Shown piece after piece: positions 1 through 64,000 of a DNA stretch of 64,000 nt. Source of the stretch: an uncultured Cellvibrionales bacterium (GTDB lineage: Bacteria > Pseudomonadota > Gammaproteobacteria > Pseudomonadales > Dasaniaceae). Both the position numbers and the translations under genes were made by a program. The stretch lies in assembly GCA_913019905.1 (NCBI GenBank), contig CAJVZD010000008.1, positions 1 through 64,000 on the forward strand, given 5' to 3'. The notes below the pieces were generated by a model that worked only from the letters and a program-made list of their open reading frames with translations, was not told the DNA's origin and did no database searches. Numbering within the stretch: position 1 is the first letter of the stretch; each line of letters opens with the position of its first letter.

Positions 1-508
1 GGTTTCGGGACTCCTGATTTTCTCGAGCTGAGGCAGAGACATCAACCACCCCGTCCGTTAGAAGTATTAAATGCGTTTTATACCTCGGATCGAGGTTATC
101 AATATCATCTACTGCTTTCTTTAGGGCTTCTGAGATATTTGTCCTCAATGCAACAGAGTTGATAGATTGAGCCTTCACTAAGGCATCAGATCGCCAGCTG
201 CTACTGACGGGTTTATGTGGAACTAACATGTTTACCCATTGGCCGAACGTCCAAACACCTGCTTTGGAATTTTCAGGAAATAGCCGAACAAGAAGTTCAA
301 GCGCGGGGCGACGTAAATTCTGTGGGTCGTTTTGCTTCATACTCCCTGAAATGTCAATAATGACACGAACATCGGGAACAAGTTTTGACTGAATAGTGGC
401 TTGTGCCGCTGGGGCAGCCATATCTATCTGGCCGTGTATAGATTCAACATACAGCAGCGCCACACATAGTACTTTAGCAATAAGTAAAATGGGGTTTAGT
501 ATCTTCAT
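1..508 (-). CDS. von Willebrand factor A domain protein, N-terminal part (runs off window)
   Basis: This is the N-terminal 169 residues of a protein whose C-terminus lies beyond the left edge; the ORF track missed it. It starts at ATG 508 with a hydrophobic segment (residues 4-21, LNPILLIAKVLCVALLYV) that looks like a signal peptide. A VWA domain follows: a MIDAS-type metal site D52-x-S54-x-S56 (VRVIIDISGSM), then GVWTFG and LILLTDGVVDVS, the strands that normally carry the later metal ligands. It is therefore probably an exported metal-dependent adhesion or scaffold protein. A 298-base gap separates it from the next minus-strand gene, so it may have its own promoter. Partner and function are unknown. 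Confidence 0.85.
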   Translation of the reverse strand, partial: MKILNPILLIAKVLCVALLYVESIHGQIDMAAPAAQATIQSKLVPDVRVIIDISGSMKQNDPQNLRRPALELLVRLFPENSKAGVWTFGQWVNMLVPHKPVSSSWRSDALVKAQSINSVALRTNISEALKKAVDDIDNLDPRYKTHLILLTDGVVDVSASARENQESRN

Positions 509-806
509 TCAGGCAGTAACTCGCTCTACAAATATTCTAAATAGTACGCACATTGATTGTCTGCAAACGTATTGGAAATTGATTTTTTATTGTCTCCCAA
601 TTGCACGCTGGTGAAATAGCGACCAATCAGGCATTTTTCCCTCACAATTTGTCTTCAAACTGTAATATTAACAACAACATATAGCAGATATCAGCAATTA
701 AACAACAAGAATTCGCGACTTCATCTACTAAAAATCGGGACTCGGACTACAGGCTCCTCGGCACGACCTGAATACAGCTTAACATACAAATAATGGGAGA
801 ATAGAG

Positions 807-1148
807 TCACCGTGATTTATTCTTGCGCATAATTAATTTCAAAATAAAGGAGGCAATTAACAGCCCTGTCATGACAAACAATACCGGTACGAAACGGTTT
901 AATAGTGCATCGACGCCGTCATTTAAGCCGTCCATTAATGCAGCTATAAAGGCTGGCACCCAATAGTTTTGCGTAGGATCTAACCTGACTGGCGTTATAA
1001 ATAACGCCAAGCTACAAACCTGAAGAATTGACCGAAGTTCAACAAACCTAACGTGTAATACAAGCCGCCAAACGACGATTTGCGCAGTTAAAACCGCTAA
1101 CAAGTATATCGCCCATGCCAAATAGTAGTCGCTCTCTAACTCCATCAT
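807..1148 (-). CDS. Hypothetical small inner-membrane protein
   Basis: I do not recognise a named family. The 113-residue product has three hydrophobic stretches (about residues 10-31, 41-56 and 86-107) and ends in a basic tail (MRKNKSR), suggesting a small inner-membrane protein with a cytoplasmic C-terminus. It lies 27 bases downstream of ycgN on the same strand, so it may be the last gene of the rnd-ycgL-ycgN group. It precedes the von Willebrand A gene by about 300 bases. The ORF is intact and has no overlapping better candidate, which supports it as real, but no function can be assigned. Confidence 0.6.
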   Translation of the reverse strand: MMELESDYYLAWAIYLLAVLTAQIVVWRLVLHVRFVELRSILQVCSLALFITPVRLDPTQNYWVPAFIAALMDGLNDGVDALLNRFVPVLFVMTGLLIASFILKLIMRKNKSR

Positions 1149-1175
1149 CTATCGCCTAAATCACCTAAATTGTAT

Positions 1176-1622
1176 CTATTCAACCCAGTGAATGATATGT
1201 TCTTGATAGCCATCTTCGTGCACAAAACGTTCGTTTAATGCACGATTCTTTATTGATATCCCAGCCTCATGTACCGAACTCGAACTTCCCGAAATGAGTG
1301 GGTGCCAATCCTCTAAGGGCTTATTTTCTGAGATTAAGCGATAGGCGCAGGTTGACGGGAGCCATTGAAACTCCTCTACCTTTCCCGGGTCTAGCCAAAC
1401 GCAATTTGGGACTAGCTTGTTTCGCAGTTGATATTCTGTACAACGACAGTCGTCGCTCATGTACTGACACACGATTTTGGTATAAAAAACCTCACCCGTG
1501 TCCTCGTCTTCCAGTTTATGCAGGCAACACTTTGCGCAGCCATCGCATAAAGACTCCCACTCTCCCGGAGTCATTTCATCAAGGCGTTTATGTTCCCAAA
1601 ATCGTTCATTATTTGATGTCAT
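1176..1622 (-). CDS. ycgN: YcgN family cysteine-cluster protein (UPF0260)
   Basis: The 148-residue protein matches the length and cysteine pattern of the YcgN/UPF0260 family. Cysteines cluster near the N-terminus (CDGCAKCCLHKL), in the middle (CQYMSDDCRCTEY) and in two further single positions (CVWL, CAYRL), a pattern typical of a bound Fe-S cluster or zinc. The family resembles CxxCxxxCC metal-cluster proteins; its reaction is not known. The start overlaps the end of ycgL by four bases, so the two are translationally linked. The pairing ycgL-ycgN next to rnd is common in gammaproteobacteria, which supports the call. Confidence 0.85.
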   Translation of the reverse strand: MTSNNERFWEHKRLDEMTPGEWESLCDGCAKCCLHKLEDEDTGEVFYTKIVCQYMSDDCRCTEYQLRNKLVPNCVWLDPGKVEEFQWLPSTCAYRLISENKPLEDWHPLISGSSSSVHEAGISIKNRALNERFVHEDGYQEHIIHWVE

Positions 1623-1906
1623 AGTGAAATTTTCGAGTTTTTAAGATTGAGCTGGGTTATGGATGATTCGTGTTGGGGCGGCATTTGCAAAAAATATCCC
1701 GGATTATTCAACGCCGCAATAACGGTTTCTATATCGACCCGCGCGAGTTTTTTCTCGGGATTTAGCACTAGGGTCATCGCATGTTCCGGTTTGCCAAACT
1801 TCTTTATTAGCCTTTCTGGAACTCGTTCCAATTCTTCTCCTTTATTAACATATAGATACATTCCTTCTTTTTTTGGGCTTCGATATATGGTGCAAACTAT
1901 ATTCAT
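1619..1906 (-). CDS. ycgL: YcgL domain protein
   Basis: This 95-residue protein has the YcgL signature: an N-terminal CTIYRSPKKEGMYLYV strand region, then PERLIKKFGKPEHAMTLVLNPEKKLARV and a C-terminal GYFLQMPP. The fold of the family is known from structural work, but its molecular role is unclear. It sits between rnd and ycgN and overlaps ycgN by four bases, the usual arrangement. ATG 1906 gives the family's normal N-terminus (MNIVCTIYRS). The gap to rnd is about 140 bases, so a separate promoter for the ycgL-ycgN pair is possible. Confidence 0.85.
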   Translation of the reverse strand: MNIVCTIYRSPKKEGMYLYVNKGEELERVPERLIKKFGKPEHAMTLVLNPEKKLARVDIETVIAALNNPGYFLQMPPQHESSITQLNLKNSKISL

Positions 1907-2049
1907 TGAATTGCCCTGTACGTGTCTCTAGTTAATGAAGCTACGGAGTGTTGTGAACCGATGTCGTTTACATCCTTCATCTGTGACTGTGCAAAACATC
2001 GACTTCGAAATCCTGCCGACCCGTTACTTTTTTACTGGAAATACAACTG

Positions 2050-3192
2050 CTAATCATTTAGGCGCTTTAATATTTCCAATAATTCGTTACCGACAATATT
2101 TTTTCGCCACCCGGACAGCGACAAGGGGAGCTGATAAATTTCATCATAAAAGACAGAACGAATGAGTGCTTCGAGGTCTTTTTTCTTGGCAAGTAATTCT
2201 GGCGCAAGCTGTAAGTGTTCCGAACGGTGCCTAACATGGGATTGCAGTTGTTTCAAAATACTCCCTGTCTCTGGAGGAAGCGGTCGAGGCAGTGGTTCCA
2301 AATAGTCAAGTTCGTTTTTACTCTTGACATCTTTTACCATCGCAATAATTTTGTCGCCGTTTTGTCGAATCAGTTTGTGCGGCAATTCCTTCACGGTCCC
2401 CAGTTGTGCGGTAGAATTTGGCTCTAATAAAGCGATATCGAAACAGCAGCGGTCTTTTATAATGCGTCCGCGAGGTATATCTTTTTGTCGAGCCTCTTTC
2501 TCACGCCATAGTGTTAACTGTTGCAATAGAGTCAGTTGCCGTGCTGATAGCTTCCATGCCGATTTTATTTTTTTGTAGTATGATATGATCTTTTCGTGTT
2601 CGGAAGCCGAGTTAAGTAATAGCTGACATTCTTCCTGTAACCAGAGAATACGCTTCTTTTCCTGTAAAGATCCATGCAGCATTCGATGCATTTCAGGCAA
2701 ATATGCGACATCAAGTGCCGCGTAGTGTATTTGTGATTCTGTTAGAGGACGTTGCAACCAATTAGAGCGCGTCTCTCCTTTGGGAACATGGATACCTAAC
2801 AACTTTTCAGTCATGGCTTGGTAGCCGAGACTAAAACCGTAGCCTAACATGCCCGCGGCCATTTGCGTATCAAACAGGGGACGTGGCACAACTCCAAAGA
2901 GTCGATCGAAAACTTCAAGGTCCTCGCTACATGAATGTAAAACCTTGGTAATCGATTCGTTTTCTAGTACTTGCTTAAAGGGGCCAAATTCATCAATGGT
3001 TAAAGGATCTATCAAGAAGCACCCGCTTCCGTCCGAAACTTGTATTAACGCACCTATTGGATAAAACGTATCGGTTCTAATGAACTCGGTGTCGAGAGCC
3101 AAAACGTCGCACCGCATCCATTGATTACAAAACAGAGACAAGTCACTGTTCGTTTCAATATAAACGGGATGTTCAATATGCTTGGATTCCAT
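2050..3192 (-). CDS. rnd: Ribonuclease D
   Basis: RNase D is a 3'-5' exoribonuclease that trims tRNA precursors and other structured RNAs. The 380-residue length is close to the E. coli enzyme (375). The DEDD-type catalytic motifs are visible: ALDTEFIRTDTFYP near residue 35, VLHSCSEDLEVF near residue 85 and YAALDVAYLPEMH near residue 160. The rest is the HRDC-type RNA-binding region. ATG 3192 lies 13 bases downstream of the end of recR, so the two are probably co-transcribed. Nothing is missing in the catalytic core. Confidence 0.93.
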   Translation of the reverse strand: MESKHIEHPVYIETNSDLSLFCNQWMRCDVLALDTEFIRTDTFYPIGALIQVSDGSGCFLIDPLTIDEFGPFKQVLENESITKVLHSCSEDLEVFDRLFGVVPRPLFDTQMAAGMLGYGFSLGYQAMTEKLLGIHVPKGETRSNWLQRPLTESQIHYAALDVAYLPEMHRMLHGSLQEKKRILWLQEECQLLLNSASEHEKIISYYKKIKSAWKLSARQLTLLQQLTLWREKEARQKDIPRGRIIKDRCCFDIALLEPNSTAQLGTVKELPHKLIRQNGDKIIAMVKDVKSKNELDYLEPLPRPLPPETGSILKQLQSHVRHRSEHLQLAPELLAKKKDLEALIRSVFYDEIYQLPLSLSGWRKNIVGNELLEILKRLND

Positions 3193-3205
3193 AACTACCT
3201 TTTAT

Positions 3206-3805
3206 TTACGTTACAATTTGGCGACCGCTGATCGCATGTGCCAGCGTACCAACGTCGACATATTCCAACTCACCCCCTAGCGGGACGCCGTGGGCAATCT
3301 TAGAGATTGTGAGCCCCAACGCTCTAACCTGCTCTGAAATATAATAGGCTGTAGCCTCGCCTTCTACGGTTGGATTCGTTGCAAGAATGACTTCTTCTAC
3401 TGTTCCCTCTTGCAACCTCATTACCAAGTCTGTAACCCCAATCTCAGCCGGTCCAATTCCGTCGATTGGAGAAAGATGACCCATTAACACAAAATATAAG
3501 CCGCGATAACTTCCAGATTGCTCGAAGGCTAAAACATCTGTAGGAGTCTCAACAATGCACACAATACTATGGTCACGCTTTAGGTCGGAACAAATTGAAC
3601 AATAAGCTTGCTCAGTAAGCGTGCGGCAGCTTTCGCAGCGCCCCACTCCCTCCATCGCTTTTTCGAGATTTTCGGCCAATTTAATCCCGCCCTCCCGATT
3701 ACGTTCCAGTAGATAAAATGCCATCCTTTGGGCGGATTTAGGGCCGACACCTGGCAAGCATCGCAGAGCTTCTACTAACTGGTCGATAAGTGGGCTAAAT
3801 GCCAT
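3206..3805 (-). CDS. recR: Recombination protein RecR
   Basis: RecR works with RecO (and RecF) to load RecA on gapped DNA. The 199-residue protein has the full set of parts: an N-terminal helix-hairpin-helix ([16 protein letters not shown]), a four-cysteine zinc finger ([18 protein letters not shown], about residues 57-74) and a Toprim domain ([18 protein letters not shown]), followed by [15 protein letters not shown] and [13 protein letters not shown]. It follows ybaB in the conserved order dnaX-ybaB-recR. A gap of about 80 bases with a weak terminator-like hairpin separates it from ybaB, so it may be only partly co-transcribed with dnaX. Confidence 0.95.
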
Positions 3806-3873
3806 AAGTTGTCTACCGTTCTCGATCTAGGTGCAGTGTAATTTCCTGCAAAGTTTTTCCTTTTTCGCAGGGC

Positions 3874-3898
3874 AAAAAAATGCTCAGAAAGGCATTTT
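3874..3898 (-). terminator. Weak terminator-like hairpin over the ybaB stop codon
   Basis: On the minus strand a 7-bp stem AAAATGC/GCATTTT with an 8-base loop is followed directly by further T residues (GCATTTTTTTGCCC). The ybaB stop codon TGA lies inside the loop. The stem is A/T-rich and therefore weak, so it may attenuate rather than end transcription into recR. Sequence only; no test of function. Confidence 0.4.
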
Positions 3899-4201
3899 GA
3901 AGTTTGATAAGTCCAAGCCCCCGGCCATTCCTGACAGTGCATCGCGATTACCCGTCTCCACCTTTCTTACTGCATCATTAACCGCAGCGGCGACCAAATC
4001 TTCCATCATTTGTTTGTCTTCACTCATCAAACTCGCATCTATGTCGACACTGATAACGTCGTGACGGCCGTTCATACAAACTTTTACCATTCCAGCGCCC
4101 GACTCACCGGTGACTTCCTTTTTGGCGATTTCTGCTTGCGCCTTTTCCATTTGCGTTTTCATTTCCTGCGCTTGCTTCATCAAATCATTTAGATCTGGCA
4201 T
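3884..4201 (-). CDS. ybaB: YbaB/EbfC family nucleoid-associated protein
   Basis: The family forms small DNA-binding dimers associated with the nucleoid. The 105-residue protein begins [18 protein letters not shown], a charged helix typical of the family, and contains the conserved GxVKVxxNGRxDVxSVxID strand region ([18 protein letters not shown]) and the C-terminal [13 protein letters not shown] helix. It lies between dnaX and recR in the usual order, 22 bases downstream of dnaX, so it is almost certainly in the dnaX operon. Confidence 0.93.
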
Positions 4202-4223
4202 GATACTTCTCTCTCGTTATGTT

Positions 4224-6059
4224 CTAGCGGGGCTCAACCGATGCTTGATCTAATACGGCACCAAAATCGGTGATTAGGGTTTGAATATTTTGATCGGCTT
4301 GAAAATGAACTAATGCTTGATCTTTTCGCTCTTTAGCTATTCGCTTTTTTCTCGCGGCCGGAGTTTCTGACACGCTATTACCGACACTAATGTGAACTTT
4401 AACTAAGGCATTGAAAGTAACAGTCAAATGCTCTTCAATTCGCGAAGTGTAAGTATCATTAAAAAGTGTCGCATTTGATTCGTCTAGGACAAAATACAAA
4501 TCGTCCCCATCGATGCTGTCCAGCACGCAATGCGAAGCAATATTTCCGACAACACCACCAAAACCCAAATGTGGAAAAAACTGTGCCCAATTGGACGGTG
4601 TCAACTGTGCGAGAGCCGGGCGAAATTCCTCGTCAGAACTCTCTATTATGACGTCTGTATCTAGAGATTTTTTTTCAACATTAGCCGGTTCGCAATCCGG
4701 CTGATCAACGACTTTCTCGTTTCTGTTAAAACGAGCTTTTTCTTCGGTTTTATCCGCAATCTTTTGTTGTACGACTGGCGGGGTTGTTACTTGAGGTGCG
4801 TCGATGACCTCGGGCTCTATTATCTTGAATGCTTCTGAATGCGGTCTAGTGCTCGCTATAGTTGGCTCGACCGCTTCAGACTTTTTTATATGTTGGGGTC
4901 CCTCCACATTACTTGGCTCGTCACCGTCACGAGACGGTGAAACGCTCAAATTTTGCTGCGGCAATTCAGGAATACCGGCCGGTTTGAAAGCTAACATTCT
5001 CAACAAAACCATTTCGAAACCACTGCGAGGGTCGGGACAAAGCGGTAAATCTCGCCGGCCATTCAGCGCCATTTGGTAAAATAGTTGTATGTCTTCCGCT
5101 GCAATTCGTGCGGCTAGATCTGCAATTCGATCTTTATCCCCGTAACTATTATCACCGACATCGGGTAAAGCCTGTGTCATCGCAACTCGATGCAATAGGG
5201 TTAATAATTCATCGAGCGCTGAGAAATAGTCAGGCGCGTGCTCAGAAAAAGACTGCACCGCTTTCAAAGTATTTGCCGCGTTTGAATCCGCCAAGGCGGC
5301 AATAATGTCGTAAATTGCAGCTTGGTCTATCGTACCTAACATACTGCGAATATCAGCTTCTTCTAACTTACCTGAACCAAAAGCAATTCCCTGATCAGTT
5401 AAGCTTAATGCATCGCGCATACTTCCATCCGCGGCGCGACCTAGTAACCACAAAGCTTGCTCATCGTGAGAGACCATCTCTTTGTCTAGAACATCACGCA
5501 AATGGCCAACAATGCGCTCCGGGGTCATGTTTTTCAGGTTGAATTGTAAGCACCTTGACAATATCGTCGCCGGTAATTTTTGCGGATCCGTTGTAGCCAG
5601 TAGGAACTTCACGTGCGGCGGGGGCTCTTCCAGTGTTTTCAGAAGTGCATTGAAGCTATGAGTAGAAAGCATATGTACTTCATCGATCAGATAAACTTTA
5701 TATCGTCCAACGGTGGGTGCGTACTGTACGTTTTCAAGTAACTCGCGTGTATCCTCCACTTTTGTACGCGAAGCTGCATCCACTTCAATCAAATCTATAA
5801 AACTGCCTTCGGCAATGCTGCAGCAGGCGCTGCATTGACCGCAGGGCTCAGAGCTAACACCGACATCACAATTAAGACATTTCGCCAATATCCTGGCAAT
5901 CGTTGTTTTTCCTACGCCGCGAGTACCGGTAAACAAATAGGCATGATGAAGCCGATCACGATCGAGTGCATTAATCAGCGCTTTTAAGACGTGCTCCTGT
6001 CCAACCATTTCACGGAAGGTTTTTGGCCGCCATTTTCGGGCCAAGACCTGATAACTCAT
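4224..6059 (-). CDS. dnaX: DNA polymerase III subunits tau/gamma
   Basis: DnaX is the ATPase of the replicative clamp loader; the full-length tau form also bridges the polymerase and the helicase. The 611-residue protein has the Walker A motif GTRGVGKTT (about residues 45-53), a zinc module (CLNCDVGVSSEPCGQCSACC), the Walker B region YLIDEVHMLS and the sensor 1 region LLATTDPQKLPATILSRC. After residue about 365 comes a poorly conserved, proline/glutamate-rich linker and then the C-terminal tau domain. The start is the standard MSYQVLARKWRP. An A8 run at codons 462-464 could allow a shorter gamma form (separate entry). Confidence 0.96.
   Translation of the reverse strand: MSYQVLARKWRPKTFREMVGQEHVLKALINALDRDRLHHAYLFTGTRGVGKTTIARILAKCLNCDVGVSSEPCGQCSACCSIAEGSFIDLIEVDAASRTKVEDTRELLENVQYAPTVGRYKVYLIDEVHMLSTHSFNALLKTLEEPPPHVKFLLATTDPQKLPATILSRCLQFNLKNMTPERIVGHLRDVLDKEMVSHDEQALWLLGRAADGSMRDALSLTDQGIAFGSGKLEEADIRSMLGTIDQAAIYDIIAALADSNAANTLKAVQSFSEHAPDYFSALDELLTLLHRVAMTQALPDVGDNSYGDKDRIADLAARIAAEDIQLFYQMALNGRRDLPLCPDPRSGFEMVLLRMLAFKPAGIPELPQQNLSVSPSRDGDEPSNVEGPQHIKKSEAVEPTIASTRPHSEAFKIIEPEVIDAPQVTTPPVVQQKIADKTEEKARFNRNEKVVDQPDCEPANVEKKSLDTDVIIESSDEEFRPALAQLTPSNWAQFFPHLGFGGVVGNIASHCVLDSIDGDDLYFVLDESNATLFNDTYTSRIEEHLTVTFNALVKVHISVGNSVSETPAARKKRIAKERKDQALVHFQADQNIQTLITDFGAVLDQASVEPR
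4668..4675 (-). other. A8 slippery run in dnaX (candidate frameshift or transcriptional slippage site)
   Basis: Read on the minus strand the message is GTT GAA AAA AAA TCT, a run of eight A that contains the heptamer A AAA AAA in the -1 slippery phase (codons 462-464). A shift to the -1 frame, or one extra A from polymerase slippage, would add 11 residues (ISRYRRHNREF) and stop at TGA, giving a product of about 475 residues. The sequence directly after the run can pair (TCTCTA with TAGAGA). Known precedents are the E. coli dnaX frameshift and Thermus dnaX slippage. Confidence 0.5.
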
Positions 6060-6354
6060 TAAACTCTACCTATCATTATTTGAGCTGCAGAGGATACACC
6101 AGCGCGGGTTGGACATAAATGCTTAAGGTTTTAGATTTGTAACAAAAACGCACTAAAGTAACCGTATTTTTCTTCTAACCGCGGTGAATGTCTATTTCGC
6201 CAACGATTATTGAACAAAGGCGTGTTGATATCACGAATTAATATCTTTTCTAACAAATACGAAGAGTAATATACACAATATTAGTGATAGCTATTAACCA
6301 CCGCCGTTCCGAAATCAGTGTAATACTAGAGGAAAACTTGGGTTGAGATGTTTG

Positions 6355-6467
6355 GGTGGCGATCCAACCAGCCACATCCCGGCACATGAGTCGATAACTA
6401 CCGTTGCTCCCTTCCGGGCCTGGCGGGGTTTGCTATCTATCATTGCGAGAGGACCGGAAGGACCACC
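6355..6467 (-). ncRNA. ffs: Signal recognition particle 4.5S RNA
   Basis: The minus strand carries the conserved apical core of small bacterial SRP RNA: CCAGGCCCGGAAGGGAGCAA and, on the returning strand, TGTGCCGGGATGTGGCTGG. The ends pair as GGTGG at the 5' side with CCACC at the 3' side, giving a hairpin of about 113 nt, close to the E. coli length. It binds Ffh to target nascent membrane proteins. Its position just upstream of dnaX is conserved in Pseudomonas. The exact ends are set from the terminal pairing only. The 84-residue ORF in the track over this region is a shadow. Confidence 0.93.
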
Positions 6468-6506
6468 ATAATGTCGAGACCGATACTGACTTCTCGAAGG
6501 CCGCGT

Positions 6507-6535
6507 ATTGTCCTTAAAAACGAGCACGCTTGCAA
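6507..6535 (-). promoter_or_regulatory. Candidate sigma-70 promoter of ffs
   Basis: On the minus strand TTGCAA (-35) and GACAAT (-10) are separated by exactly 17 bases, followed by a GC-rich discriminator (ACGCGG) as in other stable-RNA promoters. Transcription would start about 35 bases before the mature 5' end, which implies a processed leader as in E. coli. Each hexamer departs from consensus, so this is moderate support. Confidence 0.45.
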
Positions 6536-6569
6536 GTGCTCTTCTCAAATACCTAGGCCTAAAGGTCAA

Positions 6570-8300
6570 TTAAGCGACCAAAAGCTGACCTAATTTCGTC
6601 GACCGGTTGACGCCACTAATTATCGCGGCCAGCGACGCTTCAATAATATCAACGCTACGGGCAACACCGCTAATTCTCTCGCCGTTGATATTTAATTGCA
6701 CAAAGGCGATAGCTTCGGCTTTAGCGCCTTGATCTTTTTCGGCACTGATAGCGTGTTCATTGTAATCGACCACAATGATGGACAGCCCAGATCTAAGACT
6801 CAATGCATGGACAAATGCTTCGATTACACCCTTGCCCTGACCTTCTAGATCGATGACTTTTTCATTCCACTCTAGCCCCGCTGAAATACTGTCAACTCCA
6901 TCTTGACGCCGTATATTGTAGTGGTTCAATCTATATTGATCGCCTCCCGCATTAGCCTCTCCGAAATGACTTTCTGTGGCGGAAAAACCAGTAGCTAAGT
7001 ACTCTTTCTTGAATAAGTTCCAGATCATTTCCCCCGACATTTCACTTTCTGTTTGTTCAGCTTGTTTTTGTACCTTTGAGCTGAATTCTATTTGAAGCCA
7101 GCGAGGAAGCTGTATCCCATATTCACGTGCTAAAACATAAGCGATTCCTCCTTTACCGGACTGACTATTTATTCGAATAACTTCTTGGTAGGAACGACCC
7201 AGGTCGGCGGGATCAATGGGTAAATACGCGACATCCCATGGGCTTCCCTCTTCCCTGACGGCTAAACATTTGTTAATCGCGTCTTGATGACTCCCGGAAA
7301 ACGCGGTAAAAACCAATTCTCCCGCATAAGGGTGCCGTGGGTGGACAGACAACTGGGTACAGTCTTGCACCGTTTTTACGATCTCGTCCATAAGAGAAAA
7401 ATCGAGTTCAGGATCGATCCCTTGACTATACATATTCATACCCATCGTGATTACGTCCATATTTCCGGTCCGCTCGCCATTTCCCATAAGGGTGCCCTCC
7501 ACGCGGTCTGCACCAGCCATCAAAGCCAGTTCGGCGGCAGCAACAGCGCAACCACGATCGTTATGCGTATGAACGCTGACGATAATAGCGTCTCTTTTCT
7601 GTATATGTGCGCAAAACCACTCTACCTGGTCGGCAAAAATATTGGGGGTACTCATTTCAACTGTTGCTGGCAGGTTTATAATCACTGGATGCGTTTCATT
7701 CGGTTTCCAGACGCCAGTTACCGCGTCGCATATTTCCACCGCAAAATCTAATTCAGTGCCGGTAAAGCTCTCCGGTGAATATTCAAAGACCCATTCCGTT
7801 TGTGGCTGACCGTTGGCTAATGACTGAATAGTCCGCGCTGCATTTACCGCCAAGTCAGTAATTCCAGCGCGACCTAAATTAAAGACGTGTTTACGTTGCA
7901 CTGTCGATGTCGAGTTGTAGAGGTGAACAATTGCTCTTCTAGCGCCCTTTAGTGCTTCAAAGGTCTTTGCAATCATATCTTCCCGAGCGGGAGTCAACAC
8001 CTGTATGGTCACGTCGGGCGGGATTAAATCATTATCCAGCAGATACCGTACAAAGTCGAAATCAGTTACTGAGGCAGCGGGAAAACCAACTTCAATTTCT
8101 TTAAACCCAACGCGAACCAGTAACATGAACATTTTATGTTTTTGTGCGGGTGTCATCGGCTCAATAAGAGCTTGATTTCCGTCACGTAGATCAACACTAC
8201 ACCAGAGCGGAGCTTTGGTAATTTGCTCGTCTGGCCATTTCCTTTGGGGCATGCTGACCGGAGGAAAAGCCCGGTATTTTTTATGCTCAAATGTATTCAT
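6570..8300 (-). CDS. leuA: 2-isopropylmalate synthase (long LeuA type)
   Basis: LeuA joins acetyl-CoA and 2-oxoisovalerate in the first committed step of leucine synthesis. The protein (576 residues from this start) belongs to the long type found in Pseudomonas and Corynebacterium, as shown by the N-terminal KKYRAFPPVSMPQRKWPDEQ and LWCSVDLRDGNQALIEPM, where D-R-D-G-N-Q provides catalytic and metal residues. The metal-binding VHTHNDRGCAVAAAELAL follows at about residue 240. The last 130 residues form the leucine-binding regulatory domain. ATG 8300 was preferred; an in-frame GTG four codons upstream (8312) is the other option. The Lrp-like gene diverges from it. Confidence 0.92.
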   Translation of the reverse strand: MNTFEHKKYRAFPPVSMPQRKWPDEQITKAPLWCSVDLRDGNQALIEPMTPAQKHKMFMLLVRVGFKEIEVGFPAASVTDFDFVRYLLDNDLIPPDVTIQVLTPAREDMIAKTFEALKGARRAIVHLYNSTSTVQRKHVFNLGRAGITDLAVNAARTIQSLANGQPQTEWVFEYSPESFTGTELDFAVEICDAVTGVWKPNETHPVIINLPATVEMSTPNIFADQVEWFCAHIQKRDAIIVSVHTHNDRGCAVAAAELALMAGADRVEGTLMGNGERTGNMDVITMGMNMYSQGIDPELDFSLMDEIVKTVQDCTQLSVHPRHPYAGELVFTAFSGSHQDAINKCLAVREEGSPWDVAYLPIDPADLGRSYQEVIRINSQSGKGGIAYVLAREYGIQLPRWLQIEFSSKVQKQAEQTESEMSGEMIWNLFKKEYLATGFSATESHFGEANAGGDQYRLNHYNIRRQDGVDSISAGLEWNEKVIDLEGQGKGVIEAFVHALSLRSGLSIIVVDYNEHAISAEKDQGAKAEAIAFVQLNINGERISGVARSVDIIEASLAAIISGVNRSTKLGQLLVA

Positions 8301-8531
8301 TGTCCTACTCACTCTTTAGTCAGATTAATCTACAAATTAAAGAAAGCCGTGCTCTTGTGAAACACAAAATTTATCAACCCGAAATAATCTTTTGAATTAA
8401 GCCGGGCCTCAAAACCGTCGTGACGGTAATCACTGGAATGAAATTATAATGGAGAGCGAATAGAGAATGATTGCAAAGTTGCACAGATACCGGTCTAATA
8501 TGGAGCAATAAACTACATGCCGTGTATTATT

Positions 8532-8546
8532 TAGTGTAAATCACTA
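8532..8546. promoter_or_regulatory. Candidate Lrp-type operator between leuA and the lrp-like gene
   Basis: The 15-mer TAGTGTAAATCACTA is a perfect 5-bp inverted repeat with a 5-base A/T centre. It agrees at about 11 of 15 positions with the published E. coli Lrp consensus YAGHAWATTWTDCTR, as I recall it, including the outer YAG and CTR. It lies about 50 bases upstream of the regulator start and about 230 bases from leuA, where autoregulation or control of both genes would be expected. Confidence 0.4.
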
Positions 8547-8596
8547 TTATTTCTCAGTCCTATAAATTAATGAGCTAATATTCTGGACCTAATACC

Positions 8597-9085
8597 ATGA
8601 ACCTAGACCGTATCGATCGACATATTCTCCAGTTGATGCAGCGCAATGGTCGCATTAATAATATTGAATTAGCTGAAAAGGTCGGATTGTCTCCAACTCC
8701 CTGCTCACGCAGAGTAAAGAGGCTGGAAGAGTCAGGGATAATTGAGCGCCATGTAACGATACTGAACAGGTCGAGCCTCGATTTGAAATTGACTGCTATG
8801 GTGGGGATCAGTATGGACCGACATACTCCTGAGCGTTTTGACAACTTCGAGAAAAAGATCATCGAATTTCCTGAAGTGCTGGAATGCAACATTGTTACAG
8901 GACAAGCATCCGACTACTTATTAAAAGTTGTACTGCCCGATATGGAATACTATGAAGAATTTTTACTGGGTCGTCTGACCCGAATTGAGGGAGTGTCCGG
9001 AGTTCATTCGAGTTTTGTTTTACGGCGAATCATTGACAAAACGGAACTGCCGCTGAATCACAAAAACGATCATCAACTGCGTTAG
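8597..9085 (+). CDS. Lrp/AsnC family transcriptional regulator
   Basis: The 162-residue protein has the two-domain plan of the family. An N-terminal helix-turn-helix (residues about 4-60, LDRIDRHILQLMQRNGRINN then LAEKVGLSPTPCSRRVKRLE) is followed by an effector-binding RAM domain (residues about 70-150, including VTGQASDYLLKVVLPDM and the closing GVSGVHSSFVLRRI). Such proteins form octamers or dimers that sense amino acids. It diverges from leuA across 296 bases holding a candidate Lrp-type operator, so control of leucine synthesis or of itself is a reasonable inference. Which amino acid it senses cannot be read from sequence. Confidence 0.9.
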   Translation: MNLDRIDRHILQLMQRNGRINNIELAEKVGLSPTPCSRRVKRLEESGIIERHVTILNRSSLDLKLTAMVGISMDRHTPERFDNFEKKIIEFPEVLECNIVTGQASDYLLKVVLPDMEYYEEFLLGRLTRIEGVSGVHSSFVLRRIIDKTELPLNHKNDHQLR

Positions 9086-9199
9086 CTGTTGTGCTAGTAC
9101 GTAAAAACTCTCCGGCTTGGGCTTTCGATTTCTATCTATAGCATACTGGCGCAGCGACACGACTCCATTAAACTGTGTAAAAGCAACCGAAGAAGAGAA

Positions 9200-10096
9200 T
9201 TAAGCCTCGGTAGAATTGTCGGTCCGCGAAGCAATTAATTCGGCGAGAGCAACGATACGTTTGGCTTCCTGCACGTGCAGGTTTTCGATTAGCTTGCCAT
9301 CGACTAACACAACTCCTTTACCTGCACTCTGTGCCTCAGCATATGATGCTATCACTTTGTGAGAAAAACTGATGTCTTCCTTGGTCGGCGCAAAAATTGT
9401 GTTGGCTGTGGCCAATTGCTGTGGATGAATCAGTGTTTTCCCATCAAACCCGAGTTCCAGCCCCTGTCGACAAGCTTTCTCAAATCCAATTTTGTCCTCT
9501 AGATCGAGAAAAACACCGTCAAACACTAATCGCTGATAAGCCCTGGCTGCCAACACACATAGACTCAAGCTGGTTATTACTGGTAATCGGTCCACGGTAT
9601 GTCGAGCGTGAAGATCAGTTACCAGATCTGCAGTTCCCATTATCAGCGCCTCAACGCGACTGTTGGCTGCAATTTCTTCGGCATGAAGAATAGCCAAGGG
9701 TGTTTCCATCATTACCCAAACAGCGGTTTTTTCGGACATTCCAGCTTTAGTTAGCTTTGATACGGCCCTATTCACGTCCGCGGCGCTATTCACTTTAGGC
9801 AATAGCACAGAATCTGGAGCGGCGAGCCCAACGGCTTGTAGGTCGTCTTCCCCCCACGGAGTGTCGAGGCTGTTTACTCTTACGCAAATCCCACGATCGC
9901 CGTAGTCTCCCCGATGTGCTGATGCCACGGCGTCGACAACGAGAGCGCGTGCTTCAATCTTTTTCTCAGGGGAGACAGCGTCTTCCAAGTCGAAAATGAT
10001 CACGTCTACATCGAGAGATTTCGCTTTTTCCATTGCTCTGGCGTTCGAGCCAGGCATATACAAAACGCTGCGACAGGGTCGCAAGAAGATAGTCAT
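9200..10096 (-). CDS. CitE-like CoA ester lyase (HpcH/HpaI aldolase superfamily)
   Basis: The 298-residue protein begins RPCRSVLYMPGSNARAMEKA, the hallmark of the CitE/malyl-CoA lyase branch. DVIIFDLEDAVSPEKK, the arginine in CVRVNSLDTPWG, the glutamate in VMMETPLAI and the aspartate in MGTADLVTDL are the usual substrate- and magnesium-binding positions, and GKTLIHPQQL lies near the end. It is a single enzyme with no citrate lyase alpha or gamma subunits nearby, so it is more likely a (3S)-malyl-CoA, citramalyl-CoA or beta-hydroxy acyl-CoA lyase than part of citrate lyase. The exact substrate is open. It appears to be a single-gene unit. Confidence 0.85.
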   Translation of the reverse strand: MTIFLRPCRSVLYMPGSNARAMEKAKSLDVDVIIFDLEDAVSPEKKIEARALVVDAVASAHRGDYGDRGICVRVNSLDTPWGEDDLQAVGLAAPDSVLLPKVNSAADVNRAVSKLTKAGMSEKTAVWVMMETPLAILHAEEIAANSRVEALIMGTADLVTDLHARHTVDRLPVITSLSLCVLAARAYQRLVFDGVFLDLEDKIGFEKACRQGLELGFDGKTLIHPQQLATANTIFAPTKEDISFSHKVIASYAEAQSAGKGVVLVDGKLIENLHVQEAKRIVALAELIASRTDNSTEA

Positions 10097-10186
10097 TAGG
10101 TATACCTTAGGCCTCGATTAAGAAAAAGCGACAAGCATTTATTGGTCTACATTTGCCCCATATGAGGATCGCTATTTTCACGGAAA

Positions 10187-11554
10187 TTATTGTAAAACAA
10201 GATACTGAAATGCTTTCCCGCGTTTTATTCCCAACAGAAGCCTCCGATCGGACTTAGATGCGGCCTTTTTCAGATCATCAATACTTGATACGCGTAGTCT
10301 ATTCGCTGACAAAATAACGTCGCCCGCCGCCAGTCCAAATGCAGCTGCCGCAGACTGTGGGTCAATAGCAGTTATTTCAATGCCTTCCCGACTAACGCTG
10401 GCCGCCAAGGTCGCGCCTTCCAAAAAGGAATGAACATTGCCGCTACTCGCAAGACGCGAGCCGGACACGCCAACTTTCGCTTTTATTGTTTTCGTTCGCC
10501 CATCTCTCAAAACAGTTAGTTTAACCGCATCTCCGACTCTCCTTGACCCAATTTGATTTCGTAGCTGTGCCACATTTTTGATTTGTTTTCCGTCGAGACT
10601 AATCACTATGTCGCCCGCTTTTATGCCTGCTTTTTCAGCTGATGAGCCTTCATTAACCCCTGCTATGAGGACGCCCCGTTGTTGATCACCGATGTCGAAA
10701 GCTTCAGCTAGCTCTCGTGTTAAATCCTGGATCATAATGCCTAATTGACCGCGCGTTACTTCCCCATGCTCAAGAATTTGATCGATGCTGGTTTTAGCCA
10801 TGTTGACGGGGATCGCAAATCCGATACCTACGTTGCCACCGGCCGGTGCCAAGATTGCTGTATTAATGCCAATGAGTTCACCTCTTAAATTCACTAGTGC
10901 ACCGCCGGAATTCCCCGGATTTATCGACGCGTCTGTTTGAATAAAATTTTCGTATCCTTCTATATTCAGGCCACTTCGTCCCAGTGCGCTGACGATACCC
11001 GATGTAACAGTTTGACCTAAACCGAAAGGGTTGCCGATGGCTATGACGAAATCCCCAACTCGCAGCTTTTCAGAGTTCGCGAAGGGAATGTCAATCAAAC
11101 TGTCAAAGTCGATTAGTTTCAATACCGCTATGTCAACTTCTGAATCGGAACCGACTAATTCGGCCTTAAATTCTCTATCGTCGGCCAGTGACACGACGAT
11201 TTCGTCGGCACCGTTAATAACATGATGATTGGTAATTACCGTTCCGTTTTTCGCGTCTATAATTACACCGGAACCGGCGCTCTGAGTTTTACGAGCTCTG
11301 GGTAGCTGTCGACCATTGGGTATATTGAAAAAGCGTCGAAAAAACGGATCATTCATTAACGGGTTTTGGCGAGCGGGCCGTGTTGTAAAGGTGGCAATAT
11401 TAACCACCGAGGAATTCACTTTCTCAAGCAATGGAGCCAGACTCGGTATTGGCTGCCCCTCTGGGGATACAGCAGGTAACGCGCCCCAAACATTTACGGT
11501 AAGTGTTAGAAACACGGGTAAGACTATAAGACGTAGGCAGAAAGTCATTCTCAT
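10187..11554 (-). CDS. degQ: Periplasmic serine endoprotease, DegQ/DegP family
   Basis: This is a periplasmic quality-control protease. The 455-residue protein starts with a signal peptide (about residues 1-24, ending VNVWGA). The catalytic triad is visible as H111 (ITNHHVINGA), D141 (SEVDIAVLKL) and S216 (INPGNSGGALVN). Two PDZ domains follow (about residues 265-355 and 375-450), the first with QLGIMIQDLTRELAEAF. The length equals that of E. coli DegQ, and the short region after the signal peptide fits DegQ better than DegP. No mucABC-type neighbours are present, so stress control cannot be inferred from context. Confidence 0.92.
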   Translation of the reverse strand: MRMTFCLRLIVLPVFLTLTVNVWGALPAVSPEGQPIPSLAPLLEKVNSSVVNIATFTTRPARQNPLMNDPFFRRFFNIPNGRQLPRARKTQSAGSGVIIDAKNGTVITNHHVINGADEIVVSLADDREFKAELVGSDSEVDIAVLKLIDFDSLIDIPFANSEKLRVGDFVIAIGNPFGLGQTVTSGIVSALGRSGLNIEGYENFIQTDASINPGNSGGALVNLRGELIGINTAILAPAGGNVGIGFAIPVNMAKTSIDQILEHGEVTRGQLGIMIQDLTRELAEAFDIGDQQRGVLIAGVNEGSSAEKAGIKAGDIVISLDGKQIKNVAQLRNQIGSRRVGDAVKLTVLRDGRTKTIKAKVGVSGSRLASSGNVHSFLEGATLAASVSREGIEITAIDPQSAAAAFGLAAGDVILSANRLRVSSIDDLKKAASKSDRRLLLGIKRGKAFQYLVLQ

Positions 11555-12103
11555 TAAAATTCCCTCAAAAAATACAGCTTAATAAATATACGAATACGCT
11601 TTTTCGTCAGTTGGATTCGATTATTGTGAAGATTAAACACAGTCTAATTCAACACTAGTTCGGCCTGTCCAGCAACATCGACTTAAAGTTTGTGTGTCTG
11701 TAGTAGGTCGGTCTTTAAACCGACAATCCTGGCTCTTTTCTAACTTTTCTTGTCGGATTAAAACTCGACCTACAGGAAAGGAGCAGTTACTCGACAGGCC
11801 CTAGTAAAAAATCGTCCGGCACAGGCACTTAGATACCCTTTTAGCATTTATATCCCTTACTGATGAAACTATTTTTTATCGCTTAACTTATGAGACAACT
11901 AACTATTGCGACGCCCGCATTACTTCAACCATTAATTTTATCGTGAGTGACTTGAAAATAAGTCGGTCAAATTTAAGTTGGTGCGCCCTACGAAAACCTT
12001 CAAAATAAGCGAAAGATTGACTCCGATGCTCGAACATTCAACTTACAAATCTTACTCCGGCTTTCGATTTAAATTCAATTGTGCGTAAAAACAATGCCGT
12101 ATA
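11555..12103. other. 549-base intergenic region upstream of degQ
   Basis: No credible ORF or RNA gene was seen. It must hold the degQ promoter, which I could not place with confidence. Its clearest structure is the inverted-repeat element at about 11699-11775 described separately; the remainder (11777-12103) is A/T-rich without a recognisable signal. Confidence 0.5.
11699..11775. repeat. REP-like inverted repeat element
   Basis: CTGTAGTAGGTCG at the left end mirrors CGACCTACAG at the right end, about 77 bases apart. Inside the left end lies a smaller hairpin GTCGGT-CTTTAA-ACCGAC, and inside the right end a decayed counterpart GTCGGATTAAAACTCGAC. The GTCGG(G)TTTAAACCCGAC core resembles dispersed palindromic repeats of many gammaproteobacteria, and a related hairpin occurs at 48156-48173. 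I infer a REP-like mobile or dispersed element; no transposase is nearby. Confidence 0.5.
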
Positions 12104-12748
12104 TCAGCGATAATTCTCATCGGCCACAAACGGGTTTGTTTGCCGCTCGTGTCCAATTGTCGACGTGGGTCCGTGACCCGGAATAAATGTTACATCATCG
12201 TCCAATAACCACAGTTTATTCTGAATCGAATGAATAAGTTGATTGAAATCTCCGCGGGGTAAATCCGTTCGGCCTATTGACCCTTGAAATAGAACGTCCC
12301 CGACGATTGCGAGCTTTACGCCCGGATGGGAAAATACGACATGCCCTGGCGTATGTCCCGGACAATGAAAAACATCTAAACGCTGATTTCCAAATTCAAT
12401 CACATCACCATCCACTAACCATCGATCGGAGTCGAAAGGGTCTGCATGAGGAAAGCCGGATCTGGCACAGGATTTAGGTAGGCCTTCGATCAGAAATTTG
12501 TCATCTACATGCGGCCCCTCGATTGGGACTCCATACTTTTGCCGTATCTCACCAGCAATCGCACAATGATCCATATGCCCGTGAGTGAGAAATACTTTTT
12601 CCAGGGTCGCACCGAGTTGTTGTAATGCCTCTTCGATGCGGTCAAGGTCACCGCCAGGATCTGTTATTGCGGCCTTGTTTGTCTCTTCACAAACGAGTAT
12701 AGAGCAGTTCTGCTGGTACGGAGTCACTGGAACGATGGCGCATTTCAT
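12104..12748 (-). CDS. Metallo-beta-lactamase fold hydrolase, YcbL/glyoxalase II-like
   Basis: The 214-residue protein carries the metal-binding HxHxDH motif (THGHMDHCAIAGEIR, about residue 55), the downstream histidine in CPGHTPGHVVFSHP, the bridging aspartate in AIVGDVLFQGSIGRTDLP and the final FIPGHGPTSTIG. This pattern and the length match the E. coli YcbL group of type II glyoxalase-like hydrolases, which act on thioesters such as S-lactoylglutathione; substrate here is unproven. I chose ATG 12748 (MKCAIVPVTPYQQNCS, the family N-terminus) instead of the upstream start at 12787 in the track. Confidence 0.88.
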   Translation of the reverse strand: MKCAIVPVTPYQQNCSILVCEETNKAAITDPGGDLDRIEEALQQLGATLEKVFLTHGHMDHCAIAGEIRQKYGVPIEGPHVDDKFLIEGLPKSCARSGFPHADPFDSDRWLVDGDVIEFGNQRLDVFHCPGHTPGHVVFSHPGVKLAIVGDVLFQGSIGRTDLPRGDFNQLIHSIQNKLWLLDDDVTFIPGHGPTSTIGHERQTNPFVADENYR

Positions 12749-13026
12749 AATGTTTCTCTTGCATTTTAAATCAGACAAGAATAGCACAGAGTGCTAAATT
12801 GCCGCTGGGCTTTCTCAATATTCAGGCCTCGGCTGATCACCAGATTTCCTCTGCTGCAGCGGCTCAATTCCTGGAACAATGTGTCGGCCTATAGTCATAG
12901 CACTTCTCGATGGCAACTGATCCGGGCTAATTTAGGTTTGCTTAGTGCGGTCTGAATTTCGCTGCCCTGACCTATTCAAAAAACCACTGACGTTTTCTCA
13001 TCGCATTTTTTTTGTGCCGCTTTCAA

Positions 13027-14082
13027 TTATAGATACCCGTCTGTGTTATTTTCGTCAACCATAAGTTCCTTCGGCAGTTCCAATTCAGCCCGTGTCTTGG
13101 AACCCATAGTTTCGGCAGTAACGGGCGGATTTAGAATGTTCAGGTCCGCTGGACTACTGTTTAAATCAGCAGCATTCATATCCACAGGAAAAAGAGCTGT
13201 ATCGTCTAAAAAGGTACTCTTAAGTGAAATCCCCTCCTCCCGAGACGGAATCTTCACGCTTTGAAATTCAAAAAAAATATCATCGTATCGAGCGAATTTA
13301 TTGTAGCTGATGACCGAAGCTAACTCTCTGACATAGGACTCACCTTTTTCCGAATATTCATGCAGCTTTTCAATCAGGTCAAACGGGTTCTGCGTTTTAA
13401 CGCGCAAATCACGAAACTCCTGAAAGACTTCGCCTCGCGCCAAAACTCGGTAATTGTCCTTCACCGAGTCGTAAATCGAATCATATTTCTTTAACCAGAT
13501 AGTCTTTTCACCGCGCTTTTCCGATGCCGCTATCCGAGGTTCATTTTCATTGAATGACCACACACCGAAAACGTTATTGGCCTCGCGAAAAAAGCGCGAG
13601 GTTGCCCACGAGCTTTCTAACGCTGCCTGCGCAAGAGCGATACTTCTTGGATGAGGTCGTAAGGCCGCCAATAAATCGGCATCGCTCCTTGCTCTGTATT
13701 CCCGTTTTAAAGTGTCTATTTTTTCCCGGCTAGATCCGTTTTTCAAAGCAACGATAACATCGCGGTATTGTTGTTCGAGCTCTAGATAGACCCTGTCAAC
13801 TTCTGGTGATAACAATTTGATAAAGCGACTTTTTTTTTGTGGAATCGTCATTTCCTTTGTCACGAGAGCCGGACTCTCCAATACCTTCTGTTGCGGCATT
13901 TGTGAATCGAAAAAGAGGTTTTTCACAAAGACGACGAGCGGAGAATTTGCCGGAGTTCCCGAGATGCCGTCCGGAACAACCAAATAGACAACGATAAGAA
14001 AAAATGGGATAACGCCGGCGGCGATTAATCTACTGCGTAAACTCATTACTCGAATTTCCACATCTCGGGATCTATCATTCAT
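13027..14082 (-). CDS. Bax-like glucosaminidase domain protein, membrane anchored
   Basis: The 351-residue protein has one N-terminal membrane segment (about residues 20-38, AAGVIPFFLIVVYLVVP) followed by a periplasmic part. The central region (about residues 150-260) resembles E. coli Bax and other beta-N-acetylglucosaminidase domains: HPRSIALAQAALESSWATSR with the likely catalytic glutamate, NVFGVWSF, and the ending GESYVRELASVISYNKFARY. This suggests peptidoglycan cleavage or binding. The last 80 residues are low in recognisable features. Its ATG overlaps the ybbP stop codon by four bases, so it is translated with the ABC transporter. Confidence 0.82.
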   Translation of the reverse strand: MNDRSRDVEIRVMSLRSRLIAAGVIPFFLIVVYLVVPDGISGTPANSPLVVFVKNLFFDSQMPQQKVLESPALVTKEMTIPQKKSRFIKLLSPEVDRVYLELEQQYRDVIVALKNGSSREKIDTLKREYRARSDADLLAALRPHPRSIALAQAALESSWATSRFFREANNVFGVWSFNENEPRIAASEKRGEKTIWLKKYDSIYDSVKDNYRVLARGEVFQEFRDLRVKTQNPFDLIEKLHEYSEKGESYVRELASVISYNKFARYDDIFFEFQSVKIPSREEGISLKSTFLDDTALFPVDMNAADLNSSPADLNILNPPVTAETMGSKTRAELELPKELMVDENNTDGYL

Positions 14083-16586
14083 AGCTCACGAAGTACTTCG
14101 ACTGGCGGAGTATTGACCACTTTTCGGCAGGTAACATAACCGGCCGATCCAATCAGGATAGCACCTATAATGGGTCCCGCGACCCAGACCCAGGGGTGAA
14201 ATACGAATTCCATATCCAATAGAAATTCCTGTAACCCTAAGACGGACAATTCCGCAGATACTGCGGCCAGAAAACCGGCCAACAGGCCCAAGGAAGAAAA
14301 CTCAATAACTAAACTACCCAGTACCAGTTTTCGGCCGGCGCCGAGCGTTCTTAAAATAGCGCTTTCTTGAAATCGACTATCCAAACTAGCCTGAACACTA
14401 GCCACCAGCACCAAAATGCCACTAACGATAATTAAGGCTAGCACTAACTCTATCGCTTGACTGACTTGACTAATAATACTTCGAATTTGAGTAATCATGG
14501 AATCCATTTCTATCACGGTAATAGTGGGAAATTCCCTCAAAAACTTATTAAGAAATTTTTTCTTTTCAGTGGGCAGATAAAAACTAGTAATATAAGTGGC
14601 TGGAAATTGCGTTAATAAACCAGGAGGAAACATCATATAGAAGTTGGGACGCATACTATCCCAATCGAGTTGCCTAATACTTGTGATCGTAACTGATAAT
14701 TTTTCACTTCCGATTTGAAAGCTTAAAGTATCGTTTACTTTTACCTCTAATCTCTCTGCCAATCCTGACTCGATAGACATCTCTGCTTCGGTGGAATCCG
14801 CTGCCCACCACTGTCCGTCCAATATAATATTGTCGGCGGGAATGTCGGTAGCCCAACTCAAATTGAGACCTCTATCCATATCGGTTTGCGTATCTTCGCT
14901 ACTCTCACTAAGACGTTTTTTAATCGATGTTCGATTTACTTCAATCAACCTCCCCCGAACCATTGGATAGATATGTTCCTTGGCTAGCTGATTCGCCTTT
15001 AACAGCTCATCGACCGCTGAGACTTCGTGTTCCGCAACATTGACCAGAAAATGATTAGGTGTTCCTTCGGGTAGCTGAATTTGCCACTCCTCGATCAAAG
15101 AACTCCGTACCAAAGCGAGCATTAGTAACAACATGATTGACAATGAAAAAATGACAGCCTGCACGGAGTTTTGTATGCCGCGCCGGCGCATTGACGCTAA
15201 AGCTAGACGCCACGCACTACCAGCTTGCATACCAACGAGACTTCCGCCTCGCAACAAGTACCATGCTAAACAGCCAACAATGACAAACGTTAAACCTACT
15301 CCTGACAGTACCGCTAAAGTTAACACGACGCTCTCGCTGTACCAGAGCATCAGCAACCCGATGCCTCCTACACCCATTGTGTAGCTGAACATATCGCTTG
15401 CGGTACTTGCACCAAGGTCGCGCCGCAATACCCTTAAAGGCGAGACGCCCTGTAGGCGAATGAGAGGGGGCAGCGCGAAGGCTAACAAACAAACCAATGC
15501 AGTCACGCCGCCAATCGCGAAAGGGCGCAAGGAAATTGGTGGGAATGTCGACACATCAAACAGGTCGACCAAAATGATAATAAAACCTTCCTGGATCGTC
15601 CAACCTATAAAGCAGCCAATAAGCGTCGCTGCACTTGCCAGAACCAGCAAATTGGAAATATAGAGCGACAGGATACGCCCGGATGTTGCTCCAAGAGACT
15701 TCATCATCGCAACATAGTCGAAGTGGCGCTCGCTATAACGACGAGCTGCTAAAGCTATCGCAATACCGGCAAGCCCTACGCCCAATGCCCCAGCCAGAAG
15801 TAAAAAACGCTCCGCTCTATCGATCGATTTAGAAATACGCGGTTGAATGTTCTTGAGTCCTAGCCATTTGTGTCCCGGTTGCAACAGGGGATTTAGCCAG
15901 TCGCCAAAACCCTTTAGTGATTGACCGTCACCGGCAAACAAATACCGATATTCGACTCGGCTACCCGGTTGTATTATCTCGGTTTCTGGAATATCGGCAA
16001 TATTCATTAGAATGCGCGGACCAAACCCAGAAAAGCCCCCCGCTCGGTCGGGTTCGTTGATAATCACCCGACTCGCGATAAGCAGTGCTTCTCCAATTTG
16101 TACTTTGTCGCCAATTTGAAGGTTTAACAATGGAAACAGCCGTGAATCTAACCAGGCGGTACCGGCAGTAGGTCCCTCAGAGGTTTTTTTCCCCACGGAA
16201 AACGGTTGTTCACTTACCTCGATCTCCCCCAATAATGGATACGCATTGCTCACGGCTTTAATCGCGGCTAATTGCATTGACTCTGGTACGTACTCGCCCA
16301 ACCCTTCGGCGCCAGAAAAAACCATCGATTGGAAATTTAGAACCTGAGCTTGCTCAAGGCCTAAATCACGCGCCCGTTCGAGCCATTTTTCTTCCACTGG
16401 CCGCGAACTTTGCAGTACTTTATCCGCAGCCAAAAATGTGCTGCTTTCTGCAACAATGCTCTGTTGAAGGCGAGTCGAAAAAAGTGAAATACCGGTAACG
16501 ATTGCAACGGCGACTATGATGGAGGCACTGAGAATACCGAGCTCTCCACCGCGCCAATCGCGCCACAACAGGCGCAAACCAAACAT
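14079..16586 (-). CDS. ybbP: ABC transporter permease, FtsX-like (YbbP)
   Basis: This 835-residue membrane protein has the layout of the YbbP group: a first membrane segment (about residues 15-37), a large periplasmic region, a bundle of segments around residues 260-400 with FtsX-type sequences (LGATSGRILSLYISNLLVLA), further central segments and a second FtsX domain at the C-terminus (ILRTLGAGRKLVLGSLVIE). It pairs with ybbA, whose stop codon overlaps its start by one base. The YbbAP-TesA set is a conserved neighbourhood; the substrate is not established, with lipid or lipid-like molecules suggested by the esterase link. Confidence 0.9.
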   Translation of the reverse strand: MFGLRLLWRDWRGGELGILSASIIVAVAIVTGISLFSTRLQQSIVAESSTFLAADKVLQSSRPVEEKWLERARDLGLEQAQVLNFQSMVFSGAEGLGEYVPESMQLAAIKAVSNAYPLLGEIEVSEQPFSVGKKTSEGPTAGTAWLDSRLFPLLNLQIGDKVQIGEALLIASRVIINEPDRAGGFSGFGPRILMNIADIPETEIIQPGSRVEYRYLFAGDGQSLKGFGDWLNPLLQPGHKWLGLKNIQPRISKSIDRAERFLLLAGALGVGLAGIAIALAARRYSERHFDYVAMMKSLGATSGRILSLYISNLLVLASAATLIGCFIGWTIQEGFIIILVDLFDVSTFPPISLRPFAIGGVTALVCLLAFALPPLIRLQGVSPLRVLRRDLGASTASDMFSYTMGVGGIGLLMLWYSESVVLTLAVLSGVGLTFVIVGCLAWYLLRGGSLVGMQAGSAWRLALASMRRRGIQNSVQAVIFSLSIMLLLMLALVRSSLIEEWQIQLPEGTPNHFLVNVAEHEVSAVDELLKANQLAKEHIYPMVRGRLIEVNRTSIKKRLSESSEDTQTDMDRGLNLSWATDIPADNIILDGQWWAADSTEAEMSIESGLAERLEVKVNDTLSFQIGSEKLSVTITSIRQLDWDSMRPNFYMMFPPGLLTQFPATYITSFYLPTEKKKFLNKFLREFPTITVIEMDSMITQIRSIISQVSQAIELVLALIIVSGILVLVASVQASLDSRFQESAILRTLGAGRKLVLGSLVIEFSSLGLLAGFLAAVSAELSVLGLQEFLLDMEFVFHPWVWVAGPIIGAILIGSAGYVTCRKVVNTPPVEVLREL

Positions 16587-17329
16587 TAATGAACCCCGCT
16601 TGCGGGTATAGCTGAATCAGAGTCAGTGGATTGCGAAGATTCACTAGCCACCGTCTCGGCACGCTTCGAATCCGAAATGATTTCGCCAGACTCCAATTTG
16701 ATTACTCGGTGACACCGTTCTGCCAGCCGTTGCTCGTGGGTTACTAAAACGAGTGTGGCACCCTCTTCCCTATTGAGTTGAAAAAGTAGGTCTATAACGT
16801 GAGCGCCAGTGTTGGTATCGAGATTTCCCGTTGGTTCGTCCGCAAAGAGTATTTTGGGTTGCGACGCAAATGCCCTCGCAATAGCCACCCTTTGCTGCTC
16901 GCCGCCGGATAACTGACGCGGGTAGTGCTTTACGCGCTCAGTTAAGCCCACTCGATCCAGGTATTTCTCCGCAAGGCCTCGTGCATTAGCGACCCCATTA
17001 ATCTCTGCCGGCAACATAACATTTTCCAGAGCCGTTAAACTGGGTAGCAATTGAAAAGACTGGAAAACAAACCCCACCAGCTCTGCCCGGACTTTTGCTC
17101 GTTGATCTTCGTCCAAGTCGGTTATACTATACTCACCCAACTGAATCGTTCCGTGACTCGGTGTATCAAGGCCCGCCATCAGCCCCAACAACGTCGATTT
17201 ACCCGATCCCGAGGCTCCAACGATAGCGATAGTTTCACCGGCCGAAACCGACAAATTTATCGCTTTCAGGATACATAAATCACCTTCAGAGGTGCTTACG
17301 GTTTTTTCAATATCTTTAGTAATAATCAT
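16586..17329 (-). CDS. ybbA: ABC transporter ATP-binding protein (YbbA)
   Basis: The 247-residue ATPase belongs to the LolD/MacB-type group that drives FtsX-like permeases. Walker A is GASGSGKST (about residues 38-46), the signature is LSGGEQQRVAIARA, Walker B is ILFADEPTGNLD and the H-loop is VLVTHEQ. A short C-terminal tail rich in serine and threonine extends beyond the usual end. It overlaps ybbP by one base and diverges from tesA with only 11 bases between the annotated starts, so the promoters of the two units must overlap the coding starts. Confidence 0.92.
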   Translation of the reverse strand: MIITKDIEKTVSTSEGDLCILKAINLSVSAGETIAIVGASGSGKSTLLGLMAGLDTPSHGTIQLGEYSITDLDEDQRAKVRAELVGFVFQSFQLLPSLTALENVMLPAEINGVANARGLAEKYLDRVGLTERVKHYPRQLSGGEQQRVAIARAFASQPKILFADEPTGNLDTNTGAHVIDLLFQLNREEGATLVLVTHEQRLAERCHRVIKLESGEIISDSKRAETVASESSQSTDSDSAIPASGVH

Positions 17330-17340
17330 CGTGGTTTTCT

Positions 17341-18096
17341 ATGTTATTTGTACTATTTAGTTTCAAGCGTTCGATTGTAATCTCAAATGAAATAAGAAGC
17401 CCGCTTGTTTCGAATATAATTCATTACTTTGTTGCTGTCCCTACCGGCAACCCCCTGCGCCATTTCTCGCTGATATTAGTGCTATTATTCGGTTGTGCAC
17501 ACAATGTCATGGCGTCGCCACAAAAAATATCCAGCATCATGGTTTTAGGTGACAGTATCAGTGCCGGTTACGGTTTAAAAAGTGAAGAAGGTTGGGTCAA
17601 TCTTCTTAAGCATCATTTATTACAACAGCATTCCACCGACGGAACCCACGCGCCTGAAATCATCAACGCCAGTATTAGCGGTGAAACAACGGGTGGCGCG
17701 CTTGCCCGCCTACCCAAATTACTGAAACAATACCAACCATCGGTTGTTATTGTCGAATTAGGCGGCAATGACGGACTTAGGGGCCACCCCATTCAGACAT
17801 TAAGGCAAAATCTCAACAACATCGTTCAGATTTCACAGGCTGCCAACGCCGAAATTTTAATCGTCGGAATGCGAATTCCTCCCAATTACGGCAAACGATA
17901 CAATGAAATGTTTTACGACAGCTTTCAACAAGCTGCTAAAACCCATAAAGTCGCACTCGTTCCTTTCTTACTTGATAATATTGCTATATATCCTGAACTA
18001 ATGCAAAAAGACGGTATTCACCCGACCGCGCAAGCCCAGTCAAAAATACTAGACAATGTCTTACCTCAATTGAATCAGATTCTTAAGAAGCTGTAA
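17341..18096 (+). CDS. tesA: GDSL arylesterase/lysophospholipase TesA
   Basis: TesA hydrolyses thioesters, esters and lysophospholipids in the periplasm. The SGNH hydrolase blocks are present: MVLGDSISAGYGL with the nucleophile serine, the glycine in NASISGETTGGAL, LGGNDGLRG with the oxyanion asparagine, and DGIHPTAQAQ with the catalytic D and H. The mature domain begins near residue 60. The only ATG upstream of the hydrophobic leader gives a leader of about 58 residues, longer than usual; the true start may be a non-ATG codon nearer SLILVLLFGC. Neighbours ybbA-ybbP are the normal partners. Confidence 0.9.
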   Translation: MLFVLFSFKRSIVISNEIRSPLVSNIIHYFVAVPTGNPLRHFSLILVLLFGCAHNVMASPQKISSIMVLGDSISAGYGLKSEEGWVNLLKHHLLQQHSTDGTHAPEIINASISGETTGGALARLPKLLKQYQPSVVIVELGGNDGLRGHPIQTLRQNLNNIVQISQAANAEILIVGMRIPPNYGKRYNEMFYDSFQQAAKTHKVALVPFLLDNIAIYPELMQKDGIHPTAQAQSKILDNVLPQLNQILKKL

Positions 18097-18177
18097 TCTC
18101 TTTTGATTCTGTAAACTGTAGGTAAGCACGGAGTTTCATAGCTTTTAGGAAACAGAGTTTCAGGCTGTATGAATCCC

Positions 18178-18209
18178 GGTCATTCCAACATCCAGTAGCG
18201 GGAATGGCC
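18178..18209. repeat. Inverted repeat between convergent genes
   Basis: GGTCATTCC and GGAATGGCC can pair (one G-T pair) around a 14-base loop. It lies between the convergent ends of tesA and the metallopeptidase gene. There is no T-run on either side, so a classical intrinsic terminator is not supported; it may be a decayed repeat or a bidirectional stop. Confidence 0.3.
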
Positions 18210-18307
18210 TGCTAATACTCAGTAACACAGTTATTGCCTAACGATAAACGCGCGAACTCCTCCACTGAGAGCATCGCCCACTACCCAAGCCGTTTTTAGA
18301 ACAACAA

Positions 18308-19039
18308 CTATCCAATACGTTCAATTAATTGTTCCTGTTGTTTCCATGAGGGCATTATCGACCCGAGCAGACGGTAAAAATCTTTACCGTGATCAAAAGC
18401 GTATAAATGACAGAGCTCGTGAATAATGACGTAATCGATACACGTTTGCGGCATTTTTATGATTGCCAAATTTAAGGTTATTTGCCCACTGCTGGAACAG
18501 CTACCCCAGCGCCGGCGCATCTTGCGTACAGTCAATTCGGGCATTATGTACCTGTCTTGAAACCAGTCAGGAAACGACTCAAAACAGGCAAATAGGCGCT
18601 CTTCAAAAAAACTATGCGCTTGTATCCGGTACCATTTTTCCAGGGCTTTTTCGATTTGAATTTCGTTTTCGGGATTCACGACCGTCACCAACAAATTCCC
18701 TTCGACCAATGTAACTGTCGTCTTTTTGCTGGTGTTTACCGTTAAAGGATACTGTTTGCCGATAAAATAATGGTACTCACCTGCTCGGAAACATGGCCTC
18801 CGTGCAAGTTTTTCAAGTTGCACTTGCCTTTGGTTTACGACCCAAGCGCTTCGATGATCGACGAAATCGTTGATTACACGTGTAGATACCCATTTTGGAG
18901 CCCTTACTTCTACGGAGGCGTCTGCTAGAACATGCAGTGCAATCGATTTCCTTTTTTGACGTTTTATCGCGTATTCAAAGTCTTTGGTACTCGGCTTTAC
19001 CTTAGTCGACGGTGCGAAAATATTTTTGTTAAACATCAT
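18308..19039 (-). CDS. YgjP-like zinc metallopeptidase (M48/SprT-like)
   Basis: The 243-residue protein ends in the YgjP-like (DUF45) domain: the signature RKMRRRWGSCSSSGQITLNL, then the zinc-binding HELCH in DYVIIHELCHLYAFDHG, with a further histidine and the KDFY motif giving the third ligand. The N-terminal third (KRQKRKSIALHVLADASVEV) also matches the family. No signal peptide is visible, so a cytoplasmic location is likely. The substrate is unknown. It lies 16 bases downstream of recQ on the same strand, suggesting co-transcription. Confidence 0.88.
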   Translation of the reverse strand: MMFNKNIFAPSTKVKPSTKDFEYAIKRQKRKSIALHVLADASVEVRAPKWVSTRVINDFVDHRSAWVVNQRQVQLEKLARRPCFRAGEYHYFIGKQYPLTVNTSKKTTVTLVEGNLLVTVVNPENEIQIEKALEKWYRIQAHSFFEERLFACFESFPDWFQDRYIMPELTVRKMRRRWGSCSSSGQITLNLAIIKMPQTCIDYVIIHELCHLYAFDHGKDFYRLLGSIMPSWKQQEQLIERIG

Positions 19040-19055
19040 CAGTAATTTCTCTCAC

Positions 19056-20891
19056 TCAGCTCTCTCTTTCAGCATGATTGCAAATTACCTCAATAAAATC
19101 TGCCGCATACTTATCCAGTTTATTTTGCCCAACACCGGTAATGGTTAACATATCCATCCTCGACATGGGTCTGCTATCGATCATTTCCTTCAGTGTTGCG
19201 TCGTGAAAGATAAGGTAGGGCGGCACATTGCACTCATCCGCCAACCGTTTGCGGCATTCGCGCAAATCGTCCCACAAAATCTGATGCTCAGCTTGCACAG
19301 GGGTTTTATAAGATTTTCGTTTGCCACCAATTTTGCTTGCTGCGACATTATCTTTGCGAAGCAGTAGATTTTGTTCGCCGCGCAATACTAACCGACATTC
19401 ATCTGTCAGCAACAATCCTCCGTATCCATCAACATCGACCTGTAACAAACCCCTCACGACTAGCTGACGCATTACTGAGCGCCATTGTGATTCGCTGATA
19501 TCTCGACCTATTCCATAGGTACTGAGCTTTTGGTGCTCAAATTGTTTTACCTTATCGGTTTCTTTGCCCAGCAGTACATCGATAGTGTGAACGACACCAA
19601 ATCGTTGACCTGTGCGATAGACACAGGAAAGAACTTTTTGCGCTGCTTCGGTAGCATCCCAGGTTTCGGGTGGAATCTGACAGTTATCACAGTTACCGCA
19701 ATGTTCCGGAGCATCGTCGCCAAAATAATTCAACAACAATTGTCTTCGGCATTTGGTGTCTTCACAAAAGCCCAACATAGAATCCAGCTTATTGCGTTCA
19801 CTACGTTTAAATTGTTCAGAAGACACGTTGCTTGCTTGCATTTGTTGCAGTCGAACAACGTCTTGCAGGCCATAAACCATCCAGGCTTCTGCGGCTTGAC
19901 CATCTCTGCCGGCTCGGCCTGTTTCTTGATAATAGGCTTCGATACTCTTTGGCAGGTCCAAATGTGCCACGAACCTGACATCGGGCTTATCTATCCCCAT
20001 ACCGAAGGCGATTGTAGCAGTGATAATCACTCCGTCTTCTCGAAGAAAGCGATTTTGGTGATATTCTCGCATTTGAGGTGATAAGCCGGCGTGATACGGT
20101 AGCGCAGTGAAGCCTTGAGTACAGAGCCACGCGGCCGTATCTTCAACTTTTTTCCGCGATAGGCAGTAGACGACCCCAGCTTCTCCCCGTCTATTTTGCA
20201 AAAACGCTAAAAGCTGTTTTTTTGCGTTGGTTTTGTTGCTAATCGCGTATCGAATGTTGGGTCGATCAAATCCACTGATAAAAAACTTGGCCTGGCCGAG
20301 ACTCAAGCGATGGACAATCTCCTTTCTTGTTCTCTGATCAGCCGTCGCAGTCAGGGCCATGCGCGGCACATCGGGAAATCGCTCGGTTAACAGGTTCAGG
20401 GTCAAGTAGTCCGATCGAAAGTCATGGCCCCACTGGGATACGCAATGCGCCTCGTCTATGGCGAATAGAGCTAAATCGATTTTGCTTAATAAAGTTAAGG
20501 TTTGCTCTTTTACAAGCCGTTCCGGAGCCAGGTAAAGGAGATCAAGTTGGCCGTCGACGAGTTGCTTTTCGATAAGTTTTTGTTGAGTAGCATCTAAAGA
20601 CGAATTTAGAAAAGCGGCATGTACGCCAAGCTGCTGCATTGCGTTGACTTGATCCTGCATCAGAGCGATAAGCGGAGAAATGACAATGCCAACACCGGGT
20701 CTGATTAGGGAGGGGATTTGATAGCAAAGAGACTTGCCTCCGCCAGTTGGCATTAAGACTAAGGTATCTTCGCCGCTAATCGCGGATTCAATTATTTCGG
20801 ATTGGTGACCACGAAAAGAATCGTAGCCGAAAATACTTTTAAGGACTTCAAGAGATTTGGAATGCATCCCTGCATTATACATAGAACTCAT
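19056..20891 (-). CDS. recQ: ATP-dependent DNA helicase RecQ
   Basis: RecQ unwinds DNA 3' to 5' in recombination and replication repair. The 611-residue length is like E. coli (609). Helicase motifs are clear: motif [15 protein letters not shown], motif [21 protein letters not shown], motif [11 protein letters not shown], motif [20 protein letters not shown] and motif [14 protein letters not shown]. The zinc-binding cysteines ([15 protein letters not shown]), the winged-helix RQC region and a C-terminal HRDC domain (residues about 530-605) follow. ATG 20891 is preceded by AAGGAG at good spacing and is preferred over internal ATGs at 20882 and 20867. Confidence 0.95.
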
Positions 20892-21229
20892 GGTCCGGAC
20901 TCCTTTCCGGGGGAATTTGAGATAATGTAACTTGATATTGCGATAATTGAAATGGTTTCAATTTTTAACATCAAAAAAACAGTATGAAATCGAAGAGTCA
21001 ATTCATTCTTGGGGATCAAAAATACCGTGCTGAGACATCTTAAAGAAGTTACATAAGCGGGGTATATTAGTGAATGTCTCTAAGACTTCGGCTGCCCAGT
21101 AGTCGAGAGTGGCGGCCTTACTTACGTTTCAACAGATATATTGTCGATTCAAAACGGACTAAGATCTTTAATTGGTGACAATGCCCCCCCCACAAAATTT
21201 AAAATAGTAAGACGAAAAAAGCACACAAA
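20892..21229. other. 338-base intergenic region between recQ and csrA
   Basis: It lies between the 5' end of recQ and the 3' end of csrA. I see no ORF, tRNA or clear RNA hairpin; the serine and arginine tRNA genes that often follow csrA are absent. It contains the recQ ribosome-binding site, probably the recQ promoter, and a run of eight C at 21184-21191. Confidence 0.45.
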
Positions 21230-21454
21230 TTAACGGTTACCGCTGTTATCGTTCTCGTTCTCGTTCTCGATTTCGTCAGGGTTGCCACTTTTTTCGTTTT
21301 GAATTCGGTTATAAATCTCTTCTCTGTGCACTTGAATGTGTTTTGGCGCATCTATGCCAATTCGAACTTGATTACCTTTAACACCTAACACTGAAATGGT
21401 TACATCGTCTCCGACCATCAGGCTTTCACCTATTTTACGGGTTAAAATTAACAT
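21230..21454 (-). CDS. csrA: Carbon storage regulator CsrA/RsmA
   Basis: CsrA is a dimeric RNA-binding protein that represses or stabilises mRNAs through GGA motifs. The core is typical: [20 protein letters not shown], then [16 protein letters not shown] and [11 protein letters not shown], including R6 and the HREE arginine that contact RNA. The total of 74 residues exceeds the usual 61-67 because of an acidic, asparagine-rich tail ([16 protein letters not shown]) encoded partly by three GAGAAC repeats. It is not linked to alaS-lysC as in many relatives, so it could be the main copy moved or a paralogue. Confidence 0.95.
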
Positions 21455-21623
21455 TAGTGTGCCTCTGCAATTAAATACTATTTATTAGTATATCTCTAAG
21501 TCGTTTAAACGCCTATTTTAATCCCACATTTATACTCTACTTTAGCAGATCGGGGTGTAAATTCGCATTTCTCCATTAAATGTATACAATCCGTCGCCAT
21601 ACATTTACTGGAACTCAAATTAA

Positions 21624-22112
21624 ATGAAGAGTTTAGATACCTATAATCGGGTAACGTCTTTAGTGTCATCTCGTTTTCGGGCCTTTTCTACACTTTGCTA
21701 TTCTTTGTTAGCTCTAATGATAATTGGAAGTTTAGTTTCCTTAGCGTTAGCTAATACATACTTCTTGTTCCCCATAGAAACGGCTTCACTGGGCATCGTT
21801 TTGCTGTCAGTCTTTTATTTGTTGCGCAAAAATAGACGAAAAATCTGCCAGTTCTGTGGCAACGCTTTGGTGCATGTCAATCGTCCTCTTCGATTGGATA
21901 ACGAGTTTCTATCCATGAAAGGCGTTAAAGAAGGCAATTTTTTTTATACAAAGTGCGTTTGGGGTCCCGTTCCTTTGCGCAAACATTGGGCAAAAATATC
22001 GAAACGCTCTTTGGCCTGTCACAAATGTCGGTTAATCGAAGAACAAACCTCGAAGTATTATGAAGCTGTCTCACCGGAAGAACTAAAGACCATTTCTTCA
22101 AAACGATATTAG
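21624..22112 (+). CDS. Hypothetical membrane protein with split zinc ribbon
   Basis: I do not recognise the family. The 162-residue product has two hydrophobic segments (about residues 24-44 and 50-67) followed by a basic cytoplasmic-type stretch. Two CxxC pairs, C75-x-x-C78 (CQFCGN) and C132-x-x-C135 (ACHKCR), flank a 53-residue insert, which is the pattern of a zinc ribbon. A lone C111 lies between. It diverges from csrA across 169 bases. The product would be anchored in the inner membrane with a metal-binding C-terminal domain; the role is unknown. Confidence 0.65.
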   Translation: MKSLDTYNRVTSLVSSRFRAFSTLCYSLLALMIIGSLVSLALANTYFLFPIETASLGIVLLSVFYLLRKNRRKICQFCGNALVHVNRPLRLDNEFLSMKGVKEGNFFYTKCVWGPVPLRKHWAKISKRSLACHKCRLIEEQTSKYYEAVSPEELKTISSKRY

Positions 22113-22249
22113 GGTCACGCCCTGATTTGCGCTGGTTAGCGAAAAATTGTAAGCATCGACATCGAATGAATTGGCGACTTGCGCCTAATACCTGACCAAA
22201 ATTTCATTTGATATCGAGGTAAATACCGAGCGATTATTATCTATTTAGT

Positions 22250-22255
22250 TATAAT
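22250..22255 (+). promoter_or_regulatory. Possible -10 element upstream of the TonB-dependent receptor
   Basis: A perfect TATAAT lies 51 bases before the receptor ATG, inside the palindrome TTATAATAA. No good -35 hexamer is found at 16-18 bases. The same palindrome could be part of a Fur/Zur-like operator, but the match is too short to claim. Confidence 0.3.
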
Positions 22256-22306
22256 AAGCCTCCTTTACGCTCACCGCCTCAATCTCCCACAAAGAAAACT
22301 ACTAAT

Positions 22307-24430
22307 ATGAAAAAGCCCAACAGTAGAATTCGGCATTGTCGATTACAATATGCGCCCATTTTGTCACTTCTCATGGCATCAATAGCGTTAGACCTACAGG
22401 CATCTGAAAGAGATCCGAATTCTGAACTTGAGACCGTCACGGTTACAGCTTCTCGCCATCAACAAACTATTGGACGTTTGGCTGCCTCTTTATCTATTGT
22501 TGATAATGAGGACCTGCAACAAGTTTTGCACACGCACATCAATGAATCTTTGGCGAGAATACCGGGTGTCTGGGTCGGCCGAGGCAATGGCCAAGAGAGT
22601 CTCCCGGCAATACGATCGCCCTCCCTCACCGGGTCTGGCAGCTGCGGTGCATTTTATATCGCCGAAGATGGCGTTCCAGTTCGACCGGTAGGATTCTGTA
22701 ACGTCAATCAATTGTTTGACACGAATAGTGAACAAGCCGAACGAATCGACGTTTTGAAAGGGCCCGGTAACGCTCTACACGGATCGGGAGCATTGCACGG
22801 AGTTATCAATGTGATTACCACCACTCCTCTGGAGACTGGGGAAAATACCTTATCTCTCGAAGGAGGTCCTCATAACTATAGTCGGATTAAAATAAGCCAT
22901 AACAATGCTTACGATAGCGGCGCTTATCGGCTCAATTTTAACACGACTAATGATGGGGGTTACAAAGATGATTCCGGTTTTGATCAACAAAAATTATCGC
23001 TCCGTCATGAATATAAATCCACGGACTTAACTATATCGTCGCTGCTCCACCTAAGTAACTTAAACCAGGAAACGGCAGGATATGTAGTCGGATTCGAGGC
23101 GTATGACGATAAGGATCGAAAGAAAGAAAACCCCAATCCAGAAGCTTACCGAGATAGTCAGTCGGCCAGACTGCAGACGCGAATTGAAAAACAGTTGGGG
23201 AACAATAGCTCGTTTATCGTCACTCCTTATATCCGCCATAGCGATATGGAATTCTTAATGCACTTTCTACCCGGCACTCCGGTAGAACAGAACGGCCAGG
23301 ATAGTATTGGTATCCAAACTTCTTATATCAGGCCTGTATCAGAAAAACTTACCCTGACTAACGGTTTTGACGCCGAGTATACAGACGCTTATCTAAAGCA
23401 GGATCAGCAAGGTGGATTCTCTTCATTTCCCAGTGGTAAACAATACGACTACGAAGTTACAGCCAAAGTTGCCGCTGCATTTGTCGATGGAAGCTATGAC
23501 TTATCATCAGACACGATTATTACCGCTGGAACGCGCTTCGAACACATTAGCTATGATTACGACAACCACATGCGCTCCGGTGACACCGCTGAAGATGGGC
23601 GTATTTGCGTAAACGGCTTTACGGGTGCCCTGGGATGTCGCTATTCAAGACCTGAGGATCGAAGTGATAGTTTCAACAACTGGTCTGTTTCTGCGGACAT
23701 TGTGCATCAGCTGTCTTCTCAAACTACTGCGATCGTTAGAGTCAGCCACGGGTTTCGACCGCCACAAGCAACTGAACTATACCGTCTGCAAGCTGGTCAA
23801 TTAACCGCGGATCTCGACGCAGAGGAAATAGATAGTTTTGAACTGGGTCTTCGAGGCTCTGTTGGAGACACGAAGTATCAACTGACCGGATATTACATGG
23901 ATAAATCAAATGTGATATTTCAGGACTCCAGCCGTTTGAATACCGATAGCGGCGAAACACAGCATTATGGGGTGGAATTTGAAATATATAGGTCCTTCGG
24001 TGATACGCTCGACCTAACAATCAACGGCACTTTCGCTCGACACACTTATCAATCTGACGTAACTACGCCAGTATCAGGTGGAACAGCTATCATTGCGACT
24101 AAAGATAATGACGTTGACACTGCACCGCGTCACATGGGATCGGTGCAACTCGGATGGCAACTAGCTAGTGACACTCGCGCAGAGTTGGAATGGGTTTCAA
24201 TGGGCAAATATTACACCGACATTGACAACCTACATAGCTACGATGGGCACGATCTTTTTAACTTAAGATTACGTCATCAATTTAGTCGAAAAATTTCTGC
24301 GGGATTGCGGGTTACAAATCTCGCCGACACGGATTACGCAGAAAGAGCAGACTATTCCAGTTTCAGTGGAGACCGATATTTTATCGGTGAACCACGATCA
24401 CTGTATGCTGATTTACGCATGAGCTTTTGA
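22307..24430 (+). CDS. TonB-dependent outer membrane receptor
   Basis: The 707-residue protein has a signal peptide (about residues 1-32, ending DLQASE), a TonB box region near ELETVTVTASR, a plug domain (about residues 45-170, including ERIDVLKGPGNALHGSGALHGVINVIT) and a beta-barrel ending in the aromatic SLYADLRMSF, the usual C-terminal outer-membrane signature. It takes up an iron complex, vitamin B12, another metal or a carbohydrate; the substrate cannot be read from sequence. It stands alone, without ABC transporter, sensor or catabolic genes beside it. A hairpin lies just after its stop codon. Confidence 0.92.
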   Translation: MKKPNSRIRHCRLQYAPILSLLMASIALDLQASERDPNSELETVTVTASRHQQTIGRLAASLSIVDNEDLQQVLHTHINESLARIPGVWVGRGNGQESLPAIRSPSLTGSGSCGAFYIAEDGVPVRPVGFCNVNQLFDTNSEQAERIDVLKGPGNALHGSGALHGVINVITTTPLETGENTLSLEGGPHNYSRIKISHNNAYDSGAYRLNFNTTNDGGYKDDSGFDQQKLSLRHEYKSTDLTISSLLHLSNLNQETAGYVVGFEAYDDKDRKKENPNPEAYRDSQSARLQTRIEKQLGNNSSFIVTPYIRHSDMEFLMHFLPGTPVEQNGQDSIGIQTSYIRPVSEKLTLTNGFDAEYTDAYLKQDQQGGFSSFPSGKQYDYEVTAKVAAAFVDGSYDLSSDTIITAGTRFEHISYDYDNHMRSGDTAEDGRICVNGFTGALGCRYSRPEDRSDSFNNWSVSADIVHQLSSQTTAIVRVSHGFRPPQATELYRLQAGQLTADLDAEEIDSFELGLRGSVGDTKYQLTGYYMDKSNVIFQDSSRLNTDSGETQHYGVEFEIYRSFGDTLDLTINGTFARHTYQSDVTTPVSGGTAIIATKDNDVDTAPRHMGSVQLGWQLASDTRAELEWVSMGKYYTDIDNLHSYDGHDLFNLRLRHQFSRKISAGLRVTNLADTDYAERADYSSFSGDRYFIGEPRSLYADLRMSF

Positions 24431-24441
24431 TCTATCTGGAA

Positions 24442-24485
24442 GCGGTTACCGTTTTCTCTTTCTAACAAGAAAGACCGGTAACCGC
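24442..24485. repeat. Bipartite perfect hairpin after the TonB-dependent receptor
   Basis: The 10-bp arms GCGGTTACCG and CGGTAACCGC enclose an inner stem TCTTTCT/AGAAAGA with an AACA loop. It starts 12 bases after the receptor stop codon, between convergent genes. It could end transcription although no T-run follows; part of the arm recurs as GCGGTTACG near 24533. Confidence 0.5.
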
Positions 24486-24642
24486 AGCTTTGATTTGGCC
24501 GAACTAGCCAATTTAGAAGCTGTACCGACGAGCGGTTACGCCAAGGTCGAAGACTTAGTTGCGGTCTCGTAACAAGTGTTAGGCTATGAAATACGCCCAC
24601 ATTAGTTTAATAACAACATCGCTGTATTTTTCAATGGTGTTG

Positions 24643-25650
24643 CTAAGTAATTGTGTTGATACCGACGGCATTGCGTACTTTCTTTAATAAGCCGCTAGCA
24701 TACTCCCGCGCCTTCAGTGCTCCTTTTTGCAATTCTTGCTCTATGTAGTCGCCGTTATCCATTAATTCTTGATAGCGTGCTCGAGCGGGGCCGATTTCAT
24801 TGTTAATGAGACCAAATAGCTCTTTTTTAGCTTGTCCCCAACCGATACCTGAGGCAAATTTCTCGCGCATCTCTTCTGTTTGTTGGCTCGTCGCAAAGGC
24901 CTGCCAAAGTTGAAAAACAGTAGAAGTTTCCGGGTCTTTAGCTTCCCCTGGTTCTAACAGATTAGTTTGAATTTTATTTATATGCTTTTGGAGTTTCTTT
25001 TCGGTTAGGAATAGCGGGATCGTATTGTTGTAACTCTTGCTCATCTTCCTGCCATCGAGACCGTTTAGGATAGCACCATCGTCGCTTATCGTAGCTTCGG
25101 GTAAAACGAACAAATCTTCAAAATGGTGATTAAATCGCTGGGCAATATCTCGAGCCATTTCCACATGCTGGATTTGATCCTTTCCTACGGGAATTTTTTC
25201 GCCATTAAACATCAATATATCGGCGGCCATTAAGATAGGGTAACTGTAGAGTCCCATAGTGACCGCTTTATCCGGGTCGTCGCCTTCGCTCTCATTAGAT
25301 TGTACCGCTGCCTTGTAAGCATGTGCTCTGTTCATCAAACCTTTTGCCGTGATACAGGTCAGTATCCATGTGAGCTCGGGAATCTCAGGCACATCGGACT
25401 GTCGATAAAACGTACAGTTTTCTGTATCGAGCCCTAAAGCCAACCAGGTGGCCGCAATCTCTTTAGTAGACTGTCCCACCAAAGTTGGATCTTGGTTTTT
25501 TATCAGCGCATGATAATCCGCCAGAAAGAAAAATGAATCCAGTTGGTCGTTTTTGCTTGCTTCGACGGAAGGCTTTATCGCACCGACATAATTACCTAAA
25601 TGTGGGCTGCCCGAAGTTGTGATTCCGGTTAATACTCTCTGTTTAGTCAT
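24643..25650 (-). CDS. trpS: Tryptophanyl-tRNA synthetase
   Basis: TrpS charges tRNA-Trp. From ATG 25650 the protein is 335 residues, close to E. coli (334), and begins [21 protein letters not shown], which contains the class I HIGH-like motif (PHLGN). The KMSKS loop is present exactly ([10 protein letters not shown], about residue 194). The conserved [20 protein letters not shown] follows the usual order. The longer ORF in the track, starting at 25734, would overlap the upstream gene and adds an unrelated N-terminus, so the shorter start is chosen. It lies 43 bases after the queuosine glycosyltransferase gene. Confidence 0.94.
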
Positions 25651-25693
25651 AGCATTTTCAAATTGATAAATATTTGGGCGCCCATAATACTGG

Positions 25694-26824
25694 CTAGAGA
25701 GACCGATGGCCATAATCACGAAGTGTTTTTTCAAAAATTTGTTGGTACGTGATTTTCATATTAGAAATCGAAAAATGTTCAATATCAGGTGGTTCGGGTA
25801 AAGTGCCCAGGCGTTTTTGGTGACTTAACTCAATGATACGATCGGCCAACCCGGATGACTCAACAGAGGGATTGTTTAACTGGGACTCGTAAAGCCATTC
25901 ATTCCCAAACCACTCGCTGTAACATAAGCGATCTGGTAAAACAGGGAGACAACCTGCAGCGACCGCTTCCATTATCGCCAGGCCTTGAAAATCGTGGACG
26001 GCAGTAGAAATAACAATATCAGTTTGTGCTAACAGGTCTCTGTAATCTGTTGCTGATTCAATATATCCCCAATTTTTTATAACCCCGGGAAAGTTCAAAT
26101 CCAGATAGCGTTTCATCTCCTCAAAAACCTGTGGGTGATTACGAAAACACTGGCCAACGACACTCAAATCCAATTCGATGCCTGCATGGAGAACACGTTT
26201 TATAGCATCAAAAAAACGTTCCGGCGCTTTGTCATATTCCCAGCGATGATTCCAAACGAGTGCAATCGTCGGTTTGTCTATTTTTATCCGAGACATATAG
26301 GCGTCATCACTCAATGGAACGGGTAAAATCGAACTTTTTTCTAGTAAACCTAATGTGATGTCTGGTGGTACGTGATCTGGCATTTTCCCAAGTACTTTGT
26401 CCACACCGTCGAGGAAAGTGTTACGGTTGTATTCGCTGTTAAAGGCAATGTGATCCGCTGACAAGGCGCTATAGAGATTAAGAATTTTTGGCTCAACTGA
26501 TTCGAACTGACGTTCACTGGTGGGATAGGCAAATTGATTTTCATGAAAATACAACAAAGTCGGACTACTCGCTAACGCAGGAACAAATCCACGTAATGCC
26601 GATAAGTCGACCATAGATGTAGCAACGATCAAATCATAAGGCTGCTCTAGAACTTCACGAAATTTAAACGCCCACGTTAGGCTATTGCTACGGATCCGCC
26701 AACTAAAGTTTCGTGGCGGCAAGGTCAAAACAGTCCATTCAAAATCTTCGAAAACACTGACCAGTAATTTTCTCCAGTACTGATGACTTTGAGCATCATA
26801 AGCAGATAACAGCAGTACTTTCAT
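25694..26824 (-). CDS. tRNA-queuosine alpha-mannosyltransferase homologue (DUF3524, GTDC1-like)
   Basis: The 376-residue glycosyltransferase matches the DUF3524 family, whose animal member GTDC1/QTMAN adds mannose to queuosine in tRNA-Asp. Diagnostic blocks shared with GTDC1, from memory, are the N-terminal [54 protein letters not shown] and KMPDHVPPD. The second half is a GT4-type nucleotide-sugar domain ([15 protein letters not shown], and [20 protein letters not shown] with the EAxxxGxxP donor-binding motif). No signal peptide is seen, so it acts in the cytosol. It precedes trpS by 43 bases on the same strand. Acceptor in bacteria is an inference. Confidence 0.85.
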
Positions 26825-27004
26825 TGATTAGTCCAGACCGTACACAAATCCACGTCACCACAATTTTCATGGACTATTATGTCAGTCATATTACCGTTAC
26901 AGCATGGTATTCACGAAGACTGTTTGCTAAGCGTCGGATGGTCACCTTCGACAGTGGTGATAACTAAAAAAACTGTGTTGTTAACAGTAATCCTGGGACT
27001 CAGT

Positions 27005-27763
27005 TTACCATTTCAGCAATTTTCCATGAAGGTCATAAAACAATCCATTATCGGTGGGCTTTAAGCCAGTGATGACATTGAAGAGCGCATCGGCACTTTC
27101 TTTCGTGGAATAAGTGGCCATGTTAGTACCCATATCTGTGCGAACCCAGCCTGGGTGTAGAACCACGAAAACAAAACCCTGTTTATCATATTCAATTGCC
27201 AAAGATTTGGTGAAACTATTTAATGCAGCTTTGCTTGAGCGATAGCCGTAACAACAGCCACGAGTATTGTCTTCAATACTTCCCATTAAACTGCTCATAT
27301 TTGCAATAATCTTAGTAGGACTATCATTCATATTCGATATCAATGCTTGCGTAACACGCAACATGCCTAAACTATTCACATCAAAGACCGTAGATAACTT
27401 GTCGACATCAAGATCAGAAAAAGCACTGGCGCTATGGCCAGAGATCCCCGCATTATTTATAAGTATGTCTATCTTGTCTGCAGCCAGAGCTTTCTTTAAC
27501 AGGCTAACGCTTTCGCTATTCGATACATCGAGAGCCTCAATGCGAACTCCTAAGTTTCTAAGATCAGAGGCTTTATCCGGCTGTCGAGCGGTAGCGATAA
27601 CTGCATACCCTTCATCGTGAAACTTTTTGGTCAAAGCCAAACCCAAACCGCGGTTTGCTCCCGTGATTAGGACTGTTCCTTTTTCTACAGAAAAAGCATC
27701 AATGGAAAACAGAACAAGACTGGTCAAAAAAAACACCGATACAACTTTGTAAATACTGTACAT
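27005..27763 (-). CDS. Short-chain dehydrogenase/reductase with hydrophobic N-terminus
   Basis: The 252-residue protein is a classical SDR: the nucleotide motif TGANRGLG (about residues 36-43), NNAGISG, and the catalytic serine and Y-x-x-x-K (YRSSK) around residue 175, followed by LHPGWVRTDMG. It resembles the C-factor/sniffer-like group. Unusually, residues 1-28 (MYSIYKVVSVFFLTSLVLFS) form a signal peptide or membrane anchor with no twin-arginine motif. ATG 27763 is chosen because AAGGA lies at good spacing; the track start at 27895 adds 44 unrelated residues. Substrate unknown. Confidence 0.85.
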   Translation of the reverse strand: MYSIYKVVSVFFLTSLVLFSIDAFSVEKGTVLITGANRGLGLALTKKFHDEGYAVIATARQPDKASDLRNLGVRIEALDVSNSESVSLLKKALAADKIDILINNAGISGHSASAFSDLDVDKLSTVFDVNSLGMLRVTQALISNMNDSPTKIIANMSSLMGSIEDNTRGCCYGYRSSKAALNSFTKSLAIEYDKQGFVFVVLHPGWVRTDMGTNMATYSTKESADALFNVITGLKPTDNGLFYDLHGKLLKW

Positions 27764-28008
27764 AATTTTTCCTTGATCTTTAAAGACCGTATGAGACGAT
27801 AAAGATTGCTCTTTCCACTTTCTAACATGCTCCATCGCGGCAATGAATATACTGTAAGTCCGTATTGCGCAAATAAATGACTTACGGAAACACAACGGCG
27901 ATGTGTTCTACTCAATATCCATGCTAGCGGTTTGTAACACTTGCGGAAAAAATGGATCTTTCTCAAAATAACAATCTACTAACAATTTACTAGTGAGTTA
28001 CTAACAAT

Positions 28009-28380
28009 CTACCCAAGCAGTGATTTTTGCATATTTGTAACAATTTGAATAGCGATAGCCTTCGCTTTATTTGCGAATGCCCCCTCATAATTTTGATCAA
28101 CTGTGGTGGTGAACAAAGCCAGCCAACGCAAAAAATCCTCTAACTTGAATGCCTTTTTGTCATTGACTGCTCTGTGAATGTTCATCGTATGACGGGCATA
28201 AGTCTGATCGCCAAACAGTAATTTACCCCAGTAGGCACAGACAATCTCAAAGTGCTTTTCCCTGTCAATCACGGCAACGTCGAGAAAAAAGGGAGCTAGC
28301 TGCTTATCTTTAAGCATTGCGCTATAAAAAAGTTCTACGAAAATCTTAATTTTTGCTTTGTTGTTAAGATCGGACTTCAT
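28009..28380 (-). CDS. Group III truncated haemoglobin
   Basis: The 123-residue protein matches group III truncated globins: FVELFYSAMLKDKQLAPFF, then HFEIVCAYWGKLLFGDQTYARHTMNIHR with the conserved W and the heme-binding histidines, and the closing FLRWLALFTTTVDQNYEG. Such proteins bind haem and oxygen or nitric oxide; their physiological role is uncertain, with microaerobic or detoxifying functions proposed. It lies 38 bases downstream of der on the same strand and might be transcribed with it, though this pairing is not one I know. Confidence 0.88.
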   Translation of the reverse strand: MKSDLNNKAKIKIFVELFYSAMLKDKQLAPFFLDVAVIDREKHFEIVCAYWGKLLFGDQTYARHTMNIHRAVNDKKAFKLEDFLRWLALFTTTVDQNYEGAFANKAKAIAIQIVTNMQKSLLG

Positions 28381-28418
28381 AACATAAATTCGTATTTGTC
28401 CTTCTTGCGAAAGACGGG

Positions 28419-29810
28419 TTACTTCTTTTTGGCTTGTCTTTTGATACGAAGCTTGCGTTCAACTTGTCGCTTGCTTAATTTGTCGTTATTTTCCTGGTAT
28501 GGATTGTCTCCGGATTTAAACTCGAGACGTATTGGAGTACCACTCAAATCCAATTCTCGACGGAATGTCTTTTCCAAATACCGGCGATAGTTAGCTGGGA
28601 CTTTACTCGTCTGATTGCCATGTATCACAATAATTGGCGGGTTGTTACCACCGGCGTGCGCCATGCGTAGTTTAATACGCCTTCCATTAATCATCGGCGG
28701 CGCGTGATCGAAGGTGGCACCCTGTAGAATCTGTGTTAGTTTATTAGTTTGCATTTTACGCATGGAAGAAGCGTAAGCTTTGTCAATCGACTCATAGAGA
28801 TGACCTACTCCGGTTCCGTGCAATGCTGAAATAAAGTGAATCACTGCAAAGTCGATGAATTGCAACCGTCGTTCCAATTCAGTTTTTACGCTGTTTTTGT
28901 GGTCGGAATCTAGCCCATCCCACTTATTCAAGGCGATTACCAGAGCCCGCCCGGCATCAATGGTGTGTCCCAGCAGGTGTAAATCCTGATCGACAACACC
29001 TTCAGTTGCATCCATTACTAAAACAACCACGTTAGCATCATCGATAGCTTTAAGTGCTTTTACGATTGAGAATTTTTCAACGGTTTCTTTTACATTTTTA
29101 CGACGTCGTACACCAGCCGTATCGATTAAAGTATAGTTCTCATCCTCACGTTCATACTCAATATAAATACTATCTCTGGTAGTTCCAGGCTGGTCGTAAA
29201 CAACAACTCTGTCTTCGCCTAGCAGACGGTTGACAAGTGTGGACTTTCCAACATTTGGGCGTCCTACAATAGCTATTTTAGTTCCTCGGTATTTATCGTC
29301 AGCTGCAGACTTTTCCATTGCCGGAAAGTGCTGAAACATATCTTCCATTAAGTTGCGGACGCCCTTTCCATGTGTGGCTGTCATCGGGTAAATTTGCTTT
29401 ATACCTAAACGGTAGAAATCAGCCATCGCAACGTCTGGATTTACGCCATCGATTTTATTAGCAATATAGAAAACGGGCTTTTCTGCTTGCCTTAATTGAT
29501 GCGCCAGCGTTTCATCGCCTGCGGTAAGGCCAGCCCGCGCATCACAAAGAAAGAATACAGCATCAGCTTCCTCGATCGCTTGCAGGGATTGCTGCGCCAT
29601 TGCAGCATCGATTCCCTCCTCTTCTCCGGTGATACCACCTGTGTCTATAACGATAAGGCGTCGATCGTCGAAGGAAGCTTCGCCGTATTTTCGGTCGCGT
29701 GTTAAGCCCGGTAAATTGGCGACCAACGCGTCACGAGTTTTAGTCAGCCGATTAAACAATGTCGACTTACCGACATTGGGACGACCAACTAAAGCAATAA
29801 CAGGGACCAT
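28419..29810 (-). CDS. der: Ribosome assembly GTPase Der (EngA)
   Basis: Der is an essential GTPase for 50S subunit maturation. The 463-residue protein has two GTPase domains in tandem: G1 motifs [14 protein letters not shown] (residue about 8) and [14 protein letters not shown] (residue about 190), G3 DTGG and DTAGVRR, and G4 NKID and NKWD. A C-terminal KH-like domain ([20 protein letters not shown] onward) and a lysine-rich tail follow. It heads away from the bamB-yfgM-hisS block, 89 bases downstream of bamB, and continues the conserved order seen in E. coli and Pseudomonas. Confidence 0.96.
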
Positions 29811-29899
29811 ATATAAACCACTAAAGAGAAAAAGTTGAGATGCGCATTTCGTCTCAATTTAAATTCGATTAACGACCGAAAAACTCGGTCAACTTACAA

Positions 29900-31045
29900 C
29901 TATTGCAATCGATAGGCTGCTAATTCACCATCGTTACTATACGCCAGGATAAGATCATTTGCTGCCAATAAATCTACCCGAATTCCGTCACTACTCAGTC
30001 GGGTCCTGGCTACGATGTGGCCATCAACCTGAGACAGAGCATGTAAATAACCTTCAAAGTCGCCCACGACAACGTAGCTAGATTGTGAGACTGAACCCGT
30101 TATATTACGTCTGGCCAGAACCGTTTGAGCCCAACGGGCGCCGTTTCCATTTTGTTCAAAAGCCGTGATACTTCCATCGCTTCCCGAAACGTAAATGTTA
30201 CCGAATCCTTCAGACATTCCAACGCTACTGGACGCTTCATTGGTCCAAATACGATTACCTGACTTAGGGTCAATCGCGGCCACCTTTCCTTGATAACTAA
30301 CTGCATAAAGCAAGCCATTGGTCAGTAACAATTTTCCGTCTATATCGACAATACGATCGATTTCGGAATTTCCCTTTGCCAGAGCAACTCTCACTGTCCA
30401 TTGAACCGTACCCGTTTTTGCGTCAAAACTTACTACTGTTCCGTTTGCAAAACCCGCGATAACGGAATTGCGAAAAATGACCGGTGTACTCGTGCCTCTT
30501 AACGTCAAAACCGGTACGTTATTTCGATAAGACCAGACGCGACTACCATCATTAATATCCAAAGCGACCATTTGTCCGTCCAATGTTTGAACAAATACGA
30601 ACTTATTATTGGTCTGCGGTGCAGCTAAGACTTCTCCGCCCACGTTCGCTGACCAAACCTCTTTGCCTGTCTCTTTATCAAGTACGATGACGTCACCTGC
30701 CACTGTGCCGACCATAACGATCGTTTCTCCCGAACCAACGCCACCCAATAAGGTTTTATTAAGTTCCGCGACCCATTCCACTGTGCCGTTCTTCAAATTT
30801 AATCGTTCTACAACGCCATTCGTCGCGGCAATAAACAAGGTGTCTGCATCGACGACAGGTGACAAACGAGTGTAATTATTGCCTTGACCATCGCCAATAC
30901 TACGGCTCCATACTTTGTTAAACTCCCGTTCTGCATCGAATTCGATCAGTTCCGCCGGGGCTTGTTCCTCGTCGGAGTCCGTACTGCTACAGGCTGAAAA
31001 AGCCAGTAGCGACGCTAAAATAAGTAACGCTCTTAAACTAGTCAA
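29900..31045 (-). CDS. bamB: Outer membrane protein assembly factor BamB
   Basis: BamB is a lipoprotein of the beta-barrel assembly machine. The 381-residue protein has a lipoprotein signal ending LLAFSAC (lipidated cysteine at about residue 19-20) and repeated propeller strands such as GTVEWVAELN, GKEVWSANVG and GSRVWSYRNN. The start is TTG at 31045; its Shine-Dalgarno GAGGAA lies inside the last codons of yfgM, two bases before its stop, so translation is coupled. No in-frame ATG lies near enough to replace it. It sits between yfgM and der as in related genomes. Confidence 0.94.
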   Translation of the reverse strand: MTSLRALLILASLLAFSACSSTDSDEEQAPAELIEFDAEREFNKVWSRSIGDGQGNNYTRLSPVVDADTLFIAATNGVVERLNLKNGTVEWVAELNKTLLGGVGSGETIVMVGTVAGDVIVLDKETGKEVWSANVGGEVLAAPQTNNKFVFVQTLDGQMVALDINDGSRVWSYRNNVPVLTLRGTSTPVIFRNSVIAGFANGTVVSFDAKTGTVQWTVRVALAKGNSEIDRIVDIDGKLLLTNGLLYAVSYQGKVAAIDPKSGNRIWTNEASSSVGMSEGFGNIYVSGSDGSITAFEQNGNGARWAQTVLARRNITGSVSQSSYVVVGDFEGYLHALSQVDGHIVARTRLSSDGIRVDLLAANDLILAYSNDGELAAYRLQ

Positions 31046-31046
31046 T

Positions 31047-31742
31047 TTACATTTCCTCTTCGGTAGCTGAAGACGAATTGCTTACTTTGCTCTTTAGCCT
31101 TTGAATCTTTAAGTTCAGGAGGGGGTTATTCGCAGGTTTTTCCAACTGCAGGTTTAACTCAGACGCTTTTATATATGACAACTCCGCTTTTTTGAAGTCC
31201 CCCTGGGCGTTGAAAACATCTCCCCTCACTTCTTCGAAAGCTGCGGCGTAAATTGACGCATCGCCTTGCAACTGGGATAAAGCCTCCGAATATTTATCTT
31301 GCGCGTAAAAAACTCTCGCAAGTCGCAGTTTCGTTTGCAGCAATATGTCATCTATTGCACCATTGTCAAGAATCCATTGCAGTGCCTCTTCAGCTTCAGC
31401 GTAGTTATTTGCTTCAACAGCAAACTTAGCAATATACAACGCGGCGAAGCGTGCGTAAGTAGAGCTGGGAAAATCGGTTTTCAAGGTGTTCGCTAAATGA
31501 TTAGCCGTGGACTTTTGTTCTTGCGTTACCACACCGTTAGTACCTCTCGCAGCGACAAGCATGTTTTCGTAAATTGACGATGAAGCTCCCAATTCTTGTT
31601 GTTGCCGATTTTGCCATCCCTGCCACCCCAGTACAGAGATAACGCTTATGGCAATGATGACCAGCGTCGAAGTACCATTGTCGCTCCACCATTTTTTAAG
31701 CACTTCAATTTGTTCGTCGTCTGTTTCATAGCCTTCAGCCAT
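31047..31742 (-). CDS. yfgM: YfgM-like tetratricopeptide protein (SecYEG/periplasmic chaperone link)
   Basis: The 231-residue protein has a cytoplasmic N-terminus (EGYETDDEQIEVLKKWWSDN, typical of the family), one membrane segment (about residues 24-44, STLVIIAISVISVLGWQGW) and a periplasmic tetratricopeptide region. In E. coli YfgM associates with SecYEG and periplasmic chaperones such as PpiD. It is slightly longer than E. coli YfgM (206). It is followed one base later by bamB, whose ribosome-binding site it contains, and preceded by hisS, the standard order. Confidence 0.9.
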   Translation of the reverse strand: MAEGYETDDEQIEVLKKWWSDNGTSTLVIIAISVISVLGWQGWQNRQQQELGASSSIYENMLVAARGTNGVVTQEQKSTANHLANTLKTDFPSSTYARFAALYIAKFAVEANNYAEAEEALQWILDNGAIDDILLQTKLRLARVFYAQDKYSEALSQLQGDASIYAAAFEEVRGDVFNAQGDFKKAELSYIKASELNLQLEKPANNPLLNLKIQRLKSKVSNSSSATEEEM

Positions 31743-31793
31743 AGTAATACTCTCTATCTGTAGTTTTTAATTGTTTGTTAATACTTTTTCGAT

Positions 31794-33071
31794 TTAGAAA
31801 TATTGTGACAATAGATCATTCAGTTTATCAACAGCGATAACTTCCTGTTCTTTGTCTTCTCGCAACCATTTCACGTTCACTTGCTGTTGTGCTGCTTCAT
31901 CATCGCCAACTATTAAAGCGATTGTTGCTCCACTTTCATTAGCTTTCTTCAATTGCTTTTTAAATTTACCTCCACCGCAATGCTTCATAATTCGCATATT
32001 AGGAAATTCATTTCGTAGCATTTCGCTGATCGAAACAGAGGCTAGTTGAGCCATGTCACCTGCGACTACGAAAAATATATCGGCCGCATCACTTAGTTCC
32101 GAAGGTACCGAACCGGTGTCTTGCAATAGTAAACAAAGCCTTTCAATTCCCATTGCAAAACCGACAGCTGCTACGGGACGGCCACCAAGCTGTTCTACCA
32201 GCCCGTCGTAACGTCCCCCTGCGCAAACAGTTCCCTGGGCACCCAAATGGTCTGTCACCCATTCAAAAACTGTTTTGTTGTAATAATCTAAGCCACGGAC
32301 AAGATTATGATTAAGTTCAAATTCTATTCCCGCCGTATTCAACAAAGTCTGTAACTGCGTGAAATCGTCTCTCGATTCTTCATCAAGGTATTCCGCCAAG
32401 CTTGGTGCCTGCGCCAGAATTCTTTGTGTTTCTGAATTTTTACTATCGAGAATTCGCAGAGGATTAGTTTCCAGCCGACGCTGGCTGTCTGCATCGAGTT
32501 CGTCAAAGTAATCCCTTAAGTACGAAACGAGAGCTTCGCGGTAGTTAACTCTAGACTGAAAACTACCAATACTATTCAACTGTAATTTAACATACTGACT
32601 AAGACCCAACTGTTTCCACAGTCGCGCGGTTATCATAATAATTTCCGCATCTGCATCGACAGTAGCAACCCCGAAATTTTCTACGCCTATTTGATGAAAT
32701 TGGCGGAGCCGCCCCTTTTGAGGACGCTCATATCGAAACATAGGGCCTGCGTACCACAATCTTTGAACCTGCTGATTATCGAGCATGCCATTTTGTAGAG
32801 TGGCCCTAACGCAACTCGCTGTTCCCTCAGGGCGCAGCGTAATACTTTCCCCATTCCTGTCATCGAATGTATACATTTCCTTTTCAACGATATCAGTCAC
32901 TTCGCCGATTGATCGCTTGAATAATTCGGTGTGATCTAAAATAGGAAATCTAATTTCCCGATAGCAATATTGGTTTAAAACATTATGAACTGTATTTTCC
33001 AAGTACTGCCACACAAGTGAATCTTTCGGCAGCAGATCATTCATGCCACGTATTGATTGAATTTTAGCCAA
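31794..33071 (-). CDS. hisS: Histidyl-tRNA synthetase
   Basis: HisS charges tRNA-His. Class II motifs are present: the N-terminal [28 protein letters not shown] (motif 2 region), [17 protein letters not shown], the histidine-specific [28 protein letters not shown] and the motif 3 region [13 protein letters not shown]-terminal anticodon-binding domain follows. I choose the TTG at 33071, giving [10 protein letters not shown] and 425 residues, as in E. coli (424); the TTG at 33104 in the track adds 11 residues unlike the family. The neighbours ispG and yfgM are the normal ones. Confidence 0.94.
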
Positions 33072-33163
33072 AATATATTCCGTTCTGTTACCGATGAAAA
33101 CCAATTAATTAGGCGTTAACACGGGCGCGTTGATTGTAGGACCAGCATCGAGCTAAATCGCAA

Positions 33164-34276
33164 CTATTGCTTAGCAATTATTTGGCTGTCCGCCAACTGT
33201 TTTTCCGCGACCTTCTTCCGAATCATTATTTCTAAGTGGTCTACGAGACCGTCTTTTTCAACTTTGTGATCTTTTTCGCCATCCACGTAAATCAAGTGTT
33301 TGGGCGTTCCCCCCGTTAAGCCGATATCGGCCTCTTTGGCTTCTCCCGGCCCGTTGACTATGCAACCGATAACCGCTACATCCAAAGGTGTGGTAATGTC
33401 TTCGACGCGATTTTCAAGTTCATTCATGGTTTTAACGACGTCGAAATTTTGTCTTGAGCAACTGGGGCACGCAATAAAATTAATACCTTTACTGCGTAAT
33501 CTCAAACTTTTCAGAATCTCGTAACCGACTTTAACTTCTTCAACGGGATCAGCCGCTAAGGAAATCCGGATAGTATCTCCGATACCGTCCATCAATAGCA
33601 TACCTAAACCAACCGAAGACTTTACCGTTCCGCCGCGAATTCCTCCAGCTTCGGTAATTCCTAAATGGAGTGGCTGTTCGATTTGGGCGGATATCATGCG
33701 ATAAGCTGCTACCGCCATAAATACGTTAGACGCTTTGACGCTTAATTTAAAATTTTGAAAGTCTAATTTATCAAGGATATCAATATGCCGCATTGCCGAC
33801 TCCACCAATGCTTCGGGTGTCGGTTCTCCGTATTTCCGTTGTAAATCTTTTTCAAGGGAACCGGCGTTCACGCCGATACGAATTGGAATGTCTTTATCCC
33901 GTGCCGTTTCTACCACGGCTTTGATTTTCTTTGAATTGCCGATGTTACCCGGATTTATTCTTAAACAGTCTACACCGAATTCCGCCACTTTTAGGGCAAT
34001 TTTATAGTCAAAATGAATATCGGCGACCAGCGGAACATCGACCTGTTCACGTATAGACTTGAAGGCCTCAGCCGCTTCCATGGTTGGTACTGACACTCGC
34101 ACGATATCAGCACAGGCCGTCTCTAAGCGTTTAATTTGAGAAACCGTCGCTTCGACATCACAGGTGTCTGTGTTGGTCATACTTTGAACAGATATTGGCG
34201 CATCTCCTCCAACGGCAACATTGCCTACGAAGATCTTCCTGGTCAGTCTCCGTATGATAGGTGATTCCATTTGCAT
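33164..34276 (-). CDS. ispG: 4-hydroxy-3-methylbut-2-enyl diphosphate synthase (IspG/GcpE)
   Basis: IspG makes HMBPP in the methylerythritol phosphate pathway and holds a [4Fe-4S] cluster. The 370-residue protein (E. coli 372) has [15 protein letters not shown] near the N-terminus, the barrel motifs [11 protein letters not shown] and [16 protein letters not shown], and the cluster ligands in [10 protein letters not shown] and [13 protein letters not shown]. It is a client of the SUF system encoded downstream in this window. It is four bases from the end of rodZ and is probably in its operon; the start could be the first or third methionine. Confidence 0.95.
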
Positions 34277-34279
34277 AAT

Positions 34280-35350
34280 TTAAGACCTACCCACTGTTAG
34301 ACGTGCAGAATTGTCTTTCTTATTTACCGATATATTGACCGGTTTTCCGTCATAATCAAGGCTAACGCCGGGAGCAAATCCCAACAATATTCGAAATGGG
34401 GCACTGCCAAGAAGATTCAGCGTTTCTTCAGCACGTTTAAGATCAGAAAAAATGATCTTGTTGTCACGATCTCTAACTTCTACCCAGCAATCATTGATAA
34501 AACTAAATTTTAGAGCGTTTTCTTCTATGGTACCGAGCGACTCTTCATCATCGCCATCGCCATCGCCATCGCCATCGATAGTCTCTTTCATTGCAGACGC
34601 TTGTGTAGATGGTGTCTCTGGTTGGAGCAATATATTTTCGTTCTCTTCGCGCTTAATCTCCGTTGCACCGGTTGAAGCTATATTCGACTGCTTTGTGTCG
34701 GCCGCAGTACGAGACGCAGTTTTTTCATCGACCGGGCCATATTGACCAATAATGCTCCGCTCTTCTAACCCAGTGGAAAGTGGTTCAGTTAAAACATCAG
34801 GAAGGCCCAATACTCGATTATCCACAACTTTAGATAAACCATCTATATTGGTCTTATTTTCAATGGCCGGCAGATAACCATTTGTAGGAGTTTGCGTTTC
34901 TTCTTTAGCGTTCATCCACCAAAGGAGATAACCCAGCAAAACAACAATGACCAAAAACCAATATTTAATGTTGCGGCCTTTTATTGGACTTTGGATATGC
35001 TGGTGCGCGTTTCTGTTTTCGTTAGCTTCAGTTTCTGTAGGCCGGTCGTGCGTGTACCCCTCTAACACAAGTTGTGGATCGAGCTTCAACAACTTTGCGT
35101 AAGATTGTAAATAACCTTTGTAGAAAAATTCTCCTCGGAATCGTCCTTTGTTACCGGTTTCCAAAGCCTCTACCTGATTAGGAAGCAAAAACATCTTGTC
35201 CGCAACGTCTCGGAGGCTCAAATTTTCTGATTCACGAGCCGCTTTCAATACGTTCCCGGCAGGTTCTATGGCGGCGGTCGTCAGACCAAGGCCATCGATA
35301 ACAGTTTGCTCGAGCGCCGATATTTCAGTGTTATTATCGTTAGATGTCAT
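34280..35350 (-). CDS. rodZ: RodZ-like cytoskeletal protein (HTH, transmembrane, DUF4115)
   Basis: RodZ links MreB to the wall-synthesis machinery and helps define rod shape. The 356-residue protein has an N-terminal helix-turn-helix (about residues 35-95, ARESENLSLRDVADKMFLLP), a membrane segment (about residues 130-148, KYWFLVIVVLLGYLLWWM), a long variable linker and a C-terminal DUF4115 domain (about residues 275-350, NDCWVEVRDRDNKII). The linker contains a GDGDGDGDD stretch coded by a hexanucleotide repeat (separate entry). Its ATG overlaps the pilW stop by four bases. Confidence 0.9.
   Translation of the reverse strand: MTSNDNNTEISALEQTVIDGLGLTTAAIEPAGNVLKAARESENLSLRDVADKMFLLPNQVEALETGNKGRFRGEFFYKGYLQSYAKLLKLDPQLVLEGYTHDRPTETEANENRNAHQHIQSPIKGRNIKYWFLVIVVLLGYLLWWMNAKEETQTPTNGYLPAIENKTNIDGLSKVVDNRVLGLPDVLTEPLSTGLEERSIIGQYGPVDEKTASRTAADTKQSNIASTGATEIKREENENILLQPETPSTQASAMKETIDGDGDGDGDDEESLGTIEENALKFSFINDCWVEVRDRDNKIIFSDLKRAEETLNLLGSAPFRILLGFAPGVSLDYDGKPVNISVNKKDNSARLTVGRS
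34550..34577 (-). repeat. Hexanucleotide microsatellite in rodZ linker
   Basis: Four full copies and one partial copy of ATCGCC (+ strand; GGCGAT on the coding strand) encode a Gly-Asp repeat in the RodZ linker. Because the unit is six bases, gain or loss of copies would keep the frame and only change linker length. Confidence 0.85.
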
Positions 35351-36141
35351 TGTTTAAACGCTTTCTTATATTCAAGAAACTCGAAAGACGTAGGATACAT
35401 ATTCTTTAATGCCATGCTATAACTTGCGACCGCATCTTTGTTTCCAAACTTTTCGGCCAAACGAATCCCTAGCCATAGAGCTCTAGCCGGCTGTTGCTTT
35501 ACTTGATTACGGTATGCGTCGTAATATTGCTGTGCTATTGGATAGTCCGCCAATTGAAAATGGACATCAGCCAGTTCAAACGTGAGCGGAATATCACTAC
35601 GGTTCATTAGATACGACCGTCGAAACGCATCTCTGGCCTTTTCCAAATCATCCAGCTGGATATAGCTTCGGCCTAGATTGACGAAAGCTGCTGCACGATT
35701 GTTATAAAGCGTATCTCCAACCACTTTTTCTAATTGCTCTACTGCTTCGTCGTAACGGTTTTGTTTGTATAAGAATGCCGCATAGTTATTTCGTACCCGC
35801 GCCGCTTTTGACTCGAGCTTTATAGACTGCTTATAGTTCTTTTCCGCTAACTCAATTTCGCCAGTATTTTGGAAAACCAGCGCCATCGCTTCATATATTT
35901 CTGCATTGCTATCATCTAATTCTAATGCTGTCTTTAAATGCTTTTTGGCAGCGTTCCACTTGCCTTCTCGGATGTAGACTCGAGCTAGTTGGACCGTGTC
36001 CTTCAGTGCTTTAGATGGTTCGACTTTACTGCCGATTCCACCGCGTTCTGTGGTTACACAGGACGATATTGTCATCGAAAGTAACAGAATAATTATAGCG
36101 CGAAACAACATTAAACTTTTGCCGCCTGAAGTCATTGACAT
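35347..36141 (-). CDS. pilW: Type IV pilus biogenesis lipoprotein PilW/PilF
   Basis: PilW/PilF is an outer-membrane pilotin lipoprotein that helps assemble the PilQ secretin. The 264-residue protein has a lipoprotein signal (hydrophobic stretch MLFRAIIILLLSMTIS, lipobox ISSC at about residue 28) followed by tetratricopeptide repeats: AKKHLKTALELDDSNAEIYE, AEKNYKQSIKLESKAARVRN and further copies. It overlaps rodZ by four bases and lies six bases after rlmN, the order found in many gammaproteobacteria. Methionines at residues 3 and 11 are alternative starts. Confidence 0.91.
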   Translation of the reverse strand: MSMTSGGKSLMLFRAIIILLLSMTISSCVTTERGGIGSKVEPSKALKDTVQLARVYIREGKWNAAKKHLKTALELDDSNAEIYEAMALVFQNTGEIELAEKNYKQSIKLESKAARVRNNYAAFLYKQNRYDEAVEQLEKVVGDTLYNNRAAAFVNLGRSYIQLDDLEKARDAFRRSYLMNRSDIPLTFELADVHFQLADYPIAQQYYDAYRNQVKQQPARALWLGIRLAEKFGNKDAVASYSMALKNMYPTSFEFLEYKKAFKQ

Positions 36142-36147
36142 ACCTTC

Positions 36148-37320
36148 TTATCCTGTGATTTCAAGTGCTTGTACTTGAGAAGATTTGGCGCGGTGTCGCT
36201 GACTTCTTTTTGTTCTATCTTCTACCAGACCGACGAGTTGACCACAAGCTGCGTCGATGTCATCGCCTCTGGTACTTCGGATAGTGGAAACAATATGAGA
36301 ATCACTTAATATTTGCCAAAATCGACTTACCGCGTTTTTGCTCGGCCGTTCGTAACCAGACGATGGAAAAGGATTGAAGGGAATTAAGTTAATTTTACAA
36401 GGAAAGTCTTTCAGTAAATGTACCAATTCGCGGGCGTGTTCCGTACTATCATTAACCCCCGCAAGTAAAATATACTCTACGGTAGTCACTCGATGCGTGT
36501 CAGATTGTTTTTCCCAATAGCGTCGACAAGCAGCTAACAGATCAGCGATAGGATAACGTCGATTTATCGGTACAAGCTGGTTTCGCAACTCGTCATTTGG
36601 TGCATGCAAGGAAATAGCTAGGGACACCTGAGAAATGTCGCCTAAACGATCTAAAGCCGGTACTACGCCCGAAGTACTTAAAGTGACTCGTCGTTTGGAA
36701 ATTCCATAGCCAAAGTCGTCGAGCATAATATTCATCGCATCAACGACATTGTCAAAATTAAGTAACGGCTCCCCCATCCCCATCATTACGACATTGGTAA
36801 CAATCTTTTTGTTATTTGACGGGAAAGCGTCATAGGACTTAATCGCCAGCCATACTTGACCGATAATTTCTGACGCTGTTAGGTCGCGCTGAAATCCTTG
36901 CTTACCTGTCGAGCAAAAAGTGCAGTCCAAACTGCATCCTACCTGGGAAGAAACACACAAAGTCCCTCTTTCACCATCGGGAATGAGGACAGTTTCCACT
37001 AAGCCGCCTCCCGGAATTTTAATTGCCCATTTGCGGGTACCATCCTTTGAGGTTTGCTCGCTAACAACTTCTGGTGGACGAACTTCTGCGCACTCTTTTA
37101 ACTGAGCACGCAGATTTTTACTAATATTTGTCATAGCATCGAAATCAGCGACGCCATTGTGATGAATCCATTTCAGCAGCTGTTGAGCGCGAAAAGGTTT
37201 TTCTCCTTGAGCAATACAAAAAGCCTCCATTTTTTCACGAGAAAGCCCCAATAGATTTATTTTATCTGGTGGGGTCTCTGTTGAAACGCTAGTTGTTGGA
37301 TGGCTTTCAATATCGAGCAT
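36148..37320 (-). CDS. rlmN: Dual-specificity rRNA/tRNA (adenine C2) methyltransferase RlmN
   Basis: RlmN is a radical SAM enzyme that makes m2A2503 in 23S rRNA and m2A37 in some tRNAs. The CxxxCxxC cluster motif is seen as [25 protein letters not shown], the SAM-binding region and the C-terminal cysteine in DIDAACGQL (the methyl-carrying Cys) are in place, as is [15 protein letters not shown] near the N-terminus. ATG 37320 (MLDIESHP) is used; the GTG at 37332 is the alternative. The [4Fe-4S] cluster makes it a client of the nearby SUF operon. It lies 16-28 bases after ndk. Confidence 0.94.
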
Positions 37321-37347
37321 GGATTCACTCACTTTTTCGTTACAAAC

Positions 37348-37776
37348 TTAAGAGCGATCACAGATAGAACTTGACGCGAAGAAATAGGCTATTTCACGCG
37401 CGGCCGATTCTGGAGAGTCGGAACCGTGTACCGCATTCGCATCGATAGATTCTGCGAAATCTGCTCGAATAGTTCCCGCGTCAGCTTCTTTAGGGTTTGT
37501 TGCGCCCATTAGCTCCCGATTCTTCAAAATGGCGCCTTCTCCTTCAAGCACCTGGACAGTCACAGGCCCTGAAGTCATAAATTCTATAAGATCGGGAAAA
37601 AACGGACGACCTTTATGTTCTGCGTAAAAACCTTCGGCTTCTGCAGTGCTTAAGCGCAGCATTTTAGATGCGACAATACTCAAGCCATTTTTTTCGAAGC
37701 GGCTATAGATTTCACCAACTACGTTTTTTGCCACTGCATCTGGCTTAACTATTGAAAAAGTGCGTTCAACTGCCAT
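37348..37776 (-). CDS. ndk: Nucleoside diphosphate kinase
   Basis: Ndk balances nucleoside triphosphates through a phosphohistidine. From ATG 37776 the protein is 142 residues (E. coli 143) with the usual start [15 protein letters not shown]. The catalytic histidine is in [16 protein letters not shown], and KPDAV, the [13 protein letters not shown] loop and [17 protein letters not shown] match the family. GGAG lies at good spacing before this ATG, so the upstream start at 37788 in the track is rejected. It begins the ndk-rlmN-pilW-rodZ-ispG run, with 254 bases between it and the end of sufE. Confidence 0.95.
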
Positions 37777-38030
37777 TGTAAACTCCAACTCTGATTAGAC
37801 ACCGTCACCGGTTTGTTTAAGATAGTAAATATTTGTTTTGGTTCCATTACTTGATTTTCAGGCTTGATTTTCCGAAACACTAGGCTAAGTGCCCAGGCAC
37901 GGACGAAACCACGAAAATTTAGAACCGCATATTATACGCGAGTTTGATAGAAAATAGTATAAAATAGATGTACTTAGGGAAATGATATCGATAAATAGAC
38001 GTTTAAAAATGACAGTAGGAAAAAATCGGG

Positions 38031-38447
38031 TTATGCAGCAATTGAGGCTTTGGCGATGGCCTGTATTTTCGCGACTATTGCCTTAAGCCCATTTCCTCGT
38101 GTCGGGCTCAAATGTCGCTCCAGATCCAGTTTTAAAAAATAATCATCAATATCAAAATCGACGATCTCTGACGCTGTCTTGTCGTTGTAGGCAGCCATAA
38201 TGAGTGACAGTAAGCCTTTTACGATAACGGCATCACTTGTCACTAAAAACGTCAGACGTTCCTCCTCAAGACGCACATCCATCCATACATTACTCTGGCA
38301 CCCTCTTACCAAGCGGTCTGACGTGAGCAGTGAGGCCGGCATGTCGGGTAACTCTTTACCGAGATCGATGATGTACTTGTAACGCTCTTCCCAGTCGTCA
38401 AAAAAATTGAGATCGTCGAGAATTTCTGCACTGGAGGAATAAGCCAT
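38031..38447 (-). CDS. sufE: Sulfur acceptor SufE
   Basis: SufE takes persulfide sulfur from SufS and passes it to the SufBCD scaffold. The 138-residue length equals E. coli SufE. The acceptor cysteine lies in VRGCQSNVWMDV (about residue 50), preceded by the typical DWEERYKYIIDLGKELP and followed by SDAVIVKGLLSLI. It is the last gene of the Fe-S cluster operon, 31 bases after sufT. Its presence supports a complete SufS-SufE pair even though a second, IscS-type desulfurase is in the same operon. Confidence 0.94.
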   Translation of the reverse strand: MAYSSSAEILDDLNFFDDWEERYKYIIDLGKELPDMPASLLTSDRLVRGCQSNVWMDVRLEEERLTFLVTSDAVIVKGLLSLIMAAYNDKTASEIVDFDIDDYFLKLDLERHLSPTRGNGLKAIVAKIQAIAKASIAA

Positions 38448-38478
38448 AATTATATTCTGTGAAACTTACTGGTAATCA

Positions 38479-39012
38479 TTAAAAAAACAAGCCCGCTTCT
38501 AACTGAGCTTCCTCACTCATCATTTCTTTGGACCACGGAGGGTCAAATACCAGATCTACATCGACATTCATAACATTGGGTACCTTAGCGGTGCGGTATT
38601 TTACATCCCCAACCAAAACCGGCCCCATGCCGCATCCCGGAGCCGTTAAAGTCATCGCGATTTTAACATTTCCAAGTTGCTGGTCGACTGATACATCGTA
38701 TATCAATCCTAACTCGACCAAACTAATCGGAATTTCAGGATCGAAGATGGAGCCGAGAGCATTCCAGACCTGGCCTATATTTACAGCTCCACTGCCGTCG
38801 TCTTCAAACTCAAGTACTTCGACTTCTCGCCCGATTGCATCGGCATCGGTACCATCTATACGCAACATATTGCCCTGCCACGTTACGGTATAATTTCCAC
38901 CCAAACTCTGATTAATCGCGATAAACTGACCTTTGGGAATCAGCGTCAACTCCCCGGAAGGCACGCGGCGCGCCGGACATTCGCGCGCTGTTACGACCAT
39001 TACCTGTTTCAT
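38479..39012 (-). CDS. sufT: SufT family Fe-S cluster assembly protein (DUF59/MIP18)
   Basis: SufT is an accessory factor in Fe-S protein maturation. The DUF59 domain is in the C-terminal half: IFDPEIPISLVELGLIYDV, the TLTAPGCGMGPVL loop carrying the conserved cysteine and the closing VDLVFDPPWSKEMMSEEA. The first 80 residues form the extension specific to long SufT proteins. I choose ATG 39012 (MKQVMVVTAREC), which removes an overlap with sufA present in the track start at 39045. It lies one base after sufA and is surely co-transcribed. Confidence 0.9.
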   Translation of the reverse strand: MKQVMVVTARECPARRVPSGELTLIPKGQFIAINQSLGGNYTVTWQGNMLRIDGTDADAIGREVEVLEFEDDGSGAVNIGQVWNALGSIFDPEIPISLVELGLIYDVSVDQQLGNVKIAMTLTAPGCGMGPVLVGDVKYRTAKVPNVMNVDVDLVFDPPWSKEMMSEEAQLEAGLFF

Positions 39013-39013
39013 A

Positions 39014-39370
39014 TCAACTAACGCTAAAACTTTCGCCGCAGCCACATTCAGCTACCACGTTAGGATTGTTAAATTTAATGACGTTATTAACGCCTTCAGA
39101 GACATAGTCGATTTCGGTGCCTTGTAACACGCTCATAGCTTCCGCATCGACGGCTAGCGTTAATCGGTCTCCTTGAGGCAAAACGATATCATTCGGTTCT
39201 GCATGTGCGACGAGCTCCAAAACGTAGGCATATCCAGTACAACCACTGGTCTCTGTACACAGCCGAACTAACATATCGTCTTTTTCTGCCAGCGCTCTTC
39301 TAAAATGTTGCATCGCCGCCTCAGTCATCGTAACCACCTGAGCAGCCGGGTCATATGTCGAAACTGTCAT
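39014..39370 (-). CDS. sufA: A-type Fe-S carrier SufA
   Basis: A-type carriers move Fe-S clusters to target proteins. The 118-residue protein has the three conserved cysteines: one in ETSGCTGYAYV and two in AECGCGESF. The strand pattern VRLCTETSGCTGYAYVLEL also fits. ATG 39370 follows GGAGGAG at good spacing, so the start at 39391 in the track is rejected. Being in the operon with sufBCDS it is called SufA; IscA-like or ErpA-like function is not excluded by sequence. Confidence 0.92.
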   Translation of the reverse strand: MTVSTYDPAAQVVTMTEAAMQHFRRALAEKDDMLVRLCTETSGCTGYAYVLELVAHAEPNDIVLPQGDRLTLAVDAEAMSVLQGTEIDYVSEGVNNVIKFNNPNVVAECGCGESFSVS

Positions 39371-39393
39371 ATCTTCTCCTCCGCCGACCAAAA

Positions 39394-40611
39394 TTAGGCC
39401 AACATATTTTTAGCTTTTTTCAAGGCCTCAAACAATACGTCAATTTCTTCAAATGTATTGTATATTGAGAACGATGCTCTAGCAGTCCCGGGGACTTGCA
39501 ACCTTTTCATCAATGGCTCTGCACAATGGTGTCCCGTGCGAATTGCCACACCTTGTCTATCCAGTAAAAACCCCACATCGGCGGGATGGCCTACGTCCAT
39601 TATAAAACTTAACACACCTATCTTTTCTGATGCCGCACCTATCACCGTGAGCCCTTCGAGCGCAGCAGCCTGTTTTTCCGCATAGCTTAGTAATTCTCTT
39701 TCATGCGCTTGAAGTGCGGGCATATCCAGCTGTGAAAACCACTCTATAGCCGTCCCCATGCCTATTACTCCAGCTATATTGGGCGTTCCCGCCTCAAATC
39801 GATACGGTAAATCGTTCCACTTTGCATCTTGGTATGAGACTTCAGAAATCATTTCCCCACCGGTTTGCCATAGCGGCCATTTTTCCAGCAGCGACTTTCG
39901 GCCCCACAACACTCCAACACCCGTTGGCCCGAACAACTTGTGGGCCGAAAATGCATAAAAGTCACAATCTAACTGCTGTACATCAACGGGACTATGAGCA
40001 ATTCCCTGGGCACCATCAATCAATACCCATGCGTCATGAGCCCGAGCGGTTTTTATCAACTCCTTGATAGGGTTAATTGTCCCTAAGGCATTGGAAATAT
40101 GCGGCAAAGCCACTAACTTCGTTTTGCTATTTAGCATCTCGTTAAAAAGGTCGACACGCAATTCGCCGGCATCGTTTACTGGAGCAATGCGCAGGTTCGC
40201 ACCGGATGCTTTACATGCTTGCTGCCAGGTCACCAGATTTGCGTGATGCTCCATTTCGCTCACTACGACTTCGTCGCCTTCTTGTAACAATTGCGACAAA
40301 CCGTTGGCAACGATATTGATGGACTCTGTTGTGCCGCTTGTCCAAATCACTTCTTCACGAGAGCTTGCATTAACAAATTTAGTCACCACGTCTCTTGCGT
40401 GCTCGAAACGTTTGGTCGCTTCATCAGCCAGTCTATGAGCACCTCGATGCACATTGGAATTACACGTGGTGTAATAGTCAACCAAGCTATCAATAACGCA
40501 CTGCGGTTTTTGTGTGGTCGCAGCGTTATCCAGATACACAAGGGGCTTTCCGTCGATTTCCGTGGACAAAATCGGAAACTCTTTCCGTATTACTTTTACG
40601 TCAAAACTCAT
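39394..40611 (-). CDS. sufS: Cysteine desulfurase SufS
   Basis: SufS is the group II, PLP-dependent desulfurase of the SUF system. The 405-residue protein has the PLP lysine in CDFYAFSAHKLFGPTGVGVL (about residue 225), the active-site cysteine in RTGHHCAEPLM (about residue 362) and the usual LDNAATTQKP near the N-terminus. The short loop around the cysteine distinguishes it from the IscS-type enzyme upstream (SSGSACTSA). It is 23 bases before sufA and 37 after sufD in the operon. Confidence 0.95.
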   Translation of the reverse strand: MSFDVKVIRKEFPILSTEIDGKPLVYLDNAATTQKPQCVIDSLVDYYTTCNSNVHRGAHRLADEATKRFEHARDVVTKFVNASSREEVIWTSGTTESINIVANGLSQLLQEGDEVVVSEMEHHANLVTWQQACKASGANLRIAPVNDAGELRVDLFNEMLNSKTKLVALPHISNALGTINPIKELIKTARAHDAWVLIDGAQGIAHSPVDVQQLDCDFYAFSAHKLFGPTGVGVLWGRKSLLEKWPLWQTGGEMISEVSYQDAKWNDLPYRFEAGTPNIAGVIGMGTAIEWFSQLDMPALQAHERELLSYAEKQAAALEGLTVIGAASEKIGVLSFIMDVGHPADVGFLLDRQGVAIRTGHHCAEPLMKRLQVPGTARASFSIYNTFEEIDVLFEALKKAKNMLA

Positions 40612-40648
40612 CGGAAAATCCCAAACACAACAATCATCAAAAACATCC

Positions 40649-41938
40649 CTATTTTACGTCCATCAGCGCAAAGCGTTGACGAAGTTGAGGACGCAACCAT
40701 TCTGCCATTAACTCGTTAGGCATCTGGTCAACTAGCTCATTAATAAATCCAAAGCTCAACATGACTTGTGCATTTGCGCGACTAATCCCTCGAGACTGCA
40801 GATAAAAAAGAGACTCTTTATTTATCTCGGCAATCGTCGCACCGTGGGAACAACGTACGTCATCTGCGTATATTTCCAATTCAGGTTTAGTATTAATTTC
40901 TGCCTTATCCGACAACAAAAGGTTCCGATTATTCAGATCGGCCAAAGTCTTTTGCGCATCTCGGTGAATATGTATTCGACCATTGAATACAGCGCGAGCC
41001 CTGTCGGCGACAATGCCGCGAACATTTTCAACCGTGGTTCCATTAGGTGCAATATGTTCGATGGTACTGTGTAAGTCGAACAACTCTTTACCATTCAGCA
41101 GATAAAGTGCATTTAATTTCGCGTGTGCGTGCTCTCCAACATGACTAACATCAATATCCAGTCGCGACAAATCACTACCAAAGCCTACGATTGTCGAGTT
41201 CAATATCGCATTACTGGCTAACTGAAAGTGACCGCCGCCAATGCTCACCGCCTCTCCGTATTGAAGAGCAAACCGGTAGTGCTCGAGCTCAGCATTTTCC
41301 GCGAGAGCAAATTCCGAAAATCCAGTGTTAAGACTCTGTTCATTGCCGTGAAAATGTTCGACGATCGTTGCTTTGGAGCCCCTCCCCATCCGCGCCAGTA
41401 TCCGAGTATGCGTCTCTTCGTTTTTGCTCAAGACGTTTTCGATGTATATAGGTCGTTCAATAACAGCACCCTCTTCAACATCGATAATTACACCACCTTC
41501 GGCCAATACATCATTAACGAGGCCGAACAAATGCCTTTCCGGCTTGATTGAAGCGTAGGCATCTTTGACCCAGGAATTACAATCAGAGCTTGCGGCGGCA
41601 AGAGAAATGATCGACAGCCCTTTTGGTAAATCGAGTAAGGATAAGTCTTCAGATGGAACACCATCAATAAACTTAATTCTAATGGAGTCCATTCCGAACT
41701 CCGGAAATCCGTCGACAGAATATTGCTTGCTCTCTTTGGCAACGACGTCTCTATCTCTTGCGTCTGCGGCAAGCGCTGCTCGCTCCACTGCTTTTACAGG
41801 CGTATATTTCCACGCCTCAGTTCGCCTTGTTGGCCACTTGCTGTCGCGCAACAAAGCCAGAGACGTTTGACGCTTTGGTGACAACCAGTCGTCTATAAGC
41901 TCACCTCGAGCTATAGCATTCCCTAACCAGTCTTTCAT
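40649..41938 (-). CDS. sufD: Fe-S scaffold component SufD
   Basis: SufD forms the SufBC2D scaffold on which clusters are built. The 429-residue protein has the right-handed beta-helix type repeats and the C-terminal region CSHGATIAEINKESLFYLQSR with RGISRANAQVMLSFGFINEL, conserved between SufB and SufD. NNRNLLLSDKAEINTKPELEIYADDV is also typical. Its ATG overlaps the sufC stop by four bases, so the two are translationally coupled. It is close to the E. coli length (423). Confidence 0.94.
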   Translation of the reverse strand: MKDWLGNAIARGELIDDWLSPKRQTSLALLRDSKWPTRRTEAWKYTPVKAVERAALAADARDRDVVAKESKQYSVDGFPEFGMDSIRIKFIDGVPSEDLSLLDLPKGLSIISLAAASSDCNSWVKDAYASIKPERHLFGLVNDVLAEGGVIIDVEEGAVIERPIYIENVLSKNEETHTRILARMGRGSKATIVEHFHGNEQSLNTGFSEFALAENAELEHYRFALQYGEAVSIGGGHFQLASNAILNSTIVGFGSDLSRLDIDVSHVGEHAHAKLNALYLLNGKELFDLHSTIEHIAPNGTTVENVRGIVADRARAVFNGRIHIHRDAQKTLADLNNRNLLLSDKAEINTKPELEIYADDVRCSHGATIAEINKESLFYLQSRGISRANAQVMLSFGFINELVDQMPNELMAEWLRPQLRQRFALMDVK

Positions 41939-42705
41939 GCTCCCAAGCCTTCATCAGACGAATTTTCGTCAGCCAACCAGGCGTATCCTTCATCTTCTAA
42001 CTGTCTCGCCAAGGACGCATCGCCACTTTTTACAATTTTTCCTTCGGACAATACGTGAACAAAATCGGGTTTAATATAGTCGAGCAATCGTTGGTAGTGT
42101 GTAATGATCACAAAACTTCTGTTTTCCGAGCGCTGACTGTTGACTCCGTTCGCCACAACTTGCAGTGCATCGATATCTAATCCGGAATCGGACTCATCAA
42201 GAATGCATAACTTCGGTTCCAACAGGATCATTTGCATGATTTCGTTTCGTTTTTTTTCACCGCCCGAAAAGCCTTCATTAACGCCACGTTTTAAAAAGGC
42301 GACCGGTAGATCGACTTGCTCACAGGCTTCGCGAGCCATTTTCAAAAACTCCCTCGAGCTCAGTTCTTCTTGGCCTCGCGCTAGGCGCTGCGCATCAACA
42401 GCAGTTTTTAAAAACTCTAGATTGCTAACACCAGGAATTTCTACCGGGTACTGAAACGCCATAAACAGCCCTGCTTTTGCGCGGTCTTCCGCCTCCAATG
42501 CCAAGAGGTCTTTGCCGTCAAGGGAGACTGCGCCTTGTTCGACACTGTAACCGTCTCTACCTGAAATTACGTAACCCATGGTGCTTTTTCCAGCGCCATT
42601 GGGCCCCATAATTGCATGAACCTCGCCGGGTTTAATTTCTAGGTCTAAACCGTTCAGTATATTTTTTTCTTCAACACTAGCGTGCAAATTTTTGATCGAT
42701 AACAT
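41935..42705 (-). CDS. sufC: Fe-S assembly ATPase SufC
   Basis: SufC is the ABC-type ATPase that drives changes in the SufBD scaffold. Walker A is GPNGAGKST (about residue 35), the signature is GFSGGEKKRNEIMQM, Walker B is LCILDESDSGLDIDAL with the family's ESDSGLD, and the H-loop histidine is in FVIITHYQRLL. The 256-residue length compares with 248 in E. coli. It sits between sufB and sufD in the standard order and overlaps sufD by four bases. Confidence 0.96.
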   Translation of the reverse strand: MLSIKNLHASVEEKNILNGLDLEIKPGEVHAIMGPNGAGKSTMGYVISGRDGYSVEQGAVSLDGKDLLALEAEDRAKAGLFMAFQYPVEIPGVSNLEFLKTAVDAQRLARGQEELSSREFLKMAREACEQVDLPVAFLKRGVNEGFSGGEKKRNEIMQMILLEPKLCILDESDSGLDIDALQVVANGVNSQRSENRSFVIITHYQRLLDYIKPDFVHVLSEGKIVKSGDASLARQLEDEGYAWLADENSSDEGLGA

Positions 42706-42758
42706 CTCTTGCTTACCCTTAAAACTACCTACAATATTTAGCCACTCTTAATGGATTG

Positions 42759-44195
42759 TTATCCAACGGCACCTTCCAAACTAATCTCTAACAACTTACC
42801 CGCTTCAACCGCAAATTCCATTGGCAGTTCTTTGAAGACTTCTTTACAAAATCCATTAACAATCATTGAAACGGCCTTTTCGGGATCAATACCGCGCTGC
42901 CTGCAAAGAAACATCTGATCGTCTGATACTTTCGATGTGGTCGCCTCATGTTCGACAATAGCGCTGGGGTTTTTACTTTCAATATACGGAAAAGTATGGG
43001 CACCACATTTGTCACCGATTAACAGAGAGTCACATTGGGTGAAATTTCTTGCTCCCTGCGCGCCACTATTCATCCGCACCAACCCGCGATAGCTGTTATT
43101 ACTTCGACCTGCTGATATCCCCTTCGATATAATGGTCGAGCGTGTATTTTTACCTATATGCAGCATTTTGGTGCCCGTGTCGGCCTGTTGCATGCCGCGA
43201 GTTAGCGCAACAGAATAGAACTCACCTACGCTGTTATCTCCCTTCAATATACAACTGGGGTATTTCCAGGTGATCGCTGAGCCTGTTTCTACTTGGGTCC
43301 AGGATACCTTTGCGTCTGTATGGCATATCGCGCGCTTCGTGACAAAATTGTAAATGCCACCTTTACCGTTTTCATCACCAGGATACCAATTCTGCACGGT
43401 CGAATACTTAATCTCGGCCTTATCCATAACAACCAATTCAACAACAGCTGCGTGTAATTGGTTTTCATCGCGCTGGGGTGCAGTACAGCCTTCCAAATAG
43501 CTGACGTAACTGCCCTCATCGGCAATAATTAAAGTTCGCTCAAATTGCCCGGTGTTTTGCTCGTTAATACGAAAATAGGTGGATAACTCCATTGGACAAC
43601 GCGTTCCCTTGGGGATATATACGAAAGACCCATCGGTGAAAACGGCACAATTTAATGCGGCATAATAGTTGTCTTTTTGCGGAACAACGCTCCCCAAATA
43701 TTGCTTTACTAAGTCTGGATATTTTTGAATAGCCTCGGAGATAGGACAAAATATGACGCCAGCTTCCCACAACTTTTCGCGAAAAGTGGTAACAACAGAG
43801 ACGGAATCAAATACGGCATCGACTGCAACCCCTGCTAGCATTTGCTGCTCGATCAAAGGAATGCCCAATTTTTCGTAGGTCGCAAGTAACTCAGGATCGA
43901 CTTCATCCAGCGACTGAGGTTTATCCGCCATGCTTTTTGGAGCTGAATAGTAGGAGACGGCCTGAAAATCGATTTTGGGATACTCTATATGAGCCCATTC
44001 CGGCTCTTCCATTTTTTGCCAGGCGTGAAATGCTTTTAAACGCCATTCAAGCATCCATTCCGGCTCATTCTTCATCTTAGAAATCCGCTGAATGACACTA
44101 TCATCCAACCCCGGAAGGAACGTATCTGATTCAATGTCGGAAACGAAACCTGCCTCGTATTCCCGATTTAATACCTGTTCAATTTGTTGTGACAT
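42759..44195 (-). CDS. sufB: Fe-S scaffold component SufB
   Basis: SufB is the main scaffold subunit, accepting sulfur and iron for cluster formation. The 478-residue protein contains [25 protein letters not shown]-type sequence, [20 protein letters not shown], the NIYNF-type [13 protein letters not shown] and the conserved C-terminal [20 protein letters not shown] with the functional cysteine. It follows iscS by 46 bases and precedes sufC. Length is slightly below E. coli (495). Confidence 0.96.
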
Positions 44196-44241
44196 TTCAT
44201 TTTCTCAATGACTATTTACCGCTAACAGAGGCCTTTTCGCC

Positions 44242-45396
44242 TTAATCTGTGCTGCTTATAAGTTGCGTATAAACCGTTCGTATATGTGCGATGGCTTTTT
44301 CGATATCTTCTCGCTCAGTGAATCGACCTAATGAGATGCGGATAGAGCTGTGAGCATCTTCGTCGCTAAGCCCCATTGCCTTTAATACGTAGGATGGCTC
44401 CATTGTTGCGGAAGTACAGGCAGATCCAGAGGATACTGCTATCTCACGCAGCGACAACATTAACGTTTCACCTTCTGCACCACTAAAACAAACGTTCAGA
44501 TGGGAAGGACTGACGTTATCTAAACTAGAATTGCGACGCACGTTCGGTAAGTCTGAAATACCTTCCCACAAGTTATCGCGCAATTGTGCAATTCGAATCA
44601 TCTCCGTTTCAAGTTGCTCGCAAACTATCAGGGCTGCTTCACCAATCCCCACCAGTTGATGAGTAGGCAGCGTACCGGACCTCATTCCTCTTTCGTGGCC
44701 ACCGCCGTGTATTAATGGCTTTAACTGGCTCTGGATAGGCCGGCGAACAAACAGTGCGCCAATGCCTTTAGGGCCATAGAATTTATGCGCCGACAAACTC
44801 AGAAGATCAACCTGAAGTTCGTTTGTATCAACCGGTATCTTCCCCACTGCCTGAGCCGCATCAACATGGAATAGTACATTATTATCACGGCATATATGAG
44901 CAATTTCCGTGATGGGATTAACCGCGCCCGTTTCGTTGTTGACATACATCAAACTAACGAGTCGGGTATTTTCACGAATGGAGTTACGCACCAGCTCCGG
45001 ACTGATAATACCGTTTGCGTCAGGTTCAAGCCAAGTAACCTCAACCCCCTTGGACTCCAGCCATATCGCAGGGTCAATGACCGCTTTATGCTCTATAACC
45101 GACGTAATCAGATGCCCTTCATAACCGCAGGCTTCAAATATGCCCTTAAGCGCCAGGTTATTCGATTCGGTTGCCCCACTCGTCCATACGACTTCGCGAC
45201 TATCGCAGCCTAAAAGGTCTGCAACATTTCGTCGAGCTTTTTCGACCTGTTCTTCCGCTTGCCAACCGTATATGTGAGACCTGGATGCCGGGTTCGCAAA
45301 GATACCATCGGCAGTTAAACAGCGAGACATTGCGGCCGCAACTCTAGGGTCAACAGGTGTCGTGGCGGCATAATCCATATATACAGGCAATTGCAT
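44242..45396 (-). CDS. iscS: Cysteine desulfurase, IscS/NifS (group I) type
   Basis: The 384-residue protein is a group I PLP desulfurase. It begins LPVYMDYAATTPVDPRVA, has the PLP lysine in LLSLSAHKFYGPKGIGAL (about residue 205) and the active-site cysteine in a mobile loop, SSGSACTSATMEPSYVL (about residue 325), as in IscS. It is 20 residues shorter than E. coli IscS and lacks the usual C-terminal extension that helps IscU docking. It is directly downstream of iscR and upstream of sufB, so it sits where IscS sits in an isc operon but in a SUF setting. Confidence 0.93.
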   Translation of the reverse strand: MQLPVYMDYAATTPVDPRVAAAMSRCLTADGIFANPASRSHIYGWQAEEQVEKARRNVADLLGCDSREVVWTSGATESNNLALKGIFEACGYEGHLITSVIEHKAVIDPAIWLESKGVEVTWLEPDANGIISPELVRNSIRENTRLVSLMYVNNETGAVNPITEIAHICRDNNVLFHVDAAQAVGKIPVDTNELQVDLLSLSAHKFYGPKGIGALFVRRPIQSQLKPLIHGGGHERGMRSGTLPTHQLVGIGEAALIVCEQLETEMIRIAQLRDNLWEGISDLPNVRRNSSLDNVSPSHLNVCFSGAEGETLMLSLREIAVSSGSACTSATMEPSYVLKAMGLSDEDAHSSIRISLGRFTEREDIEKAIAHIRTVYTQLISSTD

Positions 45397-45453
45397 AACT
45401 CGTCTCTACTCAATATTCACTGGTGCAATCGTCAGTCATATCTTAAAGTGTGC

Positions 45454-45930
45454 TTAGGAGGAAACAACAATGGTAGACAATTTACTCAACCGTTCAGTTT
45501 TTTCCTGACGTGAGAAAACTTGTTGCACCTCATTGCGAGCAACCAGACTTGCCAGACTTATGCCGCTCAAGAAAGAGTGTATTTGAGCGCTCAAATCACA
45601 CCACAAAGGATGTGTTAAACACATCTCCCCGTCCTGGCAATCTCCAAGTCCTTTACATTCTGTTGCATCGACCGATTCGCTAACTGCATCGACGATTTCG
45701 GCTACGCTAATATTCGCACCATCTCGACTTAAACGATATCCCCCACCCGGGCCCCGTACACTCGTTACCAAATCGTTTCTGCGTAGTTTTGCAAAGAGCT
45801 GCTCTAGATAGGAAAGAGAAATACTCTGACGACTTGAGATATCAGCCAAACTCATCGGTCGAGTACTCGTTTGCATCGCGAGATCCAGCATGGCAGTAAC
45901 TGCGTATCGGCCTTTAGTTGTTAATCGCAT
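45454..45930 (-). CDS. iscR: Fe-S sensing Rrf2 regulator IscR
   Basis: IscR binds a [2Fe-2S] cluster and represses Fe-S biogenesis genes when clusters are plentiful. The 158-residue protein has the Rrf2 winged helix ([58 protein letters not shown]) and the three cluster cysteines in [21 protein letters not shown], arranged as in E. coli IscR and followed by the ligand histidine. It heads the iscR-iscS-suf operon, and two candidate type 1 operators overlap its promoter, implying autoregulation. Confidence 0.95.
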
Positions 45931-45962
45931 AGGGGTGATCCTTAAAAAGACGTATTTTTCGC

Positions 45963-45991
45963 AGTTTGTAACAACCTAGCAAAATAGTCAA
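45963..45991 (-). promoter_or_regulatory. Candidate promoter of the iscR-suf operon
   Basis: On the minus strand TTGACT (45991-45986) is a near-consensus -35. The -10 is either CAAACT with a 17-base spacer or TACAAA with 15 bases; neither is strong, as expected of a regulated promoter. The -35 lies inside the promoter-proximal IscR site. It is 33 bases from the iscR ATG at its nearer edge. Confidence 0.6.
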
Positions 45992-45995
45992 GTAT
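45971..45995. promoter_or_regulatory. IscR type 1 binding site, promoter-proximal
   Basis: ACAACCTAGCAAAATAGTCAAGTAT agrees at about 20 of 25 positions with the type 1 consensus ATASYYGACTRWWWYAGTCRRSTAT as I recall it; the right half (TAGTCAAGTAT) is perfect. It overlaps the -35 hexamer, so holo-IscR bound here would block RNA polymerase. Confidence 0.7.
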
Positions 45996-46020
45996 ATACC
46001 CTACTAAAATAGTAGGTTTT
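45996..46020. promoter_or_regulatory. IscR type 1 binding site, promoter-distal
   Basis: ATACCCTACTAAAATAGTAGG plus flanks agrees at about 21 of 25 positions with the same consensus. The core CCTACT-AAAAT-AGTAGG is a perfect inverted repeat. It directly abuts the first site, as the two type 1 sites do upstream of E. coli iscR. Confidence 0.7.
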
Positions 46021-46170
46021 AATATTGGCCTGGCAATACAGCTTCAAAATGCCGCTGAACCCGCGCGGGCAGGCATTATACAGGGATAAATTTACATCAC
46101 AATGATATCGATTTACGGCCACTAAACAACTTTTTCAATCGACAAAAGTCCTTACCGAGACTGCTTGAGA

Positions 46171-46935
46171 TCAGGGCTCTTTTTTGCTTCCGCGACCTAC
46201 CCACTGTTGTGCCGACGTAAGAATACCGCGAAGCATTTTCACTTCTAAATCATCCATTCTTGTCCGGCTAAAAAGACGGCGTAGTCGAGTCATCAATTGT
46301 TTGGGCGCCTCCGGTTTTAAAAAATTCATATCGATAAGAGTCTCTTCCAGATGAATAAAAAACCTCTCGATATCATCGACCTTAGCGAATTTCGTATCCC
46401 ATTCCTGCATTGGATTGTCACTTAAACTACCCTGTAAGTGCCTCATTCTGAGCTCGTAAGTTATAACTTGGACTGCCATTCCCAAATTAAGGGAACTGTA
46501 GTCTTCACTTGCAGGAATATTGACGTGTAAGTTACAGCGCTGTAACTCGTCATTGGTCAAACCACGATCCTCGCGCCCGAAAACCAAAGCAACTGGATGT
46601 TTATCAAGTTCCGGGTACACTTGTTCAGCACAAGCTCTTGGATTGACTAAGGGCCAAGGAATACGGCGCCCCCTAGCACTTGTTCCCACCACCAAGCCAC
46701 AATCGGCAATGGCTTCTTCAAACGTGTCTACGACGGTTGCATTTTCCAGAACATCACCAGCACTCGCCGCTCGCCAACCAGCTCTTTCATGCGGAAATAA
46801 CTTAGGGTCGACCAAATAGAGATCAGACAAACCCATGTTTTTCATAGCTCTCGCTACCGATCCTATATTTCCAGGGTGAGATGTATGAATCAGCACGACT
46901 CGTGCATTTTGCAGAGGATTTTGGGATTTTGACAC
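46171..46935 (-). CDS. trmJ: tRNA 2'-O-methyltransferase TrmJ
   Basis: TrmJ methylates the 2'-O of nucleotide 32 in several tRNAs. The 254-residue SPOUT-family protein has the N-terminal VVLIHTSHPGNIGSVARAMK, the SAM-binding knot sequences ALVFGREDRGLTNDELQ and NLGMAVQVITYELR (about residues 115-165), and a C-terminal extension as in E. coli TrmJ. It starts with GTG at 46935. It diverges from suhB, its usual neighbour, and precedes iscR at 240 bases. The cysE gene that often lies between trmJ and iscR is absent. Confidence 0.92.
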   Translation of the reverse strand: MSKSQNPLQNARVVLIHTSHPGNIGSVARAMKNMGLSDLYLVDPKLFPHERAGWRAASAGDVLENATVVDTFEEAIADCGLVVGTSARGRRIPWPLVNPRACAEQVYPELDKHPVALVFGREDRGLTNDELQRCNLHVNIPASEDYSSLNLGMAVQVITYELRMRHLQGSLSDNPMQEWDTKFAKVDDIERFFIHLEETLIDMNFLKPEAPKQLMTRLRRLFSRTRMDDLEVKMLRGILTSAQQWVGRGSKKEP

Positions 46936-47188
46936 TTTGTAACCACTTCATGGATATTCAGGGGCCTGAAGTCTAACAGATTTTGAATTTAATTGACCCG
47001 CTATGATCAGCGCGAGAACAATAAAATCGAATATTGGACCTTCGACAGGCTCGATTATAACCACCGACCTCCCTCAATAATGTCCCACTTTTACGTGATG
47101 CCTCGTTTCCGTTTCTCGTTTTCCTTGGGTACTGCTATAATTCGCGCACTTTTACCATTACCGACCCAAAACCAAGGCAAACCGTTTC

Positions 47189-47992
47189 ATGGAACCTATG
47201 TTAAATATCGCATTACGCGCTGCTCGTAAGGCTGGTGAACTCGTCGCCCGCGCAACCGATCAATTAGATACTCTCGAGGTTAAGCAAAAGAGCCCGAACG
47301 ACTATGTGACAGAGATCGATCAAGCCGCCGAAAAAGAGATTGTCTATCACTTGTCAAAAGCCCACCCCGATCATGGCTTTCTTGGCGAAGAGGGTGGACT
47401 TCAAGGTAATGCCAAAAGTGACTTTCAATGGGTTATTGACCCAATAGACGGCACCACCAACTTTATGCGCGGAATTCCACATTTCGCTATATCAATTGCG
47501 TGCCTATACAAAGGCCAACTCGAACATGCGGTGATACTTAACCCGATTACACGGGAAGAATTTACCGCAAGCCGCGGTAAAGGCGCGCAACTCAATGGTC
47601 GGCGCATGCGCGTAAGCTCTAAGACGTCCCTTGATGGCGCTTTAATCGGAACTGGAATTCCCTTCAAATCGCGAAATGAGCAACACATCCCAGCCTATAT
47701 GACTACCCTCGAATCTATTGCAAAACAAACCGCTGGCATTCGACGAGCCGGCGCAGCCTCACTTGACTTAGCGTACGTCGCGGCCGGAAGGCTGGACGGG
47801 TTTTGGGAAATTGGCCTTAATAAATGGGATATCGCCGCGGGTGTTTTGCTCATTAGAGAATCTGGAGGTTTAGTCGCTGATTTTAACGGTGGCAACAACT
47901 TCATGGAATCAGGACACATTGTCGCTGGCAACCCAAAATGTTTCAAAAGCTTGTTGCAGTCAATACAGCCACATTTGAAACATTTGCGATGA
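47189..47992 (+). CDS. suhB: Inositol-1-monophosphatase family protein SuhB
   Basis: SuhB is an inositol monophosphatase that also takes part in rRNA transcription antitermination with Nus factors. The 267-residue length equals E. coli. The metal-binding motifs are in place: the glutamates in FLGEEGG (about residue 67), WVIDPIDGTTNFMRGIPHFA (about residues 82-101) and NKWDIAAGVLLIRESGG (about residues 210-226). The start MEPMLNIALRAARKAGEL resembles the E. coli N-terminus. It diverges from trmJ across 253 bases. Confidence 0.94.
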   Translation: MEPMLNIALRAARKAGELVARATDQLDTLEVKQKSPNDYVTEIDQAAEKEIVYHLSKAHPDHGFLGEEGGLQGNAKSDFQWVIDPIDGTTNFMRGIPHFAISIACLYKGQLEHAVILNPITREEFTASRGKGAQLNGRRMRVSSKTSLDGALIGTGIPFKSRNEQHIPAYMTTLESIAKQTAGIRRAGAASLDLAYVAAGRLDGFWEIGLNKWDIAAGVLLIRESGGLVADFNGGNNFMESGHIVAGNPKCFKSLLQSIQPHLKHLR

Positions 47993-48155
47993 TAATTTGG
48001 GCAGTAAAATGCTTGGATTTCGTAGAACTGACTGCAAAGTACTTTAATGGCCGACTGGCAATGCTGAACTAACTGGTATTGTTGTTAATGTTGATCCTTT
48101 GAAAGAAATGACGAAGAATCCTGGATTGTCAGACCTGAATTGTCGAATACGGATT

Positions 48156-48173
48156 GTCGGGTTTTAACCCGAC
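48156..48173. repeat. Palindromic hairpin GTCGGGTT-TT-AACCCGAC
   Basis: A perfect 8-bp stem with a 2-base loop lies between the convergent ends of suhB and ydbL. Its core resembles the small hairpin in the element at 11699-11775, and the preceding AATCCTGG is also shared in part. It may be a terminator without a T-run or one copy of a dispersed REP-like repeat. Confidence 0.5.
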
Positions 48174-48223
48174 GTTCGGTAGAATTAATACAAATCGATA
48201 ATTCCGGACGGGCAATATTTACG

Positions 48224-48550
48224 TTATTTTTGTGTCCACTGGCCGCCTTCTCGCTGATAATAATTGTTCTTTTTCGTTAGTTTGATAGCGCGCTGATAAA
48301 AAAGAATACCGACCTTATCCGCAGATATACCATTATTTTTCGCTGTTTGCTGAAATTTGGCCCGCCGTTTATTATTGATCTTTTTTACCAAAGCCTTAAT
48401 GTCATCTGACGGATTAGCAATAACATAACCAATATAACCGTCTGTACGTTCTCCGACCATTCCTTGAGATTTTGCCTCCTGAAGATTAAGCGCCTGAGCA
48501 AGATTTATATTTAGTAGCGTAATTGCTAATGCAAAAAAAAGGGTCTTCAT
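48224..48550 (-). CDS. ydbL: YdbL family periplasmic protein (DUF1318)
   Basis: YdbL works with YdbH and YnbE in lipid transport between the membranes, where it acts in the periplasm. From ATG 48550 the protein has a signal peptide (MKTLFFALAITLLNINLAQA, cleaved before LNLQEA) and a mature domain with LQEAKSQGMVGERTDGYIGYV and VKKINNKRRAKFQQTAKNNG, matching DUF1318. GAGGAAA precedes this ATG, so the upstream start at 48601 is rejected. It follows ynbE by 16 bases. Neighbours ynbE and ydbH are the expected partners. Confidence 0.9.
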   Translation of the reverse strand: MKTLFFALAITLLNINLAQALNLQEAKSQGMVGERTDGYIGYVIANPSDDIKALVKKINNKRRAKFQQTAKNNGISADKVGILFYQRAIKLTKKNNYYQREGGQWTQK

Positions 48551-48566
48551 TGTATTTCCTCGATTC

Positions 48567-48761
48567 TTAAAATAATTCGCTATCTTCTTCAAACAGCTCA
48601 TCCAGTTCTTTATCTACTTTTACTCGAATCTCGTGCTCTATTTTGACGTTCAAATTTATTTCGATGGGTTTATCCGGCACTTCCAGCTGCACTGTAGGTG
48701 TGCATCCTGAATGTATTAAAACCGATAAAAAACAAATGATGAAACATGTGTACTTCGGCAT
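48567..48761 (-). CDS. ynbE: YnbE family lipoprotein
   Basis: YnbE is a small outer-membrane lipoprotein that joins YdbH to form an intermembrane bridge. The 64-residue protein has a signal (MPKYTCFIICFLSVLIHSGC) with a clear lipobox ending in cysteine, then a short strand-rich segment TPTVQLEVPDKPIEINLNVKI like that of E. coli YnbE. I choose ATG 48761; the ATG at 48776 is possible. It lies between ydbH and ydbL, 80 bases after ydbH. Confidence 0.88.
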   Translation of the reverse strand: MPKYTCFIICFLSVLIHSGCTPTVQLEVPDKPIEINLNVKIEHEIRVKVDKELDELFEEDSELF

Positions 48762-48841
48762 ATTGGCTTCCCGCATAACTATTTAATTTATTGCTTATTG
48801 TCAACCCGTAAACATTAACACACGCTGAATAACATACACAT

Positions 48842-51484
48842 TTATTTTAGCAGTGCATTCTCAAAGACCTCCGAAATCACACGACTACTCTGCAAGCTTT
48901 TAAGCAAAGTGGGTATATTATCCGTAACATTGAGGTTCAGGTTTATTTGTTGGCCACCATTTAAATCAGGACTTATCCCCTGCAATTTCATCGACAACAG
49001 CAAATCACCGTCATTACCATACTCCGCTGTCGCTCGCATTGTATGATAGTGATAATTTTTCAACGCATCGGCGACCAACTGGACATTGGGATTTAATTGA
49101 TCCAAAGATAGGTCGGAATCCGGCGTATATCGAATGATGCCTCCGGGCGGTTCGGCCGCCAGCCGGCCGTTTTCCATACTGATTCCGTCCGGCGTAATAC
49201 TTATCGGGAGATTGCCGCTAATAACACCACTCGCCTGGACAGACTCATAAGCTGCTATAGATACCAGTTGTTCAATTTTTAGTCCTTCTGCATTTAGGTT
49301 CAACAAATTGCTGTCTTTCTCTGAGAAATTGAATTCATCTACAGATAGTTCCCCCCCTAGTAGTTCCGTTTTAAAGCTCATTAGCTTAAATTTTTCGTCT
49401 AAGGTGTTAAGGGTAAAAGCACCGCTGATGTTGGCAAAAGGCAGCCCAACATCGAAGAGCTCAAGACTAAAGGTTGCTGGTGCTTTCGTTTGGAAATGAG
49501 ACAAGGAATTCATTTTGGTGCTGATATCCATATTAAGTCCCGCAAATACGGTGTCGTTATAAAATCCATTTAAACCCTCCAAACGCATCATACTCTCACC
49601 AATCACTGTCAGCTCTTCTTCGCGCTCGAACCAACTAATATTAGCTTGAGAAAAAAAAGCTCCACTAATTACGTCACCTTTAAATGGCCAGTGACTAAAT
49701 CGTGCTGACAAATTGTCAGTGCCAAAATCGATTGCGTCAGTCTGGAGCTTCAGCTTGCCGCCTCTATTGATAAGAGAATGCTCTAACGAAAATTCTGCCA
49801 ATCGATTTTTGTTGTTTAAGCTAGCCTGCCCTTTAGCCGTTAATTTGTCTTTTGTCATAGTAAACGTCGAGAAAATAGATGCTTTTGGCATCCATTGATC
49901 AGGAATCTGAATATCCAGAGGGTCTACATCAAAATCAAAACTCATATTTAATGCACGGTCAGAAATCAGTGAAAACTTCCTCATCTGGGCAGTTGTGTTG
50001 TGTATTTTGAGACGCTCTCCTTCGATGCTTAAAATATTTATTACTACCTTTCCTGCGTCCGCTTTAAGCTGTTCAGAAGGGAACCCATACTGAAATGCTA
50101 AAGCGTCAATCAGATCAATGGAGAAATCACTGACGGTAATATCACCAATGGCGGTCGACTCAATCGACAGTATTCTTTCGGATGTAGGTACGATCCCTAT
50201 CTCCAGTCCACCGGTCGATAAATGAACTTTCCCTGTTATGCTCGATTCAAGTCGCGAGACGTCATAAGACTGAATTTTGAATTCTGTTGCGACAAAATAT
50301 AACTCGAATCCCGCGTCGCAAATGAACGAGATACTAACCTTACATTCAAGCTTCGGCATGGCTGCCTGCAGCGAAATATTCCCAGTCGTGCTCTCTAACC
50401 CTATTTCAAGTGATACAGTATCAAAAGATAGCTCAGTAGATTCTGAGAAATCAAAAACAAGCGGCTCAGGGCTATTGAATTTTGTTTTGATGTTCAGCTG
50501 ATCAACGTTTATTGGCATAAGCTCAATCGTTTCCGGACTTATCTCTTGAAGAATATTCTCGAGCTGAGATTTCTTTATCGCAAGGTACAAATTCGACGGT
50601 TCGACGAACGATACTCGCACCGGTTCGTTGGTCAACAGGTTCAAATCATTTTCAAGTTGCGATTTAACATGGACCTCTAACTTGCCAGTAACGCCGCTAA
50701 TCTCCCCGGGCAACGCCGAAAAACCTTCCAAAAGCTGAAGGGACTGCTCGACAAACATACTGCCGATGGCCTTAATCTCAAAACCCTCGGAAACAGGTTG
50801 AAGTTGTATCTCCAGTTCCACGGCCGGATTAACCTTGTGATCAACTTTCAGCTGAGCTGTGATTTTGCCGCCATCTTGTCTGTCCAAATCGAGGGCTAAG
50901 CGTTTGCTCTCTTCGCTGATTTGTAGATGCTGACTATTCCCATTCTTAGTCCAACTGAGCGAATGATTTGTGCCGAATGGCACTACCTCCAGTTCGTGAA
51001 CAGTGAGCGCATCTATGGGCAAGTTATATAACTGATCAATCAAATCACTCAGCAGCAGCGGCTCGTTTTGGCTTTCTAAGCTATCTTGGTGAATCGGCGT
51101 GGATGTTGAGGTCTGTTTAAGAGCCGACTGCAAAGCACCAAGTCGAATATTTTGAATTTCGATACCTGAAATTTCCATCTTATCTAAAGAGAATTCGATG
51201 GCAATATGACTGATGTAAAAAATATTCTGGTTCTGTCCCGTCGACCAAATAAGCTCTTTAACAGATAATTGGTCCACGCCTAAATTTAGTCCCTGCAACT
51301 GCTCTAGCCTAACATCAAAGGGAAGCATTACAGCGTTCACACCAGAACGAATTAATTCAACTCGAAAAAAATAAGTAGATAAGACTGCAATTAAAAACAG
51401 TAAGAAGAAGACTTTCTTTGTCATGTATTTAGAAATAACCATGGTAAATTCATTATCAATAGCATTCTCTCGCTTTTCCTTCAT
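48842..51484 (-). CDS. ydbH: AsmA-like intermembrane phospholipid transport protein YdbH
   Basis: YdbH belongs to the AsmA-like group with TamB and YhdP that carries phospholipids across the periplasm along a beta-groove. The 880-residue length matches E. coli (879). There is one N-terminal membrane anchor (about residues 25-42, KVFFLLFLIAVLSTYFF), then a long beta-rich periplasmic part without cysteines in pairs, ending in the family's LLSMKLQGISPDLNGGQQINLNLNVTDNI. The start could also be at M15 or M21. The ydbH-ynbE-ydbL order is the canonical one. It diverges from the PhnD-like lipoprotein gene. Confidence 0.9.
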   Translation of the reverse strand: MKEKRENAIDNEFTMVISKYMTKKVFFLLFLIAVLSTYFFRVELIRSGVNAVMLPFDVRLEQLQGLNLGVDQLSVKELIWSTGQNQNIFYISHIAIEFSLDKMEISGIEIQNIRLGALQSALKQTSTSTPIHQDSLESQNEPLLLSDLIDQLYNLPIDALTVHELEVVPFGTNHSLSWTKNGNSQHLQISEESKRLALDLDRQDGGKITAQLKVDHKVNPAVELEIQLQPVSEGFEIKAIGSMFVEQSLQLLEGFSALPGEISGVTGKLEVHVKSQLENDLNLLTNEPVRVSFVEPSNLYLAIKKSQLENILQEISPETIELMPINVDQLNIKTKFNSPEPLVFDFSESTELSFDTVSLEIGLESTTGNISLQAAMPKLECKVSISFICDAGFELYFVATEFKIQSYDVSRLESSITGKVHLSTGGLEIGIVPTSERILSIESTAIGDITVSDFSIDLIDALAFQYGFPSEQLKADAGKVVINILSIEGERLKIHNTTAQMRKFSLISDRALNMSFDFDVDPLDIQIPDQWMPKASIFSTFTMTKDKLTAKGQASLNNKNRLAEFSLEHSLINRGGKLKLQTDAIDFGTDNLSARFSHWPFKGDVISGAFFSQANISWFEREEELTVIGESMMRLEGLNGFYNDTVFAGLNMDISTKMNSLSHFQTKAPATFSLELFDVGLPFANISGAFTLNTLDEKFKLMSFKTELLGGELSVDEFNFSEKDSNLLNLNAEGLKIEQLVSIAAYESVQASGVISGNLPISITPDGISMENGRLAAEPPGGIIRYTPDSDLSLDQLNPNVQLVADALKNYHYHTMRATAEYGNDGDLLLSMKLQGISPDLNGGQQINLNLNVTDNIPTLLKSLQSSRVISEVFENALLK

Positions 51485-51701
51485 CAGAGTTTAGTAGAAG
51501 CATGGAATACTCATTGGAAATCTACAACTGCAATCTACATTTTCTGTTAAATACCTGAATCTACGCGCCTTTTCCACGTCACTTAGTGATTTTGATAAAC
51601 ATTAGACACAGAACCCTATCTATTAAAGAAAAACCTAAGATTTTAATATAGAATTGAGCGCTATCGATTATCAAAAGGCAGCAATAGCCGTGAGCCGAAA
51701 C

Positions 51702-52502
51702 ATGCAATGTAAATGGCTTTTTATTCTCTTATTTATTACAGGTTGTTCTTTCGCGTCGAGCGGTGAGAATAGCCTGCATACAGCCAAACGCTCCGATGCC
51801 GGCATTGCCACGGTTAAATCGATTAAGCCAACACCTCTGGTGGTGTGGATGTTTGCTTTATATTCGGCGGACCCAACCAAGAATAAGACCAAGCCATTTT
51901 TTGATTATCTGAGCACTCAGACAAATACGACGTACCATTTGACAAGTTCGACAAATATACCGGAGCTACTTCAAAACTGCCGAACTGGCCTTCCTTCCCT
52001 AATTATTATCAATTACAGCCTAGAAAAAAGAATCAAAGCTCAGTGTCGGTATACGACACTCGCACAAACACAACAAAGTGTCTTTATTTATGCGCGCAAT
52101 ACGCTTACAGCTCCCGCCATTGATGATATCAAGCGTATAGGTTTTATAAAAAATGCGACTGCGATTCGTATTGCGAAGTCCGAGCTTTTCAAGGATAGTG
52201 ATAATCTGGAAATAGTCATTTACTCAAATCTATATGAAATGATTCAGCATCACAAGCAGCGCGACACAGACTATATCGTATTAGCGGAAAGCTTCATCAA
52301 AGCTGCACCCCTATTCGAAAAAAAATGGCAGCCTATTCATCAATTTCAGGAGAAAGGTCGCGTAAGCTTTATGATTTCGCCTCTCGTAGACGCAAACATC
52401 ACTGAACAGATCGCGACGATTCTGCTAGGCAACCAGGGCATCACTAAAGAATTATGGCAAGATAAAGGCGGCCTAGGCCCCTTTCAAAAACCGAATGATT
52501 GA
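51702..52502 (+). CDS. Lipoprotein resembling PhnD-type substrate-binding proteins
   Basis: The 266-residue protein, from ATG 51702, begins MQCKWLFILLFITGCSFAS, a lipoprotein signal with lipobox ITGC. The mature part resembles phosphate/phosphonate (PhnD-like) periplasmic binding proteins: KPFFDYLSTQTNTTYHL, KRIGFIKNATAIRIAK and DYIVLAESFIKAAP fit the usual first strand, hinge and second lobe. There is no permease or ATPase next to it, so it may be a sensor or a lone binding protein. A GTG at 51690 and the TTG at 51654 are other possible starts. Ligand unknown. Confidence 0.7.
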   Translation: MQCKWLFILLFITGCSFASSGENSLHTAKRSDAGIATVKSIKPTPLVVWMFALYSADPTKNKTKPFFDYLSTQTNTTYHLTSSTNIPELLQNCRTGLPSLIIINYSLEKRIKAQCRYTTLAQTQQSVFIYARNTLTAPAIDDIKRIGFIKNATAIRIAKSELFKDSDNLEIVIYSNLYEMIQHHKQRDTDYIVLAESFIKAAPLFEKKWQPIHQFQEKGRVSFMISPLVDANITEQIATILLGNQGITKELWQDKGGLGPFQKPND

Positions 52503-52610
52503 GGATCAAAAACCAACATACTCGCTATAAACCCTACGCTAAAAGACGGAAATATCTCAGAATATAGACTTAGGCAGGGCTACTCTTCGAAGTCGAGCCG
52601 AAAAGGAGAT

Positions 52611-52632
52611 CCAGGTAGTCGAGGGGACCTGG
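52611..52632. repeat. Inverted repeat between convergent genes
   Basis: CCAGGT-AGTCGAGGGG-ACCTGG forms a 6-bp stem between the stop codons of the lipoprotein gene and secF. On the minus strand a short T-containing stretch (CTCCTTTTC) follows, so it could be a weak terminator for secF, but the evidence is thin. Confidence 0.35.
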
Positions 52633-52680
52633 GTGTATAATCGCATTTATTTGAACTCCCGAACTAAAATGAACGTGTGC

Positions 52681-53628
52681 TTACGGCATGTCATCAACTT
52701 CGACGCCCTCTTTAACGGGAATCATCAAATCCTCTTTGCTCACCCCAGTCAGCAACAATATATTGGCAGCGACGTAAATTGACGAATAGGTTCCAACGAC
52801 AACCCCGATAATAAGGGCGATAGAAAAACCATGAATTAATTCTCCGCCGAATAGAAACAAAGCAGATAACACCAGCAGCGTTGTTAACGAAGTAACTAAC
52901 GTTCGTCCTAAAGTTTCGGTTAGCGAAATATTAATGACAGCCTCAGCATCGGCTTTTCGAATTTTCCTAAAATTCTCCCTGATTCGATCGGATACAACAA
53001 TAGTATCATTCAGTGAATAACCAATAACGGCTAAAACTGCAGCGAGTACCGTTAAATCGAAATCCAGCTTAAATACAGAAAAAACACCCAAAGTGATAAT
53101 GACATCATGGGCTAATGCCGCAACGGCACCAAATGAAAACTTGAGCTGAAAACGAAACGCGACATAGAGCATAACCAGCCCCAGTGCCATTAGCATGGCG
53201 AGACCGCCCTGCTCTTTTAATTCATCGCCCACCTGTGGGCCCACGAATTCGATTCTTCGTAGCGTTATACTACCAGCGAAATTTTGCTCTAACGCCGCGA
53301 CTAAATCCGTACCGAGGGTATCACCATAACCCTGGGGCAACCGAACTAGGATATCCGTTTCTGAACCGAACTGCACAACAACCGCATTGGCAAAACCGGC
53401 GTCGGTGATCGTATTACGAATATTTTTCAATGGTTCGGGTTGGCTATAACCCACTTCGACTAAAGTTCCTCCTGTGAAATCCAGACCGTAGTTCAATCCG
53501 TTGATCGCGAAAGAAATTATGGAACCCAAAATCAGGATAATAGAGACCACGGATGCCGCTTTCCTGTGTCCCATAAAATCAACTATTTTTCGCGTTTGCA
53601 CTTTATCACCTTTTAATTGATCTGACAT
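52681..53628 (-). CDS. secF: Protein translocase subunit SecF
   Basis: SecF acts with SecD to use the proton gradient to pull proteins through SecYEG. The 315-residue protein has six membrane segments in the usual RND-like layout, the first at about residues 27-47, then a periplasmic part with the motif LDFTGGTLVEVGY and the core VIGYSLNDTIVVSDRIRENFRK. It is somewhat shorter than E. coli SecF (323). It lies 51 bases after secD on the same strand. Confidence 0.95.
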   Translation of the reverse strand: MSDQLKGDKVQTRKIVDFMGHRKAASVVSIILILGSIISFAINGLNYGLDFTGGTLVEVGYSQPEPLKNIRNTITDAGFANAVVVQFGSETDILVRLPQGYGDTLGTDLVAALEQNFAGSITLRRIEFVGPQVGDELKEQGGLAMLMALGLVMLYVAFRFQLKFSFGAVAALAHDVIITLGVFSVFKLDFDLTVLAAVLAVIGYSLNDTIVVSDRIRENFRKIRKADAEAVINISLTETLGRTLVTSLTTLLVLSALFLFGGELIHGFSIALIIGVVVGTYSSIYVAANILLLTGVSKEDLMIPVKEGVEVDDMP

Positions 53629-53679
53629 TTTCGATTCGCCTCGGCGACTTTTAGATGGGTATTTATTGTTTCCGAATGA

Positions 53680-55551
53680 CTAAATGGCTAATTTTTCGAT
53701 CTTACGGCCGCCATAAATGATGTTTATAGCGCCACGACTTGCGACAATTGCCGTAAACATTGAAGTAATGATGCCTAAAGACAAGGTAATTGCAAAACCT
53801 CTAACTGGACCTGCACCCACTGCATATAGAATCACTGCCACTAGTAAGGTCGTTAGGTTAGCATCTGTAATGGTAACAAAGGCCCTTTCAAATCCCGCGT
53901 GAATAGCCTGTTGCGGCATTAGCCCATTTTTTAGCTCTTCCCGGATTCGAGCAAAAATAAGCACGTTGGCATCCACTGCCATCCCAACGGTTAACACGAT
54001 ACCGGCAATACCTGGCATCGTGAGTGTGGCGGATAGAATCGACATACAAGCAATAAGGAGCGTAAGGTTTAAACCCAATCCAACCACAGCGACCACGCCA
54101 AACACGCGGTAGTAAACAACCATAAAGACGGCAATAAGTGCCAATCCTATTTGAACGGAGAATACGCCCATACGAATATTTTCGGCACCCAACGAAGGCC
54201 CAACCGTTCTCTCTTCCACGAAATCCATGGGGGCTGCTAACGCACCGGCGCGTAATAACAGAGCGAGTTCAGATGCTTCAGCCGGATTATCCAGCCCCGT
54301 AATACGAAATTGAACACCGAGCGCAGATTGTATCGTCGCAAGGCTGATAATTTTCTTTTCGTCAAAAGGGGTCTTTATCGCAACCTCTTCACCCGCTTCG
54401 TTTGTTTCGTAGCGTGTTCGGGTTTTACGTTCAATGAAAAGGACTCCAAGACGCCGCTGAATGTTGTTGCGCGTAACGCGGTGCATCAAGGTTCCACCTT
54501 CGCTGTCTAACTTAATATTAACTTCAGGTTGGCTTGTTTGCGGGTCGAACCCTGCAGATGCTCCAGAAACTCTTTCTCCCGTAATGACAACATCACGTTC
54601 CAGAAAAGCCGTTGCGCCGCCCGCGCGATTCTCGTCTCTGAATTGAAACTCTTCCTTTTTCGAGTTCGCCGCAGCGATATTAGCCTCTAATCGAAATTCC
54701 ATATTTGCGGTTTTACCTAATATTCTTTTCGCTTCGGCAGTGTCTTGAATACCGGGTAACTCAACAACAATCCGATTACGTCCCTGACGTTGGACTAGTG
54801 GTTCGGACACACCTAGTTCGTTAACACGATTGCGTAAGGTCGTAAGATTTTGTCCGACTGAATAATCAATAATTTCTTTTTCTTTAGCGGGAGACATGCT
54901 TAGATAGAAATAAAATCCGTCATCCAAGTCGGCATCTTGGCGCTGTAATTCGTTGTATTCTTTGCGAATTTCACGGCTCGCATTATCTCGCAGCTCAGCA
55001 GATTTAAATTTCCCGCGAATACGACCATCACCATCAAGCTTTACAAAACCTCTGATTTTCTGTTCGCGCAACGTTCGTTTTATACCGGAAGCGTATGTTT
55101 CCATTCGCTTCGACAATGCAACATCCGTATCAACTTCTAATAAAAAGTGCACTCCTCCCCTCAAGTCGAGACCAAGCTTCATTGGCTGTGCGCCCCAATC
55201 TGAGAGCCAGTCCGGTGTCGTTGAAGCTAGGTTGAGCGCGACTACAAAGCCGTCGCCCATAGCACGCTGAATGACTTTCTGAGCTGGTAATTGTTGATCG
55301 TCGTCTTTTAAGCGAATAAGTGCATTGCTACCTTTTTGACTGATAGTCTCACCGAAGTACTCTATATTGGCTACTGTCAGTGCCTGGGTGGCTATTTTCA
55401 ATATTCGTTCGTCCAGAACACCGGAGCTGCTTTCGCCAGATATCTGCACAGCGGGATCAGGCGCATACAAATTGGCAGCCGCAAAGAAAAGGCCGAAAAC
55501 GGTCACGAAGAGAATTAGAATGTATTTCCAAAGGGGGTACTGATTTAGCAT
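53680..55551 (-). CDS. secD: Protein translocase subunit SecD
   Basis: SecD is the larger subunit of the SecDF motor. The 623-residue protein (E. coli 615) has an N-terminal membrane segment (about residues 9-26), the periplasmic P1 head with LGLDLRGGVHFLLEVD (about residue 125), and after it five membrane segments with GMAVDANVLIFARIREELKNG and IT-DANLTTLL near residues 525-575. It is followed by secF. The yajC gene, which normally precedes it together with tgt and queA, is not found in this window. Confidence 0.95.
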   Translation of the reverse strand: MLNQYPLWKYILILFVTVFGLFFAAANLYAPDPAVQISGESSSGVLDERILKIATQALTVANIEYFGETISQKGSNALIRLKDDDQQLPAQKVIQRAMGDGFVVALNLASTTPDWLSDWGAQPMKLGLDLRGGVHFLLEVDTDVALSKRMETYASGIKRTLREQKIRGFVKLDGDGRIRGKFKSAELRDNASREIRKEYNELQRQDADLDDGFYFYLSMSPAKEKEIIDYSVGQNLTTLRNRVNELGVSEPLVQRQGRNRIVVELPGIQDTAEAKRILGKTANMEFRLEANIAAANSKKEEFQFRDENRAGGATAFLERDVVITGERVSGASAGFDPQTSQPEVNIKLDSEGGTLMHRVTRNNIQRRLGVLFIERKTRTRYETNEAGEEVAIKTPFDEKKIISLATIQSALGVQFRITGLDNPAEASELALLLRAGALAAPMDFVEERTVGPSLGAENIRMGVFSVQIGLALIAVFMVVYYRVFGVVAVVGLGLNLTLLIACMSILSATLTMPGIAGIVLTVGMAVDANVLIFARIREELKNGLMPQQAIHAGFERAFVTITDANLTTLLVAVILYAVGAGPVRGFAITLSLGIITSMFTAIVASRGAINIIYGGRKIEKLAI

Positions 55552-55850
55552 AAAATTTCCATAAAACGGTGTAAGCTACTGTTCTGCAGTGTACTTTTAC
55601 CGCTACTTATATTGTTTTTGTATTGGTCCAGACGCGACGCTAAAAATAACGTGCCCCTAAAAATGCATGCGCATTATATAGTAGTCAGCCGCAAGACTAT
55701 ATGGGGGCCTTCATTAATTAATCAAGGCTTTGTTATCATCCTTCCCTTTGATAGCCGGTAATCTCGAATGCAGAAATGCCCGCGAAATGAAAGGGTCTCA
55801 AACATTTGGTTTATCACATTCCAGCGCACTATTTCGTGCTTTTCCGTACT

Positions 55851-58800
55851 CTATGCGGTAAAAACACGAGCATTTCTAAATAGACGCATCCAGGCTCCAT
55901 CTTCTTCCCAGTCGCCAGGACGCCAAGAATTTTGCACTGCTCGAAACACTCGTTCGGGATGAGGCATCATAATTGTCACACGCCCATCGGCGCTGCTTAA
56001 AGCGCCAATACCGTCCGGGGAGCCATTAGGGTTTGCCGGGTAGTTTTCTGTAACATCCAGATGATTGTCAATATACCGCATGGCAACGGCACCGTTACTT
56101 GACCCCGTTCGCAGCGCATTTTGGTGGTCTTGGCTACTAAATTCTGCTCGTCCTTCGCCGTGAGCAATCGCGATCGGCATATGAGAACCCACCATACCCC
56201 GCAACAACACAGATGGAGAATCCTGGATTTTCACCAGGGCCACACGGGCCTCAAATTGATCAGAATTATTACGAACAAAACGTGGCCAGTCACTGGCACC
56301 GGGAATTAACGATTTCAAGTTAGACATCATCTGACAGCCGTTGCAGACCCCTAAGCTAAAACTATTGTCACGGTGAAAAAAACCTTCGAATTGATCGCGT
56401 GCGCGACTATTAAACAAAATAGTTTTAGCCCAGCCTTCTCCAGCACCCAAAACGTCGCCATAAGAAAAACCACCGCAAGCAGCCAGCCCATGATATTGGT
56501 CGAGTGTAATGCGGGCCGACAGAATATCACTCATATGAACGTCCACAGCTTCGAATCCTGCACGATCAAAGGCCGCAGCCATTTCTAATTGACCGTTGAC
56601 ACCCTGCTCTCGCAAAACCGCAACCTTGGGCCGAATACCCGTATTGATAAAGGGTGCGGCAACATCTTCATTTTGGTCAAAGGCGAGTTCAACAGACAAC
56701 CCGGGATCATTTGATGAAAGTCCATCGAATTCCTGCTGCGCGCAGTCGGGGTTATCGCGCAGCGCTTGCATCCTAAAACTCGTTTCACTCCACAACTTTT
56801 GGTATCGACTACGATCCTGAGAAATCAGAATGTCCGAACCATTTGAAATGATGATTTTGTCGGTACCGTTAAGCTCACCAATGACCGTGGTAGCCTTAGT
56901 TAACTGATTTTCTCGCAATAATTTTTTAACCGCTTTGCTATCCGACGATTTTATTTGCAAGACCGCTCCTAATTCTTCATTAAATAGCGCTGCTATGTTG
57001 TCATTGCCCAATGCAGATAGGTCTACATTAATGCCGACATGTCCGGCGAAAGCCATTTCTACCAAGGTGGCAAATAGGCCTCCGTCCGACCTGTCGTGGT
57101 AAGCGACTATAAGATTTTTTTCAAGCAGATGTTGTATTGTGTTAAAAAACGCCTTTAATAACTGGGCATCATCGACATCAGCGCTGGTATTACCAATCTG
57201 GTTGTAAACTTGAGTTAAACAACTTGCCCCAAGGCGGTTTTGACCAAGCCCAAGATCAATAAGTAACAGCTGGGTATCACCTTGATCCGTACGTAGTTCG
57301 GGAGTGACAGTCTTTCGGACGTCTAAAACCGGTGAAAAAGCGGTAATCACGACGGACATAGGCGATGTGACAGACTTAGGGTTTCCCCGATCTTGCCATT
57401 TTGTCTGCATGGACATTGAGTCTTTTCCCACGGGAATAGTAATACCGAGTGCAGGGCATAAATCCATGCCTATCGATTTAACGGTATCATACAATTTTTC
57501 ATCTTCACCGGGATGTCCCGCAGCGCACATCCAATTTGCCGACAGTTTTATATCAGATAACTTTTCTATTCGAGCAGCTGCGATATTTGTAATCGCTTCG
57601 GCAACGGCCATTCTGCCTGAAGCGGGCGCATTGATTAATGCCATCGGAGTTCTTTCACCCATGGCCATCGCTTCTCCGAAATTGCTGTCGTAGGAAACTG
57701 TTGTGACGGCACAATCGGCCACCGGAACTTGCCAAGGCCCCACCATTTGATCGCGCGCGACCATACCTGTAATAGATCGATCCCCAATGGTGATTAGAAA
57801 ACTTTTACTCGCTACGGCGGGAAGCTGCAATAGTCGTTCTGCGGCCTCGTTTATATCTATGTTTTTTGTGTTAAATGCGGGTTTGTCGTGAGTGACCCGT
57901 TCGATGGTCCTATGCATTTTAGGTGGCTTACCAAACAAGATAGACATGGGTAAATCAACCGGATTGTTGTCAAAATGACTATCTTTTAAGCGTAAGTGGT
58001 CTTCTGCAACCGACTGCCCTACCACGGAAAATGGGCACCTCTCGCGTTCGCAAATATCGGTGAAAACTTGCAAATTGGCGGGCGTAATAGCTAAAACATA
58101 ACGCTCTTGCGATTCGTTGCACCAAATCGCAAGTGGCGACATACTGGATTCATCATTGGGCACTGCCCGCAAGTCAAAGTTGCCACCACAGCCGCCGTCT
58201 TTCACCAATTCGGGAAATGCGTTAGATAAACCGCCTGCACCAACATCGTGAATAAAAGCGATAGGGTTTTTGTTAGCCATCGCCCAACAACGATCGATAA
58301 CTTCCTGGCATCGCCGTTCAATTTCGGGGTTTTGACGCTGAACAGATGCAAAATCCAGATCCTCACGGGAAGAACCCGATGCCATGCTAGAAGCGGCACC
58401 GCCTCCTAATCCGATTAACATCGCTGGGCCACCAAGCGCCACCAAATGACAGCCTTCTGTAAACGTGGGTTTGTCTACGTGTTCAGCTTTTATATTTCCA
58501 TAACCACCTGCGAGCATAATAGGTTTATGATAACCACGCCTTTCAATTCCGGAAGCACCATTAACGGTTTCTTCATAAGTCCGGAAATATCCGTTCAGGT
58601 TTGGACGACCAAATTCATTATTAAAAGCAGCGCCACCAATAGGCCCTTCGAGCATAATCTCCAACGCAGTGACAATCCGATCAGGTTTACCATAAGGTAA
58701 TTCCCATGGTTGTCGATAGCCATCAATCTGTAAATTAGAAACAGTAAAACCGGTGAGTCCTACCTTTGGTTTCGATCCGCGACCGACAGCACCTTCGTCG

Positions 58801-59771
58801 CGAATCTCTCCGCCCGAGCCTGTTCCCGCACCGGGGAATGGCGCAATCGCGGTGGGATGATTGTGGGTTTCCACCTTCATCAATAAATGAATATCTTCCT
58901 GACTATATTGGTAAACATGACTGTCAGAATCGGGATAAAATCGACCCGCTTTACTTCCTACAACAACCGCTGCGTTGTCAGAATATGCTGACAATACGTC
59001 GTTATTGCCCTGCTCATTGGTATTCTTAATCATCTTAAACAATGAATGTGATTGATCTTCACCGTCGATTGTCCAGCTAGCATTAAATATTTTGTGGCGG
59101 CAATGTTCCGAGTTCGCTTGAGCAAACATCATTAACTCAACGTCGGTAGGATTGCGATTCAGCTCGATAAAACTGCCTACCAGATAGTCTATCTCGTCAT
59201 CGGCGAGCGCTAACCCCAAATCCGTATTCGCTTCGCGCAGTGCTGTTTCGCCTCCCAGTAAAATGTCAACCACGGTCATCGGTTCCGGCATGTCATGGTT
59301 AAATAGAATTTCGGCTGACTCTAACTGATCTAGTACCGTTTCCGTCATGCGGTCATGTATGGCTTTGTGTATCTGATCAAGATGATTATCGTCCAGTACG
59401 TCTGCTTGGACCACGTAGGCAACACCGCGCTCGATACGTTGAATTTCTTCCAAGTCTACGTTGTGTGCGATGTCGGTAGCCTTGCTGGACCATGGAGAAA
59501 TCGTTCCCGGCCGAGGTACAACCAAAAACAATTGGCCATCACCCTCTACATGATATGACTCTTCTGAAGTAAGAGGTCCATAGTCTAATAACTTCCCCAG
59601 CGTCTCTACTTTATCACCGTCCAGGCCCGTTTTGTTACCGGCGACGAGTTCGGTAAAGTGAACATAATGTGCGGTAATTGAATGCAGCCCGGGAACTTGG
59701 GTCTGCAGGAAACTAAGAAGTTTTTTAATGCGAAATTCTGAAAGAGCCGGCGCGCCATAGGTGATCAGCAT
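55851..59771 (-). CDS. purL: Phosphoribosylformylglycinamidine synthase
   Basis: PurL is the fourth step of purine synthesis and uses glutamine and ATP. The 1306-residue protein is the large single-chain form (E. coli 1295). It has an N-terminal PurS-like part, the two FGAM synthase domains ([46 protein letters not shown]-type [15 protein letters not shown]) and a C-terminal glutamine amidotransferase domain with the catalytic cysteine in [14 protein letters not shown] and histidine in [11 protein letters not shown]. The start [13 protein letters not shown] is normal. There is no partner gene, and the amidotransferase is complete. Confidence 0.96.
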
Positions 59772-60478
59772 ACTGCGAAAGAGCCTTTAAGTAGTCTAAG
59801 GATATGAAACTATCGAAAAGTCGCTATTCTACTGGAAGTTGGCCCTAGACTTAAGCCTAAAACGGGTAAATCGTTAAGAAGTGGAAATTTAGCCGTTTTT
59901 TTTTAATATTCCCGCGACTTACCATGTAATCACGTGCGAAAGATCGAGTTTACCTAGCCTTTTCTATTGTTCACCGTCTGTGTTAATGGCAAAAAGGCGG
60001 TCGACCCTCCTCGCCTGCGGTTTCCCATACTGCGGTTTTGCTCTATTTGCTTACTAACTGAGGAATTCGTGAGCTCCGTCAGTCGCCGCCCGAATAAACA
60101 ATGAAGATAGATCTGAAGCGCTTTACTTGGCTGGACCACATATTTGATGTCATCCGAACAACCACGAAACTATCCTGGAGCTCAGAATAAAATTGGTAAA
60201 TTTCAGCCGATTCCAAAACGCTGCCAGCGTGAATAGCTAATCCGGCCTCTTCTGGCAATATCTTCTGACAGTTTGTGCTCAGCAGCTCTACCCGTCTGGC
60301 TCCTCAATTGCGGTAAGATTCGAGAACAGTGGTTAAAATCATTGCTGACAACACGCGATCTTATATAGGCCAGTCCAACTCACTGGATTTATGTCCCGGA
60401 CGACGATAATATAAAATTCTATTATGGCCTATACTTCATCAATAATGAAAAAAACGCCTGCAATTTGACGAGTCCATT
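59772..60478. other. 707-base gap between purL and the repeat protein
   Basis: It holds the divergent promoters of purL and the repeat-protein gene, which I could not place. I see no tRNA, no transposon end and no long ORF. A 61-residue ORF (59954-60139, minus) and a 29-codon ORF (60101-60190, plus, MKIDLKRFTWLDHIFDV) have no supporting ribosome-binding site. A T9 run lies at 59896-59904. The mltF gene that often sits opposite purL is absent. Confidence 0.4.
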
Positions 60479-61261
60479 ATGACAGAAATGTTGTTCGACA
60501 TATTTATTACCGGAAAGCTCGTAAACGGCGTGAGTCCGGACGAAGCTCAGCAAAATTTCGCTAATTTATTCAAAACGACCTCCGACAAAGTGTCTCGGTA
60601 TTTTTCAGGGCAACCGCAACTTTTCAAACGAGCCATCAATAAAACGGAAGCCTTGCGATATAAGGAGGCTTTGCACAAGGCGGGCGTTCTCGTTTCTTTC
60701 ATGGCCCATAAACCTGCCGCTGCCGCGTCAGATCCTGCAAGCGCCGCTGCCTCTCCAGAACAGCCCTCCTCGACCGTAACCACTCGCGCTGCCGCTTCTG
60801 CAGGTGAAGAGCACGCTCAAAGCTCACAAGAAGATGATAGAGCAGCTGCTTTAACTCTTGCACCGGTTGGCAGTGACGTACTAAATAAAGACGAGCGACA
60901 TGAATTTGTTGCTGCGGATGTGGACACTAGTAATATAAAAATGGTTTCTGCTTTTTTAGATGTCGAACCTGTAGCAAAGGATACCCCTCCCGCACCCGAT
61001 ACAGGCCATTTATCGATAGCCGCAGCTGGAGTAGACTTGTTAGATGATAAGCCCGACGCGCCAGCTCCCTTAGATCTAGATTTAGACAGCCTCTCTCTGG
61101 CGCCTGCGGGTTCATTGCTTGATGAAATTCATGATGATCTACCCCCTGTTAATCCAGACATAAGCGCCTTAAGTATAGCTCCGCCTGGAGCAGACATTCT
61201 CGAAGGAGAAACAAAAGCGGCGCCACCGCCCGCTCCTGATACGTCGCATATAAGCCTGTAG
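60479..61261 (+). CDS. Unknown protein: conserved N-terminal module plus tandem ~26-residue repeats
   Basis: Residues 1-75 (LFDIFITGKLVNGVSPDEA through YKEALHKAGVLVSF) form a compact module I recall at the N-terminus of several gammaproteobacterial proteins, often ahead of membrane domains; its role is unknown. An Ala/Ser-rich linker (76-125) follows. The rest is six repeats spaced 25-28 residues: ALTLAPVGSDVL, SNIKMVSAFLDV, GHLSIAAAGVDLLDD, DSLSLAPAGSLLDE, SALSIAPPGADILEG and a final cut-off SHISL at the C-terminus. Proline- and aspartate-rich spacers separate them. No signal peptide or membrane segment is seen. The repeat may be a binding motif displayed on a flexible chain. Confidence 0.7.
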   Translation: MTEMLFDIFITGKLVNGVSPDEAQQNFANLFKTTSDKVSRYFSGQPQLFKRAINKTEALRYKEALHKAGVLVSFMAHKPAAAASDPASAAASPEQPSSTVTTRAAASAGEEHAQSSQEDDRAAALTLAPVGSDVLNKDERHEFVAADVDTSNIKMVSAFLDVEPVAKDTPPAPDTGHLSIAAAGVDLLDDKPDAPAPLDLDLDSLSLAPAGSLLDEIHDDLPPVNPDISALSIAPPGADILEGETKAAPPPAPDTSHISL

Positions 61262-61377
61262 ATCAGTCGAATTTTAAAAGCTGGAGAAACGTGTTAGAGG
61301 TTTTGATCAGTATTTTCAGTGGCAGCATTGGGTATTTACCCGTCAGGCCACGAATCGCAAATTGATTTACCTTCATG

Positions 61378-62748
61378 TCAAACCGGGATTGTAATCTCAA
61401 ACCGTAGTCCGGGATGATTGTCTGAAAGAGTGATATCACCACCGTGCAGATTAATTGCTGCAGACACCAAGCTTAATCCCAATCCATTGCCAGGCTGTAC
61501 ACCGCGACTTTCTTCTACGCGAAAAAAGCGGCGAAAAACTTTGGTCTTCTCTTCTTCAGCAATCCCCAATCCAGAGTCACACATCGTCACTTTTACAGCG
61601 TTTTGTGTAACAAGTAAGTCAACCGAAATCTCACCGCCCTCGGGGGTATATTTAATAGCGTTATCAATGACGTTTGCAAAAGCCTGAAAGATTAAATGCC
61701 GGTCACCTTGAATTTCAGCCCCGTCGGCTAAGTTCTGTGTCATCGTTATTGATTTCGCAAATGCCAGCGGCTCATAAAACTCAACTATATCCAAAAGAAT
61801 GACCTTTAGGTCGATCTTGATAAAGCCGGCCCGCTGCTTTCCAGATTCAATATGGGAAATTCTTAACAGGGCGTTAAAGGTTGAAAGAAGATCATCTGCT
61901 TCGCCAATAAGGCTCTGAACAGTTTCTTCGGTGTTGCCATTTGGATGGTCTTGCAATTGAGTCAGATGGTTGCGCAACCGAGTCAGTGGCGTGCGTAAAT
62001 CGTGGGCGATATTGTCCGAAACCTGTCTTATTCCCTGCATTAACATTTGGATCCGATCCAACATAAGGTTCAAATTGGAAGTCAGTTCTCGATAGTCACC
62101 TTGTTGATTCACCCAGTCGATTCTTTGCGATAAATCACCTGACATTATCCGCTTTACATTTTTGTTGATACTATCGATTCTGTTAACGCTCAATCCGGCG
62201 ACAATCACTCCGCCAATGGTTCCCAGTACTATAGTAACGATCAGAGTACGAAGTAAAACGCCCTGTACTATATTGGTAATATAAATGACATCAGAATAGT
62301 GGCGCGCTACCAACAAGTAGTGTCCGTTTGCTATCCGTCTAGACTGCGCAAAAAAAGGAATCTCGTTACTGGCCAAATCCCCGCCCAAAACATCTAAATA
62401 GTAACTTATGTAATCGTCTTGATAATCTCTGTATTTTGGCCATGAGTCCAAACTGCCAGCAATTTTTTGGTGGTTTCCATCCACTACCAAATAGTGAAAT
62501 GCGTTAAATTCCGCAACCCGCACTTTCCTTTCAAGGAGGTGGTTTACGCCGTCTACACCATCGCGTTCATAGATAGTCTGAAGTTCGTCAATTTGACGAC
62601 TTATCGACGGACCTAACTCCTGAAATTGTTCATAGGAGTACGAGAGATATAATACAGCTAAAACAATCAGACTGGAGAAGCTTAAGCCAGCAACGTAAAT
62701 CGACATAAAGCGAAACGTATAACTGGCAAGGACTTTATTAAGGATCAT
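61378..62748 (-). CDS. HAMP-domain sensor histidine kinase
   Basis: The 456-residue kinase has two membrane segments (about residues 13-34 and 165-187) enclosing a periplasmic sensor region of about 130 residues, then HAMP (about residues 187-240) and the kinase core. The phosphoacceptor histidine is in SDNIAHDLRTPLTRLRNHL (about residue 250); the ATPase boxes are NVIDNAIKYTPEGG (N), DSGLGI (G1) and GNGLGLSLV (G2). It pairs with the response regulator 23 bases upstream. The signal it senses cannot be inferred; the resemblance is to the broad OmpR-partner kinase class. Confidence 0.93.
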   Translation of the reverse strand: MILNKVLASYTFRFMSIYVAGLSFSSLIVLAVLYLSYSYEQFQELGPSISRQIDELQTIYERDGVDGVNHLLERKVRVAEFNAFHYLVVDGNHQKIAGSLDSWPKYRDYQDDYISYYLDVLGGDLASNEIPFFAQSRRIANGHYLLVARHYSDVIYITNIVQGVLLRTLIVTIVLGTIGGVIVAGLSVNRIDSINKNVKRIMSGDLSQRIDWVNQQGDYRELTSNLNLMLDRIQMLMQGIRQVSDNIAHDLRTPLTRLRNHLTQLQDHPNGNTEETVQSLIGEADDLLSTFNALLRISHIESGKQRAGFIKIDLKVILLDIVEFYEPLAFAKSITMTQNLADGAEIQGDRHLIFQAFANVIDNAIKYTPEGGEISVDLLVTQNAVKVTMCDSGLGIAEEEKTKVFRRFFRVEESRGVQPGNGLGLSLVSAAINLHGGDITLSDNHPGLRFEITIPV

Positions 62749-62771
62749 TTACAACGCCTGCAGGCAAATTA

Positions 62772-63455
62772 TTATTCTGTTTCAGGATCATGAAGCATAT
62801 AGCCAGCGCCGCGAACGGTCGATAATAATTGCTTTTCGAAGTCTTTATCTATTTTCTGGCGAAGCCTACTAATGTGGACGTCGATGACATTCGTTTGCGG
62901 GTCAAAATGGTATTCCCAAACGTTCTCAAGCAACATCGTACGAGTTACCACCTGGCCCGCGTGTTTCATTAGATATTCCAGCAGTTTATACTCTCGGGGC
63001 TGGAGGTTGAACGACGTGCCGGAGCGGGAAACCTTATGGGCAAGTAAGTCCATCTCCAAGTCGGCGATCTTTAGTTTTGTCTGCGCGCTTGTGGAATCCT
63101 GCCGACGTAAAAGAGCTTCGATTCGCGCTAGCAGCTCAACGAAAGCAAAAGGTTTGACTAAATAATCATCTCCCCCTGCCTTGAGTCCATTGACGCGATC
63201 ATCGACTTCCCCTAGTGCACTTAATATCAATGCTGGCGTTCTATTTTCTATGGATCGCAGGTTTTCGATAATGGTCAAACCATCAATAAATGGCAACATA
63301 CGATCGACAATAATCACGTTATAGACTTCATTTGTTGCAAGAGACAAACCTTGTTTACCGTCTACTGCATGCTCAACTTCATAGCCATTCTGGACCAGGC
63401 CTTTAACAATATAATCCGCGACACTGCTGTCATCTTCGATAAGTAGTATACGCAT
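62772..63455 (-). CDS. OmpR/PhoB family response regulator
   Basis: The 227-residue protein has a receiver domain (acidic IEDDSS, phosphorylation site D51 in IIVDRMLPFIDGL, conserved K in LVKPFAFVELLARI) and a winged-helix output domain (about residues 130-223, LQPREYKLLEYLMKHAGQVVTRTMLLENVWEYHFDPQTNVIDVHISRLR in outline). It is upstream of, and probably co-transcribed with, the histidine kinase. Both receiver and output domains are intact. Targets are unknown; no transport or resistance genes sit next to the pair that would hint at its regulon. Confidence 0.94.
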   Translation of the reverse strand: MRILLIEDDSSVADYIVKGLVQNGYEVEHAVDGKQGLSLATNEVYNVIIVDRMLPFIDGLTIIENLRSIENRTPALILSALGEVDDRVNGLKAGGDDYLVKPFAFVELLARIEALLRRQDSTSAQTKLKIADLEMDLLAHKVSRSGTSFNLQPREYKLLEYLMKHAGQVVTRTMLLENVWEYHFDPQTNVIDVHISRLRQKIDKDFEKQLLSTVRGAGYMLHDPETE

Positions 63456-63844
63456 GCAATCCTCACTAAATGTTTAATAGATGATTAACTGAAATATTTG
63501 CCACGACTTAGCGATCGAATCCAATAAATGCCAGTAAGTCAAAATGCCATGATTCAAAAAGTAGATAACTTATAGATCAACAAAGGATAAAACAAGTAAG
63601 AAAGCGCTGTTATCGGCGAAATACCCAAGATAGACCCAAAGTTAAACCGTATCGCGTGCGCCTGCTATCTATTTTTGTACGCCTACATATTAACCAGTAA
63701 ACACGGCCTAATTGAAAAATACTCGTAGACAAATACGATACCCCTTAAAGTATAGTCACTCCAAACGCCACAGTCAGTATGCGGCAAATAATGCTTCTGC
63801 TAGAATAGCTGTCTTTTTTACTTTTTATCGATACCTAATCAATT
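63456..63844. other. 389-base intergenic region between response regulator and RDD gene
   Basis: The two genes diverge from this region, so it should contain both promoters. I see no ORF, tRNA or stable hairpin. A fair extended -10 is listed separately for the RDD gene; none was found for the two-component operon. Confidence 0.5.
63798..63806 (+). promoter_or_regulatory. Extended -10 element upstream of the RDD gene
   Basis: TGCTAGAAT contains the TGn extension and a -10 close to TATAAT (TAGAAT). It lies 38 bases before the RDD ATG. There is no convincing -35, which extended -10 promoters can lack. Confidence 0.4.
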
Positions 63845-64000
63845 ATGGCTTTGAATTCTTCTGGGAATATCGCAGGACCGGTTAAACGGTTGGCAGCAAT
63901 GGTGTATGACAGTCTTTTGCTTTTCGGCGTTCTTTTTACGGCTACCTTAATCCCGTCTCTGATACTTGACCAAAGCTCGAGCTTATCCATGGAAAATGAG
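63845..64000 (+). CDS. RDD family membrane protein, N-terminal part (runs off window)
   Basis: The first 52 residues fit the RDD family of small multi-pass membrane proteins: GPVKRLAAMVYDSLLLFGVL has the conserved arginine and aspartate in the R-x(5-6)-D spacing at the start of the first membrane segment, which continues LFTATLIPSLIL. The function of the family is not settled; some members are linked to ion exchange. The ORF was not in the track because it is cut by the window end. ATG 63845 is the first in-frame start after the promoter-like element. Confidence 0.8.
   Translation, partial: MALNSSGNIAGPVKRLAAMVYDSLLLFGVLFTATLIPSLILDQSSSLSMENE

Follow-up and report, generated by a model that had tools for sequence, protein, structure and literature searches.

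A QTMAN-family gene upstream of trpS

The window analyzed here is a single stretch of DNA of 64,000 nucleotides. Positions 25694-26824 hold, on the minus strand, one intact ORF with an ATG start, followed downstream by a gene on the same strand that we identified as trpS (Table 1). The ORF of trpS is listed from a TTG at 25734, and its likely start is an ATG at 25650. With this ATG, the distance from the stop codon of the upstream gene to trpS is 43 nt, and the 43-base spacing given in the initial annotation is correct. TyrRS was considered as the product of the downstream gene (tRNA-Tyr is a queuosine tRNA) and rejected, the tyrS score being 24.7 bits against 297.5 bits for TIGR00233. Elsewhere in the window, positions 28009-28380 encode a protein of 123 aa whose sequence resembles a group III truncated haemoglobin and gave no Pfam or NCBIfam match at the thresholds used. 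The assembly from which the window comes (G000; window contig C8) measures 6.4 Mb, compared with 2.3-4.8 Mb in the sampled congeners, and is listed with 5.1% contamination; some of its contigs may be foreign to the genome.

Table 1. Features of the locus, with positions in the window
Feature	Position	Strand	Evidence or remark
QTMAN-family GT4 glycosyltransferase, 376 aa	25694..26824 (including stop codon)	-	PF12038, PF00534, PF13692, AlphaFold2 (AF2)
QTMAN_N domain, residues 2-171	26312..26821	-	Presumed acceptor-binding Rossmann half
GT4 half, residues 187-309	25898..26266	-	Donor-binding; Pfam match, conserved motifs
WNHRWEYDK, residues 191-199			In the GT4 half of the window protein
Ten-residue segment, residues 277-286			Acidic-x7-E motif of GT4; motif scan over relatives
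trpS, tryptophan--tRNA ligase	24643..25650	-	TIGR00233, 297.5 bits

The protein matched the QTMAN_N profile (PF12038), the Pfam model for the N-terminal domain of tRNA-queuosine alpha-mannosyltransferase, over profile positions 1-168 of 168 (189.3 bits against a cut-off of 25; E = 6.1e-56). Its C-terminal half was above the cut-off for both Glycos_transf_1 (PF00534) and Glyco_trans_1_4 (PF13692). The four blocks that had been named as shared with the animal enzyme (WRxRS, YFHENQ, FNSxxN, and PDHxPxD) were all located, as WRIRS (residues 42-46), YFHENQ (92-97), FNSEYN (128-133), and PDHVPPD (149-155). Judged by sequence, the profile match and the blocks are far above chance level, and the protein is a member of the QTMAN family (QTMAN_N plus GT4); the full-profile match bears out the homology to the queuosine mannosyltransferase family that had been proposed. 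Bacterial QTMAN-type proteins are already included in Pfam QTMAN_N, and the window protein adds a member to a defined family. An NCBIfam search with the 376-aa protein returned no specific model, the best match being a generic GT4 model far under its cut-off. The catalytic domain of class I glutamyl-tRNA synthetases was not found in the window protein, which matched GT families only.

Distribution and gene neighborhood

The QTMAN_N domain was detected in 110 of the 216 genomes of the window's order, always in a single copy, and in 19 of 281 genomes sampled across the class. Outside the class, it was carried by 7 sampled genomes of one genus, which is probably Mariprofundus, because a close relative (L067) comes from Mariprofundus. 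A set of 14 control genomes, E. coli among them, gave no match. Named relatives came from Spongiibacter, Zhongshania, Marinobacterium, Amphritea, Microbulbifer, Marinobacter, Pseudohongiella, and others, and the top two named matches were MAGs of Spongiibacteraceae (58% and 54% identity). Bacterial members of the family are common, not exceptional. No plasmid or phage sequence matched the window protein and viral contigs gave only a generic GT match (26%), and a mobile-element origin was rejected. In one relative (G079, L038:1501-1863), an in-frame TAA breaks the QTMAN frame, possibly marking a pseudogene or an assembly error. Gene fusion was likewise dismissed: on reading the translations, the long frames of L025 (707 aa) and L036 (486 aa) look like N-terminal read-through of the frame and do not seem to contain additional domains.

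Of 80 loci, 26 had QTMAN and trpS as neighbors on one strand, and in 23 of these the two genes were 30-167 nt apart. The pair sits in a wider conserved block with tsaB, uppP, and an M18 aminopeptidase (names assigned mostly by reading the sequences, and for the aminopeptidase additionally by Pfam), and most relatives outside this block have no adjoining trpS. Between QTMAN and trpS, promoter-like and terminator-like sequences were no more frequent than in shuffled sequences, and it is possible that the two genes are transcribed together. The initial annotation had suggested that expression may be linked to tRNA charging. What stands of this is the adjacency, which is kept in part of the order; the link to charging is weak, since tRNA-Trp has neither a GUN anticodon nor queuosine, and a functional tie to Trp charging is therefore unlikely. 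A role in tRNA-Trp charging or in the regulation of trpS would account for the recurrent close adjacency, 43 nt in this case. However, the gap varies, and the adjacency is part of the wider block and is missing in most other carriers; we consider such a role very improbable.

A different association was seen with the queuosine genes. In Zhongshania and Spongiibacter, the gene order is QTMAN-trpS-TonB receptor-queA-tgt, observed directly in L046, L062, L063, and L070 and, with tgt, in L126. In Pseudohongiella-type genomes (L080, L087, L092, L109, L111, and L113), QTMAN lies beyond secF of a tgt-yajC-secD-secF cluster, at the opposite end. By contig coordinates, QTMAN and tgt are 5-13 kb apart in 10 of the 48 named carriers, or close together in 12 if L104 and L105 are added on the basis of inferred contig identity, and this proximity represents two lineages rather than ten independent events. 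In a 4-Mb genome, each of the two would arise by chance about one time in a hundred. In the genome of the window, tgt and the QTMAN gene are on different contigs. We also observed that secF and secD lie beside purL in the window (52681-55551), apart from queA-tgt on contig C9, and that in several relatives tgt-yajC-secD-secF forms one cluster.

When the 102 genes adjacent to QTMAN were grouped by family, the 25 commonest families included none for polysaccharides or glycosyltransferases, and by this count the window gene does not belong to a glycan gene cluster. The neighbors of QTMAN are housekeeping genes, not polysaccharide genes.

Predicted fold and conservation

An AF2 model built from an alignment of 44 relatives had a mean pLDDT of 93.1 and a pTM of 0.91, a confident prediction of a GT-B/GT4 fold. 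The nearest PDB folds were the retaining GT4 enzymes GlgM, MshA, BshA, and SenB, mostly with TM scores of ~0.6-0.7 and with 10-16% identity, together with tetrahydrobiopterin glucosyltransferase. A sequence search of the PDB with the window protein found nothing close. Comparison of the predicted structure with QTMAN had also been suggested; the model has the GT-B/GT4 fold, and the 50 PDB fold matches listed included no QTMAN structure.

Across the 44 relatives, the invariant positions of the N half were R38, R43, R45, H94, E95, N96, F128, N129, N133, and P149. Those of the C half were W191, R194, E196, D198, K199, H277, and G281, with E286 nearly so. The GT4 catalytic motif is intact (D278-x7-E286, with K199 and R194 conserved). 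Conservation was stronger in the N half, as measured by the mean majority fraction (0.67 versus 0.55 in the C half) and by the number of columns conserved at 95% or above (43 of 170 versus 23 of 156). In GT4 enzymes, the acceptor usually is bound by the N half, and the stronger conservation of this half thus suggests an acceptor that stays constant, as opposed to surface glycans, which vary.

The nearest solved folds (MshA, BshA, SenB, and tetrahydrobiopterin glucosyltransferase among them) would fit an enzyme whose N-terminal domain is merely shared with QTMAN and whose acceptor is something other than queuosine: perhaps a surface glycan, a lipid, or one of the small molecules that GT4 enzymes act on (a thiol, a pterin, or a selenium sugar). 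MshA, BshA, GlgM, and SenB resemble the window protein in the GT-B/GT4 fold and the acidic-x7-E motif; they differ from it in their small-molecule or glucan acceptors and in having no QTMAN_N domain, and at such low identity the likeness is that of the generic GT4 fold only. Against a nonqueuosine acceptor stand the QTMAN_N match (E = 6e-56), the lack of glycan clusters around the gene, and its position near queA-tgt in two lineages, and we regard this explanation as quite unlikely.

Queuosine, GDP-mannose, and the proposed function

The genome of the window carries queA and tgt in tandem (C9:80917-81951 and 82008-83111; 481.2 and 558.6 bits, respectively) and queG (C4:139728-140738; 508.9 bits). 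All three genes that the initial annotation had proposed to look for were therefore found, and a genome lacking queuosine synthesis, which it had named as grounds for rejecting its proposal, is excluded. On this gene content, Q-tRNA should be available in the host. Among carriers, tgt was present in 109 of 110 in the order (the exception being G321, an assembly of 390 contigs), in every one sampled in the class, and in 46 of the 48 named carriers, the two misses being metagenome assemblies. The co-occurrence of QTMAN and tgt carries little weight, because tgt is nearly universal in the sampled groups (above the cut-off in 211 of 216 order genomes and 268 of 281 class genomes); it is necessary but not informative.

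As for the donor, the genome encodes a mannose-1-phosphate guanylyltransferase (E = 3.7e-148). Within the order, the GDP-mannose synthesis gene (TIGR01479) was present in 107 of 110 carriers versus 72 of 106 noncarriers (Fisher p = 3e-9). This association was seen in each of the three smaller genome-size classes and is absent in the largest, and when genomes are collapsed to 41 families it weakens to a rho of 0.29 (p = 0.07). Outside the order, there was no enrichment (22 of 24 carriers versus 41 of 48 noncarriers). Judged by gene content, GDP-mannose is available in nearly all carriers, 5 of 134 having no synthesis gene at E <= 1e-40.

GluQRS (YadB) also is encoded in the genome (C15:39082-39894; 348.6 bits, cut-off 276.7). 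Like the proposed activity, this bacterial enzyme places an additional group on the Q34 cyclopentene ring; unlike QTMAN, it is a paralogue of aminoacyl-tRNA synthetases that adds glutamate rather than a sugar, with unrelated fold and chemistry. GluQRS glutamylates the ring in tRNA-Asp (PMC3542578), and animal QTMAN mannosylates tRNA-Asp (PMC12518689). Since both enzymes target Q34 of tRNA-Asp, mutual exclusion was expected. The opposite pattern was found: GluQRS was above the cut-off in 199 of 216 order genomes, including every QTMAN carrier sampled there, and the 17 genomes under the cut-off all lacked QTMAN (Fisher p = 2.7e-6, uncorrected for kinship). Either bacterial QTMAN serves a different Q-tRNA or it shares tRNA-Asp with GluQRS. 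The presence of both in the same cells is the most interesting testable point of this analysis.

We infer the acceptor, donor, linkage, and target tRNA of the window protein as follows. QueA, Tgt, and QueG would first make Q-tRNA. The QTMAN-family enzyme, a cytoplasmic retaining GT4 glycosyltransferase, would then attach a single hexose, probably alpha-mannose donated by GDP-mannose. The site would be a hydroxyl of the queuosine-34 cyclopentene ring, and the substrate at least one of tRNA-Asp, -Asn, -His, and -Tyr. We assign this reading a probability of roughly 0.6. A Q-tRNA glycosyltransferase using GDP-mannose is favored because of the proximity to tgt, the housekeeping neighbors, the stronger conservation of the presumed acceptor half, and the presence of the queuosine and GDP-mannose genes. 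The family membership, the predicted fold, the intact catalytic motifs, the queuosine pathway, and the GDP-mannose synthesis gene all come together in one genome. Counting against it are the confinement of tgt proximity to two lineages, with tgt on another contig in the window's own genome, and the competition with GluQRS that would arise if the target were tRNA-Asp. The weakening of the GDP-mannose association at the family level, its absence outside the order, and the failure to find bacterial mannosyl-queuosine in the literature searched also speak against it.

The acceptor might be Q34 of tRNA while the protein uses another sugar or donor than the animal enzyme, such as UDP-glucose or UDP-galactose, or acts on another tRNA. 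Such a difference would be in keeping with the separation of the HDFQG subfamily of the window from the HDFFG/HDYFG subfamily of L023, L024, and L035, with the few carriers in which the GDP-mannose synthesis gene was not detected, and with tRNA-Asp in these genomes already being served by GluQRS. However, nearly all order carriers have that gene, and the sole characterized function of the family is mannosyl transfer; we consider another sugar or tRNA unlikely, if conceivable.

The likeness of the window protein to animal QTMAN (GTDC1) extends to the QTMAN_N domain, the GT4 C-terminal half, the four blocks, and a queuosine-containing host. The bacterial host differs in making queuosine itself and in having GluQRS in the same cell. 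QTGAL, which forms galactosyl-queuosine in tRNA-Tyr, also glycosylates Q34 but acts on a different tRNA and hydroxyl than QTMAN and adds a different sugar (PMC12518689). In a 2024 review, galQ and manQ are given as vertebrate modifications and gluQ as the bacterial one (PMC12710937). We found no report of a bacterial QTMAN or of bacterial mannosyl-queuosine in the literature searched, which excluded preprints and most subscription journals, and no mention of DUF3524, PF12038, or the Pfam name QTMAN_N in the same literature, preprints again aside. The original QTMAN paper is reportedly that of Zhao et al. (2023, Cell).

Up to now, glycosylated queuosine has been regarded as a trait of animals, and glutamyl-queuosine as its counterpart in bacteria. 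The genes described here suggest that a marine bacterium probably sugar-coats queuosine, a modification for which all reports to date concern animal tRNA. We lean slightly toward the broader view that hexosyl-queuosine (probably mannosyl-queuosine) is made in the tRNA of many Gammaproteobacteria from marine habitats and of a single genus outside that class, and in the window's order by the same cells that make glutamyl-queuosine. The two enzymes would then either act on separate Q-tRNAs or meet at the ring of tRNA-Asp, where they would compete or both modify it. If the bacterial QTMAN proteins are active, glycosylation of anticodon RNA would be widespread in bacteria and would probably predate animals, and the culturable hosts Marinobacter, Microbulbifer, and Zhongshania would be at hand for testing a wobble-base sugar in decoding.

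The GT4 motif of animal QTMAN is probably of the HEFFG type, in contrast to HDFQG in the window protein. Most bacterial members have HDFQG or HEFQG; the divergent members L023, L024, and L035 have HDFFG or HDYFG instead. With these and their HDKN motifs, which presumably are closer to the animal enzyme, the three form a second bacterial QTMAN subfamily; identity to the window protein is 31-32% for L023 and L035.

Follow-up and report, generated by a model that had tools for sequence, protein, structure and literature searches.

A conserved bacterial repeat protein with an L7/L12 C-terminal-domain-like head and a tail of regularly spaced short motifs: a candidate flexible adaptor

Introduction

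What could be the role of a protein that strings the same short motif along an acidic chain and then stops in the middle of a copy? Such a protein is encoded in the window studied here, a stretch of 64,000 nucleotides from an uncultured Cellvibrionales bacterium. A first-pass annotation, made from the letters alone, had described it as a repeat protein for which its author knew of no described role. In a literature search, which did not reach most subscription papers, we likewise found no paper describing the family, and searches with the family models of Pfam, NCBIfam and PHROG returned nothing significant for the protein. No signal peptide is evident in the 260 residues by eye. The analysis below indicates that the protein is real and conserved in bacteria; its function we infer. 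Since it combines an L12-like front end with a floppy tail of about six spaced motif copies, its probable role is that of a flexible adaptor, gripping a partner at several points.

Results

Repeat tail of the window protein

The tail contains six repeat registers, 25–27 residues apart, of which four hold full copies, one holds a divergent copy and the last, at the C-terminus, holds half a copy (Table 1). The core motif, [LI][ST][LIVM]A[AP][APV]G, begins at residues 125, 178, 205 and 231, and the half motif (of the DTSxLSL type) at 148, 173, 200, 226 and 253, with spacings of 25, 27, 26 and 27. The divergent copy, DTSNIKMVSAF (DTSNIKMVSAFL), begins at residue 149 and is a specialised variant. 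Four core hits compare with a maximum of one in 20,000 shuffles of the tail; this pattern was derived from the protein's own sequence, and a pattern-free self-similarity score of the tail also exceeded all 300 shuffles. The regular spacing of about 26 residues noticed at first reading is therefore genuine, as shuffled tails never match it. The description of the chain as acidic and proline-rich holds as well: the tail has a net charge of −19 and an Ala/Pro/Asp-rich composition in which Pro and Ala abound, as would suit tethered peptide ligands. In having several conserved short motifs at regular spacing, it resembles tandem linear-motif scaffolds.

In the full-length model the predicted secondary structure of the tail amounts to one three-residue turn. 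The pLDDT is ~67–82 across the repeats and ~50 in the linker, and the moderate values over the repeats could mean that these fold instead of being disordered. Comparison of the repeat with solved structures gave no meaningful match.

Table 1. Positions in the window of the repeat gene and of the parts of its product.
Feature	Residues	Positions	Strand	Basis
Whole gene, 260 aa: head, linker and repeat tail		60479..61261	+	ORF list, relatives
Head, L7/L12 C-terminal-domain-like fold	1–77	60479..60709	+	predicted models, profiles
Linker, Ala/Ser-rich, variable, pLDDT ~50	78–120	60710..60838	+	model, ortholog alignment
Repeat copy 1, LTLAPVGSDVLNKDERH	125–141	60851..60901	+	motif scan, ortholog alignment
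Repeat copy 2, DTSNIKMVSAFLD, specialised variant	149–161	60923..60961	+	motif scan, ortholog alignment
Repeat copy 3, PDTGHLSIAAAGVDLL	173–188	60995..61042	+	motif scan, two-repeat profile, ortholog alignment
Repeat copy 4, LDLDSLSLAPAGSLLD	200–215	61076..61123	+	motif scan, two-repeat profile, ortholog alignment
Repeat copy 5, PDISALSIAPPGADILE	226–242	61154..61204	+	motif scan, two-repeat profile, ortholog alignment
C-terminal half repeat PDTSHISL, conserved end of the family	253–260	61235..61258	+	motif scan, orthologs
Peptide form of the repeat motif, PDTSHLSLAPAGADLL				

Conservation of the repeats

Among 58 genomes, counting that of the window, a protein search found matches in 41, part of them to the head alone, and a tighter alignment as query named the relatives as Oceanicoccus, Dasania, Litorivivens and Spongiibacteraceae MAGs; a single-sequence scan of genome contigs gave no match. 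These names make an Oceanicoccus-like gammaproteobacterium the most likely source of the window. The translated relatives keep the same order of head, variable linker, repeats and C-terminal half repeat. In eight close orthologs, ~50% identical, all six copies hold their invariant residues and the linker differs in sequence and length, which is the pattern expected of binding motifs. These orthologs also conserve the divergent second copy, each copy having its own identity.

The consensus of the motif reads P-x-P-D-T-S-x-L-S-[LIV]-A-P-x-G-x-D-L-L, with a terminal half motif PDTSHLSL. Across 79 collected proteins, the window protein among them, the strict core motif occurs 122 times in 61 proteins, against a shuffled mean of 0.5. 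An iterated PSSM places sites in 77/79 (a count that is partly circular) at a median spacing of 26 residues (IQR 25–27), and the number of PSSM sites per protein, from one to five, differs between lineages. Relatives that lacked the pattern, or had only random low-complexity sequence in its place, would have spoken against the first-pass annotation; the relatives retain the repeats.

The claim that the last repeat is cut off needs qualification. The protein does literally end in mid-repeat, but 66 of the 79 proteins end within 16 residues of a half repeat (shuffled mean 0.9), so that what looks like a cut-off copy is the natural C-terminus of the family, conserved among its members. A truncated or frameshifted gene was considered and ruled out, since orthologs share the same ending.

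Fold and homology of the head

AlphaFold2 predicts a β-α-α-β-α-β fold for the head from an alignment of 24 heads (pLDDT 83), and the head reaches a pLDDT of ~95 inside the full-length model (46 sequences). Foldseek searches of the PDB with both models have L7/L12 C-terminal domains and ClpS as their best matches, with a TM-score to the L7/L12 domain of ~0.6–0.7 and E-values of 3e-3 to 2e-2, modest by themselves. PBP3, also returned as a fold match, was rejected as a partial-domain resemblance (target TM ~0.12). At the profile level, a profile of 124 heads found L7/L12 in the PDB at 2e-6 (hmmsearch), and hhalign of the heads against L7/L12 C-terminal domains of relatives gave 96.1% and E = 2.9e-9 in a single comparison. 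PF00542 is matched at E < 0.01 by 25 of the 124 heads; the head of the window protein falls short of a Pfam match when taken alone. With both fold and profile-level homology placing the head in the L7/L12 C-terminal-domain superfamily, we conclude that residues 1–77 are a divergent homologue of this domain.

The protein is nevertheless not a bL12 stalk protein, because the features that would make it one are missing. The head starts right at the beginning of the ORF, with neither the N-terminal dimerisation domain nor the hinge of L12 before it, and the factor-binding residues of bL12 (K65, I69, K70, R73, G79, L80 and K84) align, by column frequencies in the 124 heads, to variable or different residues. 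The fold is an already known one; the use proposed for it here would be new.

Distribution of the head

At E ≤ 1e-6 the head is found in 149 of the 245 genomes sampled from the order (~60%); a sample of 299 genomes from the whole phylum gave matches in 33. In five of these 33 (G537, G634, G641, G753 and G768) the match is short and low-scoring and is probably L7/L12 itself. The N-terminal module does recur in proteins that otherwise differ, as the first-pass annotation had suspected: it occurs in DUF898, DUF2628, DUF805 and TM2/pilin membrane proteins, in an AIM24 protein, a Castor/Pollux-type channel and M48 peptidases, and in Ser/Thr kinases with Peripla_BP_6. Most head proteins without repeats are inner-membrane proteins.

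The window's own genome encodes two more head proteins outside the window. One (L075:2072-4705, on G000:C2) is a receptor-like kinase in which a Ser/Thr kinase domain is followed by the L12-like domain, here internal, a probable membrane segment and a substrate-binding-protein domain, Peripla_BP_6. L167 has a similar architecture, and by eye L179 and L180 also resemble kinases. Since in L075 and L167 the head is flanked by the kinase domain on one side and the membrane segment on the other, it should be cytosolic there. The other (L192:1725-2219, at ~137.3 kb of G000:C8) is a second short head protein of 165 aa, whose tail is basic and Arg-rich with no acidic repeats; L190 has a related tail. 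Elsewhere, L078:2378-4330 encodes four tandem head domains, then a linker in which QGKANFLSDADN-type motifs recur, a membrane segment and, by eye, a pilin-like end.

Coupling of the repeats to the head

A profile built from two repeats matched in 24 of 38 genomes, every match lying inside a head-bearing gene; the only previously unseen gene that it retrieved, in G028, also carries the head. No repeats were found outside head proteins in the 38 genomes, and no plasmid copies were found. The reverse dependence, a motif accompanying the head in all architectures, was ruled out: linkers of membrane-type head proteins carry the motif in 0/55 cases by the strict pattern and in 2/55 at p < 0.05 by PSSM, and some DUF898 members have only look-alikes such as LSLEP. 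In several genomes the repeat protein is the only head protein at E ≤ 1e-6, and a membrane head protein is therefore not an obligatory partner.

Gene neighbourhood

In the order-level group a conserved block adjoins the gene, made up of an RDD protein, lptG, lptF, pepA and holC, with a valS-like gene in several genomes. Between the repeat gene and this block there is often a two-component pair, encoded on the opposite strand; in the window it separates the repeat gene from the RDD gene. This minus-strand pair (61378-63455), a sensor histidine kinase and an OmpR-type response regulator, is convergent with the repeat gene, and its presence at this position varies between relatives. Three relatives lack the pair there, and in these the RDD gene follows directly after the repeat gene, as in an operon, with gaps of 73, 49 and −7 bp. 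Distant lineages have a different context and do not keep the neighbourhood; one such locus, beside yicG- and ychJ-like genes, looks Pseudomonas-like by its gene order.

The RDD membrane protein is a weak hint of a partner. As the RDD gene belongs to a conserved block, its closeness to the repeat gene may be plain synteny; the hint agrees with the fact that the head is often fused to small multi-pass membrane proteins.

On the other side, ~700 bp with no evident gene (59772-60478) lie between the divergent purL and the repeat gene. In the relatives L082, L084 and L087 the neighbour of purL is a conserved, mltF-like gene.

Discussion

We propose that the protein is a cytosolic adaptor, in which an L12-like head is joined to an acidic, disordered tail that presents its linear motifs in multivalent form, and we put the probability of this reading at about 0.5. 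Disorder of the tail in the cell, the cytosolic location, binding and its multivalency are what we infer from the features above. In such an adaptor the head would be reused as a protein-interaction module and the tail would act as an acidic disordered tether, bearing about six linear-motif copies and closing with half a motif. The copies could dock repeatedly on a putative partner, giving avidity or clustering, and the head would hold a second putative partner; the inner membrane, home to most other head proteins, is the likeliest place for this.

Where, then, is the partner of the motifs? They might bind the protein's own L12-like head, either in cis, as autoinhibition, or in trans, forming head-to-tail assemblies or condensates. 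Such self-association needs no other partner and so fits the genomes with a single head protein, and the restriction of the repeats to head proteins in the 38 genomes points the same way, as does the greater uniformity of repeat-linked heads compared with membrane-linked ones (F31 97%, K60 80%, Y61 83%, A68 86%), several of the uniform positions falling on the third helix. However, in a tree of the heads the architecture labels are clustered (13 changes versus 40 when shuffled), and the uniformity may merely mirror an orthologous group set against diverse paralogues; since the tree is poorly resolved, it is only a lead. We regard self-association as unlikely, though the most probable of the rival readings.

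The D-T-S-x-L-S elements could alternatively be multi-site substrates of Ser/Thr kinases, recognised by head-containing kinases such as the one encoded in the same genome and its counterparts described above, and Ser/Thr is indeed kept in most copies. Yet it is G, D, A and the hydrophobic residues, not S/T alone, that are the most conserved in the motif, several lineages replace S/T (e.g. PDFGLAP, IDNLDMAE) and many repeat-carrying genomes show no second head protein, which together make this reading improbable. A tail acting only as a passive spacer of low complexity, or left over from repeat expansion without a selected function, would agree with the composition and with a copy number that varies between lineages, but is already disfavoured, and in our view slightly less probable again, given the invariant residues in each of the individually distinct copies across orthologs only ~50% identical, and the conservation of both the variant second copy and the C-terminal half copy. 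The least probable of all is a translation-associated factor competing with or mimicking the ribosomal stalk, which has the homology of the head in its favour but conflicts with the altered factor-binding positions, the absent L12 N-terminal or hinge domain and the mostly membrane-bound nature of the other head proteins without repeats.

Returning to the adaptor, its L12-like head belongs to a module that is blank in Pfam and NCBIfam and ties DUF898, DUF805, DUF2628 and TM2 proteins to a kinase, an ion channel and a peptidase, in about 60% of the order's sampled genomes and more rarely across the wider class. Knowing what this module is provides the repeat protein with a role that can be tested. 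A bolder and rather doubtful extension is a widespread system, in which the L12-type domain would be a peptide reader on inner-membrane proteins and kinases, the motif LSxAPxGxDLL would be what is read, and the repeat protein would be its dedicated multivalent ligand and hub. If the head does read the motif, the two would form a new bacterial domain–peptide recognition pair.

How does the protein compare with known systems? With the C-terminal domain of bL12 (PF00542) it shares the predicted fold and sequence homology over ~60–70 residues. However, the domain is C-terminal in bL12 and N-terminal here, with a repeat tail added, and the window gene does not lie in a ribosomal operon. ClpS, the N-degron adaptor of ClpAP, belongs to the same fold group and was the second family in the fold search; compared by fold only, it has no sequence-level match to the window protein, clpA was not among the neighbouring genes typed, and no repeat tail is known in ClpS. 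The DUF898, DUF805, DUF2628, TM2/pilin, M48, Castor/Pollux and kinase–Peripla_BP_6 proteins have the head in common with the window protein, but theirs is attached to membrane-anchored catalytic or transport parts through linkers without LSxAPxGxDLL repeats. Disordered proteins with tandem short linear motifs, as a general class, likewise space conserved motifs regularly along an acidic, Pro-rich chain, the window protein differing from them in that neither its sequence in Pfam, NCBIfam and PHROG nor its repeat among solved structures has a counterpart.
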